Source: Gammaproteobacteria bacterium (GTDB lineage Bacteria; Pseudomonadota; Gammaproteobacteria; HK1). From it: DNA of 64,000 nucleotides. Location of the stretch: contig JAJFJU010000026.1 of assembly GCA_021773645.1 (NCBI GenBank), positions 62,001-126,000 of the forward strand. The letters run 5' to 3'. Every line of letters starts with the position of its first letter. Positions within the stretch are counted from its first letter, which is position 1. Of this stretch, positions 1-64,000 are shown piece after piece. Position numbers and translations under genes: made by a program. The notes beneath the pieces were generated by a model. It searched no databases, was not told the origin of the DNA, and was given only the letters and a program-made list of their open reading frames with translations.

Positions 1-626
1 ATCCAGAGTGGCAACAATGCCAACGGTTCAAGACTAGGTTTGGGCTGCACTGGGGGGAGGTGGTAGCCGGGTCTTTTGGCTCCGAGCAACGCGCGGACAG
101 CACGTTATTGGGCGACAACGTAAATCTGGCCGCACGGATGGAATCGCTGAATAAAAAGTATCAGTCCTACATCCTATTAACGGATGACTTTTATCGGAAA
201 CTTTCCACCAAGCGCAAAACCCAATGCCGACTCCTGGACCGCGTTGCCGTAGCTGGGCGCGAAGAACACCCACTAGATATCTATGTGGCCGACCTGAATC
301 CTTTGCCGAAGTCTTTTCTGAAGCTTTTCGGAAAAGCCCTGCAATATTATTTCAGCGGTGATTGGCAATCAGCCCATCAGACCTTTGCAGAAGCACGAAA
401 AGTTCTGGCTAACGATGGACTACCTGACGATGGGCCCACAAATGCCTTGTTAAACAGAATAGAAAAAACGAATTTGTTTTGGAAAAAAGCGTTGAGGCAC
501 TTTGGCGACAACGTTCCTGAAATAATGACTCCCGAAATTGTCTCGGCAATCACGGAAAAACTCACTGAAAAAAAATACCTGGCTCCGATGGATTGGCCCG
601 GGCACTGGCGCTATCTCGAAAAGTAA
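1..626 (+). CDS. Class III adenylate/guanylate cyclase, C-terminal part (5' end outside window)
   Basis: The frame is open from the window edge (first full codon at base 3), so the N-terminus is missing. The visible part holds the end of a class III nucleotide cyclase catalytic domain: the stretch GLHWGEVVAGSFGS followed by LLGDNVNLAARME matches the conserved dimer-interface region with the Asn/Arg residues that position the transition state in this family. About 110 residues follow the catalytic core and end in a helical, TPR-like region (YYFSGDWQSAHQTF), as is usual in bacterial cyclases. It presumably makes cAMP from ATP; the substrate-determining residues are mostly outside the window. 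It converges on ntrC, 42 bp away. Confidence 0.85.
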   Translation, partial: PEWQQCQRFKTRFGLHWGEVVAGSFGSEQRADSTLLGDNVNLAARMESLNKKYQSYILLTDDFYRKLSTKRKTQCRLLDRVAVAGREEHPLDIYVADLNPLPKSFLKLFGKALQYYFSGDWQSAHQTFAEARKVLANDGLPDDGPTNALLNRIEKTNLFWKKALRHFGDNVPEIMTPEIVSAITEKLTEKKYLAPMDWPGHWRYLEK

Positions 627-668
627 GCACCTCCCTCTCCGGATGCCGCCCGGCGCAATTGTAGCCTG

Positions 669-2066
669 CTAGAGTTCCAGTTCCCGGATCTTGCGGGTGA
701 GGGTATTTCGGCCCCAGCCAAGCAGCTTCGCGGCATCCTGTCGACGGCCATCGGTGAACTTAAGCGTCGTTTCGATCAGTACCCGCTCAAATTTTGATGC
801 CGCGCTGTCTAGCAATGGATGTGCGCCCTGTGCGAGTTGATATTCGGCCCAGCGCCGCAATGCGGACTCCCAGTCCGCGGACGATTCCGCTTGCTCCGTG
901 CCCTGAGTCAGTTCTGGTGGCAGGTCTTTGCGATGAATCTCCTCACCTGGCGCCATTACCGTCAACCAGCGACAAACATTGAGCAACTGCCGAACGTTGC
1001 CAGGCCATGGCAAAGTCATAAGATGTCCAAGGGTGCGGTCACGCAACATTTTGGCCGGAACGCTGAGTTCCCGTGCCGCCGTATCCAGAAAAAACTTCGC
1101 TAAAAGCGGAATATCCTCACGGCGCTCGCGCAGCGGCGGCACGTGCACACGAATAACGTTTAGCCGATGCCAGAGATCTTCCCGAAACTGTCCCTCGCTG
1201 ACTCGCGCCTCCAGATCCTGATGAGTGGCGGCAATGATGCGTACGTCCACGGTGAGCGGCGCATGCCCTCCCACACGATAAAAAGCGCCTTCGGCGAGTA
1301 CGCGCAATAATCGGCTCTGAAGTGCCGCTGGCATGTCTCCAATCTCGTCCAGAAACAAGGTGCCCCCATCGGCCTGTTCGAAACGTCCGCGACGTCGTTC
1401 TACCGCACCGGTGAAGGCACCACGTTCGTGCCCAAATAATTCAGACTCCATCAATTCCTGCGGGATTGCTGCCATATTGAGCGCAATGAAAGGCTTGTTC
1501 GCCCGGGGGCTATGGCGGTGTAGGGCCTCGGCCACCAGCTCTTTTCCAGAGCCTGATTCACCCGTGATTAGCACCGTAATATGTGAGCTGGAAAGCCGGC
1601 CGATAGAGCGAAACACTTCCTGCATGGCGGGCGCTGAACCAATAATCTGGCGACTGGAAGCAACCCCCTTCTCGATAGATGGAGCCTCAGTATCACCCAC
1701 ATGCTCCAAGGCTCGTGCCACCAGATCCAAAACCTGCTTCAGGTCGAAAGGCTTGGCAAGATAATCGAAGGCACCGCCCTTATAGGCAGATACCGTGCTC
1801 TCAAGGTCAGAGTAAGCGGTCATGATAATGATGGGCAAGCTTGGGTGCTGTGCCTTTATCTGCTGCATCAGCGCCAGACCGTCAATATCAGGCATGCGTA
1901 CATCTGAAAGCACGACAGACGGCTGATTGCACTCCAATTGCTTCAACAGGCTGCGGGCATTGGAAAAACTTTTCACCTCATAGCCGCTTTTACGCAGAGC
2001 CTGCTCCAGCACCCAACGAATGGATGAATCATCATCCACCACCCAGATTTCAGCGGCTTTGCTCAT
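669..2066 (-). CDS. ntrC: Nitrogen regulation response regulator NtrC (NR-I)
   Basis: Sigma-54-dependent enhancer-binding protein of 465 aa, close to the usual 469. Receiver domain at residues 5-120 with phospho-acceptor Asp55 (SDVRMPDIDG). Central AAA+ domain at about 145-380 with Walker A GESGSGKE and the sigma-54 contact loop GAFTGA. C-terminal Fis-type helix-turn-helix (DAAKLLGWGRNTLTRKI). Its start overlaps the ntrB stop by 4 bp (ATGA), so the pair is translationally coupled. Phosphorylated by NtrB at low nitrogen, it should activate glnA; a matching NtrC site and a -24/-12 promoter lie upstream of glnA in this window. Confidence 0.97.
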   Translation of the reverse strand: MSKAAEIWVVDDDSSIRWVLEQALRKSGYEVKSFSNARSLLKQLECNQPSVVLSDVRMPDIDGLALMQQIKAQHPSLPIIIMTAYSDLESTVSAYKGGAFDYLAKPFDLKQVLDLVARALEHVGDTEAPSIEKGVASSRQIIGSAPAMQEVFRSIGRLSSSHITVLITGESGSGKELVAEALHRHSPRANKPFIALNMAAIPQELMESELFGHERGAFTGAVERRRGRFEQADGGTLFLDEIGDMPAALQSRLLRVLAEGAFYRVGGHAPLTVDVRIIAATHQDLEARVSEGQFREDLWHRLNVIRVHVPPLRERREDIPLLAKFFLDTAARELSVPAKMLRDRTLGHLMTLPWPGNVRQLLNVCRWLTVMAPGEEIHRKDLPPELTQGTEQAESSADWESALRRWAEYQLAQGAHPLLDSAASKFERVLIETTLKFTDGRRQDAAKLLGWGRNTLTRKIRELEL

Positions 2067-3154
2067 GCGGTTTTCTCAATGGGTAACAAAATGGAAAATA
2101 CCGTCTTGGTCTCATTACTTTGGTACTCCACCAAACCACCGTGCCTTTGCGCCACCGACTGGGCCAACGCCAACCCAAGGCCAGAACCGTCAACCCGCCC
2201 AGTCACCAGCGGGAAGAACAGGGTGTCACGATAGGCGTCGGGCACACCGGGGCCATCGTCTTCCACTTCAATACTGGCCACCAAGGGATAATAGCGTCGA
2301 CCGAGGGTAAATTTACGCAGAATCCGGGTGCGAAAAATAATCTGTCCGCGCTCACCTACGGCCTGTACGGCATTGCGAGCAATATTTAGTAGTGCCTGAA
2401 TAAGCAACTCGGAATCAGCGTACAGTTCTGGAATGCTCGGGTCGTAATCGCGCTCCACCCGTACCCCCTGAGGGCTTTCCGCGTCTATGAGTAAATACAC
2501 CCGCTCAGTGACTTTGTGGAGATTGAGCGTACGTGGCTTAAATTGCCCCTGCGGACCGGCAACGCGATCAACTAAACCCTGCAGGCGGTCCACCTCCCGC
2601 GTAATCACTTGAGTGTATTCATGCCATTCTGGGGCCTCTAGTTCCTGCTCCAATAACTGGGCAGCGCCCTTGATACCACTGAGTGGGTTTTTAATCTCGT
2701 GCGCCATTTCCCGTAGCAAGGCACGCAACCGCTCTCCCTGACGGATGAATTGTTCCTCCCGGGCAATGCGCCGAGGACGATTCAATTCGATGATTTCCAA
2801 CAGGATATTCTTGCCCAAGACACTCGTAGACAAAGGGGTCACCACCCAGTCCACAATTTTTCTACCGCCATCGGGCAACAGCAATTCTAATTCTCGCTCG
2901 GCATAACCTCGACCATCACGGCCAACACCTTGCAGATCCTTTGCCAATTTATCGCCCTCGGGCAACAGGCAGGAAAGGGTCTGGCCAACGGCATGTTTGC
3001 AGCTGTTTCCCAACAGAGATTCGGCGGCGGGGTTCATTGCCAACAGCTGTAGTTCGTGGTCAAAAACAAGTACTGCGGTATTGAGATATTGCAGGGTGTC
3101 GCACCACAAGCCTGAGGCCTGTGTAGCCATTAGGCCGTCACGCGTCAAAGGCAT
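2063..3154 (-). CDS. ntrB: Nitrogen sensor histidine kinase NtrB (NR-II)
   Basis: Soluble two-component kinase/phosphatase that controls NtrC. N-terminal PAS domain (residues 20-125), HisKA H-box EMAHEIKNPLSGIKGAAQ with the phospho-accepting His, then a HATPase domain with N box (NIARNAVQA) and G boxes (DDGPGVP, GSGLGLALAQS). No membrane segment is seen, as expected for NtrB, which senses nitrogen through PII proteins. Start choice is uncertain: the frame also allows TTG at 3175 or ATG at 3130, and no strong ribosome site decides; the ATG at 3154 is given. It lies downstream of glnA and the DUF4124 gene and overlaps ntrC by 4 bp. Confidence 0.95.
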   Translation of the reverse strand: MPLTRDGLMATQASGLWCDTLQYLNTAVLVFDHELQLLAMNPAAESLLGNSCKHAVGQTLSCLLPEGDKLAKDLQGVGRDGRGYAERELELLLPDGGRKIVDWVVTPLSTSVLGKNILLEIIELNRPRRIAREEQFIRQGERLRALLREMAHEIKNPLSGIKGAAQLLEQELEAPEWHEYTQVITREVDRLQGLVDRVAGPQGQFKPRTLNLHKVTERVYLLIDAESPQGVRVERDYDPSIPELYADSELLIQALLNIARNAVQAVGERGQIIFRTRILRKFTLGRRYYPLVASIEVEDDGPGVPDAYRDTLFFPLVTGRVDGSGLGLALAQSVAQRHGGLVEYQSNETKTVFSILLPIEKTA

Positions 3155-3182
3155 TGCACGACCAGAACCACTCAAGGAACGC

Positions 3183-3683
3183 TCACCGAAATTGGCGATG
3201 GAGAAAAAACTTTAACGAAGAGGTACGGATAATCTCCTTATCGTTTTTATCAACGACAAGGGCATATAAATCGTGCGCACCACGATCGATGTTATCAAGG
3301 GTTCGGGAAAGGCTGCGCTCGCCGCCAGCTACCAATTGGCCATCCAGAAATAGCTTAAGCGCATGCCCCTCATAAAGTTTGGGAAGCAATTTGAGAACCA
3401 CAGGAACACGGCCCTGGGCATTTCGAAGGCTTTGATTTGGTAGTGGGGTTGTCACACTGAAGTGTTTGTACCCGGCAGCCGGCTTCACTTTTTTAGAAGC
3501 TTGACGCAGTGGTAACCGTGGGGCCGGATAGGTCTGTACCGGCTTGAGCTCAATTTCTTCACTGTTGGGCAGCGGCTTGTCAGAAAAAATGACACGACCA
3601 TCCGGCCCGACGGATTTATAAATATCCCGGGCCTGGAGCCCAAAGCTTATAACAAGCAGGAAGATGATAGCTGCATAGCGCAT
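3183..3683 (-). CDS. DUF4124 domain-containing exported protein
   Basis: 166 aa with an N-terminal signal peptide (MRYAAIIFLLVISFGLQA) followed directly by the DUF4124 signature (IYKSVGPDGRVIFSDKP). The C-terminal half resembles an Ig-like fold, including a stretch like GHALKLFLDGQLV. The family is exported and its function unknown; it is often found between glnA and ntrBC in Gammaproteobacteria. Here it sits between the glnA terminator and ntrB, so it is probably transcribed in part by read-through from glnA. Confidence 0.88.
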   Translation of the reverse strand: MRYAAIIFLLVISFGLQARDIYKSVGPDGRVIFSDKPLPNSEEIELKPVQTYPAPRLPLRQASKKVKPAAGYKHFSVTTPLPNQSLRNAQGRVPVVLKLLPKLYEGHALKLFLDGQLVAGGERSLSRTLDNIDRGAHDLYALVVDKNDKEIIRTSSLKFFLHRQFR

Positions 3684-3742
3684 ATCAACAGCCTAGGAGA
3701 CCATGGCGCAAATTCAAGTCACTTGACTCCCGATTGTAAAAA

Positions 3743-3936
3743 TGCGGGCGGGAAGTATAGGAAACTCTGATCTATTCGTGAACTCGCATCTTATGCCCAA
3801 AAGGTCCATCTTTATCGTTGCTGTCCTTCGCAATAGAACAACTATTACGTGCAAACAGCGCCTCAAAGCTGAACCTTTTGAATCACAATCTACTTCGCTC
3901 AGAATAAATCAGAGTTTCCTATACTTCCCGCCCGCA
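3743..3936 (-). terminator. glnA rho-independent terminator, split in its loop by a MITE
   Basis: On the minus strand downstream of glnA, two perfectly complementary 13-bp arms (3924-3936 and 3743-3755, GC-rich) are followed by TTTTTAC (3742 downwards). This is a standard intrinsic terminator with an original TATA loop. The loop now contains a 160-bp element (3760-3919) flanked on each side by TATA. Because the element's own ends are also inverted repeats, the arms form a continuous 29-bp perfect inverted repeat. Termination may survive, as the stem can still pair around the inserted hairpin. Confidence 0.8.
3760..3919. mobile_element. MITE-like element, family A, copy 1 (in glnA terminator loop)
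   Basis: A 160-bp non-coding element with terminal inverted repeats GGAAACTCTGAT / ATCAGAGTTTCC, flanked by direct TATA repeats (3756-3759 and 3920-3923). Its reverse complement matches 49924-50082 along the whole length, about 87% identical by eye, including internal sequence. Two copies with matching ends, matching interior and a 4-bp duplication at each site indicate transposition by an enzyme acting in trans. No transposase is encoded in the window. Confidence 0.85.
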
Positions 3937-3944
3937 TGTTCTGT

Positions 3945-5354
3945 TTACAAGCTGTAATAGAGGTCAAACTCCACCGGATGGGTGCTCATACGCAGACGCG
4001 TAACCTCTTCCATCTTCAATGCGATGTAGGCGTCGATGGTGTCATTGGTAAACACATCGCCCGCGAGCAGGAACTCACGATCCGCATCCAGCGCATCCAG
4101 CGCCTGATCTAGGGAATGACACACCGTTGGGATATTTTTCTCTTCCTCTGGCGGCAGATCATAGAGGTCCTTATCCATTGGTGCCCCCGGATCGATCTTG
4201 TTGCGGATACCGTCCAGGCCCGCCATCAGCATTGCCGCAAACTGGAGATAGGGATTGCCAGTGGCATCGGGAAAACGAATTTCAACCCGCCGGCCCTTGG
4301 GGCTGGGATCGTGCGGGATGCGCACCGAGGCAGAGCGATTGCGCGCCGAGTAAGCGAGCATCACCGGGGCCTCAAAACCTGGCACCAGACGCTTGTAACT
4401 ATTGGTACTGGCGTTGGTAAAGGCATTGAGGGCGCGGGCATGCTTAAAGATGCCACCAATGTAATAAAGCGCCATCTGGGATAAGCCGCCGTATTTATCC
4501 CCGGCAAACAGGTTCTTACCATCTTTGGCCAGCGACTGATGCACGTGCATACCACTGCCGTTATCCCCTACCAGCGGCTTGGGCATGAAGGTGGCGGTCT
4601 TACCATAGCCATGGGCTACATTCATCACCACATACTTGTTGATCTGCACCTCATCGGCCTTGCGCACCAGGGTATTAAAACGAGTGCCGATTTCGTTCTG
4701 ACCAGCGGTGGCCACCTCGTGATGATGAACCTCTACCGGGACGCCCATTTCTTCCAGCGCCAAACACATGGTGGAACGCAGATCGTGCATGGAGTCTACG
4801 GGCGGCACCGGGAAATACCCCCCTTTCACGCCGGGGCGATGTCCCATGTTGCCGTCTTCATAGACGCGCTCGGAGTTCCAGCCGGCCTCGTCGGAATCAA
4901 TCTTGTAACCAGCGCCCTGCATATCCGCATTCCAGCGCACATCATCAAACACAAAGAATTCTGGCTCTGGTCCGAAGAAGGCAGTGTCCGCAATGCCAGT
5001 GGCCTTGAGATAGGCCTCGGCGCGGTGGGCGGTGGAACGGGGATCGCGCTCATAGCCCTGCATGGTGGTGGGCTCGTAGATATCACAGCGCACGTTGAGG
5101 GTGACTTCCTCGGTAAAGGGATCGATCACCACACTGTCTGCGTCGGGCATCAGGATCATGTCTGACTCGTTGATCCCCTTCCAGCCGGCAATGGAGGAGC
5201 CATCAAACATCTTGCCGTCCTCAAAGGTATCGGCAGTGATCTGATGGACCGGCATGGTGACATGCTGCTCCTTGCCCCGGGTATCGGTGAATCGCAGGTC
5301 CACGAACTTCACTTCCTTTTCCTGCATGAGTTTTAAGACATCTTCAGCGGACAT
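3945..5354 (-). CDS. glnA: Type I glutamine synthetase
   Basis: Joins ammonia to glutamate using ATP, the main ammonia assimilation step. 469 aa, the normal length for the dodecameric GSI-beta type. Visible signatures include the N-terminal latch-side motif [17 protein letters not shown], the metal/ammonia site region ([12 protein letters not shown]), the ATP-site motif [12 protein letters not shown] and the adenylylation loop DLYDLPPEE with Tyr398, so activity is probably controlled by adenylylation. The ATG is preceded by a strong GGAGG at 7 bp. Transcription should start from a sigma-54 promoter at 5416-5430 under NtrC control. Confidence 0.98.
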
Positions 5355-5415
5355 TTACACTCCTCCAGATTTAGAAATCCATCGGGCCTTCCGATGAACG
5401 AACACTAGGGTTATA

Positions 5416-5430
5416 GCAACCCTCGTGCCA
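5416..5430 (-). promoter_or_regulatory. Sigma-54 promoter of glnA
   Basis: Read on the minus strand, TGGCAC-GAGGG-TTGC matches the -24/-12 consensus TGGCAC-N5-TTGC without mismatch. It lies about 60 bp upstream of the glnA start codon, oriented towards glnA. rpoN itself is at 19610 and ntrBC lie downstream of glnA. Confidence 0.93.
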
Positions 5431-5520
5431 AAAATAATTTATAGGCTATACGGGCCAAACAAGGGGGATTATTCCATGAAGCCCGGGGTTAACGCACTAA
5501 AATCGCTCGCGCCCAAGAGA

Positions 5521-6720
5521 TTACGCACCCTTTTGGTGCTCCTCATCCCCGCAGAAAAACAGCCTCACCTCGGCGATATCATCCTCTTGACGAACAGCCG
5601 CCGCAAAGGCCTCAGTGAGCTGGGTGCTACTTTGCCCGTGTTGCAGACAACTCAGGGGCAACTGTAAATCCAGGTGAATCTTGCCATCCAGATAATGCAG
5701 GGTAATGTTCTGGATTTCACTGGCGACATCAATAGCTTTCCAGCACTTGTGCAAGCGCGTCAGCACCCGGGCGCGTGGCGAAAGTGCCCGGTTGGGCATC
5801 GCCTGCTCGTCATCTTCCGGGTCGATATGCACGGTCACATCTGAAACATCGTCGATGCTGCGTATCAGCCGACCACGTACCGCCTCGCTGATCTGATGCC
5901 CCTCGGAGACGCTGATCCGCGCCTGCTCCAACATAATGTGCACATCCACGAATACTTGGCCGGCCATTTTCCGGGTACGCAACATATGCAGCGCGCTAAC
6001 CCCATCTACGGTGCTAATGGTCTCACGGATATTTTCCACCGCCTCAGCATCAAGCCCGGTATCGATGAGCTCCTGGGTACTACTCCAGACGAAACCGGCA
6101 CCAATCTTCGCGATCATGGCTGCCACCACGATGGCGGCGATAGCATCAACATAGGGCAGCCCAGCCATGGAACCGGCAACACCGATGATTACGACGATGG
6201 AGGAGATGGCATCGCTGCGGCAATGCCAGGCATTGGCGCGCAATATATTGGAGCGCAAACGACGCGCCGAACGCATGGTGTAATGATAGAGCAGCTCCTT
6301 GCTCAGCACCGAGAAGGCAGCAATTAGTAGCGCCCAGATACCCGGGCGCAACAGTAACTCCGGGGTGAACAAACGATGCACCGCGTCATAGGCAATGCCG
6401 CAGCCCACTACCACCAGACTAAGACCCAGAACCACCGTAGCCACGGTCTCAACCCGGCCATGGCCATAGGGATGCAAGTCATCGGCGCCCTGATGGCTGT
6501 GTTTGGCGGCCACCAACACCACGATATTGGTGGCGAGGTCCGATAGGGAATGGATGCCATCAGCGATGAGCGCCTGGGAATGGGCAAACCAGCCACCCCA
6601 AAGCTTGATGATGACTAAAAAGACATCCAGCAACGAGCCCACCAGAGTCACACGGCGGGTCTCACGATAGCGCTCCTGGCTATCTATCTCCGGACGGGAT
6701 GCCTTAGCTGTCGAAGGCAT
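5521..6720 (-). CDS. Cation diffusion facilitator (CDF) family metal efflux transporter
   Basis: About 399 aa from the ATG at 6720; the frame runs on upstream, but this start overlaps the preceding TusA-like gene by 17 bp and gives a normal CDF N-terminus. Six membrane segments lie in residues 25-225; the metal-site motifs include HSLSDLATN (TM2) and, in TM5, a position equivalent to the conserved Asp-x3-Asp/His site (HCRSDAISS). A cytoplasmic ZT-dimer domain follows (residues 230-310), then an extra C-terminal domain of about 90 residues. Likely exports Zn, Fe, Co or Mn; the metal cannot be told. Last gene of the lptM-lysA chain; its 3' end carries the glnA enhancer. Confidence 0.9.
   Translation of the reverse strand: MPSTAKASRPEIDSQERYRETRRVTLVGSLLDVFLVIIKLWGGWFAHSQALIADGIHSLSDLATNIVVLVAAKHSHQGADDLHPYGHGRVETVATVVLGLSLVVVGCGIAYDAVHRLFTPELLLRPGIWALLIAAFSVLSKELLYHYTMRSARRLRSNILRANAWHCRSDAISSIVVIIGVAGSMAGLPYVDAIAAIVVAAMIAKIGAGFVWSSTQELIDTGLDAEAVENIRETISTVDGVSALHMLRTRKMAGQVFVDVHIMLEQARISVSEGHQISEAVRGRLIRSIDDVSDVTVHIDPEDDEQAMPNRALSPRARVLTRLHKCWKAIDVASEIQNITLHYLDGKIHLDLQLPLSCLQHGQSSTQLTEAFAAAVRQEDDIAEVRLFFCGDEEHQKGA
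5525..5539. promoter_or_regulatory. Probable NtrC binding site for glnA
   Basis: The dyad GCACC-CTTTT-GGTGC has the same half sites and spacing as enteric NtrC sites (GCACC-N5-GGTGC). It is centred about 110-130 bp upstream of the expected glnA transcription start, in the usual enhancer range. It lies inside the last codons of the upstream CDF gene. A second clear site was not found. Confidence 0.75.
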
Positions 6721-6961
6721 CGTCCTCTCCAACCTCGAGGGTGATGGTAAATTCGTAATTCCCCTCACTGATCTCAAGGATCTTGTGGCCATTGATGCGG
6801 CACCAGGCAGGGATGTCATAGCGCGCCCCCGGATCAGAGCAGCATACCGCCAAGATATCGCCCGCGCGCATCTCCACCACCCGATCCTGGGTGCGAATCA
6901 CCGGTAGCGGGCACAACAAACGCCGCGCATCCAGTTGCTCAGGCACAATCTGCGTGGTCAT
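6704..6961 (-). CDS. TusA-like sulfur carrier protein
   Basis: 85 aa SirA/TusA-fold protein. The CPLP motif near residue 17 (RRLLCPLPVIRTQ) holds the persulfide-carrying cysteine. The ATG at 6961 overlaps the stop of the preceding PP-loop gene by 4 bp (ATGA), which decides the start. Family members relay sulfur as a Cys-persulfide to thiolation enzymes or redox partners. The tight link to a PP-loop ATPase argues that this one feeds that enzyme rather than a sulfur-oxidation pathway; this is inference from position. Its C-terminus overlaps the CDF gene by 17 bp. Confidence 0.88.
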   Translation of the reverse strand: MTTQIVPEQLDARRLLCPLPVIRTQDRVVEMRAGDILAVCCSDPGARYDIPAWCRINGHKILEISEGNYEFTITLEVGEDDAFDS

Positions 6962-8001
6962 ACATACCACTCCCGCAATACCTCCGACGCGGGCATCGGC
7001 CGCACCATGGTAGTCCAGCTTTCGCCTTCGTGCTCATGGACCTCCACCTCCACCTGCTCCGCATCCCGCCCCTGGCAGAAACGAGCAGCCAGCCGGGCCG
7101 CGAGCAATAAATCATCATGATTAGCAGAACCATCTATGAGGCCTAGCGGTCCGTGATGACTAAGGATATGCAGATGGGTAAATTGCTTGCAGTAGCCGCG
7201 CAGGTAATTATTCTCGCCCTCTTCACGCCCAAGGATCAGCTTGAAATTGGATCTCGGACGCAGATGACGCCCCACCTTGAGCAACAATATATCGTCCAGC
7301 TCGTATTCACGATTGCCCTGCGCACGCCATAAATCCGTCAGCTTGCTGCTGTACTCGCGGTTGGTGAGGAAACAGCAACCACCGGCCGGCTGAGCATACT
7401 CGGTAAAACCATATTGCTCCGCCAAGGCCATCTGTGGCTTACGACTACGCCCGGAAAAACCATGCAGTTGTTCGCGGTCTACCCAGCCACGGGTTTCCGC
7501 CAGAGTCGGCGGCAGTAGCTTGGCGCATAAGGGACGCAACAAACGCTCTCCGGCCCCGGACTCACGTGCCACCACCGGCATGGTATCGCGGCGCTGCGAC
7601 ATGGGACGTTGCCCGATCACCTCCCCGCTCAAGAGAAAATCAAAGCCATGAGCCTGAGCCCATTCATCCGCCTTGCGCACCATGAATCCCTTGCAGTCCA
7701 GGCAGGGATTGAGGTTGGCCCCGTAGCCGTGTTTGGGATTGAGCAAGACGTCTTTATATTCTTCTACCACGTCGATGATGTGCAGCTTGATGCCCAATTG
7801 CTCCGCCACCCACAGGGCATTATTGCGCTTGGGTTTTTCCGAATCCCGCTTGCGAATGGCATGGGTGTGCCCCTCAACACAAAAACCGGTGAAGAAATTG
7901 ATCCCCTCCACATGCACGCCCTGACCGAGCACCACTCGTGCCGCCAACAGAGAATCTAGGCCCCCGGAAATAAGGGCTACCGCCTTTACTTTAGCCATCA
8001 T
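6958..8001 (-). CDS. PP-loop ATPase of tRNA thiolation type (MnmA/ThiI-like, probable NFACT-R2 C-terminus)
   Basis: 347 aa. The N-terminus has the PP-loop SGGLDS (residues 12-17) used to adenylate a nucleic acid base. Central cysteines in NPCLDCKGFM and PAGGCCFLT are placed as in MnmA-like tRNA sulfurtransferases. The C-terminal part (KVGRHLR...KLILGREEGENNYL) resembles the NFACT-R2 (DUF814) domain often fused to this family. It likely transfers sulfur to tRNA, with the adjacent TusA-like protein as donor; the modified base is unknown. The start ATG overlaps the lysA stop by one base (TGATG); ATG at 7998 is an alternative. Confidence 0.78.
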   Translation of the reverse strand: MMAKVKAVALISGGLDSLLAARVVLGQGVHVEGINFFTGFCVEGHTHAIRKRDSEKPKRNNALWVAEQLGIKLHIIDVVEEYKDVLLNPKHGYGANLNPCLDCKGFMVRKADEWAQAHGFDFLLSGEVIGQRPMSQRRDTMPVVARESGAGERLLRPLCAKLLPPTLAETRGWVDREQLHGFSGRSRKPQMALAEQYGFTEYAQPAGGCCFLTNREYSSKLTDLWRAQGNREYELDDILLLKVGRHLRPRSNFKLILGREEGENNYLRGYCKQFTHLHILSHHGPLGLIDGSANHDDLLLAARLAARFCQGRDAEQVEVEVHEHEGESWTTMVRPMPASEVLREWYV

Positions 8002-9251
8002 CAATCCGGCAGCAGGGACTCGCCTACATACAGCTGCGCTACCCCCTCGCGTTCACGCACCACATGGACCTCACTTCCATCCACCATCAACTCCACCGCC
8101 CGCGGGCGTGAGTTGTAATTAGAGCTCATGCTAAAACCATAGGCCCCCGCCGAGTGCACCGCCAACAAATCACCTGCCGCTATCCGTAATGTGCGCTCAG
8201 CACCCAGCACATCACCGCTCTCACACACCGGCCCAACTACGTTGTACGTCTCGCTCTCTATATCCGTACGCAAATACACCGGAGCTATGTCGTGCCACGC
8301 CTGATACAGCGCCGGGCGCATCAAATCATTCATCGCCGCATCTACCACCGCAAAATGTTTGGCCCCAGAATCTTTGAGGTATTCCACTTGAGTCAGTAGC
8401 AGGCCCGCATTGCCGACGATGGCCCGACCCGGCTCGATCAGCAGCTTGAATGAGCGCCCCTGTAGTAGCTCGCATAACAGCTGCGTATAAACCGCCGGGG
8501 TGGCCGGGTTTTCGTCCCTAAAACGAATGCCCAACCCGCCGCCCAGATTGAGATGGCTGAGTTCAAGACCCGCCGCCTGTAGCTCATCGGCCAGCACCAA
8601 CACCCGACGTGTGGCCTCGGCGAAGGGTTCAAGGTCGGTTAGCTGAGAGCCAATGTGGCAATCAATGCCACGTACCGCGATATGGGGCATTTCATCGGCC
8701 CGTCGATATAAATCGACGGCGTCCTCCATGGCGATACCAAATTTGTGTTCTTTAAGACCCGTGGCGATATAGGGGTGGGTCTTGGGGTCGACGTCTGGAT
8801 TGACCCGTAACGAAACCGGCGCACGGCGGGACATTTCGCCCGCCAGCCGATTCAAGCGCTCCAGCTCGGCCTCGGATTCGATATTGAAACAGAGGATGCC
8901 GACTTCCAATGCCCGGCGCAGTTCCTGCTCGTTCTTTCCTACGCCAGAAAATACGACCTTGCCCGGGTCACCACCGGCACGCAACACCCGCTCCAGCTCG
9001 CCACCAGAGACGATATCGAAGCCGGAACCCAAGCGGGCTAGCAGATTCAGTATTGCAAGATTGGAGTTGGCCTTGACCGCATAACAGACTAGATGCGGCG
9101 TGGTTCCTAGCCCTTTATCAAAGGCCCGCCATTGGGTCTCAATAGCGGCACGTGAATAAACATAGGCAGGCGTGCCGAAGCGAGCAGCGAGTTCGTCTAG
9201 CGCCAAGTCCTCAACAAACAGGCGCTCACCACGGTATTCAAAGGCTGCCAT
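8001..9251 (-). CDS. lysA: Diaminopimelate decarboxylase
   Basis: Last step of lysine synthesis: PLP-dependent decarboxylation of meso-diaminopimelate. 416 aa, usual length. Fold-III PLP motifs: the Schiff-base lysine in LVCYAVKANSN, the glycine loop HLNLGGGLGI and the phosphate-binding EPGRAIVGNAG; the second active-site segment is CESGDVLG. The frame extends upstream to 9386, but that part overlaps lptM in another frame; the ATG at 9251 matches the family N-terminus. It overlaps the lptM end by 14 bp and the PP-loop gene by 1 bp. Confidence 0.96.
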   Translation of the reverse strand: MAAFEYRGERLFVEDLALDELAARFGTPAYVYSRAAIETQWRAFDKGLGTTPHLVCYAVKANSNLAILNLLARLGSGFDIVSGGELERVLRAGGDPGKVVFSGVGKNEQELRRALEVGILCFNIESEAELERLNRLAGEMSRRAPVSLRVNPDVDPKTHPYIATGLKEHKFGIAMEDAVDLYRRADEMPHIAVRGIDCHIGSQLTDLEPFAEATRRVLVLADELQAAGLELSHLNLGGGLGIRFRDENPATPAVYTQLLCELLQGRSFKLLIEPGRAIVGNAGLLLTQVEYLKDSGAKHFAVVDAAMNDLMRPALYQAWHDIAPVYLRTDIESETYNVVGPVCESGDVLGAERTLRIAAGDLLAVHSAGAYGFSMSSNYNSRPRAVELMVDGSEVHVVREREGVAQLYVGESLLPD

Positions 9252-9408
9252 GAGATACTGGCTGCTCCATGGATAACATCGCCGTCTTTGGGGCTTTTTT
9301 CCCGGGCTCTTCATCGGGTAAATAGAGCGGGCCACTCTGGCCACAACCGGCGAGCGCCGTAAGCAATGCCAGCAACAAACCAGCACCTAAGAAAGTCGAA
9401 TATTTCAT
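9238..9408 (-). CDS. lptM: LptM/YifL-type small lipoprotein
   Basis: A 56-aa gene found by reading the minus strand upstream of lysA. It has a signal peptide ending in a lipobox (LTALAGC, cysteine at residue 22) followed by the family hallmark GQSGPLYLPD. LptM matures the LptD/E LPS translocon in Escherichia coli by assisting its disulfide pattern. The lptM-lysA pairing is the usual gammaproteobacterial arrangement. Its 3' end overlaps lysA by 14 bp. The C-terminal 25 residues are variable and poorly conserved, as in the family. Confidence 0.9.
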   Translation of the reverse strand: MKYSTFLGAGLLLALLTALAGCGQSGPLYLPDEEPGKKAPKTAMLSMEQPVSHGSL

Positions 9409-9464
9409 AACTTTAAAATTCCAAAAAATACGCTTGGTTAAAACACCCCTGTTAGACTAATCGT

Positions 9465-10151
9465 ATGTCACAACAAACTATAGAAGAAGATAACGCCATC
9501 ATCGTCGAGCCTCCAGCCGAGGCAACATCCACCGTCATCTGGTTACACGGCCTCGGTGCCGATGGTGAGGATTTTCGCCCCATCGTCGGTACCCTTGGAT
9601 TGCCCGCGGCACACTCGATCCGCTTCATCTTTCCCCATGCACCCTATCGGGCACTTACCATTAACGATGGTCAGATCATGCGTGCCTGGTACGACATACG
9701 CCAGCCCGACTTTGAGACCGAGTTGGATCTCGACGGCGTCCAGGCCTCGGTACAAACCCTATATAGGTTGATCGAACAGGAAATAGAGCAGGGTATCGCC
9801 AGCCACAATATCATTGTTGCCGGCTTTTCCCAGGGTGGTGCCATCGCCTTATATGGAGGCCTGCGTTATCCCGCAAAACTGGCAGGAATTCTCGCCCTAT
9901 CCACCTACCTACCACATGCCGTAGCAATTGAAACCGAAGCCAGTTCCAGCGCTCAAGCACTACCGATCTTCATGGCCCACGGTGATGCCGACCGAGTGGT
10001 TCCCTACGAGCTTGCGAAAAGTTGCCGAGAACGGCTGTGGGGCTTGGGGGTTGCACTGGAATGGCACCGTTACCCCATGGGCCACAATGTTATCGACGAG
10101 GAAATTACCGAGATCGGTGACTGGATCTGTCAGCGTCTTGCGCGAGACTAG
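9465..10151 (+). CDS. Alpha/beta hydrolase, carboxylesterase/phospholipase family
   Basis: 228 aa. It has the oxyanion-hole motif HGLGADGEDF (residues 25-34), the nucleophile elbow GFSQGG, the acid in HGDADRVVP and the catalytic His in YPMGHNV, so the Ser-Asp-His triad is complete. This group (Pfam Abhydrolase_2) cleaves short-chain esters or lysophospholipids in the cytoplasm; the natural substrate is not known. It is divergent from lptM-lysA and its stop overlaps that of rhlB tail to tail by 3-4 bases. Confidence 0.9.
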   Translation: MSQQTIEEDNAIIVEPPAEATSTVIWLHGLGADGEDFRPIVGTLGLPAAHSIRFIFPHAPYRALTINDGQIMRAWYDIRQPDFETELDLDGVQASVQTLYRLIEQEIEQGIASHNIIVAGFSQGGAIALYGGLRYPAKLAGILALSTYLPHAVAIETEASSSAQALPIFMAHGDADRVVPYELAKSCRERLWGLGVALEWHRYPMGHNVIDEEITEIGDWICQRLARD

Positions 10152-11422
10152 CGCCGGCGAGGCGGCCTACCACCACCTGGTCGACCACCGCATGGCCCAC
10201 CACGGCCTCCCGCACGCGGACGAGGCGGACGCCGCTTCGGGTGTTTCGGCTTAACCAGCATGTCGTCGTCAACCATAGCGACCGGGATCTTTTCACCGAT
10301 ATAGTCCTGAATTTCACCCAGTGAATAGACATACTGATCACAGCCAAAACTAACTGCATCGCCTTCGGCACCGGCACGGGCGGTACGCCCAATACGGTGC
10401 ACATAATCTTCTGCCTCTTGGGGCAGATCAAAATTGAAAACGTGACTCACTGCGGGAATGTGTAAACCGCGTGCGGCCACATCGGTGGCCACCAAAATCG
10501 GCAGATTGCCATCGCGAAACTTGGCAAACAGATGAGAGCGCTTGGATTGTGGAACATCACCCGAAAGCATGCCCGACTCAAAGCCGTTGGCACCCAGGTA
10601 ATCCGTCACTCGCTCGGCACCGCGCTTAGTATTGACGAAGATAATGGTACGTTCCACCTTCATCGCCTGCAGCAACCCCAGTAACAGCGGGATCTTTTCT
10701 TCTTTGGAGACGTGATAAAGGATCTGGCGGACACCCTTGACCGTTACTTCGTCGCCTGCCGTATTGATCACTAACGGATCATTCATATGCTCATAGGCTA
10801 GCTCCGAGACCTTATGAGAAAGGGTCGCGGAAAACAGCATATTCTGCCGCTGCCCAGCAGCGGGAAGACGATGCAACAGGTAGCGAATGTCCTTGATGAA
10901 ACCCAGATCAAACATCCGATCCGCCTCATCCAACACCATCACCTGCACCCCACCCAAGCCAAATACGCCCTGTTTGAAATAATCGATAAGCCGTCCCGGG
11001 GTACCAATGAGGATATCCAGTCCGTCGCGCAGCATGTCCCGCTGACTGTCGTAACCAGTACCGCCATACACGACGCCAAGGCGTAAACCACTATGTCGGC
11101 CCAGCACCTTGGCATCTGCGTGAATCTGAATCGCCAGTTCCCGCGTCGGCGCCAAAATAATGGCTCGCGGCCAACCGTCTTTACGCTTGGGCAGCGGTTC
11201 GACACGTAACAAGCGATTCATCGTAGCGAGCAAAAAGGCCGCACTCTTGCCAGTCCCCGTATGGGCCTGACCCGCCACATCCACCCCTTCCAAGGCCTTG
11301 GGCAGAGTCTGCGCCTGAATCGGCATACAGGTCTTGAAACCCGCATCCTCAACTCCGCGCAGGAGGGTCTCGTCCAAATCAAGATCGCTAAAGGCGACTT
11401 CTGTTAAGGCATTTTTTTCCAT
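10148..11422 (-). CDS. rhlB: ATP-dependent RNA helicase RhlB (DEAD box)
   Basis: 424 aa from the ATG at 11422. Helicase motifs in order: Q motif ([10 protein letters not shown]), I (AHTGTGKS), Ia (PTRELAIQ), II (DEAD), III (SAT), IV (IIFVNTK), V ([10 protein letters not shown]) and VI ([10 protein letters not shown]). The C-terminal tail is rich in Arg, Gly and Pro (about 40 residues), the usual RNA- and degradosome-binding part. The divergent rhlB/trxA pair followed by rho is a conserved gammaproteobacterial order and supports RhlB rather than another DEAD helicase. Confidence 0.93.
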
Positions 11423-11494
11423 GAAATCCAAGCTTGCATTGATAAAACGATTCCGCCGACAATGGGTCTCCGAACGAGCTGGAGAACCCGACTG

Positions 11495-11821
11495 ATGAGC
11501 GCTGAGATCGTCCACCTGAGTGACGACAGTTTTGAACTAGATGTATTGCAGGCCGACCGACCGGTACTGGTCGACTTTTGGGCCGAGTGGTGTGGTCCCT
11601 GCAAGATGATTGCCCCCGTACTGGAGGAACTCGCGGCAGAATACGCGGACAAGCTACGGATCGCAAAAATCAATATCGATGAGAACGCGGCCACGCCCCC
11701 TAAATACGGTATCCGTGGAATTCCCACCTTGATGCTGTTCAAGGATGGCAATGTTGAAGCCACCAAGGTTGGCGCAGTCTCTAAGTCCCAGCTAGCCGCC
11801 TTTATCGATAGCAACCTGTAG
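11495..11821 (+). CDS. trxA: Thioredoxin 1
   Basis: 108 aa, standard length. Active site WCGPC (Trp32-Cys36) and the cis-Pro loop [10 protein letters not shown] general cytoplasmic disulfide reductant that passes electrons from NADPH via thioredoxin reductase. The ATG at 11495 gives the canonical N-terminus; the frame is open further upstream without a credible start. A GGAG lies about 11 bp upstream. It is divergent from rhlB (72-bp gap) and upstream of rho. Confidence 0.97.
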
Positions 11822-12068
11822 GCAGCCAGGCTGAAAACAGCCCCATCGTTTTCAGCGACTGCCGCCGATCTGAGTAATTTCCAAATTGAAGGATGATTAA
11901 GGGGTAGACGGTTAGCATGCGCGCATGCTAACTTTCGCCTCAATCAGCTTTTTGCTGCGCCTAACTTTGCATTACCCCCATCCCTAAATGTAAGCCCCCA
12001 AGCGGGGTCACCATGTCGGCTATTTGTCGGCCCATCCTCGTCTCTAACAAAAGCGTAGTCTCGCATCC
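11822..12068 (+). promoter_or_regulatory. trxA-rho intergenic leader with palindromes
   Basis: 247 bp without a gene. It has an imperfect hairpin right after trxA (GCTGAAAAC at 11831 pairing with GTTTTCAGC at 11849). It also holds a perfect 22-bp palindrome at 11911-11932 built on GCATGCGCGCATGC with a GTTA/TAAC rim, and a small CCCC-AAG-CGGGG-like hairpin near 11996. rho mRNAs in many bacteria carry long leaders used for autoregulation by Rho; whether any of these act that way is not visible. Confidence 0.4.
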
Positions 12069-13326
12069 ATGAATCTAACGGAATTAAAGCAAATGGCCGC
12101 CCCGGCCCTTCTAACTATGGCCCAGGAAATGGGCATCGAAGGCATCGCACGGGCGCGCAAACAGGAAGTCATCTTCGCCATCCTCAAGTCCAAGGCGAAG
12201 AAAAAAGAACCCATCTACGGTGATGGCGTACTCGAAATTCTCCAGGATGGATTCGGCTTTTTACGCTCAGCTGACAGCTCCTACTTGGCAGGCCCCGATG
12301 ATATTTACGTGTCCCCCAGCCAAATTCGACGCTTTAGCCTACGCACTGGTGACACCATCGCGGGAAAAATTCGCCCACCCAAATCCGGGGAACGATATTT
12401 CGCCCTGCTCAAGGTGGACAAAATCAATCTGGATGCGCCTGAGAACTCGCGCAACAAGATCCTGTTTGAAAATCTCACCCCATTATTCCCAGATGAACGC
12501 CTGACGCTGGAGCTAGGCAACGGTAGCACTGAGGACCTGACCCCACGGGTCATCGATATGGTGTCACCCATCGGCAAGGGCCAGCGTGGCCTTGTGGTGT
12601 CACCCCCGAAGGCGGGCAAGACCATGATGCTCCAGAGCATCGCCCACTCCATCGCCGCCAATCATCCCGAGTGCTATCTCATCGTGCTGCTTATTGACGA
12701 GCGCCCAGAGGAAGTAACGGAAATGAGTCGGTCCGTGCGCGGTGAGGTGGTATCGAGCACCTTCGATGAACCCGCTACACGCCATATTCAGGTGGCAGAA
12801 ATGGTCATCGAGAAAGCCAAGCGCCTAGTGGAGCATCAGAAGGATGTAGTCATCCTTCTCGACTCCCTAACTCGCCTAGCACGCGCCTATAACACCGTAG
12901 TGCCCTCCTCCGGAAAGGTGCTGACCGGCGGTGTTGATGCCAATGCCTTGCAGCGCCCAAAGCGCTTCTTTGGCGCCGCCCGCAACATTTGAAGAAGGAG
13001 GCAGCCTAACCATTATCGCCACCGCGCTGGTGGATACTGGCTCACGCATGGACGACGTCATTTACGAAGAATTCAAGGGCACCGGCAACAACGAAATTCA
13101 TCTCGAACGAAAGTTGCACGAAAAGCGGATTTACCCCGCTATCAATATCAATCGTTCAGGTACCCGTCGCGAGGAACTACTCACCGAGGCAGACACGCTC
13201 CAGAAACTGTGGATCCTGCGCAAATTGCTGCATCCCATGGACGAAATTGCCGCCATGGAATTCCTCCTCGATCGCCTCAAGGTCACTAAGGTTAATTCGG
13301 AGTTTTACGCCTCCATGAAGCGCTAG
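12069..13326 (+). CDS. rho: Transcription termination factor Rho, apparent 1-nt frameshift
   Basis: Hexameric RNA helicase that ends transcription. The first frame (12069-12992) encodes the Rho N-terminal helix bundle, the cold-shock RNA-binding domain ([13 protein letters not shown]), Walker A (SPPKAGKT) and Walker B ([16 protein letters not shown]), and ends at a TGA after GAARNI. The remainder continues one base later ([14 protein letters not shown] to SEFYASMKR, stop at 13326), including the R-loop. Removing one T from the ATTTG at 12987-12991 gives an uninterrupted 418-aa Rho. If real, the stop would remove the arginine-finger part and abolish function; a sequencing indel is likelier. 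Confidence 0.93.
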
Positions 13327-13533
13327 GAGCCTGTCGGATTTAGGCGCTCGTCACGAGGGGAAGCCATATTGAGACATATTTTTCGATCGTTTGAGGATAA
13401 TAGTCATTCTATTAGACGAAAAGGAGCGGGAAATATGGCCAATAGGGCTTTTCCGCACGACTACATGGATGTAGGAGGTAGGGCGGCGCAGGAAGCCAAA
13501 GCCGAGTAGAGCAGTCCTAAGTCTGACAGACTC
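13327..13533. mobile_element. MITE-like element, family B, copy 1 (starts at rho stop codon)
   Basis: About 207 bp with imperfect 18-bp terminal inverted repeats (GAGCCTGTCGGATTTAGG at 13327; CCTAAGTCTGACAGACTC ending 13533; 15 of 18 match). It aligns along its length with the reverse complement of 37901-38059, except for a 48-bp segment (13458-13505) absent from the other copy. It starts immediately after the rho stop codon. No coding capacity. Confidence 0.8.
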
Positions 13534-13668
13534 TCAGCCTACAAGCTTTCTGCCAGCCGCCTACAACAGTACTGCCCCTTTCTGAGGCCGCTAGTCCCTT
13601 GCCGCGTTATAGGCTCTGGGGGCGGGCTCAACGGATGCCCGCATTCGCTATCAAGAAAGGAAGCTTCC
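13534..13668. other. Gene-free spacer upstream of the comEA-like gene
   Basis: No reading frame or repeat recognised. A small hairpin (GCGGGC at 13622 pairing with GCCCGC near 13637) and a ribosome-binding AGGA about 9 bp before the ATG at 13669 are visible. A promoter for the downstream gene is expected here but no convincing -35/-10 pair was found. Confidence 0.4.
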
Positions 13669-13938
13669 ATGTCAAAACTCAAATCGTTGGGGCTCGCATT
13701 CGCCCTACTTTTACTCTGTAGTCACAGCACTTTTGCCGCTGATCCCATAGATATCAACAGTGCCGACGCCAAGACTCTGGCTGCTGCCATCTCCGGAGTG
13801 GGCATCAAACGGGCCGAGGCAATCATTGCCTACCGCAGCCAGCACGGCCCCTTTCAATCGGTGGATGAGCTCAGCAAAGTGAGAGGCGTTGGCAAAAAAA
13901 CCGTGGATAAAAGCCGCGAAAATTTAGCCGCCAAATAA
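13669..13938 (+). CDS. ComEA-like exported helix-hairpin-helix protein
   Basis: 89 aa: signal peptide (cleavage expected after STFAA, residue 24) followed by a tandem helix-hairpin-helix domain (INSADAKTLAAAISGVGIKRAEAI and FQSVDELSKVRGVGKKTVDK). Proteins of this form bind double-stranded DNA in the periplasm and are needed for DNA uptake in competent bacteria. This is the short ComEA type. No other competence gene is adjacent. It converges on murU across a shared terminator. Confidence 0.88.
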   Translation: MSKLKSLGLAFALLLLCSHSTFAADPIDINSADAKTLAAAISGVGIKRAEAIIAYRSQHGPFQSVDELSKVRGVGKKTVDKSRENLAAK

Positions 13939-13952
13939 ACACCGCTAAGATG

Positions 13953-13991
13953 GCCTGAGCCTATCCTTTTGCGACAGGCTCAGGCTTTTTT
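13953..13991 (+). terminator. Rho-independent terminator after the comEA-like gene
   Basis: Perfect 10-bp stem GCCTGAGCCT / AGGCTCAGGC (13953-13962 and 13976-13985) followed by TTTTTT. The stem overlaps the last codons of murU, which runs the other way. Confidence 0.9.
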
Positions 13992-14650
13992 ATGCCCATC
14001 AAATACTTATCCAGGGCATACAGACGCTCGGGTGTACCCACATCCCACCAGTTGCCCCCGTAAGACTCCCCGGCAAGTTGCCCCTTATTAGCCGCTTGGC
14101 GCAACAACGGACCCAAACGAAAAGCACCACCGCGACAAGCCTCAAATAGCTCTGGGCGATAAACGCCGATGCCGCTGTAGGTCAGCGCCCACGGTGACCA
14201 ATTACTCACCCGCTCATGGTCCAAGGAAAAGTCACCATCGGCGCGATAAGACGGGTTTTCCACCAATACCAGATGGGCCAGCCCTACGGGTTCGCGCGGC
14301 AGTTTGGCAAAGGGGAAATCACTCCAAACATCGGTGTTGACCACTAGAAAAGGCTCAGCGCCCAACAGGGGCAAGGCCTGGTGTATGCCGCCACCCGTCT
14401 CCAGCGCCTCACGCTCATGGGAATAGCGAATACACGCTTGATAGCGACTACCATCCCCCAAAGCCGCCTCGATCTGCTCACCCCTATAGGCCAGATTAAT
14501 CACCAATTCCTGATAGCCAGCAGCAACCAGCGCCTCCACCAGATAGACAATCAGGGCTTTGCCACCGACTTCTAGCAACGGCTTGGGCCGTTCATCGGTC
14601 AATGGCCGCATCCGCTCCCCTCGCCCCGCCGCCAACAACATGACCTTCAT
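13961..14650 (-). CDS. murU: N-acetylmuramate 1-phosphate uridylyltransferase
   Basis: 229 aa nucleotidyltransferase with the signature LAAGRGERMRPLT at residues 6-18 and PKPLLEVGG. The catalytic Asp lies in VVNTDVWSD, and GGNWWDVGTPE is typical of the MurU branch. It makes UDP-MurNAc from MurNAc-1-phosphate in the peptidoglycan recycling route that bypasses MurA. It follows amgK with a 4-bp ATGA overlap, the standard pair. Its stop lies in the stem of the convergent comEA terminator. Confidence 0.93.
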   Translation of the reverse strand: MKVMLLAAGRGERMRPLTDERPKPLLEVGGKALIVYLVEALVAAGYQELVINLAYRGEQIEAALGDGSRYQACIRYSHEREALETGGGIHQALPLLGAEPFLVVNTDVWSDFPFAKLPREPVGLAHLVLVENPSYRADGDFSLDHERVSNWSPWALTYSGIGVYRPELFEACRGGAFRLGPLLRQAANKGQLAGESYGGNWWDVGTPERLYALDKYLMGIKKPEPVAKG

Positions 14651-15651
14651 ACCAGGGCCTCTCGCTGCGCCAATCGCTTACAGACCCCCAGTTGCTGCAA
14701 CAGCCGCGCTAATCCATGTAGCTCCTCATAGGCCTCACAGACGAGCACCAGATAAGCCATCACTCGGGGAATATCCTGGAGATAACGCGCCTTTCCATCA
14801 CGGTGATAAAGACGGGCAAAAATACCCACCACCTTCAAGTGCCGCTGCACCCCCATGAGGTCAAAGTCGCGGCGTAATTGGCCATGCTTTGTGGGCACTG
14901 GCAAACCTGCGGCACCCGCAGCGGCCTGATAATAGGCAAGACAACGGGCCAGGCGGGCCTCTGGAAGGGTGATATAGGCATCCCGCAATAGGCTCACCAA
15001 GTCATAACTAAGTGGCCCGGAAACCGCATCCTGAAAATCCAGAATACCCGGCATATCAGCTGCTCCCAGCATCAGATTGCGACAATGGTAATCACGATGC
15101 ACGAAGACTCTGGCCTGGGCCAAGGCCGCATCTTCCAGAAAGTTAAAGGCCTCATCAAACACTCCTAAGACTTTGGCGTCCAGGGACAATTGCAGATGGG
15201 TGGTCAGCAGCCAATCTGGAAAAAGCGCCATCTCCGCACGCAAACGCCCACGATCATAGGGTGGCAATTGCGCGTCTGAAACCCGCGATTGCATTCGCAC
15301 TAGGGCCGTTATCGCTGCCTCGTAATGAGCATCACCATCCGCTTCCTCCAATACCTCTGAATAGTGGTGAGCCCCCAAATCGCTTAGCAGCAACAAACCA
15401 TTGGCCATATCAGCATGCAGAATCTCCGGAGCATTCAACCCAGCTGCCCGCAGCCGTCCGGCAATCTCCACAAAAGGTCCACAATCCTCGTGTTGCGGCG
15501 GGGCATCCATGACGATGAAACTCTGCCCGTTTCGGTGCAGCCGCAGATAATGCCGGAAACTGGCGTCGTCGCTCGCGGCCTCCAGCTGATAATCATCATC
15601 ACCAAAATGGGTGTCCAGCCAACGCTGAATCAAGGTTAAACGTAACGCCAT
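14647..15651 (-). CDS. amgK: Anomeric N-acetylmuramate/N-acetylglucosamine kinase
   Basis: 334 aa aminoglycoside-phosphotransferase-fold kinase. Brenner motif VHRDYHCRNLML (catalytic Asp, near residue 180) and the metal-binding ILDFQDAVSGP. AmgK phosphorylates the anomeric carbon of MurNAc or GlcNAc; with MurU it returns cell-wall sugars directly to UDP-MurNAc. The conserved pairing with murU supports this over a general phosphotransferase role. It starts divergently from the calcium/sodium antiporter gene. Confidence 0.92.
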   Translation of the reverse strand: MALRLTLIQRWLDTHFGDDDYQLEAASDDASFRHYLRLHRNGQSFIVMDAPPQHEDCGPFVEIAGRLRAAGLNAPEILHADMANGLLLLSDLGAHHYSEVLEEADGDAHYEAAITALVRMQSRVSDAQLPPYDRGRLRAEMALFPDWLLTTHLQLSLDAKVLGVFDEAFNFLEDAALAQARVFVHRDYHCRNLMLGAADMPGILDFQDAVSGPLSYDLVSLLRDAYITLPEARLARCLAYYQAAAGAAGLPVPTKHGQLRRDFDLMGVQRHLKVVGIFARLYHRDGKARYLQDIPRVMAYLVLVCEAYEELHGLARLLQQLGVCKRLAQREALV

Positions 15652-15725
15652 TATTTCCTTCCGCTATATTCGCCCGCAGGCATTTTCGCTACTATCCAAA
15701 TCCTTTTCATTTTCTACATTTATCC

Positions 15726-16694
15726 ATGCTTATTCATCTACTTGCCATCACTATCGGTATCGGCCTCCTAGTGTGGGGTTCCGAACGCTTTGTCAGCGGT
15801 GCTGCTGCCATCGCCCGCAATAGCGGCTTACCGCCGTTGGTCATTGGCCTCACCATCGTGGGCTTTGGCACCTCAGCGCCCGAGTTATTTGTATCCGGCA
15901 TGGCCGCGTGGAAAGGCAACCCTCAGCTTGCCATCGGCAATGCCCTCGGCTCGAATATCGCTAATATTGCCCTAGTATTGGGCGTCAGTGCCTTAATCAC
16001 CCCGCTATTGGTAAATTCCCGTAGCCTGAAACGGGAATACCCGCTGATGTTCGCCATCATGCTGCTTGCTTGGTGGCTACTGCACGACAACGAGTTGGGA
16101 CGCCTGGATGGCGGCCTGCTGCTCGGTGCCGCCGTGTTGTTACTCGCTGCCGTGGTCATGATCGGCCTTAATAACCGCCATCAACAAGATCCTCTGGATA
16201 GCGAATTTAGTAGTGAAATTCCCGCCAACCTGTCCAGCGGCAAAGCGCTACTGTGGTTGATTGCTGGCCTGGTACTGTTACTCATTGGGGCCCAGAGCAT
16301 TGTATGGGGCGGCGTGCAAATAGCCCAGGCGCTAGGCATCAGTGATCTGATTATCGGTCTCACGGTGATCGCCATCGGCACCAGCCTGCCAGAATTGGCT
16401 ACCTCGGTGACAAGCGCCTACAAGAAAGAGCACGATATCGCCATTGGCAACATCATCGGCTCCAATATGTTTAACCTGCTGCCAGTGCTCGCACTACCGG
16501 GGCTGCTGGCACCGGGCCCACTGGCCGCTGAAATCACCCAGCGGGATTTCCCGGTGATGGTAGCCCTCAGCATTGCCCTTTTCATCATGGCTTACGGCTT
16601 TCGGGGTCCGGGTCGAATCGTGCGCTGGGAAGGCGGGCTATTGCTGCTGTCCTTTGTGCTGTATCAGAGTTGGCTTTATGTCGGCAGCCTATGA
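15726..16694 (+). CDS. Calcium/sodium antiporter (YrbG/CaxA family)
   Basis: 322 aa with about ten membrane segments and the two inverted alpha repeats of the CaCA family: GFGTSAPELFVS (residues 50-61) and AIGTSLPELATS (residues 217-228). The paired GNxxGSNIAN/GNIIGSNMFN motifs complete the ion site. Expected to exchange Ca2+ for Na+ at the inner membrane. Heads the kdsD-lpt-rpoN cluster, as yrbG does in Escherichia coli. Confidence 0.92.
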   Translation: MLIHLLAITIGIGLLVWGSERFVSGAAAIARNSGLPPLVIGLTIVGFGTSAPELFVSGMAAWKGNPQLAIGNALGSNIANIALVLGVSALITPLLVNSRSLKREYPLMFAIMLLAWWLLHDNELGRLDGGLLLGAAVLLLAAVVMIGLNNRHQQDPLDSEFSSEIPANLSSGKALLWLIAGLVLLLIGAQSIVWGGVQIAQALGISDLIIGLTVIAIGTSLPELATSVTSAYKKEHDIAIGNIIGSNMFNLLPVLALPGLLAPGPLAAEITQRDFPVMVALSIALFIMAYGFRGPGRIVRWEGGLLLLSFVLYQSWLYVGSL

Positions 16695-16734
16695 AGCAGG
16701 TACACTTGCGTACAATGAAGAACAGCCTCCAATC

Positions 16735-17706
16735 ATGAATGATGCCGCTTACATAAAGCTCGGTGCCGCCGTGCTACAAACCGAGGCCAACGCCCTGACG
16801 GCACTGGTACAACGACTTGATGGCCAATTTGCCCAAGCCTGCCGAGAGATGCTGGCCTGCAAGGGACGGGTGGTAGTTACCGGGGTGGGAAAATCTGGCC
16901 ATGTCTGCCGCAAAATTGCCGCCACTTTAGCCAGCGTCGGGACCCCTGCGTTTTTTGTTCACGCCGGTGAAGCCAGCCACGGCGATCTGGGCATGCTGCT
17001 ACCCGGTGATACCGTGCTTGCCATATCCAACTCCGGTAGTACCCAAGAGTTACTGGCCATTTTGCCAGCGATAAAGCGCCTGGGGCTACCGCTCATCGCC
17101 CTCACCGGAAAGCGAGATTCCCAACTCGCCCGCATGGCCGATATCAGCCTTGATGTCAGTGTTGATGACGAGGCCTGCTCACTGGGATTGGCCCCCACTG
17201 CGAGCACCACGGTTGCCATGGCCATGGGAGATGCCCTGGCCATCGCCTTGCTGGAGGTCCGGGGTTTCAGTCCGGAAGACTTCGCCCGCGCCCATCCTGG
17301 TGGCCGCCTGGGGCGTCGATTACTGCTGCATATCAGCGACATTATGCATACCGGCTCGGACATTCCCCGAGTCAGCGCCGAGACGCTGTTAAGTGCGGCG
17401 CTGGTGGAGATCAGCCAAAAGCGGCTGGGTATCGCAGCGGTGGTGGATTCCGACGATCGGGTTATTGGGATATTTACCGATGGCGACTTACGCCGTTCCC
17501 TCGATCAGCAGGTGGATATACATCGGGCCAATATGGGCCAACTGATGACTCCTGATTGCATCACCATCCAGGCAGATTGCTTGGCCGCCGAGGCACTGAA
17601 GCTGATGGAAGACAAGAAAATCAATGCCTTGCTGGTAGTGGATAACGAAAAACGTTTGGCAGGTGCCCTCAATATGCACGATCTGCTGCGTGCGGGAGTC
17701 CTGTAA
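16735..17706 (+). CDS. kdsD: D-arabinose 5-phosphate isomerase
   Basis: 323 aa: SIS domain (residues 30-190; VVVTGVGKSGHVCRKIA, then ISNSGSTQELL) and two CBS domains (about 205-320). Converts ribulose 5-phosphate to arabinose 5-phosphate, the first step of Kdo synthesis for LPS. ATG at 16735 fits the family start; the frame is open upstream into the antiporter gene. The neighbour normally found next, kdsC (Kdo-8-P phosphatase), is absent: lptC starts 15 bp after the kdsD stop. Confidence 0.95.
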   Translation: MNDAAYIKLGAAVLQTEANALTALVQRLDGQFAQACREMLACKGRVVVTGVGKSGHVCRKIAATLASVGTPAFFVHAGEASHGDLGMLLPGDTVLAISNSGSTQELLAILPAIKRLGLPLIALTGKRDSQLARMADISLDVSVDDEACSLGLAPTASTTVAMAMGDALAIALLEVRGFSPEDFARAHPGGRLGRRLLLHISDIMHTGSDIPRVSAETLLSAALVEISQKRLGIAAVVDSDDRVIGIFTDGDLRRSLDQQVDIHRANMGQLMTPDCITIQADCLAAEALKLMEDKKINALLVVDNEKRLAGALNMHDLLRAGVL

Positions 17707-17721
17707 GCAGTATTAAGAATC

Positions 17722-18276
17722 ATGGGACGCTGGCTACCCTATGTGTTACTTCTTGGCTTGGTCGCCGCAACCGGTTGGCTTCAGCAACAACTGGCGACGC
17801 CAGAAAAAATAGCGGCGCCTGGCGAACGACATGCCGCGGATTTTTTTATGCAGGACTTTGAAAGCATCACCATGAATGAGCTGGGTGTGCCCAAACGAAC
17901 CCTCCAAGCCAAGCATCTGGCTCACTACCCCGACACCGATAGCAATGAACTGGAACAACCCTACATCGTGCTCCACCACCCGGAAAAACCACCGTGGCAT
18001 GTCCGCTCGGAGCGCGGCTGGGTCAATAGCGACAGCAGCGTGCTTCTGTTGCTCGGTACGGTAAAAATCTGGCGTGAAGAAAGCGCAGAGCATCATCGTA
18101 TTGACATCGAGACGAGTGATCTCCGCGTGCTGCCGGAGTCAGACTACGGCGAAACCGACAAGGCGGTCATCATCCGCACCCCCACCACCGAAACCCGTGG
18201 CATCGGCATGCGCGCCTACATGGAGCGTGGCCGGGTTGAAATCTTATCCAAGGTCCATACCCGCTATGAACAATAA
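17722..18276 (+). CDS. lptC: LPS export ABC transporter periplasmic protein LptC
   Basis: 184 aa, with one N-terminal membrane anchor (YVLLLGLVAATGWL) followed by a periplasmic beta-jellyroll. LptC receives LPS from LptB2FG at the inner membrane and hands it to LptA. The family motif DFFMQDFESITMNELG is present near residues 40-55. It overlaps lptA by 11 bp. Confidence 0.93.
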   Translation: MGRWLPYVLLLGLVAATGWLQQQLATPEKIAAPGERHAADFFMQDFESITMNELGVPKRTLQAKHLAHYPDTDSNELEQPYIVLHHPEKPPWHVRSERGWVNSDSSVLLLLGTVKIWREESAEHHRIDIETSDLRVLPESDYGETDKAVIIRTPTTETRGIGMRAYMERGRVEILSKVHTRYEQ

Positions 18277-18799
18277 TGCTATCCATTTCGTGACTGCCGT
18301 CTTGCTCGGCCTGCTGTGGAGCGGAGCGACACAAGCACTATCCACCGACAGCCAACAGCCGATCAACATCGAGGCCGATCGGGTCGACGCGGATGATCGC
18401 AAACGCCTTACCATCTATCGCGGCAAGGCCATCATCACTCAGGGCAGCATCCGTATTAGCGGCGATACGGTGAAAATGTATTTCGATGACCAAAATGAAC
18501 TCGTCAAGCTCATCTCCATCGGCAAACCCGCGCGCTTTCGCCAGCGCCCCGACGGTAAAAAGGAATTCCAGCGCGCCGAGGCGCGGCGCATCGAGTACTA
18601 CGCAAACAAGGATCTGATGATCCTCATCAATCAAGCCAAGGCCTCCCAAGGAGCCGACACCATTCGCGCCGATCGTATTGAGTACGATACCTTCCATGGC
18701 AAGGTAAAGGCAGAATCACGCCCTGCCAGTAAGAACGGGAATGGACCCAAATCCAGGGTCCAGATCACCATTAACCCGAAAAATAAAAAACGCCCGTGA
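18266..18799 (+). CDS. lptA: Lipopolysaccharide transport periplasmic protein LptA
   Basis: 177 aa from the ATG at 18266, with a signal peptide ending near ATQALS. The OstA-like beta-jellyroll ([21 protein letters not shown]) polymerises into the periplasmic bridge that carries LPS to the outer membrane. The C-terminus is basic. An upstream in-frame extension lies inside lptC and is not needed. Its TGA overlaps the GTG of lptB (GTGA). Confidence 0.93.
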
Positions 18800-19521
18800 G
18801 CATACTTGCGGCCCAGCATCTGGGTAAGCGCTATAACTCGCGCACCGTAGTAAACGACGTCAGCCTCAGTGTGCAAAGTGGCGAGATCGTGGGTCTGTTG
18901 GGCCCCAACGGTGCAGGAAAAACCACCAGTTTTTATATGATTGTCGGGTTAGTCCCCTGTGATCAGGGCAGTGTTCGCCTCAACCAGCGTGATCTCACCC
19001 ACACCCCCATGCATGTGCGTGCTCGCGCGGGGCTCGGTTATCTGCCCCAGGAACCCTCGGTCTTTCGTAAGCTAACGGTGGCCGATAATATCCTGGCGAT
19101 ACTGGAAACTCGTCCGGATCTGTCGCGTACACAGCGCATGCGCCGGTTGGAAAACCTGCTGCGCGAGCTACACATTCGCCATATCCGCGATAATCTCGGC
19201 AGCAACCTCTCCGGGGGCGAACGAAGGCGGGTGGAGATCGCTCGTGCACTGGCGTCAGAGCCTCGTTTTATCCTGCTGGATGAGCCCTTTGCCGGCGTCG
19301 ACCCTATTTCAGTGCTGGATATCCAGCGCATCATCCGTTATCTCAGCGAACGGGGGATCGGCGTGCTGATCACCGACCATAATGTGCGCGAAACCCTGAG
19401 CATCTGTAACCGAGCCTATATCGTCAACGAGGGTCATATCCTGTGTCAGGGGGCCCCAGAGGTCATTTCCTGCGATGAACGGGTGCGTGAGGTCTATTTG
19501 GGACAGGATTTTAAGCTCTAA
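18796..19521 (+). CDS. lptB: LPS export ABC transporter ATP-binding protein LptB
   Basis: 241 aa ABC ATPase that powers LPS extraction by LptFG. Walker [10 protein letters not shown]-loop (GYLPQEPS), signature [15 protein letters not shown], Walker [14 protein letters not shown] and H-loop (ITDHNV). It starts with GTG inside the lptA stop, giving translational coupling. LptF and LptG are not in this window, as is normal for this arrangement. Confidence 0.96.
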
Positions 19522-19609
19522 GGAAGCTGCCAAGATTTTATAAAGTGTGGTTTCTTCGCCCGCTCCACTGGACTAGAATTCAGATAGTGCTAAAGACAAA
19601 ACGCTTATA

Positions 19610-21037
19610 GTGAAACCCACTCTTCAATTACGCCTCGGGCAACAGTTGGCGATGACGCCACAGTTGCAACAGGCCATCCGCCTACTGCAGCTATCCACCC
19701 TGGATCTGCGCATGGAGATTCAGCAGGCCCTCGACTCCAACCTGATGCTAGAGCTATCGGAAGACGAAGCCAGCACTACGGAAGAGTTGAACGGCTTGCA
19801 CGCGGAAGAAGATGTGCAGCCGACGGATATCCCCAAGGAACTTCCCACAGATAGCAGCTGGGAAGATACCTACGACAGCACCCCGATGGCGACGCCTGCC
19901 AGCAACAGCCACACCGGAACCGAGTTCGAAAATCAGCGCCCCCATGAAGAGGGACTGCGCGAGCATCTGTACTGGCAAATGGAATTTTGCCATTTCAGTG
20001 ATGACGACCGGGTCATCGCTGAAACCATCATTGATGCCATAGACGATGACGGCTACCTCGGCATCTCGCTAGAAGACATCCTGGAAATCGTCCAACCAGA
20101 ACAAGCTAAGCTTGAACTGGACGATATTGAGGCCGTACTCCATCAGGTACAAAACTTTGATCCGGTAGGTGCCGGTGCGCGGGATCTGCGTGAATGTCTA
20201 TTGCTGCAATTACAGCAAGCGCCCGTCGGTACTCCGTGGCGTGAACAGGCAATTAAGCTGGTCTCCGAACACCTTGATCTGCTCGCCTCCAAGGATTATG
20301 CCCAGCTGATGCGGCGCATGAAACTTGGCGAAAACGAACTGCTGGAGCTGGTGCAATACATTCAGACCCTGCAACCGCGTCCAGGCTCCGTCAACCATGC
20401 CACGCCCCCTGAATACATCGTGCCCGATGTACTGGTACGCAAAGTCAAAGGAACCTGGCAGGTAACGCTCAACACCGAGATCTTGCCGCGCATACGAGTC
20501 AATGCCCAATACGCCAGCATGGTCCGCCGCGCTGATAACAGTCGCGACAATACCTGTCTCAAGACCCATCTGCAGGAGGCACGCTGGTTTATCAAAAGCC
20601 TGCAAAGCCGCAGCGAGACCCTGCTCAAGGTGGCCCGCTGTATTGTCGAGCGTCAGCAGGCCTTTTTTGAATATGGACCCGAGTCCATGAAGGCCATGGT
20701 GCTGCACGATGTCGCCGATATCGTAGAGATGCACGAATCCACCATCTCGCGGGTGACCTCGCACAAATATATGCATACCCCGCGGGGGATTTTCGAGCTT
20801 AAATATTTCTTTTCCAGCCATGTCTCTACCCAGGCCGGCGGTGAGTGTTCATCCACGGCCATACGCGCACTGCTTAAAAAACTCATCGAGGCGGAAAATC
20901 CGCGTAAGCCCTTAAGCGATAATAAGCTGGCAGCGATACTGGTAGAGCAAGGCATTAATGTTGCGCGCAGAACGGTAGCCAAATACCGGGACGCGCTGAT
21001 GATCCCCTCATCAAGTGAACGCAAACAACTGATTTGA
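19610..21037 (+). CDS. rpoN: RNA polymerase sigma-54 factor
   Basis: 475 aa. Region I is glutamine-rich ([20 protein letters not shown]) and contacts enhancer-binding proteins; an acidic region II and the core-binding region follow; C-terminal HTH and the RpoN box ARRTVAKYR mark -24 binding. It starts with GTG, fixed by the conserved N-terminus. It should drive the glnA promoter at 5416 with NtrC. The rpoN-hpf-ptsN-rapZ order is conserved. Confidence 0.97.
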
Positions 21038-21093
21038 TAGAGTAGTTCGGCCCTATTGGTCGAATTTAAAACACCAAAGATAGGAGTTAACAA

Positions 21094-21420
21094 ATGCATA
21101 TTGATCTCACTGGACAGCACGTGGATGTTACCCCCGCCCTAAAGGAATGCGTGGACAATAAACTGTCCCGGCTGGAACGTCATTTTGACAAGGTCAACAA
21201 AATTCATGTCGTACTCTCAGTGGAAAAATTACGTCAGAAGGCCGAAGCTACCGTCCACCTTACTGGTGGCAAGCTATTTGCCGAGGCGACGGCAGAGGAT
21301 ATGTACGCCGCCATCGACGCCCTTGCCGACAAGCTCGATCGACAGGTAAGACGCCGCAAGGAAAAACTAAAGGATCACCACCGCACGGATGACAACCTTA
21401 AAGGGCATAACGCTGCCTGA
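21094..21420 (+). CDS. hpf: Ribosome hibernation promoting factor (short form)
   Basis: 108 aa, the short HPF/YfiA type that binds the 30S decoding site and promotes 100S dimers with RMF in starvation. The fold signature (MHIDLTGQHVDVTPALKECVDNKL, split here by position 1-24) and a basic C-terminal tail (RRRKEKLKDHH) are present. Preceded by a GGAG 6-8 bp from the ATG. In this cluster it is usually co-transcribed with rpoN. Confidence 0.93.
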   Translation: MHIDLTGQHVDVTPALKECVDNKLSRLERHFDKVNKIHVVLSVEKLRQKAEATVHLTGGKLFAEATAEDMYAAIDALADKLDRQVRRRKEKLKDHHRTDDNLKGHNAA

Positions 21421-21444
21421 TTGCCCCTGAAAACGAGTCTGAAC

Positions 21445-21900
21445 ATGCACGTAGATAAACTTCTCACCCTGCAACGTACTCATACCGAGGTGCAGGCAAA
21501 TAGTAAGAAAAAGGCTCTGGAAACTCTCAGCGGGATACTCGCTGAGGGCGACCCAGAGCTGGGCTCACAGCAAATATTTGATGCCCTGTTAGCACGGGAA
21601 CGGTTGGGGAGTACCGGGCTGGGGGAGGGTATTGCCCTGCCCCACGCCCGTATGCCAGAACTCAAGCAAGCCATGGGGGCCTTTGTGCGATTATCCGGGT
21701 CTATAGACTTTGACGCCCTGGACCACGCCCCGGTCGATCTAATGTTTGGCCTGCTGGTTCCGGAGGGCTCCAACAACGAACATTTGGAGATCCTGGCCGA
21801 ACTAGCTGGCCGCTTTAGCGATGACAAGCTGCGTACAAAGCTGCGGGAATCTTCATCCACAGAGGAAATTTATGCGCTGCTCAGTGCCTCCGAAGACTAA
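21445..21900 (+). CDS. ptsN: PTS IIA-like nitrogen regulatory protein PtsN (EIIA-Ntr)
   Basis: About 151 aa; the ATG at 21445 fits the family better than the TTG at 21421 that directly abuts the hpf stop, but neither has a strong ribosome site. The phosphorylated histidine lies in GIALPHAR (residue about 69). EIIA-Ntr is phosphorylated by EI-Ntr and NPr and links nitrogen and potassium status to regulators. NPr, often encoded after rapZ, is not present here. Confidence 0.93.
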   Translation: MHVDKLLTLQRTHTEVQANSKKKALETLSGILAEGDPELGSQQIFDALLARERLGSTGLGEGIALPHARMPELKQAMGAFVRLSGSIDFDALDHAPVDLMFGLLVPEGSNNEHLEILAELAGRFSDDKLRTKLRESSSTEEIYALLSASED

Positions 21901-21906
21901 TTTCTG

Positions 21907-22764
21907 ATGCGACTTATCGTGGTCAGCGGCCTCTCTGGTGCGGGCAAAAGCGTTGCCATGCATGCGCTGGAAGATCTCGGCTATTACTGTATCGATAATC
22001 TACCCGTCAATTTGCTCCCGGCCTTTGCCGAGGAGCTCAGCAAGGGTAAGCAGCCAGGATACGAGCGAGCTGCCGTCAGTATTGATGCGCGTAATCCCGC
22101 GACCTCTCTGCACCATCTCCCGGAGATGATCCAGAAATTACGAACCGAAGGGATTATCAGCGATTTCCTGTTTATCGAAGCGGATGACGACATCCTCATC
22201 AAGCGCTTTAGTGAAACGCGCCGGAAACACCCCCTGACCACGGATCAGCGCTCCCTAGCCGAGGCTATCGAGCACGAACGTGAAGTTCTCACCCCATTGC
22301 GCCGCTGTGCTGATATCTGTATCGATACCAGCCGTACCAATCTTCATCAATTACGGGATTTGATGCGTCAACGGGTAGATCGCCGCCCGACCCAGCGGCT
22401 GTCACTGCTATTTGAGTCCTTCGGCTTCAAGCACGGCATACCCACCGATGCAGATATGATTTTCGACGTGCGTTGCCTACCTAACCCCTACTGGAATCCA
22501 GAGCTTCGCTCCCTCACTGGGCGTGCGCCGGAGGTCGCCAACTTCCTATCGGCCCAAACAGAAGTTGAGGAGATGTTTCAACATCTGACAACTTTTCTAG
22601 AGCGCTGGCTACCTGAGTTCGAGGCCGATAACCGCGCCTATATGACTATCGCCATCGGCTGCACCGGTGGCCAGCATCGCTCAGTCTACTTGGCGGAACG
22701 ACTGGCCAAACACTTTGGCAATGCACCGGCAGAGGTACTGGTGCGGCATCGAGAACTATCCTAA
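21907..22764 (+). CDS. rapZ: RNase adapter protein RapZ
   Basis: 285 aa. N-terminal Walker [12 protein letters not shown] (residues 7-17) and the C-terminal RNA-binding domain with [10 protein letters not shown]. In Escherichia coli it guides RNase E to the sRNA GlmZ and so controls glucosamine-6-phosphate synthase and cell-wall precursor supply. Last gene of the cluster; its end overlaps the convergent queC end by 9 bp. Confidence 0.95.
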
Positions 22765-23448
22765 GAAACCTTTCTGATAACGGGTCGGGTCGACACAACC
22801 CGCGGCTACAAATCCTGCCTTACGTAAACGACAGGCATCACAGCGTCCGCAGGCACGGCCCTCATCATCGGCCTGATAACAGGATACCGTTAGCGAAAAA
22901 TCCACCCCGAGGCGATTACCCTCGGCGATGATTTCGGCTTTGCTCATGGCAATCAGCGGCGCCTGAATCACTACCCCGTCCCCCACGCTACCGGTACGCG
23001 TGCCGAGATCCGCTACTTTTTGAAAGGCCTCAATGAAGGTGGGCCGACAATCTGGATAACCGGAATAATCCACCGCATTAACCCCGATGTATATTTCACT
23101 CGCACCTTTGGCCTCGGCCAACGCCAAGGCTAGGGATAGAAAAATGGTATTGCGTGCCGGCACATAGGTCACCGGAATACCCTCAACCGGCGTTTCCGGC
23201 ACTGCTACCTCCGCATCCGTGAGTGCCGAGCCACCAATCTGTTCCAAACCCAGACGCATGATGCGGTGCTCACTGGCTCCAAGCGCCGCCACCACCCGTC
23301 GCGCCGCCTGTAGCTCGGCCCCATGGCGCTGTCCATAATCAAAACTCAGCGCAATACACTCATGCCCCGCCCCCCGCGCACGCGCCAGGCAAGTGCTCGA
23401 ATCGAGCCCACCAGAAACCAGCACCACCACCTTTTTTTTCATCGCCAT
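22756..23448 (-). CDS. queC: 7-cyano-7-deazaguanine synthase QueC
   Basis: About 230 aa. PP-loop SGGLDSST near the N-terminus; C-terminal zinc site CxxCxxCxxxC-like ([14 protein letters not shown]). Converts 7-carboxy-7-deazaguanine to preQ0 for queuosine synthesis. Start at 23448 (MAMKKK) with ATG 23442 as alternative; the frame continues upstream into queE. It follows queE at 14 bp in a two-gene queuosine unit. Confidence 0.94.
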
Positions 23449-23462
23449 GGAATTCAACGTCT

Positions 23463-24104
23463 TTAGGTCCCGGGAACATCGCCCCACAACAATTTATGCA
23501 GCTGCAACTGCATACGCACCGGCAAGCGATCCTCCAAAATCCAGGCAGCCAACTGCTCCGGCGCCAACTCACCCCAGACCGGAGAAAATAGCAGGCCACA
23601 GCGCTCCGCAAGCTGATGGTCCGTCAATTGCTCGCAGGCCCACTCATAATCCGTCCGATTGGAAAGCACAAATTTGATCTGATCGCCTAGCGACAACCAG
23701 TGGATATTGCTCATTCGATTGCCCGCCACCTCTCCCGAACCCGGCGCCTTCAGATCCATCACCACCTGCACCCGCCGATCCACTGCGGCAATATCCAGGG
23801 CTCCACTGGTCTCAAGGGAAACCTTGTAGCCCGCATCACAAAGCTGCGATAGCAATTCACCACAGTGCTTTTGCGCTAGGGGTTCGCCACCAGTAACGGT
23901 GACATGCGGAATCTTATAGGCCGCGACGGTGCTGAGGATTTCCGCCAACGCCATGCGCCGGCCACCGCTAAAGGCATAGGCGGTATCACACCAGACACAG
24001 CGTAGCGGACAACCGCTAAGGCGCACGAATACCGTGGGATAGCCCTGGGTAGTGGATTCCCCCTGGAGGGAGAGGAATATTTCGTAGACTCGACAGCTAC
24101 TCAC
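23463..24104 (-). CDS. queE: 7-carboxy-7-deazaguanine synthase QueE
   Basis: About 213 aa radical SAM enzyme. The cluster motif CPLRCVWC (C-x3-C-x2-C) and the SAM-binding VTGGEPLAQ are present. It contracts 6-carboxy-tetrahydropterin to 7-carboxy-7-deazaguanine before QueC. The start is uncertain: GTG at 24104 (given) or TTG at 24116; no ATG is available before conserved sequence. It sits 20 bp after cpoB, a common Tol-Pal/queuosine junction. Confidence 0.92.
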
Positions 24105-24124
24105 AACGGCGGACAAAACACACT

Positions 24125-25021
24125 CTATGGCTGCTTTGCAGGCTTCCCAGTCTTGCTCTCGGCACGCATCAGCTGCAAACGCTTACGCGCTTGGCGGGCA
24201 TGAGTAGAGGAGGGATAACGGGCCACCAGATCCTTGAGCACGCGGCTGGCTTTGCTCTGCTGGCCAAGCTCATAGTGGCTAAAGCCAATCTTCAGTAAGG
24301 CACCGACATATTTTGGACTAGTGGGATGCTGCTCTACCAGTTTCGTGAAGGCAGTAACCGCCGCCTGGAAGTGGCGTGTCACATAATGCGACTCGCCCAA
24401 CCAATAACGTGCGTTGTCGGCATAGTCTCCAGCAGGGTAACTCAGCAAAAAAGCCTCGAAGGCGGTGATCGCCTGCCCATATCGCCCCGCCTTTAGCTGG
24501 TCAAAGGCCCGCTGGTAGGCATTTTGCTCCGCCACGGGAGTAGCCGGAGCGGCGGTTGTTGACTCTGAAGCCGGCGTAGTAACAACAGGCGTCTGGTCTG
24601 CACCGCTAGCAGGGCTTATATCAGGCGTGGTGGGTGCCGCCGCAGCCAGACTTTCCTGACGCTGCAAACGCCGATCGACATCCAGATAGAGCTCACGCTG
24701 ACGCTGCTTGAGCTGTTTGATGGTATGCAAGGCCATCTCCAACTCTCCTCGCTGCTGCTGGATCTCCCGCTGCAAGCGCTCCAGACCTTCAACAATCTCG
24801 AGCAGCGTACGGGAGTTGAGCAAACGCTCAAGCCGTACCGTACGCTCCTCCAGCGAGAGCTTGCCTGCACCAACTGCAGCAGCAGTACCCCGTTGCTCCA
24901 CCGGCACCTGCGCCACCACCCAGGCAGGGCTCATGGCGCCGGCAAGGCCGAGCAGCACGAGGGCCAAACGACCCCCGCTCAAGATGCACCCAAAAGAGCG
25001 CCTATTACAGCCTGCATACAT
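24125..25021 (-). CDS. cpoB: Tol-Pal cell division coordinator CpoB (YbgF)
   Basis: 298 aa periplasmic protein: signal peptide (about residues 1-38), trimerising coiled coil (residues 55-125, rich in Leu, Gln, Arg), a Thr/Pro/Ala linker, and C-terminal TPR repeats starting AYQRAFDQLKAGRYGQAI. CpoB couples outer-membrane constriction by Tol-Pal to peptidoglycan synthesis by PBP1B. It is the last tol-pal gene, 6 bp after pal. Confidence 0.93.
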   Translation of the reverse strand: MYAGCNRRSFGCILSGGRLALVLLGLAGAMSPAWVVAQVPVEQRGTAAAVGAGKLSLEERTVRLERLLNSRTLLEIVEGLERLQREIQQQRGELEMALHTIKQLKQRQRELYLDVDRRLQRQESLAAAAPTTPDISPASGADQTPVVTTPASESTTAAPATPVAEQNAYQRAFDQLKAGRYGQAITAFEAFLLSYPAGDYADNARYWLGESHYVTRHFQAAVTAFTKLVEQHPTSPKYVGALLKIGFSHYELGQQSKASRVLKDLVARYPSSTHARQARKRLQLMRAESKTGKPAKQP

Positions 25022-25027
25022 CGGAAA

Positions 25028-25570
25028 TTACCGGCTTTGGTAGTTAATTTCTACCCGTCGGTTAAGCTGCCAGGCAGACTCGTCGTGCCCCTGTACCGCC
25101 GGACGCTCCTCGCCATAACTCACCACCTGCAACTGCCCCTCGGTGGCCCCAAGCAGCACCATCTGACGGCGCACTCCGCTAGCCCGACGCTCACTCAAAG
25201 CAATGTTGTACTCGCGCGACCCACGCTCGTCGGCATGACCTTCCAACACCACCGTCGCTGAGGCATTGTTAGCCAGATAGCGGGCATGAGCCTCAATAGT
25301 GGCGCGAAACTCTTTTTTGATATCGCTCTTGTCAAAATCAAAGTAGATAACCCGCGCGTTCAGTACGCCCTCAGGATCATCCAGGGGGTGACCCTGAAAT
25401 ACCGCACTACCAACCAATGGCTTGGTCTCGGCACCGGTACTGGTGGTCGCCCCGGCACCCTTATCCGCATTAGCGGCCGTGCCATCACTCTTGGTTCCCA
25501 GGGTGCCTTCACAGGCAACCAGCAACAGCAGTGAAGCCACTGCAATAGAATTTGTTAACCACTGATTCAT
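25028..25570 (-). CDS. pal: Peptidoglycan-associated lipoprotein Pal
   Basis: 180 aa outer-membrane lipoprotein. Lipobox LLLVAC with the lipidated cysteine at residue 19. OmpA-like domain at about 70-175 with the peptidoglycan-binding motif LEGHADERGSREYN and RRVEINY. Binds diaminopimelate of the cell wall and TolB. A GGAG precedes the ATG at 8 bp. Confidence 0.97.
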   Translation of the reverse strand: MNQWLTNSIAVASLLLLVACEGTLGTKSDGTAANADKGAGATTSTGAETKPLVGSAVFQGHPLDDPEGVLNARVIYFDFDKSDIKKEFRATIEAHARYLANNASATVVLEGHADERGSREYNIALSERRASGVRRQMVLLGATEGQLQVVSYGEERPAVQGHDESAWQLNRRVEINYQSR

Positions 25571-25594
25571 GAGAAATACTCCTTGTTAATGAAT

Positions 25595-25610
25595 CCACCC
25601 CACGGGGTGG
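25595..25610. promoter_or_regulatory. tolB-pal intergenic hairpin
   Basis: A 7-bp perfect stem CCACCCC / GGGGTGG with a 2-base loop in the 52-bp gap between tolB and pal. No T-run follows on the minus strand, so it is not a standard terminator. It may slow decay or partly separate expression of pal, which is needed in excess over the Tol proteins. Confidence 0.4.
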
Positions 25611-25622
25611 CAAAATAAAAAC

Positions 25623-26933
25623 TTATTGGAATGGCGACCATGCAGGCTCGCGAACCCCGCCCTTTGCTATCGCCAACTGCTGACGCACTCGGCCATCCAC
25701 AGAAACTGCCGCGAGGATCGTCCCCGCCCCTTTCACCGTCGCATATAAAATCATACTGCCATTGGGTGCAAAACTTGGCGATTCATCCAGACGAGAGTCA
25801 CTCAACACCCGTAAATCCTGACTCTCCAGCTCAAGTACCGCAATTCGGAAGTTCCCCTGGGTACCATGTAGCAGGGCCAAACGCTTGCCGTCCGGTGAAA
25901 AACTTGCGCGCGTATTATAGCGGCCCTCGAAGCTCAAGCGATGGGCACGACCCCCAGAAACTGGCATCTGGTAGATCTGCGGTGTACCACCACGATCAGA
26001 GGTAAATACCAGGGATTTTCCATCGGGTGCCCAGGCCGCTTCCGTATCGATACCGGCGTTATGGGTCAAACGCTGCCAGCGACCCGTCGCAAAGTGAAAA
26101 ATATAGATTTCCGGATTACCGTCCTTGGACAGGGTCAGGGCCATACGCGTGCCATCAGGAGACCAGGCAGGTGCTCCATTAATCCCGGGAAAGGAGCTTA
26201 GCCGCTGCCGACTGCCGCGGGCGAGATCCTGCACGAAAATACTGGGCTTTTTGTGTTCGAAAGAAACATAGGCCAATTTCGAGCCATCGGGGGACCACGC
26301 GGGCGACATCAACGGCTCCGCCGACTCCAATACCGGAAAGGCATTATGGCCATCGCTGTCTGCCACGTTCAGCACATAACGCCGCTGGTTCCCGGCAGCG
26401 GCAAATTCGGTCACATAGGCAATGCGGGTATTAAAGGCGCCCGGTTCACCGGTCAGCTCACGATAGATGATATCGCTGATCTGGTGCGCGGTACGGCGCA
26501 AACCAGCCGCTGGTGTTACAAACTGGAAACCGCTGAGCTGCACCCCCTTGAACACGTCAAACAGACGAAAACGCGTGGCATAACGATTTCCACCTAGCGC
26601 CTCGATCTGACCAATCACCAGATACTCGCTGCCGAGCAAACGCCAGTCACGAAAGCGAATATCCTCTGCCCGTGCGGGACGGGCCGGCAGATCCGGAAAA
26701 GGGTAAGGCTTAAAACGACCGCTACGCGCCAGGTCGCTGGAGATCACCGCGGCCAGATCTACCGAAGGTATGGTGCTGCCAGCCACTCGCAAAAAGGGCA
26801 CTACCGCTACCGGCAAGGCCCCTTCCAAGCCCTGGGTCACGGTAATATCCAGAACCGCCCACGCCGGCCGCAGCAAGCCGACAGCAAGTACTATGGCTAA
26901 AACAATTCGAATCAAACTATTGCTCCGGATCAA
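25623..26933 (-). CDS. tolB: Tol-Pal system beta-propeller protein TolB
   Basis: 436 aa periplasmic protein: signal peptide (residues 1-26), an N-terminal alpha/beta domain, then six WD-like blades with repeated WSPDGSKLAYVS-type motifs. Binds Pal and TolA. The only start that keeps the signal peptide is TTG at 26933, overlapping the tolA end by 17 bp; no ATG is available nearby. Confidence 0.95.
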   Translation of the reverse strand: MIRSNSLIRIVLAIVLAVGLLRPAWAVLDITVTQGLEGALPVAVVPFLRVAGSTIPSVDLAAVISSDLARSGRFKPYPFPDLPARPARAEDIRFRDWRLLGSEYLVIGQIEALGGNRYATRFRLFDVFKGVQLSGFQFVTPAAGLRRTAHQISDIIYRELTGEPGAFNTRIAYVTEFAAAGNQRRYVLNVADSDGHNAFPVLESAEPLMSPAWSPDGSKLAYVSFEHKKPSIFVQDLARGSRQRLSSFPGINGAPAWSPDGTRMALTLSKDGNPEIYIFHFATGRWQRLTHNAGIDTEAAWAPDGKSLVFTSDRGGTPQIYQMPVSGGRAHRLSFEGRYNTRASFSPDGKRLALLHGTQGNFRIAVLELESQDLRVLSDSRLDESPSFAPNGSMILYATVKGAGTILAAVSVDGRVRQQLAIAKGGVREPAWSPFQ

Positions 26934-27855
26934 AGGTAATCATCAATACCCGATCGAATAAAGATGGGTCACGTGGCAAGGGTAATGGTGAGGCCTTTCT
27001 GACGGCCGCCTCCACGGAGCGATCGAAGGCCAGATTACCACTACCCTTCATGATACGAACCGCAACTACTTCACCGCCTGGAATCTGCTCCACTCGCAGG
27101 GTGTTTTTCATTCCCTGCGGCAGACCGGCGGGCCGGATCCAGTGACGCGCTACTTTGGCACGAATACGATCATTATATTCACTTCGTGCGCGATTAAGCA
27201 GTGTCCGGCGGCGCTGATCCAGACTACGCTGCTCATTAGCAAGCTGCTCCTGCAGCGCGCGCTGATCCGCCTTGTGCCTAGCAGCGTCTGCCTGTTTCTT
27301 TTGCTCAGCGGCTTTACGCGCCGCGGCCTCAACCTGCCGCTTCTTCTCTGCGGCTAACTTGCGCTTACGTTCCTTGGCCGCGAGTTGCTTCTTTTCCTCG
27401 GCCTTCTTCAAGGCCTTGCGTGCCACTTCAGCCTTGCGTTTTTTCTCCACCGCCAGCTTTTCCTTGGCCAGTCTTTTTTTCTTCTGAGCCTTTTTCAGCG
27501 TCGCTTGCTTACGTGCCGCTGCCGCCTGTTTTTTTTCCTTGGCCAGTTTCTTCTTCAACTGTGCGAGCTTTTTTTCTTCGGCCTTACGGCGTTTTTCTGC
27601 CGCCCGAGCCTTACGCTCAATTTTCTTTAGCCGCGTACTCTCCTGCTTTTTCTTCTTTAGCTCGGCTGCCCGCAGGCGTTTCAACTCGGCGGCTACCTGC
27701 GCCTCATCCATGGCCACCGCCTGAATAGGCTGTGATTGGCTGCCCACAGGCACCGGAGGCGGAACCTGCCAGTCCAGACTAAAAACCAGCAATCCCAGCA
27801 ATGCCAGATGGATCAGGAGCGAATAAAAGCCGGCGCGCAGAGTCCCGAATTTCAA
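26917..27855 (-). CDS. tolA: Cell envelope integrity protein TolA
   Basis: 312 aa. One N-terminal membrane segment (residues 11-28), then a long Lys/Ala/Glu-rich helical rod (residues 55-210) that spans the periplasm, and a globular C-terminal domain (residues 220-312) that contacts TolB and Pal. The low-complexity rod explains the runs of A/T-rich lysine codons here. It overlaps tolR by 4 bp. Confidence 0.94.
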   Translation of the reverse strand: MKFGTLRAGFYSLLIHLALLGLLVFSLDWQVPPPVPVGSQSQPIQAVAMDEAQVAAELKRLRAAELKKKKQESTRLKKIERKARAAEKRRKAEEKKLAQLKKKLAKEKKQAAAARKQATLKKAQKKKRLAKEKLAVEKKRKAEVARKALKKAEEKKQLAAKERKRKLAAEKKRQVEAAARKAAEQKKQADAARHKADQRALQEQLANEQRSLDQRRRTLLNRARSEYNDRIRAKVARHWIRPAGLPQGMKNTLRVEQIPGGEVVAVRIMKGSGNLAFDRSVEAAVRKASPLPLPRDPSLFDRVLMITFDPEQ

Positions 27856-28283
27856 CGCTTGACCTCGGGTGCCTCGGTAATCAAACCGACGCTGCCCGCA
27901 CCTGCACGTTGCAACAACGCCATGGTTTCGACCACCGCACCGTAGGCTGCGTTCCGATCCCCTTTAACTAAAACCTGGATACCCGGCCGGTGGCGTAACA
28001 AGGCACTAACCCGTGGCAGTAGCACCTCTGGGGCCAACGGCCGATCCTGGCCATCACCGTAGTTTAGGAACACTTCCCCGGCCTCGTTAACACTCACCAC
28101 CAAGGGTTCTTTAGCCGAGCTTTCCAGCACCTTCGAGGGCGCTTGGGGCAGCTCCACCTTGACGCCCTGGGTTAACAGCGGTGCGGTGATCATGAAAATC
28201 ACCAGCAATACCAGCATCACGTCAATATAAGGAACGACGTTGATTTCCGCTATGGGGCGTTTACGGATGCGGTGTCTGGCCAT
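27852..28283 (-). CDS. tolR: Tol-Pal system protein TolR
   Basis: 143 aa. A single N-terminal membrane helix with the motif INVVPYIDVMLVLLVIFM carries the conserved Asp (about residue 21) that channels protons with TolQ. The periplasmic domain follows. It starts 15 bp after tolQ. Confidence 0.96.
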   Translation of the reverse strand: MARHRIRKRPIAEINVVPYIDVMLVLLVIFMITAPLLTQGVKVELPQAPSKVLESSAKEPLVVSVNEAGEVFLNYGDGQDRPLAPEVLLPRVSALLRHRPGIQVLVKGDRNAAYGAVVETMALLQRAGAGSVGLITEAPEVKR

Positions 28284-28298
28284 GGGGCAAGCAGCCGG

Positions 28299-28973
28299 TT
28301 AAACGTGGGCCTGACGCTGAAGAATGGTAGAAAATTCCTCCACGAAGGTATCGTAGCGATTAGTCAAATGCTCCGCATCATTGGCGAAGCGGTTGTAGGC
28401 AATTACCGCAGGAATAGCCGCGAACAGACCCATGGCGGTGGCAATCAACGCCTCCGCAATGCCTGGAGCAACCATCGCTAGGGTCGCCTGGTTGGCAGAG
28501 CCCAATGCTCGGAAGGAATTCATAATCCCCCACACGGTGCCAAACAACCCCACATAAGGGCTAGTGGAACCCACCGTAGCAAGGAAAGAAAGGTGCAATT
28601 CCAGTTCATAGAGCTCGCGCGAAAGGGTCACACGCATGGCTCTGGCCGCCCCTTCCAGTACGGCCATGGGCTCCACATTGCTTTGCTGCTTGAGGCGGGC
28701 AAATTCACGGAAACCGGAATGGAAGATCTTCTCCATGCCATTGGATTCATGGGGGCGTTCATCGATCTGCTTATAAATAGTGGCCAGATCCTGGCCCGAC
28801 CAGAACAGATCCTCGAAGCGGTCAGCGGCACGCTTGGCCTCACCGAGTACCGCGCGTTTGCGAAAAATCATCATCCAGGAAACAAAGGAAGCGGCGAGCA
28901 ATACCAGCATCACCAGCTGCACCAACAGGCTGGCACTGCTGACAATTTCAATCAACGAAAGGTCGGCCTTCAT
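28299..28973 (-). CDS. tolQ: Tol-Pal system protein TolQ
   Basis: 224 aa inner-membrane stator protein with three membrane segments (about 12-35, 128-150 and 165-190). Conserved stretch GLFGTVWGIMNSF and GIAEALIATAMGLF line the proton path. With TolR it powers TolA motion. It follows ybgC by 16 bp. Confidence 0.96.
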   Translation of the reverse strand: MKADLSLIEIVSSASLLVQLVMLVLLAASFVSWMMIFRKRAVLGEAKRAADRFEDLFWSGQDLATIYKQIDERPHESNGMEKIFHSGFREFARLKQQSNVEPMAVLEGAARAMRVTLSRELYELELHLSFLATVGSTSPYVGLFGTVWGIMNSFRALGSANQATLAMVAPGIAEALIATAMGLFAAIPAVIAYNRFANDAEHLTNRYDTFVEEFSTILQRQAHV

Positions 28974-28989
28974 GCTAGGGATACCCTCT

Positions 28990-29403
28990 TCATAGACTCA
29001 GACTCCTGAATTTTTCCTGCAGTGACGGCGGGATGGGATGGGGCCGCAGGGTTTCCGACTGCAGACAGGCAATCTGGACCTCAGCACGGCAAACCGCGGT
29101 GCCTGCCCGCCGTATTTCCTGAGCCAAACTCAAGCTCACCCGGCGGGCTCTCGTCAGGTGCACCCCAACCTCCAATTGATCGTTAAAGCACGCCGGGGTC
29201 AAAAACTCCACGGAAATACGCGCCACCGCAAACAATACAGATAATTCCTGACGCAACACATCTTGCTCAAAACCCAGGGTCCGCAACCATTCACTACGCG
29301 CGCGCTCCATGAAACAAAGATAATTGGCGTGATACACCACCCCACCGCAATCGGTATCCTCGTAATACACCCGCAACGGCCAACTAAACTCAGCCACCCT
29401 CAA
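28990..29403 (-). CDS. ybgC: Acyl-CoA thioesterase YbgC (Tol-Pal associated)
   Basis: About 137 aa hot-dog fold. The signature [17 protein letters not shown] has the catalytic Asp (about residue 18). Hydrolyses acyl-CoA or acyl-ACP and is linked to phospholipid synthesis. Start uncertain: TTG at 29403 overlaps the ruvB stop (TTGA), or GTG at 29397 three bases after that stop. Confidence 0.93.
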
Positions 29404-30437
29404 ACACCGTTCTGAAATAGCTCCGGGGCATTATCTGCCGCCGGGGGATTAAGGCCAAAGTGCCGCCATGCATGCTGAGTGGCCATGCGCCCACGGGGAG
29501 TGCGCATAAGAAATCCCTGCTGGATAAGATAGGGCTCGATCACATCCTCAATAGTTCCGCGCTCCTCGCTGAGGGCCGCGGCCAGATTGTCGACCCCCAC
29601 CGGGCCACCATCGAATTTTTGCAGGATAGCCAGCAGCAACTTGCGGTCCATGAGGTCAAAGCCGGCATCATCCACCTCCAGCATCTCCAGCGCCTGCTGG
29701 GCGATCTCCTGGCTAATCTTTCCCTCGGCCTCCACCTCGGCATAATCACGCACCCGCCGCAGCAGGCGATTACAGATCCGCGGGGTACCCCGGGAGCGTC
29801 TCGCCAGTTCAGCCGCGCCACTATCGGAAATCTCGATATTCAACACCCCGGCAGAACGCAGCACGATGCGCTTGAGCTCCTTTTCATCATAAAACTCTAA
29901 TCGCTGCACAATGCCGAAGCGATCTCGCAAGGGCGAGGTCAGCAGGCCAGCACGGGTGGTAGCGCCAATTAGCGTAAAGGGAGGCAGGTCCAGCTTGATA
30001 GAACGTGCGGCAGGGCCCTCTCCGATCATGATGTCGAGCTGAAAATCCTCCATTGCCGGATAGAGTATTTCCTCCACCACCGGGCTGAGACGATGGATCT
30101 CATCAATAAACAGCACATCGTGGGGCTCCAGGTTGGTCAGCAGCGCAGCCAAGTCTCCTGGCCGCTCTAGCACCGGTCCCGAGGTCTGACGCAGTGCCAC
30201 CCCCAGTTCATTGGCCACAATATGGGCCAATGTGGTCTTGCCTAGGCCCGGCGGCCCAAAGATCAGCAGGTGATCCAGCGCCTCCTTGCGGCCCGAGGCG
30301 GCGGCCATAAATATGGCCATCTGCTTGCGCACCCGTTCCTGACCCACATAATCTGCCAGCAGGCGTGGACGCATGGAGATCTCGACCAAGCGTTCCTGCT
30401 CACTGGAATCGCTGTCAATCAAACGCTCTGAATCCAT
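29400..30437 (-). CDS. ruvB: Holliday junction branch migration ATPase RuvB
   Basis: 345 aa AAA+ ring motor. Walker [10 protein letters not shown], Walker [11 protein letters not shown], sensor 1 LIGATTRAG, arginine finger in SPLRDRFG, C-terminal winged helix ([13 protein letters not shown]). Pumps DNA through RuvA-bound junctions. The ATG overlaps the ruvA stop by 1 base (TGATG). Confidence 0.97.
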
Positions 30438-31039
30438 CAAGCCGTCACCGCCTGCAGGGCACGCCGCACCAGTTCTTCGCAGGCGAGGCCATCCTCATTG
30501 ATGGCACGAATCCGCCGACTGGCCTCCGGGGGCTTGAAACCCAGTGCCACCAGCGCGCTTACCGCCTCCGCTGTTGGCTCAAGCGCTACCGCTACACCAT
30601 CGCCGTCAGGCAAAGTGATGCCCGCACTAATACTGCTGGCTGGCAGACGATCACGTAATTCCATAATTAATCGCTCGGCGGTCTTCTTGCCGATACCCGG
30701 AATGGTGGTCAGGCGCGCTGTATCTTCTTCAGCGATACAGCGGGTCAGGGCGCCAGCATCCAGCCCGGACAATATCGCCAGCCCGACCTTCGCCCCCACG
30801 CCATTGACCCGTAACAGTGCGCGAAAAATATCGCGCTCTGCCTCGTGGGCAAAGCCATACAGTGCATGGGAATCTTCACGCACCACCAGATGAGTATACA
30901 GGCTGATTTCACTGCCGCTGGTGGGCAAATCATAGAAGGTGGTCATGGGGGCCTGGATCTCGTAACCCACCCCACCCACATCAAGCAACAACCACGGCGC
31001 TTGGCGGGCACGCAAAGTCCCCCGCAACCAACCGATCAC
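30437..31039 (-). CDS. ruvA: Holliday junction branch migration protein RuvA
   Basis: 200 aa, usual length. OB domain ([14 protein letters not shown]), two helix-hairpin-helix motifs ([14 protein letters not shown] and [16 protein letters not shown]) and the C-terminal RuvB-binding domain. It starts with GTG inside the ruvC stop (GTGA), which rules out the longer upstream frame. Binds four-way junctions as a tetramer. Confidence 0.97.
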
Positions 31040-31539
31040 TGCACCACCCCCGCCGCGGCGATACGCTGCCGAGTCTGACGCAGACTGCCATGACACCAGG
31101 CGACGGCCAGGGCATCCGCCTCATCCTCCTGAGGAGCCTCTTTAAGACGCAATAACACCCGCACCATGTGCTGTACCTGTTCCTTAGTGGCGTGACCCTT
31201 GCCAGTAATGGCCTTCTTGATCTGAGTCGGGCTGTATTCGGCCACCGGCTTATCCTCCATCACCCCAGCCAGCACCGCTGCACCTCGAGCGTGGCCAAGT
31301 GTCAGTGCGGAAGCCGCATTACGGTGCATAAAGACCTGCTCTACCGCCACCTCGTCTGGCTGGTGCTCGCGCACGATGCCGTTGAGGCCCTCGTAAATAA
31401 TGCGTAGACGTTCCGGCAGATCGCCCTTGCCGGTTTTCAGAAAACCACTGGCCAGATAACTCACCTTGTTGCCGGAAAACTCCAGCAGACCATAACCGGT
31501 AATGCGAGAACCCGGATCGATGCCGAGGATGCGGACCAT
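31036..31539 (-). CDS. ruvC: Crossover junction endodeoxyribonuclease RuvC
   Basis: 167 aa resolvase. Catalytic acidic residues are visible in ILGIDPGSRITGYG (Asp7), VAVEQVFMHRN (Glu) and EDEADALAVAWCH (two Asp). Cuts Holliday junctions symmetrically after RuvAB branch migration. It follows yebC by 18 bp. No LexA box was recognised upstream. Confidence 0.97.
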   Translation of the reverse strand: MVRILGIDPGSRITGYGLLEFSGNKVSYLASGFLKTGKGDLPERLRIIYEGLNGIVREHQPDEVAVEQVFMHRNAASALTLGHARGAAVLAGVMEDKPVAEYSPTQIKKAITGKGHATKEQVQHMVRVLLRLKEAPQEDEADALAVAWCHGSLRQTRQRIAAAGVVQ

Positions 31540-31557
31540 GCGGCGTGCTCCCCGACC

Positions 31558-32304
31558 TCAGTCGAGCTGGGCCAGGATCTCCTCGGAAATATCGGCATTG
31601 GAATAGACCTCCTGCACATCATCGAGATCCTCCAACATGCCTAGCAGCCGAATCATCCCGGCAGCATCCTTGGCTCCTAACTCCACGCTGGTGGATGGGC
31701 GCATGGTTATCTCCGCCTGCGCCGCTTCCAGCTTGGCCGCTTGCAAAGCCTCCTTCACATCATTGAAGGCCTCCGGTGGCGTCAACACATCCACCGAACC
31801 GTCGTCATTGCTCACCACATCATCGGCACCCGCCTCCAGCACCACATCGATGAGCGCATCCTCATCCACCCCGGCATCAAAGCTGAGCTGTCCCATCTTG
31901 GTAAACAGATAAGACACTGAACCATCGGTGCCAAGATTACCGTTACACTTGGCAAAGGCGTGGCGCACCTCGGAAACGGTACGATTGCGGTTGTCGGTCA
32001 TGCAGTCTGCGATGACGGCAACGCCGCCAGGACCATAACCCTCGTAGCGGATTTCATCGATATTCTGGGCATCCTTATCACCCACACCGCGCTTGACCGC
32101 GCGCTCAATGGTGTCCTTGGCAAGATTACCGGACAACGCCTTGTCGATGGCGGTACGCAGGCGCGGGTTGGCGGCCGGATCCGCACCACCCAAGCGCGCG
32201 GCAATGGTCGCCTCGCGAATCAGCTTGGTGAAGAGCTTGCCGCGTTTGGCATCCTGGGCACCTTTACGATGCTGGATATTGGCCCATTTACTATGTCCCG
32301 CCAT
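31558..32304 (-). CDS. yebC: YebC/PmpR family transcriptional regulator / translation factor
   Basis: 248 aa, typical. N-terminus [20 protein letters not shown] and the conserved [19 protein letters not shown] are diagnostic. The family binds DNA in some species and in recent work relieves ribosome stalling at proline stretches; which applies here is not visible. First gene of the yebC-ruvCAB-ybgC-tol run. Confidence 0.95.
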
Positions 32305-32377
32305 ACTGTCTCTCGCTATTCTGAATAGCCGCAGAGTCTATCATCCGGGGGCAGGAACGTCCCCTTGGCGGACTACA

Positions 32378-32518
32378 GGGTGCCTCTAAAAACTCGAGTT
32401 TCCAGGCAAGACAAGGCATGAGTAAAAAAGTTGAGCGCAGCATATGTTTGATATGTGAGCGAAACTTTATTGCGAGAAACGCAGTATTGCGACGAAAATC
32501 GTGTTTTTAGAGGTGCCC
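32378..32518. mobile_element. MITE-like element, family C (between yebC and def)
   Basis: 141-bp element with terminal inverted repeats GGGTGCCTCTAAAAA / TTTTTAGAGGTGCCC (one to two mismatches) and direct TACA repeats on both sides (32374-32377 and 32519-32522), a clear target-site duplication. No coding capacity. The right-hand duplication directly runs into the ribosome-binding AGGAGAAGG of def. Only one copy in the window. Its interior shares a 13-mer with family D. Confidence 0.82.
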
Positions 32519-32533
32519 TACAGGAGAAGGTAC

Positions 32534-33061
32534 ATGGCGGTCATTAAGATTCTACGCATGGGCCACCCCATACTGGCACAAGTTGCCGCCCCGGTGGACC
32601 TATTTCCGAGCCAGGAGCTCGAACAACTGGTGGGCGATCTGTGGGACACCATGCGCGCCCTGGATGGGGCCGGCTTGGCTGCACCCCAAATTGGAGTCGG
32701 CCTGCGGGTCATCGTCTTTGAGGTGGCGGATAATCCTCGCTATCCCGATGCCGAAACTGTGCCCCCCACCGTGCTCGTCAACCCCCATATAGAAGCCTTG
32801 GGAGAGCGCATGGAAAGCGACTGGGAAGGCTGTCTTAGCATTCCGGAGATGTGCGGCCGGGTCCCCCGTTTTCAGCATATTCGCTATTGTGGCTATGGTA
32901 TCGATGGAGCGCCCATCGAGCGCGAGGTTAGCGGTTTCCACGCCCGCGTGGTGCAACACGAATGTGATCATCTCGACGGCCTGCTGTATCCCCAACGCAT
33001 TCCGGAGCTGCGGGATTTTGGCTTTTGCGAGGAGATCGAGGCATGCAGCAGCGGAGAATAA
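32534..33061 (+). CDS. def: Peptide deformylase
   Basis: 175 aa from the ATG at 32534, preceded by AGGAG at 8 bp. Metal-site motifs GLAAPQIGV (motif 1), EGCLSIP (Cys ligand) and QHECDHLDG (His ligands, catalytic Glu). Removes N-formyl groups from new proteins. This copy is not next to fmt, so it may be a second deformylase; that cannot be checked within the window. Followed 8 bp later by the MFS gene. Confidence 0.94.
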   Translation: MAVIKILRMGHPILAQVAAPVDLFPSQELEQLVGDLWDTMRALDGAGLAAPQIGVGLRVIVFEVADNPRYPDAETVPPTVLVNPHIEALGERMESDWEGCLSIPEMCGRVPRFQHIRYCGYGIDGAPIEREVSGFHARVVQHECDHLDGLLYPQRIPELRDFGFCEEIEACSSGE

Positions 33062-33068
33062 AGACCGT

Positions 33069-34385
33069 ATGAATCCCTTTCACCTGCTGGCTAAGGCTCG
33101 CCTTGGCCCGCTCTTTCTGACTCAATTTCTCGGTGCCTTTAACGACAACCTCTACAAAAACGCGTTGGTGATCCTCATCGCCTATCAGGCCAGCGCCCTG
33201 TCGGTACAAAGCAGCCATCTGCTCATCAATCTGAGTGCTGGGCTATTTATCCTGCCCTTCTTTTTGTTTTCCGCCACTGCCGGACAGCTAGCGGATCAGA
33301 TGGACAAGGCCACGCTGATCCGACGCATCAAGGCACTGGAAATACTGATCATGCTCATCGGTGCCGCCGGGCTGGTAAGCGGCAAACTCTGGGTGTTGAT
33401 GCCGGTGCTGTTTCTCATGGGCACACAATCGAGTTTCTTCGGCCCAGTGAAATACGCCATCCTGCCCCAGCATCTGCCAAGCACGGAACTGGTGGAGGGC
33501 AACGGTCTGGTGGCCATGGGCACCTTTCTCGCCATATTGCTGGGTACTCTGGCTGGAGGACTGCTGGTAGCCATGGGCGAAAGTGGGCGCTGGATAATCG
33601 CCATGGTCGTACTGTGCGTGGCACTGGGCGGCTGGTGTACAAGCCGAGCCATTCCGCCAGCAGAACCCGCCACCGCCCGGCAGCCGCTACGGCTAAATCT
33701 CTGGCGTGAAATCCATCAAACGCTGGGCCAATCCTCAGCCAATCAAGGCGTTTTTACCGCCATCCTGGGGATTTCCTGGTTCTGGTTTTTCGGTGCCTTG
33801 CTACTCACCCAGATTCCTAATTTCACCCGCCTGCATCTGGGGGGAAATGAAACCATCGTGGTATTACTGCTCACCACCTTTTCTCTGGGCATCGGTGGCG
33901 GCGCACTGCTCGCGGCACGGCTATCTATGGGACGAGTGGAACCGGGGCTGGTGCCGATGGGGGCCTTGGGGATGAGCCTCTTTGGACTGGATCTGGGTCT
34001 TGCCACACCGACCGCTATGGCCGAAGGAACGCTATTGGGGTTCAGTATCTTTCTCTCCCAACCAGCGTATTGGCGAGTGCTGCTGGACCTCGGCCTACTC
34101 TCCCTGAGCGGTGGGCTCTACATCGTCCCGCTTTATGCCATGGTGCAAAGTCGCACAGCCGCGCCCCATCGCGCACGGGTGATTGCCGGCAACAACATAC
34201 TCAATGCCCTCTACATGGTCTTGAGTGCCTTGTTCGCCATCGTGTTACTGGGATTGGGTGTGGAGATACCCAGATTATTTATCACCCTAGCGCTGATGAA
34301 TGTGCTCTATGCCGGCTTACTCTTTAGCCATACCCCAGAATTTTTGATCTCGCTGCGGCAGTGGTGGAAGGAAGGCCTTCCCTAA
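33069..34385 (+). CDS. MFS transporter, LplT-like (lysophospholipid flippase type)
   Basis: 438 aa with about 12 membrane segments. N-terminal QFLGAFNDNLYKNALVILI and the motif SSFFGPVKYAILPQHL are typical of the LplT branch of the major facilitator superfamily, which flips lysophosphatidylethanolamine inward for re-acylation. The Aas acyltransferase usually partnered with it is not adjacent, so function is by family only. Starts 8 bp after def, likely co-transcribed; converges by 4 bp on the next gene. Confidence 0.82.
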   Translation: MNPFHLLAKARLGPLFLTQFLGAFNDNLYKNALVILIAYQASALSVQSSHLLINLSAGLFILPFFLFSATAGQLADQMDKATLIRRIKALEILIMLIGAAGLVSGKLWVLMPVLFLMGTQSSFFGPVKYAILPQHLPSTELVEGNGLVAMGTFLAILLGTLAGGLLVAMGESGRWIIAMVVLCVALGGWCTSRAIPPAEPATARQPLRLNLWREIHQTLGQSSANQGVFTAILGISWFWFFGALLLTQIPNFTRLHLGGNETIVVLLLTTFSLGIGGGALLAARLSMGRVEPGLVPMGALGMSLFGLDLGLATPTAMAEGTLLGFSIFLSQPAYWRVLLDLGLLSLSGGLYIVPLYAMVQSRTAAPHRARVIAGNNILNALYMVLSALFAIVLLGLGVEIPRLFITLALMNVLYAGLLFSHTPEFLISLRQWWKEGLP

Positions 34386-35026
34386 AGCTCCACCTCACCA
34401 TCGCCCTTAGCTTCCGATGCCGTACCTACTTGAGCCTTTCCTAAGGCTTCCTTGGCCTGGTCATCCGCCTCTCCACTGAACATTGCCGCATATTCATCCA
34501 ACATCCGGCCGATGGTCTCCTGACTAATGCGCAACTCGCCAGCCAAACGTTTATTTTCTTGCTGCAAATGCGTCGCCTCCCCCGAATCAGGAGCTGGGGT
34601 AGCCTCATCATCGTCTTCCCCGGCCTCCGCCTCCGGCTCGGGCGCAACCGGCTGTAGCGCCTGATAGCCACCCATCAGAATATCCAGCTCTCCAGCAAGA
34701 TCGGCCAGTTTGCCAGCATCATGGGTGAGATAGAGATTGATGACATGCTGAAACAGGCCCATACGAGAGGCATCGAGCTCTTTCAATGCCAATCGGGCGG
34801 CGCTACCCTCCAACCCCATCTTCTGCTCCAGCCAACCCAGGGTCAGACGTTTGTTTTCTTCCTTATGCTCGTGCACCGCGGCTATCAATGCCTGCACCCC
34901 GGCGCGGTCACGCCGCTTGCGCAGAAAAGTAAGCACTCCCCAAGCAATGGGAACCAAGGCCAGAACTGCCAGCAATTCCAGCAACAGAACACTCGATACC
35001 GCCTGTGTAAGAGACACTGCTATCAA
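34382..35026 (-). CDS. Uncharacterised membrane-anchored coiled-coil protein
   Basis: 214 aa. One N-terminal membrane segment (residues 12-34), a basic patch (FLRKRRDR), a helical cytoplasmic region, then an acidic Pro/Glu/Asp linker (residues 127-155) and a second helical segment with heptad character (LQQENKRLAGELRISQETIG). It ends in GDGEVEL, similar to the acidic tails of chemotaxis proteins at 53658 and 56013. I do not recognise a named family. Intact and codon use resembles neighbours. Convergent 4-bp overlap with the MFS gene. Confidence 0.75.
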   Translation of the reverse strand: MIAVSLTQAVSSVLLLELLAVLALVPIAWGVLTFLRKRRDRAGVQALIAAVHEHKEENKRLTLGWLEQKMGLEGSAARLALKELDASRMGLFQHVINLYLTHDAGKLADLAGELDILMGGYQALQPVAPEPEAEAGEDDDEATPAPDSGEATHLQQENKRLAGELRISQETIGRMLDEYAAMFSGEADDQAKEALGKAQVGTASEAKGDGEVEL

Positions 35027-35219
35027 CCCCGTGTGTGTGGTCCTTATCTACTAGCGGCCCCGGTACTCACATACTTTAACCACGGCTATGAGAATGTCTA
35101 TCAGACCTTGTTTGAAGCTAGACAGTCCCACCTTGTAGACTTGTTACAAAGTCAGGCTCAACTATTCTATGAATGCCTCCATACGGCTAAGGAAAAAGTT
35201 TGGTTTAAGGGGAGCTTGA
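35027..35219. other. Gene-free stretch beside the decayed signalling locus
   Basis: No convincing gene, repeat or hairpin. It is lower in GC than its surroundings. The plus-strand frame that runs through here from 34721 reads mostly opposite the preceding gene and has no recognisable domain. Confidence 0.4.
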
Positions 35220-35408
35220 GCGGATTCTGGCACCAACCCAAGAAGCCTGGAGATTGAACTACTGGAAAATACCACCATGAAGAATATGGATAACTTCAAC
35301 GAAGTCATAGAGGCCCATCCAGAGATGGGCATCAGGCTAGCGAAGATCGCCCCCGCCCACAGCATGTGGCTAACCGTGGTCGATGAGGGCATCAATGCCG
35401 GTGTTTAA
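35220..35408 (+). pseudogene. EAL-domain fragment (decayed cyclic-di-GMP phosphodiesterase)
   Basis: A stop-free stretch of about 62 codons begins just after a TGA and has no start codon in its first part. It reads SLEIELLENTTMKNM then DNFNEVIEAHPEMGIRLA. This matches the EAL-domain segment around LELEILET through the helix just before the DDFGTG motif. The sequence then diverges, and the catalytic DDFGTG is not found. The rest of the domain is absent on both sides. It overlaps the start of the next gene. It is a remnant; an alternative is chance similarity over about 35 residues. Confidence 0.5.
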
Positions 35409-36981
35409 GACATCCTGGGAGCAATTTGGTGTGGTCATTCCCGCGTTGGTGGCTGGAATGCTCCTTGCGACCGCATCCTGGATGGCTACCTCAAGAATCG
35501 GGCAAACCATTCAGATGGAGGTGGGCAACGCCCTGCAAACGGTCCTGGAAACGACGCGCATGGCCATACATGCATGGAGCAAGGAAGAGAAGGAGAAGGT
35601 ATCGATCGCAGCACTAAACCCCCGTGTCACAGAACTCATCGGTGAACTGCTGGCGACACCCCGGACAGCGGACCGACTGCTGGCTTCCCCGGCACAAAAA
35701 GCACTGCGGGAACTGTTGTCTCCATTGATTAAGATCGGCAATGAAAAGGGATTTCTCATTATCGACATGGAAGACATCAATATTGCCTCGAGCCACGATT
35801 CCAGGGTCGGCATGCCAACTCACTTGGCGAAACAAAAGAATGTTCTGGAAGCGGTGAGGCAAGGGAGGCCCATGCTCAGCGCGCCCCGGCTGGAGGAGAT
35901 CCACTTAAGCAATGCCGCGGAAAAATTAGTTGCAGGTTCGGCATCCCTATTCGTAGCTGCACCGGTAAGAGATAAAGCCGGTGCGGTGGTCGCAATTCTC
36001 GCTATCCTGTTGGACCCCGGCAACGCACTGGGCCCCTTTCTGCGAGGCGCAAGCATCGGCAAGACCGGTGAGACCTATTCCTTCGATCGTCACGGATACC
36101 GCATCGCCTCTGGCCGCTCCAGTTATTACCAACCGGCACTCCGCTCGATGGATTCCGCACAAACCCCCAAACTTATCGTCGAAAAGCGAAGCACCGACAA
36201 TCATCTGGCGGCAGGAATGCCAGCGGATGCCTCCGGATACCAGCAAAGCTTCGCGAAAATGGTAAAACGCACCCGGTCCGAAGGGTTGCAGTTGGAATTG
36301 GCGGAATACCGAAACTATAGGGGTATCCCGGTAGTCGGCACCTGGCTCTGGGACCCGGTGCTGAATTTGGGTTTTGCTACGGAAATCAACGTCACGGAGG
36401 CATACCGAAACCTCGGCGTTATCCAGCGCATAGTCTGGGGCCTCACTGCCTTTGCGATCGCCTTGTTGGCGAGCCTCACGGCAAGCTTCTGTTTGAGCCG
36501 CAACCGTATTCGCCAGAGCGAGCAACGTTTCAAGGATATCTCGGAGGCCGGTTCCGACTGGGTCTGGGAGATGGGAGCCGATTTCTGTTACACCTACGCA
36601 TCCGAGCAACTGTGCAATCTGCTGGGCGTCACCGCCGCCGATGTCATCGGGCTACGGCATGGCGACCTGCCTGGCCATCAAAAGCTCTCCAGTGCGGGCT
36701 GGAAGGCACATTACGAGGATATGGAAAAACACCAGCCCTTTCGTAGTTTTCAGTACACTTTTCAAAAGCCAAGCGGGCGCGTCCACACCCTCAACATCAG
36801 TGGCAAACCGGTTTTTGACCACAAAGGCAAATTCCACGGCTATCGCGGTGTGGGAAGCGACGTGACACGACACGTCAAAGCAAGAAGAAAGCTGCGAAAA
36901 GCCAAGGAAATGGCGCAGGCAGCAAACCGTACAAATCCGAAGACCTCACCAATACGGGACACCCGCCAAAAAGATAGCTAG
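35395..36981 (+). CDS. Truncated sensor protein: dCache-like domain plus PAS, histidine kinase part lost
   Basis: About 528 aa from the ATG at 35395, which has GAGGG 5-6 bp upstream (ATG 35383 is possible). Membrane segments at about 12-32 and 340-360 flank a periplasmic region of dCache type (includes GFLIIDMEDINIASSHDSRVG). A PAS domain follows (about 375-490, ending GYRGVGSDVTRHVKA). It then ends in KAKEMAQAANRT, where hybrid kinases continue into HisKA as KSEFLANMSHELRTP. Shifting the frame by one base after AAC-CGT-ACA gives SEDLTNTGHPPKR and a stop, a recognisable but degraded HisKA start. So the kinase was lost by frameshift and deletion; the sensor may still be made. Confidence 0.75.
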   Translation: MPVFKTSWEQFGVVIPALVAGMLLATASWMATSRIGQTIQMEVGNALQTVLETTRMAIHAWSKEEKEKVSIAALNPRVTELIGELLATPRTADRLLASPAQKALRELLSPLIKIGNEKGFLIIDMEDINIASSHDSRVGMPTHLAKQKNVLEAVRQGRPMLSAPRLEEIHLSNAAEKLVAGSASLFVAAPVRDKAGAVVAILAILLDPGNALGPFLRGASIGKTGETYSFDRHGYRIASGRSSYYQPALRSMDSAQTPKLIVEKRSTDNHLAAGMPADASGYQQSFAKMVKRTRSEGLQLELAEYRNYRGIPVVGTWLWDPVLNLGFATEINVTEAYRNLGVIQRIVWGLTAFAIALLASLTASFCLSRNRIRQSEQRFKDISEAGSDWVWEMGADFCYTYASEQLCNLLGVTAADVIGLRHGDLPGHQKLSSAGWKAHYEDMEKHQPFRSFQYTFQKPSGRVHTLNISGKPVFDHKGKFHGYRGVGSDVTRHVKARRKLRKAKEMAQAANRTNPKTSPIRDTRQKDS

Positions 36982-36990
36982 CGCCTTCCC

Positions 36991-37623
36991 TCAACGGGAA
37001 ACGAAAAATTCCTCAATCGCCTCAGGCTGATCAAAGATCGCATCGGGCTGCTCGGCCAGCAAGCGTGATCGGCTCTGCCAACCCCAGGTCGTTGCCACGG
37101 TGCCAACCCCAGCAAGCTTGCCCTGGCGAATGTCGCTGATGGAATCACCCACCATATAGACCTTATCGAGCTCAAAGCCGAGGCTGTTGGCGGCACCGAC
37201 AATCTTCTCCGCCTTAGCGCCAGGGATATCGGAGCCGAGAATTACCGTGATGGCATCTTCCAGCCCCTCCCATTCCAGCACCGCGCGGATGGTGGCTCGC
37301 TCACTGGCGGAGATAATCGCTACCTTATGTTGCAACGCCAGCCCACGTAGCAGCTCTGGCATGCCGGCAAAGACCTTCGCCCCATCACCATGAGCTGCCA
37401 GAAAAGGCAGCAAGCTCGCCATAAAGTCATTGATGCGGTCCTCAGGAATACCGATGTGACGTCCCAAATCATCGAAGGTGACATTATCCAGCGTTTCCAG
37501 ATCGTTAGCGGCAACTACGCGCTCCACACCCACCGCGCTAGCCGCCTGAGTGGCCGCCTGCAGAGCCAGTTCCAGGGAATCCACGATGACCCCGTCGTAA
37601 TCGAAGATAATTAATTTAGTCAT
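36991..37623 (-). CDS. HAD-superfamily phosphatase (phosphoglycolate phosphatase-like)
   Basis: 210 aa. Motif [13 protein letters not shown] with nucleophile Asp8, motif II IISAS, motif III Lys in GAKAEK, motif [11 protein letters not shown]. The four-helix cap lies between motifs I and II, so small phosphorylated substrates are likely. Start ATG 37623 overlaps the dodecin stop by 8 bp. It is not KdsC: that family lacks this cap. Confidence 0.88.
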
Positions 37624-37825
37624 CAAGGTGATAGCCCACTTTGATGGTCACCTGCCAATGGGCTACGGCATCGGCCTCAATGTGACCACGGGTCTCCACT
37701 ACTTCAAACCAGCGTAGTTTAGGAGTCGTCTTGGCGGCCCGGGCAATGGCATTCTGAATGGCATCTTCCATGCCCTTACGGGATGAACCGGTTAATTCCA
37801 TGCTGCGGTATACGTGGTCAGGCAT
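37616..37825 (-). CDS. Dodecin family flavin-storage protein
   Basis: 69 aa, full length for dodecin. Motifs [19 protein letters not shown] and the Trp in [13 protein letters not shown], which stacks against the flavin. Dodecamers bind riboflavin, FMN or CoA and limit flavin photodamage. Start ATG 37825 is chosen because upstream codons do not fit the family. A GGAG-like AGGAG lies about 7 bp upstream. Confidence 0.93.
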
Positions 37826-37900
37826 TGTTATGCTCCTTGTTCGATGAAAACATGCTGATTCTTCCCCCAGCATACCCACGAGCTGACAAAGGGCAATCAG

Positions 37901-38059
37901 GAGTCTATCTAACTTAGGACGGCTCTACTGCGGAAAAGCCATTTTGGCCATATTTTTTGATCCTTTTCGTCAAATAGACGAACTATTCTCCTCAAACGAT
38001 CAAAAAATCTATCTCAAAATAGCCTTCCCTCGCTACGAGCGCCTAAATCCGACAGACTC
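37901..38059. mobile_element. MITE-like element, family B, copy 2 (upstream of bioA)
   Basis: 159 bp with imperfect 18-bp terminal inverted repeats (GAGTCTATCTAACTTAGG and CCTAAATCCGACAGACTC). In reverse complement it matches 13327-13533 along its length apart from a 48-bp gap. The interior is itself palindromic (TTTTTTGATC near 37959 against GATCAAAAAA near 38000). It ends 5 bp before the bioA ATG. Confidence 0.82.
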
Positions 38060-38064
38060 CCAGT

Positions 38065-39348
38065 ATGCAAGACATCAAAACATTGACGGACTTCGACCAG
38101 CAACACCTCTGGCATCCCTACAGCTCGATCATCGATCCGTCCCCAGTCTGGCCCGTCAGTTCCGCTCAGGGGGTACGCATTCGGCTGGCCGATGGCCGCG
38201 AACTCATTGATGGCATGGCCTCCTGGTGGTGCGCCATACACGGCTATAACCATCCCGTACTGAACCGCGCACTGGCCAAACAAACGGAGCAGATGGCCCA
38301 TGTGATGTTTGGCGGCCTCACCCACGAACCTGCGGTGGAGCTGGGTCGACGGCTGGTGAATCTGACTCCGGAACCCCTCGACAAAGTATTTTTCAGTGAC
38401 TCCGGCTCAGTGGCCGTAGAGGTGGCGATTAAGATGGCGCTGCAATACTGGCAGGCCCGGGAACAATCGGGAAAGCATCGATTGCTGAGCCTGCGCAAGG
38501 GTTATCACGGCGACACCTTTGGCGCGATGTCGGTGTGTGACCCGGTGACCGGCATGCACGAGCTGTTTTCCGGCCTGCTGCCCTCCCAGCTCTTTGCCCC
38601 CGCCCCAACCTGCGCCTTTGGTGCCGATTGGGATGCGACGGATATCAGCGCACTGGCAACACTGCTGGAGCAGCATCACCAGGAATTGGCGGCGGTGATA
38701 CTTGAGCCCATTGTCCAGGGCGCCGGCGGCATGCGCTTTTATCATCCGGAATATCTGCGGCAAGTACGAAAACTGTGCGACCACTATGGAGTACTGTGGA
38801 TCGCCGATGAAATTGCCACCGGCTTTGGCCGCAGTGGCCAACTATTTGCCTGTGAACACGCCGATGTGGTTCCGGACATCCTCTGCCTCGGCAAGGCCAT
38901 GACCGGTGGTTATCTGAGCCTTGCCGCCACCCTCACCAGCACCCACGTGGCCGAAACCCTGTGCAGCGGCTCCGCGGGCTGCTTCATGCACGGCCCCACC
39001 TTTATGGCCAACCCACTCGCTTGTGCCGTGTCAGTGGCTAGCATCGATCTGCTGCTCAATAGCCCTTGGCAGCAGCGCATTGCCGCCATTGAGACCCAGT
39101 TACGTGCAGAGCTCGTTCCCCTCGCCAACCATGCCACCGTCACCGATGTACGCGTGCTCGGCGCTATCGGCGTGGTAGAGATGAAAGAAGCGGTGGATTT
39201 GTGCCAGATTCAGCCCCGTTTGGTGGAGCTAGGCGTCTGGCTGCGCCCCTTCGGCCGCCTGATCTACCTGATGCCCGCCTATGTCATTAAAACCGACGAA
39301 CTAGGCGCGCTGACGCATGCTATCGGGCAGGTGATCGCCGAATCTTGA
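38065..39348 (+). CDS. bioA: Adenosylmethionine-8-amino-7-oxononanoate aminotransferase
   Basis: 427 aa PLP enzyme of biotin synthesis (KAPA to DAPA with SAM as amino donor). N-terminal FDQQHLWHPYSSI matches BioA, fixing the start. Substrate motif DGMASWWCAIHGYNHP, PLP loop DSGSVAVEVA, Asp in WIADEIATGFGR, Schiff-base Lys in CLGKAMTGG (about residue 279). The usual bioBFHCD neighbours are absent. There is no Shine-Dalgarno before the ATG because the MITE end lies there. Confidence 0.96.
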   Translation: MQDIKTLTDFDQQHLWHPYSSIIDPSPVWPVSSAQGVRIRLADGRELIDGMASWWCAIHGYNHPVLNRALAKQTEQMAHVMFGGLTHEPAVELGRRLVNLTPEPLDKVFFSDSGSVAVEVAIKMALQYWQAREQSGKHRLLSLRKGYHGDTFGAMSVCDPVTGMHELFSGLLPSQLFAPAPTCAFGADWDATDISALATLLEQHHQELAAVILEPIVQGAGGMRFYHPEYLRQVRKLCDHYGVLWIADEIATGFGRSGQLFACEHADVVPDILCLGKAMTGGYLSLAATLTSTHVAETLCSGSAGCFMHGPTFMANPLACAVSVASIDLLLNSPWQQRIAAIETQLRAELVPLANHATVTDVRVLGAIGVVEMKEAVDLCQIQPRLVELGVWLRPFGRLIYLMPAYVIKTDELGALTHAIGQVIAES

Positions 39349-39452
39349 GTCCTTCACGTGCAGAAAGTGTTTACAGGCTAGGACCGGATCAGTAACCCTA
39401 GCCCCATGACCGTCACTACAAAAATAATAAATACCTACCTGAAGGCACTGCA

Positions 39453-41291
39453 TTGAACGCCCCGCTAGCTCCGGAGCCACATGCCATCTTCGTACTGCTG
39501 CTCACGGTAGCAGCACTCATTCTCTTTACCCGCGAACGCATTCCACTGGAGTCCTCCAGCCTGCTAGTACTCTCAGTACTGGCTGCAATGTTCGAGTTGT
39601 TTCCGTTCATGATGGAAGATGGGCAGCAGCTACGGGCAGCCCAATTTTTCTCCGGTTTTGGCCACGAGGCGCTAGTGGCGGTCTGCGCGCTGATGATCAT
39701 GGGCCAAGGCCTGGTGCGTACCGGCGCCCTGGAACCGGTGGGACGAAGCATGTCCTATCTGTGGGGAGTGAGCCCCAAGCTCTCCTTTCTGGCCGCCCTG
39801 CTGGTCGCCGCCGCGCTCAGTGCCTTCGTCAATAACACCCCCATCGTGGTATTACTGCTGCCCATCCTCACCGGGGTCTCGCTGCGCACCGGCACCCCGG
39901 CATCCGGGGTACTGATGCCCATGGGGCTAGCTACCATCGTTGGCGGCATGAGTACCACCATCGGCACCTCTACCAACCTGTTAGTGGTTTCGGTCGCTGC
40001 GGATATGGGTATGCGCCGCCTAGGCATGTTCGACTTCGCCCTACCGGTGTTGATGGCGGGGGGTATCGGCATCTTCTACCTGTGGTTCATTGCCCCGATG
40101 CTGCTGCCACGGCGTGAATCTCTGCTGGAGGATAATTCGCCGCGCCTGTTCGATGCCCAGTTAATTGTCTCTGAGGATGGCTTTGCTGATGGCGAGACCC
40201 TGCTATCGGTGAGCAATAAGGTACCTGGCCTGCGGGTACGGCATATCCAGCGCAGCAAACATAGCCGCCTGATGCCGCTGCCCGATGTCCGTCTGCGCGC
40301 CGGCGACCGTCTGATGCTGCGAGATACGCCACAAAACCTTAAAGAATACGAGCAAGTGCTGGAGGCCACCCTCTATACCGGCCAGGAGGGCAGTATTCCG
40401 GTGGATGAAGAGCACCCGCTCACCGCAGACGATCAGCAACTGGCGGAAATCGTTATCACCCGTGGCTCACTGTTGGACAACACCACGCTACGCACCACCC
40501 GCTTCGCCGATCGCTATCAACTAGCCACCCTCGCCCTACACCATGGCGGTGAAGCCCGCGACATGGGGCCATCAGGGGTCGGTGATGTGGTGCTGCAAAC
40601 CGGTGATGTGATGCTGGTGCAAGGGCCCAGAGAGCAGATTGCGGCAATCAAGCGCAGCGGCGAATTGCTGGTACTCGATGCCACCATGGATCTTCCCTTT
40701 ACCCGTAAGGCACCCATTGCGCTCGCCACCATGGCGGCCACCGTTGCCTTGGCAGGGTTGGGCATCCTGCCCATCGCAGTGAGTGCCTTGGGAGGCGCCC
40801 TCTTTATGATCCAAAACGGCTGCCTCGGCTGGAAAGATGCCACCCGAGCACTGAGTGCCCAGATCATCCTCATCGTAGTAGTCAGCCTGGCACTCGGTAT
40901 CGCCCTGCTGAAAACTGGGGCAGCGGATTTCCTCGCCGGCTGGTTCATCTTCCTGGTGCATGGCAATTCGCACACGGTGATACTCAGCGCGCTGATGCTA
41001 GTAATGGCGATACTTACCAATGTGGTTTCCAACAATGCCGCGGCGGTCATCGGCACCCCCATCGCCATCGGCATCGCCGACCGCCTGGGGCTACAGGCAG
41101 AGCCCTTCGTGCTGGCGGTGTTGTTCGGCGCCAACATGAGCTTTGCTACTCCCATGGCCTATACCACCAACCTGCTGGTGATGAATGCCGGCGGTTATAC
41201 CTTCGGAGATTTTGTCCGCGTCGGCCTGCCGCTCACAATTATTCTGTGGCTCTCCTTTAGCTGGCTGCTGCCCACCCTTTATCATTTGTAA
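39453..41291 (+). CDS. SLC13/DASS-type transporter with two RCK_C (TrkA-C) domains
   Basis: 612 aa. About ten membrane segments in two halves (residues 8-215 and 425-610), separated by two cytoplasmic TrkA-C/RCK_C domains (about 225-400; VRLRAGDRLMLRDTP and VLQTGDVMLVQGP). Paired membrane-loop motifs NNTPIVVLLLP and SNNAAAVIGTPIAI are of the DASS/CitM type. It likely moves a dicarboxylate, sulfate or similar anion with Na+; the substrate is unknown. The start is TTG at 39453, with GAAGG 8-10 bp upstream. No operon partner. Confidence 0.85.
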   Translation: MNAPLAPEPHAIFVLLLTVAALILFTRERIPLESSSLLVLSVLAAMFELFPFMMEDGQQLRAAQFFSGFGHEALVAVCALMIMGQGLVRTGALEPVGRSMSYLWGVSPKLSFLAALLVAAALSAFVNNTPIVVLLLPILTGVSLRTGTPASGVLMPMGLATIVGGMSTTIGTSTNLLVVSVAADMGMRRLGMFDFALPVLMAGGIGIFYLWFIAPMLLPRRESLLEDNSPRLFDAQLIVSEDGFADGETLLSVSNKVPGLRVRHIQRSKHSRLMPLPDVRLRAGDRLMLRDTPQNLKEYEQVLEATLYTGQEGSIPVDEEHPLTADDQQLAEIVITRGSLLDNTTLRTTRFADRYQLATLALHHGGEARDMGPSGVGDVVLQTGDVMLVQGPREQIAAIKRSGELLVLDATMDLPFTRKAPIALATMAATVALAGLGILPIAVSALGGALFMIQNGCLGWKDATRALSAQIILIVVVSLALGIALLKTGAADFLAGWFIFLVHGNSHTVILSALMLVMAILTNVVSNNAAAVIGTPIAIGIADRLGLQAEPFVLAVLFGANMSFATPMAYTTNLLVMNAGGYTFGDFVRVGLPLTIILWLSFSWLLPTLYHL

Positions 41292-41542
41292 CAGGCAGTT
41301 GAAAAATACCCATGCGGTACCATTCCACTCATCGGCATCCATGCCGCCGTGGTATAAGTGCGTCCATGTATAAAATGGCGTTAAAAATCAGCTCAAAATG
41401 CGGGACACGGAGTGGTAGCCGATTTGTGGCGTCGCGCTCGCACATCCTTGTGCTTTGCGACGTAAGGCCATCCGTGGCCAAAGCTTTTTCGCCTGGTTTG
41501 CCTTGTCTTGCGCTCGCCTGAGCCTCTTTCAACAACCTGTTA
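41289..41542. mobile_element. MITE-like element, family D (SLC13 gene to ubiD)
   Basis: About 254 bp bounded by inverted repeats TAACAGGCAGTTGAAAAA and TCTTTCAACAACCTGTTA (15 of 18 match). The first TAA is the stop codon of the SLC13 gene and the right end lies 4 bp before the ubiD ATG, so the element fills the whole intergenic space. TA flanks both ends if the repeat is taken to start at ACAGG. No open frame of note. One copy only in this window, so the call rests on the terminal repeats. Confidence 0.6.
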
Positions 41543-41546
41543 AATC

Positions 41547-43028
41547 ATGAGATATCGCGACCTACGAGAATTCATCGCCGCACTGGAAAGCGCGGGGGAA
41601 CTAAAACGCATCACCGTACCGGTAGATCCACACCTGGAAATGACCGAGATTTGCGACCGTACCCTGCGTATGAAGGGGCCGGCGCTGCTATTTGAAAACC
41701 CCAAGGGCTCGGACATGCCTTTGCTCGCCAATCTCTTTGGCACCCCCCATCGCATCGCTATGGCGCTGGGGCTGGAATCTGCCAGCGAATTGCGTGAAGT
41801 GGGTGAATTGCTCGCTTTCTTGCGCAGCCCGGAACCCCCCGGTGGGCTACGCGATGCCTGGGCACAACTACCGGCCTACCGCAAAGTGCTGGACATGTCC
41901 CCCAAGGTGGTCAAACGCCCGCCCTGTCAGGAGGTGGTGCTGGAAGGCAATGCGGTGGATCTCGGGCTACTGCCCATTCAGACCTGCTGGCCTGACGATG
42001 CCGGCCCACTGGTCACCTGGCCCCTGGTGATTACCCGTGGACCGGAGAAGAAGCGCCTTAATCTCGGGATCTATCGGCAGCAGCTGATCGGGCCTAACAA
42101 ACTGATCATGCGCTGGCTATCCCATCGTGGCGGTGCCCTCGACTATCAGGAGTGGTTACAACAGCATCCGGGAGAGCCCTTCCCCGTTGCCGTGGCGCTG
42201 GGCGCGGACCCTGCCACCACGCTGGCGGCGGTGACCCCCATTCCCGATAGCCTTTCCGAATATGCCTTTGCCGCCCTATTGCGCGGTAACCGCACCGAGT
42301 TAGCCCAATGTATCGGTAGCGATCTCATGGTGCCGGCACGGGCCGAGATCGTGCTTGAAGGCTACATCTACCCGAATAATGTGGCACCCGAAGGACCCTT
42401 TGGGGATCACACCGGATATTACAACGAGGTAGAGACCTTTCCGGTCTTTACCGTGGAACGCATCACTCACCGCCGCGATCCCATCTACCACAGCACCTAT
42501 ACCGGCAAGCCCCCGGATGAACCCGCGGTATTAGGCGTAGCGCTGAACGAGGTCTTCATCCCGCTGCTACAAAAGCAATTTCCCGAGATCGTCGATTTCT
42601 ATCTGCCACCCGAGGCCTGCTCCTACCGCCTCGCCGTCGTCAGCATCCGCAAGCAGTACGCGGGGCACGCCAAGCGCGTGATGTTTGGCATCTGGTCGGT
42701 GCTGCGCCAATTCATGTATACCAAATTTGTCATCATCACCGATGACGATATCGATGTGCGCAACTGGAAAGAGGTGATCTGGGCCATGAGTACACGCATG
42801 GACCCGGCACGAGACCTCACCCTGGTAGAACGCACCCCCATCGACTATCTGGATTTTGCCTCGCCGGTAGCGGGACTTGGCTCCAAGGCGGGCTTTGATG
42901 CCACCAACAAGTGGCCGGGAGAGACTGACCGGGCCTGGGGCACGCCCATTCGCATGCAGGCCGATATCGTGGCGCGGGTAGACGAACTCTGGGATGAATT
43001 GGGTATTTCCAACACCCCGGATAAATAA
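41547..43028 (+). CDS. ubiD: 4-hydroxy-3-polyprenylbenzoate decarboxylase UbiD
   Basis: 493 aa, standard. Uses prenylated FMN (made by UbiX) to decarboxylate the ubiquinone precursor. Family motifs: [18 protein letters not shown] at the N-terminus, [28 protein letters not shown]-type active region around residues 265-292 with catalytic Glu, and [12 protein letters not shown]. The ATG lacks a clear ribosome site because element D ends 4 bp upstream. Confidence 0.96.
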
Positions 43029-43040
43029 GCCAATTAAACT

Positions 43041-43070
43041 TTGCAGGAAGGCCTTGGTTTAGATTATAGT
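43041..43070 (+). promoter_or_regulatory. Probable sigma-70 promoter of rpmE
   Basis: TTGCAG (43041-43046) and TATAGT (43065-43070) with an 18-bp spacer, 47 bp before the rpmE start codon. Confidence 0.5.
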
Positions 43071-43116
43071 TACGAGTTCACAGCAACTTATATATGTTCC
43101 AGCGAAGGGCCCTTTG

Positions 43117-43320
43117 ATGAAAGCCGACATTCATCCCGAATATAACGAGATCGCAGTCGAGTGTTCCTGCGGCAACAAGTTTAAAACGCGCTCCACTCTG
43201 AAAGAAGATCTGCTTCTTGATGTCTGTTCCTCCTGCCATCCCTTCTACACTGGCAAGCAGCGCATCATGGATACCGCTGGTCGAGTCGACAAATTCCGCA
43301 AGAAGTACGGCATGGGCTAA
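43117..43320 (+). CDS. rpmE: 50S ribosomal protein L31 (zinc form)
   Basis: 67 aa. Cysteines in VECSCGNKF and [13 protein letters not shown] form the zinc site of the C+ type, so this is the zinc-replete paralogue rather than the zinc-free one. The start ATG at 43117 is the canonical MKADIHPEY; an AGCGAAGGG lies upstream. Followed by a strong terminator. Confidence 0.97.
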
Positions 43321-43342
43321 ATCGCCGTGCATACCTGCGAAC

Positions 43343-43375
43343 AAAAGGCGCCTCTTGGGGCGCCTTTTTGTTTTT
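43343..43375 (+). terminator. Rho-independent terminator after rpmE
   Basis: Perfect 10-bp stem AAAAGGCGCC / GGCGCCTTTT (43343-43352 and 43359-43368) with a 6-base loop, followed by TGTTTTTC. Confidence 0.93.
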
Positions 43376-43416
43376 CGGGACGGCATCTTGGAACATGGTT
43401 ATCTGGCCTGCGGGGT

Positions 43417-44205
43417 ATGTGGCTAGCTGGGCTACTGGTCCTATGGGCTAGCTACAGCCCACTGAGTATTGCCGCAGCCTGCAACCCGGCCAAGGCAGAT
43501 GACTATGGGATCGTAGCCCATATCTATGACGGCGATACCCTGCGCTTGGTTGATGGCCGCATCATTCGCCTGGTGGGCATAAACACCCCTGAGCTGGGAC
43601 GCGATAAAAAACCACCACAGGCCCGGGCCCGCCAAGCACACAAACTGCTTGCCAAACTCGCCCCTGTGGGCACGCGTCTCGGATTACGCTTTGACCAAGA
43701 ACGCAGGGATCGCTACCAGCGCATCCTCGCCCATCTGCAAAGCGCCGAGGGCCACAATATCCAGGCGCAAATCCTCTCCACCGGACTTGCCACCACCTTG
43801 GTGGTACCGCCCAATCATCTCAATATCGCCTGCTACCACCACGCTGAAGACCAAGCCCGCCGCCAAGGCCTTGGCATCTGGGCGCTGCCACGCTATCAGC
43901 CGAGAAATGCCAGCAAGCTAAGCTCCAGCGAACTTGGATATCGGCTCATCACTGGGGCAGTCACTCGTATCGGCCATAGCAAACGCTCGCTATGGCTTAA
44001 TCTTGGTCCTGACTTTGCCCTACGCATTGCCCGCACTGATCTCAGTTACTTCTCGCACTACCACCCTAAAACGCTATTGGGAAAACATCTGACCGCACGC
44101 GGCTGGATATATCGCAGAAAGGGCCAGTTACGCATGCGGCTTCGCCATCCGGCGGCATTGGAGGTAGAGATGCAGGCAAAACATCTCCTACAATCAAAGC
44201 CATGA
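43417..44205 (+). CDS. Exported thermonuclease (SNase-like) family nuclease
   Basis: 262 aa from the ATG at 43417; earlier in-frame GTG codons lie in the rpmE terminator. Signal peptide (MWLAGLLVLWASYSPLSIAAA). SNase domain: IYDGDTLRLVDGRIIRLVGI holds the calcium-site Asp residues and first catalytic Arg, NTPELGRD follows, and RRDRYQRILAHL carries the second Arg region. A C-terminal OB-like domain of about 90 residues follows. Likely a periplasmic or secreted nuclease. Its stop overlaps the protease start (ATGA). Confidence 0.88.
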   Translation: MWLAGLLVLWASYSPLSIAAACNPAKADDYGIVAHIYDGDTLRLVDGRIIRLVGINTPELGRDKKPPQARARQAHKLLAKLAPVGTRLGLRFDQERRDRYQRILAHLQSAEGHNIQAQILSTGLATTLVVPPNHLNIACYHHAEDQARRQGLGIWALPRYQPRNASKLSSSELGYRLITGAVTRIGHSKRSLWLNLGPDFALRIARTDLSYFSHYHPKTLLGKHLTARGWIYRRKGQLRMRLRHPAALEVEMQAKHLLQSKP

Positions 44206-45665
44206 AAATCTATCTTCGCCTTGCCAATCTGCTGTTACTTAGCGCCCTGCTTAGTAGCTGTGCTCAGAACCCGGTCACCGGAAAATCTGACTTCGTACTG
44301 ATGTCGGAGGAACAGGAAATTGCCCTTGGCCGGAAAAGCCACGCCCAGGTATTAAAGCAATATGCCCGCTATGAGGACGCTAGCCTGCAACGCTATGTGC
44401 AGGAGGTCGGGTCGAAAGTAGCGGCGAACAGCCACCGCAAGGGACTCTTTTATCGCTTCACCGTACTCGATGGGGAAGAGGTCAATGCCTTTGCCCTGCC
44501 CGGCGGCTACATCTACATCACCCGTGGATTGCTCGCCTATCTCAATTCCGAGGCAGAACTCGCGGCGGTACTCGGACACGAGATCGGACACGTGACCGCA
44601 CGCCACTCGGTGCGCCAATACACCGCCCAACAGGCTGCCAATATAGGCCTTGCCATCGGCTCCATCCTATTTCCGCAGACGCGCAATCAAAGTGCACAGA
44701 ATATCGCCCACCTGTTTGGCAATGTGCTGCTACGCGGCTATGGCCGAGACCACGAGTTGGAGGCCGATCGGCTGGGGGCGGAATATCTGGCCCGCAGCGC
44801 CTATCAGCCCAACGCCATGCTCGGTGTCATTCGTGTGCTGAAGAATCAGGAGCGCTTTGAACTTGAGCGCGCCAAGACCGAGAACCGTGAGGCGCAGGTG
44901 TACCACGGCGTATTTTCCACCCACCCCGATAACGATACCCGGCTGCAACAGGTTGTGGCCTTGGCCAAGCCCTTTGCCACTAAGCAGCAAAAAGTGGGGC
45001 GCGAAACCTTTTTGCACCACCTCGACGGCCTTCGGTTTGGCCCCAAGCCCAGTGAAGGCGTATTGCGCGGGCAGGATTTCTATCACCGCGATCTCGGCAT
45101 AGCACTACAGTTTCCTCAAGGCTGGCGTGTCCTCAACCAACCCCAAAGCCTGGTGGCCATGGCCCCCAAGGGGGTGGCCTTTCTACAGGTCACAACGGCC
45201 GATCTAAACAAGCGGCTGAGTCCAAAGGACTTCCTTATTCATCGCATGAAGCTGGAAAATTTGCGCCAGGGCAAGAAAGTTCATGCGGACAAACTCACGG
45301 GCTACACCGCCGTGGCCTATGGAAAAACTCCTTTCGGACGCCGCCTGACTCGCTTTACCGTGGTCTATTTTCAGCAACAGGCCTATATCTTCGCCGGTGC
45401 AACGCGCAAACAGGGTGCCGAGGCGCGCTACCGCACCGACTTTCTCAATACCGCCCTTAGCCTGCACCCGCTGCGCCCTCGGGAATATGCCCTCACCATC
45501 CCGCTCAAGCTTGGCCTGCTACGCAGTGATGCCCATACCCGCTACCGAACTTTGGCCACAACCTCGCCCATACCCAACGATCCAGAACAGCAATTACGAC
45601 TGCTAAACAGCCACTACCCGGCCGGAGAACCCAAGGCCGACGCCTGGGTAAAAATAGTCGAATAG
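44202..45665 (+). CDS. M48 family metalloprotease, lipoprotein
   Basis: 487 aa. Lipobox LLSSC with the lipidated cysteine at residue 20. Zinc motif HEIGHVTARH at about residue 126 and the third ligand in HELEADRLGAEYL. The C-terminal 200 residues contain a region after FLHHLDGLRFG seen in larger members of this family, which resemble BepA but lack clear TPRs. Likely degrades misassembled envelope proteins in the periplasm. It overlaps the nuclease gene by 4 bp. Confidence 0.9.
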   Translation: MKIYLRLANLLLLSALLSSCAQNPVTGKSDFVLMSEEQEIALGRKSHAQVLKQYARYEDASLQRYVQEVGSKVAANSHRKGLFYRFTVLDGEEVNAFALPGGYIYITRGLLAYLNSEAELAAVLGHEIGHVTARHSVRQYTAQQAANIGLAIGSILFPQTRNQSAQNIAHLFGNVLLRGYGRDHELEADRLGAEYLARSAYQPNAMLGVIRVLKNQERFELERAKTENREAQVYHGVFSTHPDNDTRLQQVVALAKPFATKQQKVGRETFLHHLDGLRFGPKPSEGVLRGQDFYHRDLGIALQFPQGWRVLNQPQSLVAMAPKGVAFLQVTTADLNKRLSPKDFLIHRMKLENLRQGKKVHADKLTGYTAVAYGKTPFGRRLTRFTVVYFQQQAYIFAGATRKQGAEARYRTDFLNTALSLHPLRPREYALTIPLKLGLLRSDAHTRYRTLATTSPIPNDPEQQLRLLNSHYPAGEPKADAWVKIVE

Positions 45666-45785
45666 CCACCGGGAACTTTGGACTATCCCCTTCCTCTAAC
45701 ACCACAAGTGCCAACCCCATGGCGCTTCCCGTCCCCCTCCCTGGACGGGAACCCCGCCCGACATCCCCAGTTGGGCAATCCCTTA

Positions 45786-45829
45786 CCCCGGCCCCCCTTT
45801 CTTCCGATTGGCGGCCCGGGGCTTTTTTT
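45786..45829 (+). terminator. Probable terminator after the M48 protease gene
   Basis: A CCCCGG / CCGGGG stem (45786-45791 and 45816-45821) with a long loop, followed by CTTTTTTTC. A second hairpin without T-run lies just upstream (TTCCCGTCC at 45726, GGACGGGAA at 45743). Confidence 0.55.
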
Positions 45830-45844
45830 CGCTCCGGCACTTGG

Positions 45845-45873
45845 TTGACCACCTAGTCAAACTGCGATTAAAT
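45845..45873 (+). promoter_or_regulatory. Probable sigma-70 promoter of the cytochrome genes
   Basis: TTGACC (45845-45850), 17-bp spacer and TTAAAT (45868-45873), 53 bp before the first cytochrome start codon and after the terminator of the previous gene. Confidence 0.5.
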
Positions 45874-45925
45874 ACCTCGTTTTCCCGGCCTGCTACTTGC
45901 CTTCCTGGAACAGGAGATCCACCCA

Positions 45926-46234
45926 ATGAACCGTTTCGTTATCACCACTGCCGCCCTATTGATACTTGCCCCTACCGCCTTTGCCGGCGGAGACGCAGCG
46001 GCTGGCAAAGCCAAGGCTGCAGTCTGTGCGGGCTGCCATGGCGCTGATGGCAACAGCGTTAATCCCATGTGGCCCAAGCTCGCTGGCCAACATGCAGTCT
46101 ATCTGGTCAAGGCAATCAAGGACTTCAAATCGGGCAAACGTAAGGATCCCATGATGGGCCCGATGTCTGCCCCGTTGAGTGATGCAGATATCGATAATCT
46201 GGCTGCCTACTTCTCTTCCCAGAAACAGAAATAG
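45926..46234 (+). CDS. Class I cytochrome c (monohaem)
   Basis: 102 aa exported protein: signal peptide ending PTAFA, haem motif CAGCH (about residues 34-38), distal Met in DPMMGPM. It resembles one half of cytochrome c4. Probable soluble periplasmic electron carrier. Strong AGGAG 9 bp before the ATG. Followed at 20 bp by the dihaem gene, with which it is likely co-transcribed. Confidence 0.92.
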   Translation: MNRFVITTAALLILAPTAFAGGDAAAGKAKAAVCAGCHGADGNSVNPMWPKLAGQHAVYLVKAIKDFKSGKRKDPMMGPMSAPLSDADIDNLAAYFSSQKQK

Positions 46235-46254
46235 TTCCTACAGGTCATAGGCTT

Positions 46255-46863
46255 ATGAAAACGCTGTTTCCCTACATACTCACTGCCCTGTTGGGCCTGA
46301 GCATCATTCCACTGGCCCACGCTAAGGGTGATGCCATCGCTGGCAAGACCCGCGCTGCGGCCTGTGCTGCCTGTCATGGAGAAGATGGCAACAGCCCTAA
46401 TCCGGTATGGCCGAAGCTTGCGGGGCAACATGCAAGCTACCTGGTCAAGCAACTCCAGGATCTGAAAGCAGGCAACCGTAAAGACCCGATGATGGGCCCC
46501 ATGGCCATGGGGCTATCGAGCACCGATATGGCCAACCTCGGTGCCTGGTATAGCAGCCAAAAGGTTAAAGCAGGAAATGTCGATGAGGCCTTGGCGACCC
46601 TCGGTGAAAAACTCTATCGCGGTGGCAACAGCAGCACCGGCCTACCGGCCTGCATGTCCTGTCACGGCCCCGATGGCGCTGGCATTCCACCCGCCTTCCC
46701 GGCACTTTCCGGCCAGCATGCGGCATACACCGCAAAGCAGCTGACTGCCTTTCGTTCAGGCGAGCGCAGTAACGATACTGGCAAGATGATGCGTGATATC
46801 GCGGCAAAACTCAGTAATGCAGAAGTTAAAGCCTTGGCCGCCTATATCTCTGCGCTGCACTAA
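46255..46863 (+). CDS. Dihaem cytochrome c4
   Basis: 202 aa, with signal peptide ending PLAHA. Two haem motifs, CAACH (about residue 38) and CMSCH (about residue 140), and two Met ligands (DPMMGPMAMG; GKMMRDIA). Each half is similar to the preceding monohaem cytochrome, indicating tandem duplication. Cytochrome c4 feeds electrons to terminal oxidases such as cbb3. Ends before a strong terminator. Confidence 0.94.
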   Translation: MKTLFPYILTALLGLSIIPLAHAKGDAIAGKTRAAACAACHGEDGNSPNPVWPKLAGQHASYLVKQLQDLKAGNRKDPMMGPMAMGLSSTDMANLGAWYSSQKVKAGNVDEALATLGEKLYRGGNSSTGLPACMSCHGPDGAGIPPAFPALSGQHAAYTAKQLTAFRSGERSNDTGKMMRDIAAKLSNAEVKALAAYISALH

Positions 46864-46914
46864 ATTCTCCCGCCTATAACTTAAGCGGAAACCTTTACTC
46901 CCCTAACTTATTTA

Positions 46915-46950
46915 GTACCGTCGGTCCTTCGCGACCGACGGTACGTTTTC
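46915..46950 (+). terminator. Rho-independent terminator after cytochrome c4
   Basis: Perfect 12-bp stem GTACCGTCGGTC / GACCGACGGTAC (46915-46926 and 46933-46944) with loop CTTCGC, followed by GTTTTC. The stem is long and could also work on the other strand. Confidence 0.88.
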
Positions 46951-47023
46951 TGTCTGCTATTTCTCATTGCAGTACCCGCTTCTGCAGCTACAATGCGCAT
47001 ATTCACTCCAAGGAGAGTTTTCC

Positions 47024-47662
47024 ATGCGCAAGACCCTGCTATCCGTCCTTTTACTCAGTCTTTCTGCTCTATTACCCAACTTCGCCTCTGCTGCCCCTCA
47101 GGCAGGCTACGAGCTCATAGAGCCGGCACAGCCCACCACCACGGGCGACAAAGTCGAAGTACTGGAAATATTCTGGTACGGCTGCCCCCATTGCTTTCGC
47201 TTTCACCCCCACGTGGAAGACTGGAAAGCGGCCAAACCTGAGCACGCCACCTTTCGGCTGATGCCCGCTATTTTCCGCGCCAACTGGGAGCCGCACGCGC
47301 GCGCCTATTTTGTTGCCGAGATTCTGGGCGTCGTGGAGCAGGTTCATGGCCCGTTGTTTGACGCTATCCACCTGGAAAATCGCAAACTCAATGATAAAAA
47401 CGCCCTGGCTAAATTCTTCACTCGCTTCGGGGTGAATGAAGCAGAATTCATCAAAACTTGGGATTCCTATACGGTCTCTTCCATGCTGCGCCGCGCCCGG
47501 GTCATGACTCGTCGATATAAAATTCGCGGCGTCCCCACCATCATCGTCAACGGACGCTACCGGGTCTCTGGCAGCACTGCCGGCAGCTTTGAAAACATGA
47601 TTAAGGTTGTTAATAAATTGGTCGCTAAAGAGCAGACAAGGATGAACAAGACGCCAGGATAA
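47024..47662 (+). CDS. dsbA: Thiol:disulfide interchange protein DsbA
   Basis: 212 aa from the ATG at 47024, with AGGAGA 8 bp upstream. Signal peptide ends FASA. Active site CPHC at Cys54-Cys57 (FWYGCPHCFRF) and cis-Pro loop RGVPTIIVNG. Oxidises cysteines of exported proteins; cytochrome c4 and dsbA are neighbours in many Gammaproteobacteria. The gap to the next gene is only 3 bp. Confidence 0.94.
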   Translation: MRKTLLSVLLLSLSALLPNFASAAPQAGYELIEPAQPTTTGDKVEVLEIFWYGCPHCFRFHPHVEDWKAAKPEHATFRLMPAIFRANWEPHARAYFVAEILGVVEQVHGPLFDAIHLENRKLNDKNALAKFFTRFGVNEAEFIKTWDSYTVSSMLRRARVMTRRYKIRGVPTIIVNGRYRVSGSTAGSFENMIKVVNKLVAKEQTRMNKTPG

Positions 47663-47665
47663 GAT

Positions 47666-49084
47666 ATGTTTTTCAACACCGATGAACGGATCGCACGCTG
47701 GAAGGAAAAATACCTCAGTAGCCTTGATGCCCTGGAGCAAAAAGAGCAAAGCTGGAAAGCCATAGAAGAAGCCCTGTATAAAAGTATGGGCCGACTTGCC
47801 TTGGTGCCCTACGGCAATGATTCCAGTGTAGATCAACGTCTCGACACACTGCGCCATGCCCTGCGCCGGCATAAAGAACATAAACGCCTGTCATCTCTCA
47901 TTGAGGGCGTACATGAGGCGCTGGAAAAGGTGCCCAAACGCCCGGCCAGAAAAACCACGGCAGAAGAGCCTGCAACACCTGTCTCGCCCCCAGCTTCCAC
48001 CACGCCCACTAAGGCAAAAGCTAAGCCGACCACACTCCCCGCACAACTACTTATTGATCTTCTGGATGCCTTGGAGCTGCCCGAAGATCAGTTATCTGAA
48101 ATCGTTAAATGGAAGAAACGTCTCGATAGTGCTGAGGCACAAAAATGGTTTGAGCCCGCGCTGCCGGCTATTACCAAACTGGTGGCTAAGATGCGCCATC
48201 ATTTTCACCAGGAACGGAAGGAGTTGGAAAATTTTCTCCGCGCCATCAACGAACGTCTTGCGGATATGGACCAATTCATCGCCCTGGGTGATGAATCGCG
48301 CGCCGACTCTGAACATGCCCGTGAGCGCTTGCAGAAATCCGTCCAAAATGAAGTAGGTGAGATCCAACGTGAAGCGCAAAAGGCCACCGATCTCGAACAA
48401 CTCAGACACTCGCTGCAACAACGCGTAGGAGTCATCCAGGAACATTTGGAAACGTTCATTAGCGAAGAGCAGGAACAGCAACAACGCCTGGAGCGCGGGC
48501 AACAGAAGCTGAAAAATCGTCTTGATAAACTTGAGCGCGAGGGAGATAGCCTACGCGAGAAATTACGTAGCCAGCACAACCAATTACTACGAGACCCATT
48601 AACCAAGGTCTATAACCGAACCGCCTACGACGAACGTATCGTGCTGGAATACGCCCGCTGGCAACGCTATGGACAACCTCTATCGCTGATGTTCTGGGAT
48701 ATCGACCACTTCAAGTCGGTTAATGACACCTTCGGACATCCGGCTGGGGATAAGGTGCTGACGGCCTTTGCCAAGAAACTACAGCAAGCCTGCCGGAAAA
48801 CTGACTTTGTAGCGCGCTATGGTGGCGAAGAATTCCTCATCTTGCTGCCAGGGACCGAACAGCAGGAAGCGCTGAAAGTGGCGGAAAAACTGCGCACTCA
48901 GGTTGAGAAGATACGCTTCACCTTTCAGGGGAAACCACTAAAACTGACCGCCTCCTGTGGGATCACAGAACTCTCCCAGGGAGATGATGCAGACAGTGCT
49001 TTGGAGCGCGCCGATAAGGCCCTGTACAAGGCCAAGGACGATGGCAGAAACCAGTGTCAAATTGCCGGAGAGATACCTTCCTAG
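47666..49084 (+). CDS. Diguanylate cyclase with helical N-terminal region
   Basis: 472 aa, no membrane segment. Residues 1-110 are helical, a Pro/Ala/Lys-rich linker lies at 95-125, and 130-300 form a long coiled coil. The GGDEF domain (about 305-465) has the active motif RYGGEEFLIL and an inhibitory RxxD site (RKTD) five residues before it, so product feedback is expected. Makes cyclic-di-GMP from GTP. The N-terminal region is not recognised, but the length and layout are shared by other gammaproteobacterial cyclases beside dsbA. Ends overlap the rhodanese gene tail to tail. Confidence 0.9.
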   Translation: MFFNTDERIARWKEKYLSSLDALEQKEQSWKAIEEALYKSMGRLALVPYGNDSSVDQRLDTLRHALRRHKEHKRLSSLIEGVHEALEKVPKRPARKTTAEEPATPVSPPASTTPTKAKAKPTTLPAQLLIDLLDALELPEDQLSEIVKWKKRLDSAEAQKWFEPALPAITKLVAKMRHHFHQERKELENFLRAINERLADMDQFIALGDESRADSEHARERLQKSVQNEVGEIQREAQKATDLEQLRHSLQQRVGVIQEHLETFISEEQEQQQRLERGQQKLKNRLDKLEREGDSLREKLRSQHNQLLRDPLTKVYNRTAYDERIVLEYARWQRYGQPLSLMFWDIDHFKSVNDTFGHPAGDKVLTAFAKKLQQACRKTDFVARYGGEEFLILLPGTEQQEALKVAEKLRTQVEKIRFTFQGKPLKLTASCGITELSQGDDADSALERADKALYKAKDDGRNQCQIAGEIPS

Positions 49085-49902
49085 GCGCCGGTTTCCACTG
49101 GTGTATCGGCTAAATTTCCCCATTCCGACCAGGCCCCGGGATAACCGCGCACCCGATTAAAGCCCAGTGCCCGCAACACCAGATAGCTGTGGGAAGAGCG
49201 GCGATGAGTCTGGCAATAGACGATCAACTGCTGACGCTCATCGACCCCCAAGTCCGCGAACAAGGCACGTAATTCCTGCTCCGGACGTAAACGCATGGCA
49301 TGCTCGGGGTCGATGGCCCGGGTCCACTCCAAGTGCAAAGCACCCGGGATATGCCCACCCCGTGCGGCATGGCATTTTTCCCCGCTGTATTCTTCCTGAC
49401 TACGAACATCCAGCAGCTTGGTATTTGGATCGTTCAAGTGGGCCAGAATATAGCCCTGATCTGCAACATACTCAGCACTAGGTCGAACGTGATAATGGCT
49501 CGGCATCACCCGCGGCAAACGCAGACTCAGTGGCAAACCTTCGGTGGTCCAGGCGTGCCAGCCTCCGTTCAAAAACGACACCCGCGCATGGCCCATGAGA
49601 TGTAAGGTCCAGAGCAAACGTGCGGCCTGAGCCCCTCCCAGGTCATCGTAAACCACCACCCGGGTATTGGGCCTAAGGCCGATGCTGGAGAACACCCTCT
49701 CGAGATGCGCCGGATGTGGAAGAAGACCGGAAACCGGCGGACGGTCCCAGGTAATGGCCTCATATTCCAGGTGCACTGCGTTGGCAATATGGCCACGCAC
49801 ATAGCTGGCGCGTGTGCCGATATGTACCACCAGCAGCTCGCTTTGACCAAGCATGGCCTGCAGTGCTTCAGGCTCGAGTATTAAAGGAAGTTCATCAGAC
49901 AT
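49081..49902 (-). CDS. Two-domain sulfurtransferase (rhodanese)
   Basis: 273 aa, two rhodanese domains. The first (residues 10-125) lacks the cysteine (VVVYDDLGG in the loop position). The second (about 155-265) carries the active loop YCQTHRRSSHS with catalytic Cys near residue 230. It moves sulfane sulfur from thiosulfate or 3-mercaptopyruvate to thiol acceptors; the six-residue loop CQTHRR does not match the CG[S/T]GVT typical of mercaptopyruvate enzymes. A family A MITE lies 22 bp upstream of its start, within its expected promoter region. Confidence 0.9.
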   Translation of the reverse strand: MSDELPLILEPEALQAMLGQSELLVVHIGTRASYVRGHIANAVHLEYEAITWDRPPVSGLLPHPAHLERVFSSIGLRPNTRVVVYDDLGGAQAARLLWTLHLMGHARVSFLNGGWHAWTTEGLPLSLRLPRVMPSHYHVRPSAEYVADQGYILAHLNDPNTKLLDVRSQEEYSGEKCHAARGGHIPGALHLEWTRAIDPEHAMRLRPEQELRALFADLGVDERQQLIVYCQTHRRSSHSYLVLRALGFNRVRGYPGAWSEWGNLADTPVETGA

Positions 49903-49923
49903 GTGTGTCCCGCTTTAAATAAG

Positions 49924-50082
49924 GGAATCTCTGATTTATTCTGAACGAAGTAGATTGTGGTTCAAAATGTTCAGCTTTGAGGCGCTGGTCGCACGTAATA
50001 GCTGGCTATTGCGAAGAGCAGCAACGATAAAGATGAGCATTTTGGGCGCAAGATACGAGTTCACAAATAGATCAGAGGTTCC
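49924..50082. mobile_element. MITE-like element, family A, copy 2 (upstream of rhodanese)
   Basis: 159 bp, ends GGAATCTCTGATTTATT / AAATAGATCAGAGGTTCC, flanked by TAAG on both sides (49920-49923 and 50083-50086). In reverse complement it aligns end to end with 3760-3919, about 87% identical by eye. It sits between the end of the chemotaxis operon (50129) and the rhodanese start (49902). Confidence 0.87.
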
Positions 50083-50128
50083 TAAGAAAGATTCAAGAGT
50101 TTAAGACTGTCCGGCCCGGCATTGGTTG

Positions 50129-52300
50129 CTAATGATTGCGCAGAAATTCCTCGCAGTCATCTGCCGCCAGCGGACGGCTGAAGAAATAACCCTGCACCTC
50201 ATCACAACCCTGCTCGCGAAGATAGCTGAGTTGTTCTTTGGTCTCTACTCCCTCGGCCACCACCTTATGTCCCAGACCATGTCCTAAGGCAATCACTGCA
50301 CGGACGATGGCCGCATCCTCTTGGTCACAATGAATATCGCGCACAAAGGAACGATCAATCTTAAGCTTGGATACCGGAAAACGTTTCAGATAGCCCAATG
50401 AAGAATAGCCAGTGCCAAAATCATCAATGGCCAGCTCAATCCCCATTTGATCCAACTCGTTGAGCATTTCCGTGGTTTTTTCTACGTGCTCCATCAACAA
50501 TGATTCAGTGATCTCCAGCGACAGATAACGTACATCCAGCCCAATCTGTTTCAGCACCTTGTGCACATCGGATACCAGCTCTGGATTTCGAAATTGAACG
50601 GCAGAAAGATTGACGTTCATGCGTATTTTATCCAACCCGGCAGCCTGCCAGGCGCAATTCTGGCGACAGGCCTCCCCTAGTACCCACAGTCCTATCGGCA
50701 CGATAAGGCCACTCTCCTCTGCCACCTCAATAAATTCAAAGGGTGAAAGCAAACCACGCTCGGGATGCTGCCAACGTACCAAAGCCTCCACCGCAGTCAC
50801 CCGATTACTGGTCGCATCGATCAATGGTTGGTAGTGCAGTCTGAGTTCCTGACGCTGCAAGGCTAGGCGCAAATCTTTTTCCACCGCACGCCGATGTTGA
50901 GTTTCCGCATGCATCTTGGCGCTGAAAAATCGGTAGGTATTACGCCCCCCCGACTTGGCTTGATACATCGCCACATCCGCCTCTTTGAGCAATTCATGTG
51001 GCGTCTTATCGGCCTCTCCCTGGTAGAGGGTAATGCCGATGCTGGGACTGGTATGAATCTCACTACTTTCAAGCATAAATGGCCTAGACAGTGCTTTTCT
51101 GATTTTTTCCGCCAGCACCACCGCCCCATTTTCGGATTTCAAGGCACTCTGGATGATGGCAAATTCATCACCCCCAAGACGCGCCACCGTATCCACCTCT
51201 CGGGTACAGGCCCGCAAGCGCTTGCTCACCGCCTGTAATAATAAATCACCAATATGATGGCCGTGGACATCATTAATATTTTTGAAGCGATCCAGATCGA
51301 GAAACATCACCCCCATCAATCCACCCTCGCGCCTCACTCGCGCCAGCGCACGCTCCAAACGATCCCGGAATAAAACCCGATTAGGAAGATCTGTCAGGGC
51401 ATCGTAATGCGCAAGACGACGGATTTTCACCTCCGATTGTTTGCGTGCTGAAATATCTTCCACGGTGCACAAAAACAACCGCTGGCCACCCAGCCTGAGC
51501 TCACTCAACACATAAGAAACGGCACAAGAGTCCCCTCCGCAATGCACCACACCCTCACCCATGCAACGCGCAGGAAGGGTTGAGGGATCTTGCTCCGATG
51601 CATCCTCAGCGGAGGCCGGGGGCAATACGATATCCGGCATCAGCTGCATCAACGTCATTCCCACAAGCTGATTCGCACTTTTCCTAAAGAGCTTTTCGGC
51701 CGCTGGATTAACACTATTCACCACGCCGTCAGCATTACTAACGATGACCCCGTCGTGAATATTTTCCAGAATCGTACGCAGACGTAATTCGTTCTCCCCC
51801 AACTCCACCATCAGATGGTTCACGCTCTCCGCCTGTGCTCGCAACGTCGCTTCACGGGCAACCGAAGCAGAAACATCCCTAATTTGTATCAAACAATGAC
51901 GGGCACTGTCCGGAATACTGACGGGCTTGACCGTCACCATTTGGTGCAAACGCTGCGCTTTTTTACGATCTGTGGGGGTGCGAAAAAGGGGTAAAGGGTG
52001 ATGATGCAAGCCCTGGGACAACATGCTCGCCATACCCCTATCCAGGGCCTGTTCGACATTTATAAACAGGCGAGTATCCAGCAATTCAGGGAAAATACTC
52101 CCCAGGGTTTGACCCAAGGCATCCTCGGTGGGCACCCCGGAAAAGCGCGCCATCCAGATGTTCCAGAGCACCACCCTGGCACTCGGATCGAGCACGATAT
52201 TGCCGATCTCACTGGTTTCAATAACTGCCTCAGCAATACCAGAGGCTAGACCCACGTAAGGCTCTGGAGTGCTTTTTGGTAGCCGACTATGAGCCTTCAT
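50129..52300 (-). CDS. PAS-PAS-GGDEF-EAL protein (cyclic-di-GMP synthesis/breakdown)
   Basis: 723 aa, soluble. PAS 1 (about residues 20-145, GNIVLDPSARVVLWN), PAS 2 (about 170-290, NADGVVNSVNPAAEKLF), GGDEF (about 295-455) with intact RLGGDEF, and EAL (about 465-720) with EALVRW, the metal Asn in NLSAVQFRN, DDFGTGYSS and the Glu in AEGVE. Both catalytic sites look complete, so it could make or break cyclic-di-GMP. It is the last gene of the chemotaxis operon and overlaps cheC by 4 bp, which suggests its signal is tied to the array. Confidence 0.93.
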   Translation of the reverse strand: MKAHSRLPKSTPEPYVGLASGIAEAVIETSEIGNIVLDPSARVVLWNIWMARFSGVPTEDALGQTLGSIFPELLDTRLFINVEQALDRGMASMLSQGLHHHPLPLFRTPTDRKKAQRLHQMVTVKPVSIPDSARHCLIQIRDVSASVAREATLRAQAESVNHLMVELGENELRLRTILENIHDGVIVSNADGVVNSVNPAAEKLFRKSANQLVGMTLMQLMPDIVLPPASAEDASEQDPSTLPARCMGEGVVHCGGDSCAVSYVLSELRLGGQRLFLCTVEDISARKQSEVKIRRLAHYDALTDLPNRVLFRDRLERALARVRREGGLMGVMFLDLDRFKNINDVHGHHIGDLLLQAVSKRLRACTREVDTVARLGGDEFAIIQSALKSENGAVVLAEKIRKALSRPFMLESSEIHTSPSIGITLYQGEADKTPHELLKEADVAMYQAKSGGRNTYRFFSAKMHAETQHRRAVEKDLRLALQRQELRLHYQPLIDATSNRVTAVEALVRWQHPERGLLSPFEFIEVAEESGLIVPIGLWVLGEACRQNCAWQAAGLDKIRMNVNLSAVQFRNPELVSDVHKVLKQIGLDVRYLSLEITESLLMEHVEKTTEMLNELDQMGIELAIDDFGTGYSSLGYLKRFPVSKLKIDRSFVRDIHCDQEDAAIVRAVIALGHGLGHKVVAEGVETKEQLSYLREQGCDEVQGYFFSRPLAADDCEEFLRNH

Positions 52301-52908
52301 AGCCCCAGCATACGCTCCTCAACCTTGCCCACCAGGGACTCTACCGAACCCACATCGACCCTTAGAATGAAAAACCCCTGGATATCCTTATCCTTAAGCG
52401 AAAAATCAATGCGCAACTGCAAAACAGTGTCATCGGCAGCTGCCGCCTCCCCTCCCGAAAGCACGGCGTCACAATCGCCGTGTAGAAAATCGGGAACGGC
52501 CGTGTTGATCTCATCATCCAGCACATTGGCCAAGGTGCCCAGGCAGGCATTGATAATGACATTACCCACCTCCACCAACACCTCTTCTTCCAGGCTGGTA
52601 AATTCCGCCATAGGTGCATTTTGTTGCATCAGCGCACGCACCAAATCGAGGCTTTTATCCTCGGGGAAAATCAGCAGTGCGCTACCCCAAAAGGCTCCAG
52701 AAAAATCCTCCTGCACCCCGGAAATGCGCTCGCCACCCTGGGCGATAATTTGCTCTGCAGCTTCACGACGAGAAAGAAACAGCACCTCGGGGACGGATAG
52801 AGAAACTTCCTCACCAACCATCTGGCTCAGCGCATCAGCGGCACTGCCCATACCCATGTTGAATAATTCTGCAATAGCGTCGTGCTGCAGTTCCTCCAAT
52901 TCAGACAT
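52297..52908 (-). CDS. cheC: CheC-type CheY-P phosphatase
   Basis: 203 aa. Two copies of the CheC signature E-x2-N-x22-P are intact: ELFN...SLSVP (about residues 14-40) and EVGN...NTAVP (about 112-138). Both helices therefore carry the Glu and Asn used for CheY-P hydrolysis. The downstream part is acidic. CheC partners with CheD in other bacteria, and cheD is in this operon. No CheZ is seen, so this is the probable phosphatase. It follows the response regulator by 2 bp. Confidence 0.88.
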   Translation of the reverse strand: MSELEELQHDAIAELFNMGMGSAADALSQMVGEEVSLSVPEVLFLSRREAAEQIIAQGGERISGVQEDFSGAFWGSALLIFPEDKSLDLVRALMQQNAPMAEFTSLEEEVLVEVGNVIINACLGTLANVLDDEINTAVPDFLHGDCDAVLSGGEAAAADDTVLQLRIDFSLKDKDIQGFFILRVDVGSVESLVGKVEERMLGL

Positions 52909-52910
52909 CG

Positions 52911-53282
52911 CTACTCTACCTTTTGGCCGCCTACATAGGCCTGAATCTTGGCCGCAGTCACCGGCTTGGTAATAAAGTCGACTCCCGCAGCGGTGGCGCG
53001 CTCACGCACGCTCTCCTGGATGTTGGCGGTGAGTAATGCGATACGTGCATCGGGAAACTGGGGGCGTAGTTGGGAAATCAGTTCCAGCCCATCCATCCCC
53101 GGCATATTGAGATCAATGGTCATTACATCGATTGCCTGACCAGCGACCAACTGCAGTGCCTCAGCCCCATCGCCTGCCTCAATAAAGGTGCAGCCCGACA
53201 AGACCTCCTCTGCGAAGCGCCGAATCATTATCCGTGAAACTCGACTGTCATCGACAATCAGCATGGTATTTATTTCAACCAT
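52911..53282 (-). CDS. Single-domain response regulator (CheY-like)
   Basis: 123 aa receiver domain only. Acidic pocket Asp11-Asp12, phospho-acceptor Asp57 (MTIDLNMPGMDG), switch Thr in LLTANIQ and Lys in FITKPVTA. Placed between a STAS gene and cheC, it is the only stand-alone receiver in the visible operon, so it may be the flagellar CheY or a dedicated sink for this module. Its FliM-binding surface cannot be judged by eye. Confidence 0.9.
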   Translation of the reverse strand: MVEINTMLIVDDSRVSRIMIRRFAEEVLSGCTFIEAGDGAEALQLVAGQAIDVMTIDLNMPGMDGLELISQLRPQFPDARIALLTANIQESVRERATAAGVDFITKPVTAAKIQAYVGGQKVE

Positions 53283-53305
53283 GAAAACTCCCTTTCAAAG
53301 AGCAC

Positions 53306-53611
53306 TTACTGGATTTTCATTAGTTGCTGGAAATTGGCGATAGTGAGTACATTCTTCACCTCATCTCGACACCTAGTGATCGACAAATCCGCGGAATCGC
53401 CACCAGCGTAATCCCGCAAGATAAGCAACATGCCCAGTGCCGAGCTATCGAGATACTCCGTATCACCCAGATCAACAACGTATTTTCCGCCTTTCCCTGG
53501 CAGTTGTTCGTAGGCCTTTTTGAAATCCTGATGGGTACTAAAATCAAAGCGCCCACTCACACGAATGGTAATGGCACGACCGTTATCCGCTACTGTGGCA
53601 TTAACTGTCAC
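53306..53611 (-). CDS. STAS domain protein (anti-sigma factor antagonist type)
   Basis: 101 aa, single STAS domain. The phosphorylatable Ser is in LDSSALGML (Ser56 or Ser57). It starts with GTG, preceded by GGAGG at 8 bp. In partner-switching systems such proteins bind an anti-sigma kinase; none is encoded here, so within this operon it more likely relays signal between receptor-like and regulator proteins. Confidence 0.88.
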   Translation of the reverse strand: MTVNATVADNGRAITIRVSGRFDFSTHQDFKKAYEQLPGKGGKYVVDLGDTEYLDSSALGMLLILRDYAGGDSADLSITRCRDEVKNVLTIANFQQLMKIQ

Positions 53612-53657
53612 GATATTTCCTCCAATCTATAACTCATCGGGCTACTCTCGACCGATG

Positions 53658-54836
53658 CTAAAAAAGTTCCACTTCACCCTCCTCCATGGAGGCGTGCTCC
53701 ACCGGCTTATCCGGTGCCCGCTCAAGCTGTGCGTGATAACTATGGATATCGGCCTGCATCGCCACTATCGCGCCCTCAGCATCACCTGAAAAATTATTCA
53801 GGCGACCAAACAAATCATTATTCAATCCTTCCAAATGCCCGATACGACCTTGGGCATGGCCGGAAAGCTGACACACCATATCCTCGAACTGCAGAGAACG
53901 CACCGCACCGGCCACCGCGCCATCGATTTCCTGATTAATATCCGAGACCTCATCCAACTTGGCCGCCACTTCGCCGTTCATCTCCTGCAGCTTTTCCAGC
54001 ATGGCATCCACCCGGCCCTTGGCGGTGATGGCGTCACTCATGTCCTGCGAGGCCATATCACCGACGGTCTGTCGGGCGGTAGAAATAGAAGTCTTGGCAG
54101 TCTGTACCCGTGATCGGATCTGCTGATTGAATTCGGAAGAATGCACCGACAGCTTGCGTACCTCCGAAGCTACCACTGCAAATCCCCGCCCCGCCTCTCC
54201 CGCACGCGCGGCCTCAATAGCGGCATTCAGCGCCAACAGATTAGTCTGGTCTGCAATGGTCTCCACATCCTTCAACAGGACAAAAATTTCATCCATATGG
54301 CCAGCCATTTCATCGATGTAACTCACCGTCTGCATGCTCTGCTGACTAACCTGAACCACCATATCAATAAAGCCCTTCAGTACCGTCGAGGTCTCCTTAA
54401 CCACCGCATCCACACCCACCTCAGATCCCCCACCACCCACCTGCGAGATAGTTGACTCGACCAAATCTGCCTGACGCTGGGATTGTTCATGCAGACCGTG
54501 GAAACTCTCACTGAGGATCTGAACGGCGTTGGCTATTAACGACTGCACCTGCTGCATTTCACCACCCAGGCGATCGAGTTCGGAACCCCAGACTTGGTGA
54601 AGCTCCTCGGCGACCCCTAGCACCGGGACATTAGCGGACACCACCTCCGACACTGTCTCATCAACCGCCTCCGTTGCTTTTCCTGCCAGCAAGCTGTTTA
54701 TCAGCCAGGCGATTGCACTCAGCAGCAACAACACTAACCCCAGTCCCCAACCTTGCTGGCTATACAACCAAAGCAACCCAAGCACACTCACGCTCAGGGC
54801 CGGCCAGTAACTACGAATTATGGAAGCCGCCATCAT
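53658..54836 (-). CDS. Methyl-accepting chemotaxis-like protein without ligand domain
   Basis: 392 aa. Two N-terminal membrane helices with a tight turn (residues 8-24 and 30-50) and no periplasmic domain or HAMP. The signalling hairpin tip is near residues 190-225 ([33 protein letters not shown]). The helix after the tip is shorter and diverges ([15 protein letters not shown]). It ends in the acidic tail EEGEVELF. It probably responds to an internal or membrane signal rather than an external ligand. Grouped with STAS, receiver and cheC genes downstream. Confidence 0.88.
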
Positions 54837-54924
54837 CTTTGCCTCAAAATCCCGAAATAATTCTCTTTAATTCCACCCATTACATCGCCCATTTTTCAAA
54901 AAACTTGAGTTAAAAACAGGCAAA

Positions 54925-56007
54925 TCAGCGCAGCGCCAGGGATAGTAAGCGCTCAGCGATGGCCTCCAACGGCAGCACCTCGTCCGTCGCCCCCAGCTTG
55001 ACCGCGGCACCAGGCATGCCCCATACCACGCTGCTCGCTTCATCCTGCGCCATAGTGGCGGCACCTGCCTCTAACATCGCCTTCATACCACGGGCACCAT
55101 CGTCACCCATACCAGTCAGAATCGCGGCTACCGCATTAGCACGGGCATATTTAGCCACCGAATTAAACAACACATCCACCGAAGGACGATGGCGATTTAC
55201 CGGATCACCATCGTGTACCTCACAAACATAACGGGCACCATCCCGTGTTAGCGCCAAATGGCGGCCACCGGGGGCAATATAGGCATGTCCCGGCAGGATC
55301 TGCTGGCCGTGCTCAGCCTCGCAGACATTCATGGGACAAGTCTCGTGCATACGCTGGGCAAAGGTGGCGCTGAATTTAGGGGGAATATGCTGGGTAATCA
55401 CGATACCCGGACCATCCGCTGGCAAGCGCAGCAACACCTCTTTGATAGCCTCGGTGCCGCCGGTGGAAGCACCGATGGCAATGATACGTTCGGTAGTGCG
55501 CATCCGCACCGCCGCCGAAACCCGCTGCACACTACCTGCAGCCGAAGGTTTGGTCGTCGGTGCGGCACGGGGACGCGCCATGGCCGCCGTCTTGACCTTG
55601 GAAACAATCTCCTCGGCAGAGGCATCCAGGCTATGGGCCAGGTCCATCTTTGGCTTGGCAACAAAATCAATGGCCCCCAACTCCAGTGCCTCCAGCGTCA
55701 CTTGGGCACCCTTTTCCGTCAGCGTGGACACCATCACCACCGGCATCGGGCGTAACCGCATCAAATTGCGCAAAAAGGTGATGCCATCCATCTTCGGCAT
55801 CTCCACATCCAGGGTCAGCACATCAGGGCGAAGCTTCTTAATCTTCTCCCGCGCCACAAAAGGGTCCGGCGCCGTACCCACTACCTCGATAGCCGGATCT
55901 GCCGATAACATCTTGCTCAACATCTGCCGCACTAGCGCGGCATCGTCCACGATGAGCACGCGTATAGGAGCATTCACTCCCGGGGAGTTGGTCGTATTCA
56001 TGTCCAT
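54925..56007 (-). CDS. cheB: Chemotaxis protein-glutamate methylesterase CheB
   Basis: 360 aa. Receiver domain with phospho-acceptor Asp67 ([12 protein letters not shown]), linker, and the C-terminal esterase with Ser181 ([10 protein letters not shown]), His207 (TQHIPP) and Asp near 303 ([11 protein letters not shown]). Removes methyl groups and deamidates receptors when phosphorylated by CheA. It follows cheD by 5 bp. Confidence 0.97.
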
Positions 56008-56012
56008 ATGCC

Positions 56013-56678
56013 TTAAAAGAGGTCAATCTCTCCCTCTGGGGGTTGTTCTTCAATGGTATGTTCATAATGACGCTCGCGCTCCATCAGCGTGTCATTGTGC
56101 AGCGAGCGAAGTTTGCGCATCAGCACCCGCCCGCTCGCGGGAAAATACAGTACCCGACGCGGGCAAATATCACCCAGATCCTCACCTGCAATCTCCAGTC
56201 CCTCCATCTCCAGATAGTGGCGCACAAAAGCGACATTACCCAGGCCCACTCCGCCGCCCACACGCATCACATCGGCACCGCCAAAAACCTTCACTTCCAA
56301 ATTCTCCCGCCTTCCACCGCGCTTCAAAATCGTGTTGATCAACTGCTCCATTGCCTGATTGCCATAGCGCGTGCTGGCACTCGCTGCGGTCCCGGCCCAG
56401 GCATCACTGCTTTTCTCCGTGGCCTTGGGCAGCATAAAATGATTCATCCCACCCACACCAAAAACCCGATCCCGGATACAGGCAGAGATACAAGAACCCA
56501 GCACCGTGGCAATCATTTCGCTGCCATCGTTCACGTAATATTCACCAGGCAGGATCTTGGCCGCAAAAGTGCCATGGCGACGATCCCAGTAGCGGTTGAT
56601 ATGTTCAAAGCCAGGCATCACCGGTGGTGGCTTCGGCCTCAGCTTCCTCACCCTACGCTGCTGCAAAATCGCCTCCAT
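56013..56678 (-). CDS. cheD: Chemoreceptor glutamine deamidase CheD
   Basis: 221 aa from the ATG at 56678, which overlaps the cheR stop by 1 base (TGATG). Catalytic Cys in [10 protein letters not shown], His in GMNHFMLP and Thr/Ser in later strands. It extends past the common 160 residues with an N-terminal basic region and a C-terminal tail ending EGEIDLF. CheD deamidates receptor glutamines and stimulates CheC; both partners are here. Confidence 0.94.
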
Positions 56679-57532
56679 CAATCCACCCTCTGATAGATAG
56701 TCTGGTGCAATAAGCGATACTTATCGGTCACCCCGGCCAAGGTCTCGGAATGGCCTATGAACAGGTAGCTACCCGGTGGCTGCAGCTTGGCAAAGCGTGC
56801 GAACAACTTGCGCTGGGTGTCCTTGTCAAAGTAGATCACCACGTTGCGACAAAAGATGATGTCCAAGGGACCGTGCATGGGCCAGGCGGTCATCAGGTTG
56901 AGCTGGCGAAAACTCAGCAGTTGTTGCAACTCTGGGTTCACCCGCACTTGCCCGACGCTCTGCCCGCGTCCCTTACGAAACCAGCGCCGCAGGCAGGAAC
57001 CCTCCAGCCCCTCGACCCGCTCGGAGCGGTACACCCCCTGTGCCCCGGTGGCGACCATATTGGAATCAAGATCCGTTGCCAGAATTTTAAGATCGCAATT
57101 GGGGCTACGCGCCAACACCTCGACGGCGGTAATGGCAATGGAATACGGCTCCTCACCACTGGAGCAACCCGCCGACCACAAACGCACCCGTCCGGAACCG
57201 CGGTTACGGGCAATCACCTCTGGCAGTGCGGTCTCGCGCAGGAAATCAAAATGATGGCTCTCACGGAAGAAGGAGGTGAGATTGGTGGTAATGGCGTTAA
57301 CAAAATCCTCGAACTCTTCGCCGGGGTCACTCTCCAGCAGATCACAATATTGAGAGAAATTCTGTAGCCCCAGGGTTCTGAGACGGCGGGTCAAACGACC
57401 GTAGATCAGTTGCTGCTTGGCATCGGACAAGCTGATGCCGGTATGCTCGCCAACCAGATTACGCAAGCGATCAAAATCATCTTTGGTAAAGACAAATTCC
57501 TTGGCTTTCGCCTGCATGTTAATCACGGCCAT
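56678..57532 (-). CDS. cheR: Chemotaxis protein methyltransferase CheR
   Basis: 284 aa. N-terminal helical domain (FDRLRNLVGEHTGISL), SAM-binding motif LWSAGCSSGEEPYSIA and FCRNVVIYFD near the C-terminus. Methylates receptor glutamates. The beta-subdomain that binds C-terminal receptor pentapeptides lies in the middle; the Aer-like receptor upstream ends in EWEEF, a plausible ligand. It follows the STAS gene by 10 bp. Confidence 0.96.
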   Translation of the reverse strand: MAVINMQAKAKEFVFTKDDFDRLRNLVGEHTGISLSDAKQQLIYGRLTRRLRTLGLQNFSQYCDLLESDPGEEFEDFVNAITTNLTSFFRESHHFDFLRETALPEVIARNRGSGRVRLWSAGCSSGEEPYSIAITAVEVLARSPNCDLKILATDLDSNMVATGAQGVYRSERVEGLEGSCLRRWFRKGRGQSVGQVRVNPELQQLLSFRQLNLMTAWPMHGPLDIIFCRNVVIYFDKDTQRKLFARFAKLQPPGSYLFIGHSETLAGVTDKYRLLHQTIYQRVD

Positions 57533-57542
57533 CGGCTTAGCT

Positions 57543-57983
57543 CTATAGCAGATGAGCCCCTAGACCCAGCAAACGCACGGCATCACCAAACGATTCAGAA
57601 GGTGTGGACCAGCTCAGCTCCCGCTCCTGAATCTTCAGTGCAATGGCAAAGGCGCTCAAGGCCTGCAGGGTGGCCGTATCCACACTCTCCACGGAACTGG
57701 TATCGATCGCTACCGCGCCATCGCCTTGTAGTAGGGCCGTGAGTGTTTCTGCCAATTCCGCAACCCCGGCGATCCCCGCACGCGCTTCCAGTTGTAATGG
57801 ATTTTCAGTGCTCATTTCATTCTCCGCCTCGGACGCTAGCTCTGGCTCTGGTACTGCCATATTCACTTCTGCGGGTACCGGCGCTGCCTCCTCCGCTATG
57901 GGTTCCGGTGCTGCTGGCGACTCCGCAAATAGCGCCGCCAGCGGGTCATCTCCCATGGAAGGCCGGGGCACACGTTTGACCAC
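57543..57983 (-). CDS. STAS domain protein with acidic N-terminal extension
   Basis: 146 aa, starting with GTG at 57983, one base inside the ParA-like stop. About 55 residues of Ala/Glu/Pro-rich low-complexity sequence precede a STAS domain (residues 60-146). The usual phospho-Ser loop reads VDTATLQAL, with Thr at the expected place. Similar proteins are found beside cheR or cheA in other Gammaproteobacteria, and no function is established. Might act as a scaffold or switch. Confidence 0.82.
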   Translation of the reverse strand: MVKRVPRPSMGDDPLAALFAESPAAPEPIAEEAAPVPAEVNMAVPEPELASEAENEMSTENPLQLEARAGIAGVAELAETLTALLQGDGAVAIDTSSVESVDTATLQALSAFAIALKIQERELSWSTPSESFGDAVRLLGLGAHLL

Positions 57984-58738
57984 TACATCATCCGCCCATC
58001 AATAAGATCACGGGCCAGGGCGTGATAATCCAAAGCGCCGTTACTACGCCGCCGATATTCAAAAATTGTTTTGCCGTGGCTGGGGCATTCAGCCAACGCA
58101 CTCACCTCCCGTATGGGGGTAGCAAAAACCTCTCCCGGGAAATAGTTTTGCAGCTTCTCCCGCACCTCGCGGGCCAGACGGCGACGCTGGTGATAACGGG
58201 TCAGCACGATGGAGCGAGCGATGCCGCGCTTGAGCAGTCCTTCCAGGCGTTTGCAGGTATTGACCAGATACACTAGGCCGCGCAAGCCGAGATAATCCCC
58301 GGGTACAGGCACCAGAATCTCGTCACTGGCCACCAGTGCATTGACTACCAGCAAACCAGAGGCTGGCGGACAGTCCAGCAGCACAAAGTCCTGGTCATCA
58401 AAATGGCCGTTGAGGGCCTCGCGCAGCTTAAAGCCCCGCGCCGCCCCGCCCTGAGCAAGTAATTCCACATCTCCTAGGCGCGGTCCAGATGGCACCAGAT
58501 GGAGGCCGTCACGCACCTCCAAACGATAATCATTGATATCCGCATCCTCCAGCAGCACCTCATCCATACCAGGTAGCGGGGTGTCATTCACCCCCAGACT
58601 GGCGGCCAGATGGCCTTGGGGATCGATGTCGATCACGGTCACTTTTTTTCCCGCCAGCACCAAAGCATGGGCCAGATTTACGGTGGTGGTGGTCTTGCCC
58701 ACCCCACCTTTCTGGTTAACCACGGCCATCATCTGCAT
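57983..58738 (-). CDS. ParA-like ATPase in chemotaxis operon
   Basis: 251 aa. Deviant Walker A KGGVGKTTT (residues 10-18), Walker A' DIDPQGHLAASLG and Walker B VLLDCPPASG. No N-terminal DNA-binding extension, so the short type. In Vibrio and Rhodobacter, ParA-like proteins (ParC, PpfA) in chemotaxis operons position receptor arrays at the pole or share them between daughter cells; the same role is inferred here. No ParB or ParP was found in the window. Start ATG 58738; 58732 or 58729 also possible. Confidence 0.88.
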   Translation of the reverse strand: MQMMAVVNQKGGVGKTTTTVNLAHALVLAGKKVTVIDIDPQGHLAASLGVNDTPLPGMDEVLLEDADINDYRLEVRDGLHLVPSGPRLGDVELLAQGGAARGFKLREALNGHFDDQDFVLLDCPPASGLLVVNALVASDEILVPVPGDYLGLRGLVYLVNTCKRLEGLLKRGIARSIVLTRYHQRRRLAREVREKLQNYFPGEVFATPIREVSALAECPSHGKTIFEYRRRSNGALDYHALARDLIDGRMM

Positions 58739-58787
58739 GGCACTATCCCTTTCACTGACGATCTAGTCGAAACCGCAAATACCTGCC

Positions 58788-61595
58788 TCAGAATTCCTCC
58801 CATTCACCCTCATCCTCACCACCAGAAGCCTTGGGCATCGCTACCGGCTTCGATGCACTGGCCGGACGTTTTAGCCGGCTGACCTTGGCAGAGCGGGCCG
58901 TTACCGCCTGCACCGCGGCCATCACCGGCTCATCGTCCTCACCATTAGAGAAGAAGGAGGTGAGTTGCTGCATAGTCTGGGCCTGTTCGCCCATGGCCTC
59001 ACTGGCCGCCGCCGCCTCTTCCACCAGCGCGGCGTTTTGCTGGGTCATCTCATCCATATGCATCACCGCCTTGTTCACCTGCTCGATGCCCATGGATTGC
59101 TCCTGACTGGCGGCGGCGATCTCGGCAATGATGTCGCTCACCTTCTTCACCGCGGTGACAATCTCGCCCAGGGATTCACCGGACTGGTTCACCAGTTCGG
59201 TACCATCCTCCACCTTGGTCACACTGTCCTGAATCAGCCCTTTAATCTCCTTGGCGGCAGTGGCACTGCGGCCAGCGAGATTACGCACCTCACTGGCTAC
59301 CACGGCAAAGCCGCGGCCCTGCTCGCCGGCCCGCGCCGCCTCTACCGCGGCGTTAAGCGCTAGCAGATTGGTCTGGAAGGCGATCTCATCGATGACCCCA
59401 ATGATGTCGGCGATCTTCTTGCTGGAGCTATTGATCTCCTGCATGGCGGTCACCGCATTGCCCACTACATCGCCACCTTGTTCCGCCTGGTCCCGCGCAC
59501 TGGCAGCCAGTTGATTAGCCTGGCGGGCATTGTCGGCGTTTTGTTTGGTGGTGCTGGTCATCTCCTCCATGCTGGAAGCGGTCTGCTCCAAGCTGGAGGC
59601 CTGCTCCTCGGTGCGCTGGCTGAGATCGGTATTGCCTTGGGCAATCTCATTCGCACCGCTATACACCGAAGATGCCGCCTCCTTGATCTCGCCAATAACC
59701 TCCGTGAGCTTATCCACGGTAGCGTTGGTGTCGGCCTGCAATCGACCGAAGATGCCATCATATTCCCCATCGATATTGTGGCTGAGATCTCCCTGAGCCA
59801 GAGCGGAGAGCACCTGCTGGGTATCGTTTATCACCCGTTCGTTGACATCTACCAACTCATTGACGCCGGAAGACAAGGTAGCGAAGAAACCCTGCTTATT
59901 CTCGGTGGCAATGCGTTGACTCAAATCCCCGGCCAGTGCCGCAGTCACCATGGATTGAACCTCCGCCTCCACCGCTACTTCCTCACTGCGATCGGCCCAC
60001 TCCACCACCGTACCCAGGCGCGTGCCATCGGCATCATTCACCGGATTGGCGATGAATTTAAAGGTATGGCCACCTACCTGGAACTCGGCCTTATGAGTAC
60101 CTTTCAACTCAGCTACCACACGTTGCTGATGGCCCGGGTCCTTGTGGAAGGCATCAATATTGGTATTCACCAATTGCTCGGCCTTGAAGTCCGGCAGATC
60201 CTCGCGGATATCCTCCTCCGCCTCACTGAACATCTGCTGCAGCGCGGCGTTGACGTAAATGATGTTGTTGTCCGCGTCGGCCACCATCACCGAGGCAGAG
60301 ACATTATCCAACGCCACCTTGATACGCCCGGACTCCGTAGCCTTTTCACGAGCATCCATCACATCAAAGCCCAACTTCACCTGCATGGACTTGAGGTTCT
60401 TGGTCATACGCCCCACTTCGTCATCATTGTCGGTCGTCACCCAATCAAAGTAATTACCCTCGGATACCCGCTTGAGGGCGGTTCTGACCTGCGCGATACG
60501 GCTGACAAAGGAGCGCAACACAAAGAAACTGAGCACCCCGGAGATCAACAGACCCGCCAACAGAAACTCCAGGGAAAGGTTGCGGGCAACGTGGAAGGCC
60601 GCGGTCGCAGCATCGGCCTCCTCAGTACTCACGCGACCCTGAATCTCCAGCATCTTCTGCTGGGTGGCCACTAGCACCTCATAGTCCTGCTTACCCACCA
60701 CCTCGACCAGGTGCCCGACTTCCATCATATTGCCATTGGCAAGTGCACGTTCTACCGGCTCCACCACCTCATGCTCATAGGCCGAAACAGCGGCCATCAG
60801 GGCATCCAAGGCCGCTTTTTCTTCACCAGCCAGATCCGTGGTTGCAACAAACTTCAGTTGCTCATCAACCCGGCCACGCAAGGCCCTTAACTCCGCCTCC
60901 ACACGCCGCTGATCTTGCTGACCCGCATCCAGACGAACCTCGGCAATCAGGGCACGACCCTCGGCAAGTTCCTTGTTGATACTGCCGATAGCACGGGCAA
61001 CCGCTCCGTCGTTGATGGCCATCAACAGACCTTCATTAGCGTCTTTAAGGCCATTGGCCCCCACCAGCCAGGTGCCAAAGGCAAACAGCGCCAGAAAGCC
61101 CAAGGTCCCGGCCAGCTTCTGCCAAACCTTAAGGCCCGCAAAAATATTCAGGCGCTGGCTCCAGCTTTTGACCCCAAGCTTGGCCTCTCCCCGATTAATA
61201 GCCTGATAAAGATCTTCCGCCGCACGAATCTGCTCGCGGCTGGGTTTGCTACGGGTAGACATGTATTCCACCGTGCGGCCGTTTTCTGTTACCGCTGCCA
61301 CATTGGCCTGGACCCAGTAATAATCACCGTTTTTACAGCGATTCTTCACGATCCCGGTCCAGGGGTCCCCCTTCGCCATGGTGTCCCAAAGGTCCTGAAA
61401 GGCCGCCGCCGGCATATCCGGGTGGCGCACAATGTTGTGGTTCTTGCCCAGCAACTCGGCCTCGGAAAAGCCACTAATGGCAATAAAATCGCGGTTGGCG
61501 TAGGTAATTCGCCCTTTGAGGTCGGTCTTGGAAACCAGCACCTGGCCGTCCTGCATGGTGTGCTCGGTATCGGTAATCGGCATATTGGTTCTCAT
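58788..61595 (-). CDS. Aer-like methyl-accepting chemotaxis protein with two PAS domains
   Basis: 935 aa. PAS 1 (about residues 15-120) resembles the FAD-binding PAS of Aer ([13 protein letters not shown] and [15 protein letters not shown]), so it may sense redox or oxygen. Membrane helices at about 165-185 and 345-365 flank a four-helix-bundle region. HAMP follows (370-415), then PAS 2 (about 430-545), a second HAMP-like region, and the signalling domain (about 620-880) with the tip [30 protein letters not shown] across residues near 755-785. The tail EWEEF fits the CheR-binding type x-W-x-x-F. Overlaps cheW by 4 bp. Confidence 0.93.
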
Positions 61596-62146
61596 GACGT
61601 TTCTTCCTCATTTTCTGATCCGGCATAAGCGGATACTTCGTTATCACCCAGAGAGCCCAGCAGGCCCCCGTTAATAAGGCGATCAATATCCAGGAGGATT
61701 AACATCTTGTCCCCCACGGTGACCAGACCGCTGATAAAATCGGTCCCAATGGTGGAGCCTAGATCCGGTGGTGGCTGGCGCTCCTTTTCAGTGACGGTAT
61801 GCACATCGGAGACCGCATCCACGACGATGCCGACGGTGCGCTCACGATCCTCATCCATCACCTTGACCACGATCACCACGGTGGTGGGACCAAAGTCGAA
61901 ATCAGGTAGTCCAAAGCGTTTGCGCAGATCTACGATGGGCACCACCGCACCACGCAGATTTATCACTCCCAGCACAAAGGGCGGGGTGTTGGGAATTTCA
62001 GTGGCTGGTTCCCAGCCTTGAATGCCGTGAACCCGCAGGATCTCCACCCCGTACTCCTCCTTCCCGAGCAGAAAGGTGAGGTACTGGCCATTGCCCATGG
62101 CCATCTCCGCTTCGCTCCCAAGGCTCTGTGCCTGTGCTTCACTCAT
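61592..62146 (-). CDS. cheW: Chemotaxis coupling protein CheW
   Basis: 184 aa. The ATG at 62146 has GGAG 7 bp upstream and is preferred over the TTG at 62158. SH3-like beta domains with the motif [22 protein letters not shown], which binds receptor and CheA. Ends in a 20-residue acidic extension. It lies 17 bp after cheA. Confidence 0.96.
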
Positions 62147-62163
62147 GCTTATCTCCAACGCCC

Positions 62164-64000
62164 TCAGGCGACCTCATTTTCCAGTGCGCTTTTTTCCGAC
62201 CAACTGTTGACGATGCCCGGCACGTCGAGAATCAGGGCGATGGTGCCATCGCCCAGCACCGTGGCCCCCGCCATGCCGGCGATTTGCTGGTAATTATCTT
62301 CCAGGCTCTTGATCACCACCTGTTGCTGGCCGAGCAATTCGTCCACAAACAAACCAATGCGGCGGCGTTCAGCCTCCACCACCACCAGTAATCCGTGTGC
62401 CAAATCGCGGTGTTCAGGCTCAATACCGAGGCTCTCGTGCAGGCGAATAATGGGGATATACTCGTCACGCAGCTTGTAAAGCTCCGCCTGCCCGCCGATT
62501 CCACTCACATCCTTCATCTCGATCTGCAAGGACTGCACCACGGACAGCAGGGAAATGATGTAGGTCTCACTACCAACCCGCACCAACTGACCATCCAGGA
62601 TAGCCAAGGTCAGCGGTAAACGAATACTCAGTGTGCTGCCCTGCCCCGGAGTGGAGCGGATATCTACATGCCCGCCCAGTTCCTTAATATTGCGCCGCAC
62701 CACGTCCATACCCACACCACGCCCAGAGACATCACTCACCACTGCAGCGGTGGAAAAGCCTGCTTGAAAGATCAGGTTGTAGATACGCTCGTCGGAGATC
62801 TCCTCATCGACCCCCACCAGTCCACGCTCGCGCGCCTTGCCCAAAATCCGGTCTCGATCCAGCCCCGCCCCATCGTCGCTCACCTCAATGACAATATTGC
62901 CGCCAGCGTGAAAGGCATTAAGGGTCAACACGCCAGTCTCGGACTTACCCGCAGCGAGGCGGATTTCCGGAGTTTCCAAGCCATGGTCGAGGGAATTACG
63001 CACCAGATGTACTAGCGGATCACCAATCTTTTCCAACACCGTCTTGTCCAGCTCGGTAGTCTCACCCAATAACTGCAGCTCCACCTTCTTACCCATCTTG
63101 TGGCTCATATCCCGCACCAGCCGCGGAAAACGCTGAAAGGAAAAACTAATGGGCAACATGCGGATCTGCATCACGCTCTCTTGCAGCTCACGGGTGTTGG
63201 CGGTTAGCTGTTGCAGGCCCTCGCGCAGCTTCTCCAACTCGCTCATCTTAAAATCTTCACCAAAGTGCGTGAGCATGGACTGGGTAATCACCAGCTCTCC
63301 CACCAGGTTGATCAGGGCATCCACCTTATCGGTGCCGACGCGAATGGAACCGCCCTCTTTTTTAGCTCCCCGGCGATCCGGCTTGGCCGCACGGCGATTT
63401 TGCTGGCGTCGCTCTGGCTCTTTGGGATTTTCAACCGCCGCGGTGGAGGCTTCTGGAATTTCTGCTGGAGCAGGCGCAGCCGGGGTTTTGGCCGCCGCAA
63501 GCGCCTCGACCACGGGCTCAGCCTCTGCCGGGGCGTCCAAGGGGCTGATTTCCAGCTCACAATCCCCATCCACCCAATCGAAAATCTCGTCCAGATCATT
63601 ACAGGAAATATCCCCTTCCAGGCGAATATCCCAGGCCAGAAAACATTCCTCCGGGTCCAGTGATTCAAAGGCCGGCAATTTCGAGGTGTCGACTTCGACG
63701 CTGTAGCTGCCCAGGGATTCCAACTCACGCAGCATTCGCACCGGCTCGTTACCGGTTTGCAGCATGTGCGGGAAGGGGGCAAAACGGATGAGCCAGCCAG
63801 TGCTGAGAGGTATCGTGGCGGCTTCTGCGTCTACCGGTTCAACAGCTGTAGCGGTATCGGCCGCTGCGGATTCTCCCGCCAGCATAGCCTCCAGCTTGGC
63901 CTGGGTTTCCGCCACCTGAGCGGCATCTTCCGGCTCGCCGTCGCGGGCGGCTTCGAGCATATCGCGCAGCCGATCCACTGAGGCCAACAGCAGATCCACG
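62164..64000 (-). CDS. cheA: Chemotaxis histidine kinase CheA, N-terminus outside window
   Basis: At least 612 codons; the frame runs off the window edge and the phosphotransfer (HPt) His is not included. Seen: end of HPt, a middle domain of P2 type (residues about 65-150 here), an Ala/Pro/Glu linker, dimerisation helices (VDALINLVGELVITQSML), and HATPase domain with HLVRNSLDHGLE, DDGAGLD and GRGVGMDVVRRNI. A CheW-like regulatory domain closes it, ending in ALENEVA. First visible gene of the operon. Confidence 0.96.
   Translation of the reverse strand, partial: VDLLLASVDRLRDMLEAARDGEPEDAAQVAETQAKLEAMLAGESAAADTATAVEPVDAEAATIPLSTGWLIRFAPFPHMLQTGNEPVRMLRELESLGSYSVEVDTSKLPAFESLDPEECFLAWDIRLEGDISCNDLDEIFDWVDGDCELEISPLDAPAEAEPVVEALAAAKTPAAPAPAEIPEASTAAVENPKEPERRQQNRRAAKPDRRGAKKEGGSIRVGTDKVDALINLVGELVITQSMLTHFGEDFKMSELEKLREGLQQLTANTRELQESVMQIRMLPISFSFQRFPRLVRDMSHKMGKKVELQLLGETTELDKTVLEKIGDPLVHLVRNSLDHGLETPEIRLAAGKSETGVLTLNAFHAGGNIVIEVSDDGAGLDRDRILGKARERGLVGVDEEISDERIYNLIFQAGFSTAAVVSDVSGRGVGMDVVRRNIKELGGHVDIRSTPGQGSTLSIRLPLTLAILDGQLVRVGSETYIISLLSVVQSLQIEMKDVSGIGGQAELYKLRDEYIPIIRLHESLGIEPEHRDLAHGLLVVVEAERRRIGLFVDELLGQQQVVIKSLEDNYQQIAGMAGATVLGDGTIALILDVPGIVNSWSEKSALENEVA

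Follow-up and report, generated by a model that had tools for sequence, protein, structure and literature searches.

In the analysed window, a stretch of 64,000 nucleotides, the minus-strand ORF at 3945-5354 is what we take to be glnA (glutamine synthetase) from its own sequence and its conserved context. Its stop codon is at 3945-3947, and a terminator lies after it. Downstream of the terminator are a DUF4124-type gene (3183-3683, minus strand), then ntrB (2063-3175) and then ntrC (669-2066), all three being ORFs that presumably deserve these names, which come from knowledge of such sequences and from the preliminary description of this DNA. The terminator is split into two GC-rich arms of 14 bp. 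The glnA-proximal arm (3924-3937, minus strand; CTTCCCGCCCGCAT on the plus strand) lies a few bases away from the stop codon, and its exact reverse complement, the distal arm (3742-3755, minus strand; ATGCGGGCGGGAAG on the plus strand), lies on the far side of an inserted element. A 13-bp stem (3743-3755/3924-3936) had been claimed here; its coordinates were right, and the exact complementarity extends one pair further. The T-run claimed downstream of the stem was also present, as TTTTT in the glnA sense directly past the distal arm (CTTCCCGCCCGC-ATTTTTAC; 3738-3742, AAAAA on the plus strand). Inside each arm is a TATA (3756-3759 and 3920-3923). The element between them had been put at 160 bp; the TATA on both sides was found as described, but the element is a 162-bp non-coding MITE (3758-3919, plus strand), an imperfect palindrome with terminal repeats GGAAACTCTGATCTATTC and GAATAAATCAGAGTTTCC. 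Pairing runs uninterrupted from the arms through TATA into these terminal repeats, giving 30 perfect pairs (3742-3771 with 3908-3937).

The element belongs to a family of non-coding repeats. This genome of 2.49 Mb has 38 full copies, and two congeners have about 10 and about 40. No copy was found in 35 other genomes of the same taxonomic family and class, and a scan of the window against Rfam matched none of its families. We aligned 86 full-length copies across the genus. At its ends the consensus reads RGGAAGCTCTGATCTATTC and GAATAAATCAGAGCTTCCY, and its terminal inverted repeats are GGAAGCTCTGATCTATTC and GAATAAATCAGAGCTTCC. The ends of the glnA copy are slightly atypical, with TAGGAAAC in place of AGGAAGC; they differ by one base from the commonest form, which also holds for several other copies (e.g. 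L009). Family copies sit between genes, and every gene orientation is represented. The second copy in the window (49917-50084, minus strand) is not at a hairpin. Some copies are apparently shared between species at orthologous sites (L010/L159 in G000/G001, L009/L161 in G000/G002), and thus part of the family predates the species split. There is also a shorter size class, about 60 bp long, that has lost about 100 bp from its interior and is represented by more than ten copies in G002 that are mostly flanked by TA (L177-L182, L187, L188, L166). This short form is a deletion derivative that has been mobilised independently, in the manner of the Correia size classes. Two of the short forms in G002 (L181 and L195) lie beside or inside an apparent end of a second repeat family at CCTAAGTC, probably as nested insertions. 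That second family occurs in the window at 13326-13535 and 37903-38060, with ends near GGAGTCTGTCGGATTTAGG and CCTAAGTCTGACAGACTCC. Elsewhere in the window, two direct repeats of 165 nt (46001-46165 and 46339-46503) are 76% identical and 338 bases apart; they are possibly a duplicated coding domain.

The preliminary description took the TATA loop itself as the duplicated target. Filled and empty orthologous sites in the congeners corrected this, since they showed insertion into TA with duplication of TA. Examples of such empty sites are AACG-TA-ACTTCAGG (L005 with L141 and L153) and GCATGCT-TA-AGGCTC (L007 with L149). Among the 86 aligned copies, TA/TA was the commonest flank pair (36/86), and most of the others were one transition or a one-base shift off. 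By this rule the glnA site is parsed as TA, the element (TAGGAAAC...GTTTCC), then TA and a further TA, which leaves TATA as the loop of the empty site. The left target duplication is most likely at 3756-3757, although a TATA site allows one-step alternatives that give the same empty site. The right duplication is at 3920-3921; once the element is taken out, the TA at 3922-3923 completes TATA as the loop of the terminator. The family is therefore a short, non-coding, multi-copy repeat with terminal inverted repeats and a TA target duplication, as TA-type bacterial MITEs are.

A transposase with matching ends was not found among the matches listed for the three genomes of the genus in searches for the end motif, DDE_3, HTH_33 and DDE_Tnp_1, and none of these genomes had an IS630-type transposase domain (PF13358, PF13592). 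There were a few PF01609 matches, and no end motif adjoined them. The end-motif matches listed were mostly paired at the spacing of full or short copies, and the single ones, where the neighbouring sequence was read, resemble copies that are degenerate or truncated. An autonomous partner sharing these ends was thus rejected among the end-motif matches listed and the three domain searches. By its TA target the element behaves like an IS630-derived MITE such as RUP, but an IS630 transposase with matching ends was not found among the matches listed, and descent from an IS630 element is at most putative.

Removal of the element and one TA gives ATGCGGGCGGGAAG-TATA-CTTCCCGCCCGCAT-TTTT in the glnA sense. 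This bears out the earlier proposal that taking the element away restores an ordinary terminator with a TATA loop. The reconstructed site has a 14-bp stem, a TATA loop and a U-tract (-30.8 kcal/mol for a 58-nt stretch); a GC-rich stem with a short loop and a U-tract after a gene is what defines an intrinsic (Rho-independent) terminator. The data thus support a mobile element that occupies a terminator loop and spares both arms, the terminator being an ordinary intrinsic one by reconstruction.

Whether the terminator predates the element was approached through relatives. A scan of genome contigs for the empty site returned both congener MAGs along with four distant loci, with no closer relative among them, and the element-free allele GCGGGCGGGAAG-TATA-CTTCCCGCCCGC after glnA was not found in that one scan. 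The element is at glnA in this genome only and absent at glnA in the congeners. In each congener the glnA stop codon is directly followed by a long, perfectly paired stem whose loop has 4 nt (CGTG in G001, TGTG in G002). The stem sequences differ from the arms described here and are not followed by a U-tract. The empty site that the preliminary description had proposed to look for therefore has a positional equivalent in the congeners, but not one of identical sequence. At more distant glnA loci that were read by eye, there is mostly a GC hairpin downstream and often a U-run too. Given the reconstructed terminator, the 4-nt-loop stems of the congeners and the GC hairpins of more distant glnA loci, the best reading of these sequences is that the element inserted into a terminator loop that already existed.

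The symmetry of the site is not a matter of chance. We scored each copy for complementarity between the arms that flank its insertion, with flanks paired across different copies as the control. The glnA copy scored 18, the other 85 copies scored at most 7, and the 7310 cross-copy pairs of left and right flanks scored at most 10. The arms are not a dispersed repeat. The symmetry is so perfect across flank, TATA and terminal repeats that correction of one arm by the other is conceivable. In that case the arms would have been made or perfected after insertion, by template switching during replication at the quasi-palindromic element, which would have copied one flank onto the other and extended the repeats 16-18 bp outward into a terminator-like hairpin. 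Template switching is reported both to generate hairpins and to preserve them (PMC8794818), and symmetric oddities occur elsewhere in the family (GGAACG/CGTTCC in L008, GAAAGC/GCTTTC in L104). L008 and L160, apparently orthologous copies in G000 and G002, have GGAACG/CGTTCC and GGAACC/GGTTCC, respectively, so that the two terminal repeats have changed in step in one lineage. By eye, the central hairpin of L134 (G002:C4:229162-229319), which is imperfect in the family, forms an inverted repeat of 17 bp without a mismatch, the result to be expected of quasi-palindrome correction by template switching. However, the T-run stands exactly at the foot of the distal arm, both congeners have a long hairpin with a 4-nt loop at this position after glnA, and the extension into the flank is seen in no other copy. 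We therefore consider this origin of the arms unlikely, and insertion into an existing terminator remains our preferred reading.

The preliminary description had further suggested that the element prefers hairpin loops and could spread in this way without harming genes. Cruciform or single-stranded targets might underlie such a preference. Mapping of the other copies, for which their absence from hairpin centres had been named beforehand as the refuting outcome, gave just this: none of the other 85 full-length copies and none of the 13 short derivatives lies at a hairpin centre, and the targets fit plain TA. A loop location was thus found for 1 of 99 copies. Among 681 sampled intergenic TAs (218 tested with a stem of at least 9 and 463 with a stem of at least 8), none fell within the loop of a GC-rich hairpin with a perfect stem. 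One in 99 is nominally above this expectation, but the difference is not significant (Fisher p = 0.13). At the 95% upper bound on the background, genomes that carry 38 copies would have at least one loop case about 15% of the time; this background is approximate, being estimated from few hairpins and with crude ORF finding. A search of the literature found nothing directly on insertion into terminator loops. REP sequences, which are palindromic, are known targets of IS elements (PMC1525189). With one exact case against 98 copies elsewhere, an element that targets hairpin loops is very unlikely and already largely refuted. Insertion into the loop is unusual, yet a preference for hairpin loops is not supported.

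In the glnA sense, the 222-nt RNA of the filled site was predicted to fold into a single long rod of -123.9 kcal/mol in which the arms pair beside the U-tract. The fold of the complementary strand has one small side hairpin. It had been expected that the terminator could still fold with a branched top. Both arms are indeed kept and paired, but in place of a branched top there is an extended rod, essentially free of branches, owing to the long imperfect palindrome that the element itself forms. Pairs within the element covary above shuffles (73 compensated cells, compared with a shuffle mean of 33 and a maximum of 48), which is suggestive only, since the shuffle control ignores relatedness among copies. 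RNAalifold gave a poor consensus on the full alignment, so the fold of the consensus sequence served for counting the pairs. The covariation might come from selection on structure or from template switching.

The very stable predicted fold and this covariation would also suit a composite hairpin that was selected as a new regulatory device, either an RNase III site or an attenuator between glnA and ntrBC; related repeats have been proposed as RNase III substrates (PMC2229807). However, the element is at glnA in this species only, and the covariation may reflect template switching or constraints on mobility. We regard selection as such a device as highly improbable.

Taken together, the locus is probably best explained by a 162-bp non-autonomous TA-inserting MITE that landed by chance in the TATA tetraloop of a pre-existing glnA terminator and was tolerated there. 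A TA-specific transposase of the IS630/Tc1-mariner-like kind, acting in trans or since lost, would have moved the element onto a TA within the tetraloop. The insertion would have been retained because it was harmless. Points against this reading are the different stem sequences and absent U-tract in the congeners, the slightly atypical ends of the glnA copy, and the failure of the searches made to find an identical empty allele or a transposase with matching ends. A near-palindromic element at the dyad centre would lengthen the hairpin rather than break it, from 14 to 30 perfect pairs followed by an imperfect rod, so that the arms still meet beside the U-tract. Judged by the predicted fold, termination was probably kept after insertion, and the 3' end of the glnA transcript may have gained a possible RNase III substrate. 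The site is a clean natural case of a transposon insertion that leaves a terminator foldable.

More generally, TA-inserting MITEs that are themselves palindromic might spare terminators because their own helix stacks on the stem, and loops would then be a safe harbour kept by selection even if not targeted. We hold this generalisation to be unlikely; if it is true, loops should prove to be enriched for such MITEs once more genomes are surveyed. If loop insertions were recurrent in other genomes, they would offer mobile DNA a harmless route into compact bacterial genomes, a recurrence that the present data do not show.

The analysis describes a MITE family seen only in one uncultured genus, with its TA duplication shown through empty sites, and it can be compared with several known systems. 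IS elements insert into palindromic REP sequences recurrently and in association with one repeat class (PMC1525189). Both cases have mobile DNA within hairpin-forming sequence, but here there is a single case and a TA-inserting element. RUP of pneumococcus is a TA-targeting MITE for which mobilisation by IS630-Spn1 has been proposed (PMC2229807). The present element is likewise a TA-targeting MITE that was likely moved in trans, whereas the three genomes of its genus have no IS630-type transposase domain. ERIC (RU-1) of enterobacteria is a mostly intergenic imperfect palindrome with 5'-TA-3' ends, for which terminal repeats of 7 bp are listed (PMC2229807). The element here is similar in size, also mostly intergenic and imperfectly palindromic, and has TA at its ends, but it is confined to one genus and its terminal repeats are 18 bp with one mismatch. 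Correia or NEMIS elements of Neisseria, of about 107 and 155 bp, are flanked by TA, have inverted repeats and are transcribed into a stable long stem-loop (PMC2229807). They share with the present family the small, non-coding, TA-flanked form, the inverted repeats, the stable long stem-loop (predicted here) and the size classes set by an internal segment (162 and about 60 bp here). The present family is restricted to a single uncultured gammaproteobacterial genus. The element is a MITE whose way of working resembles that of the TA-type elements Correia, ERIC and RUP.
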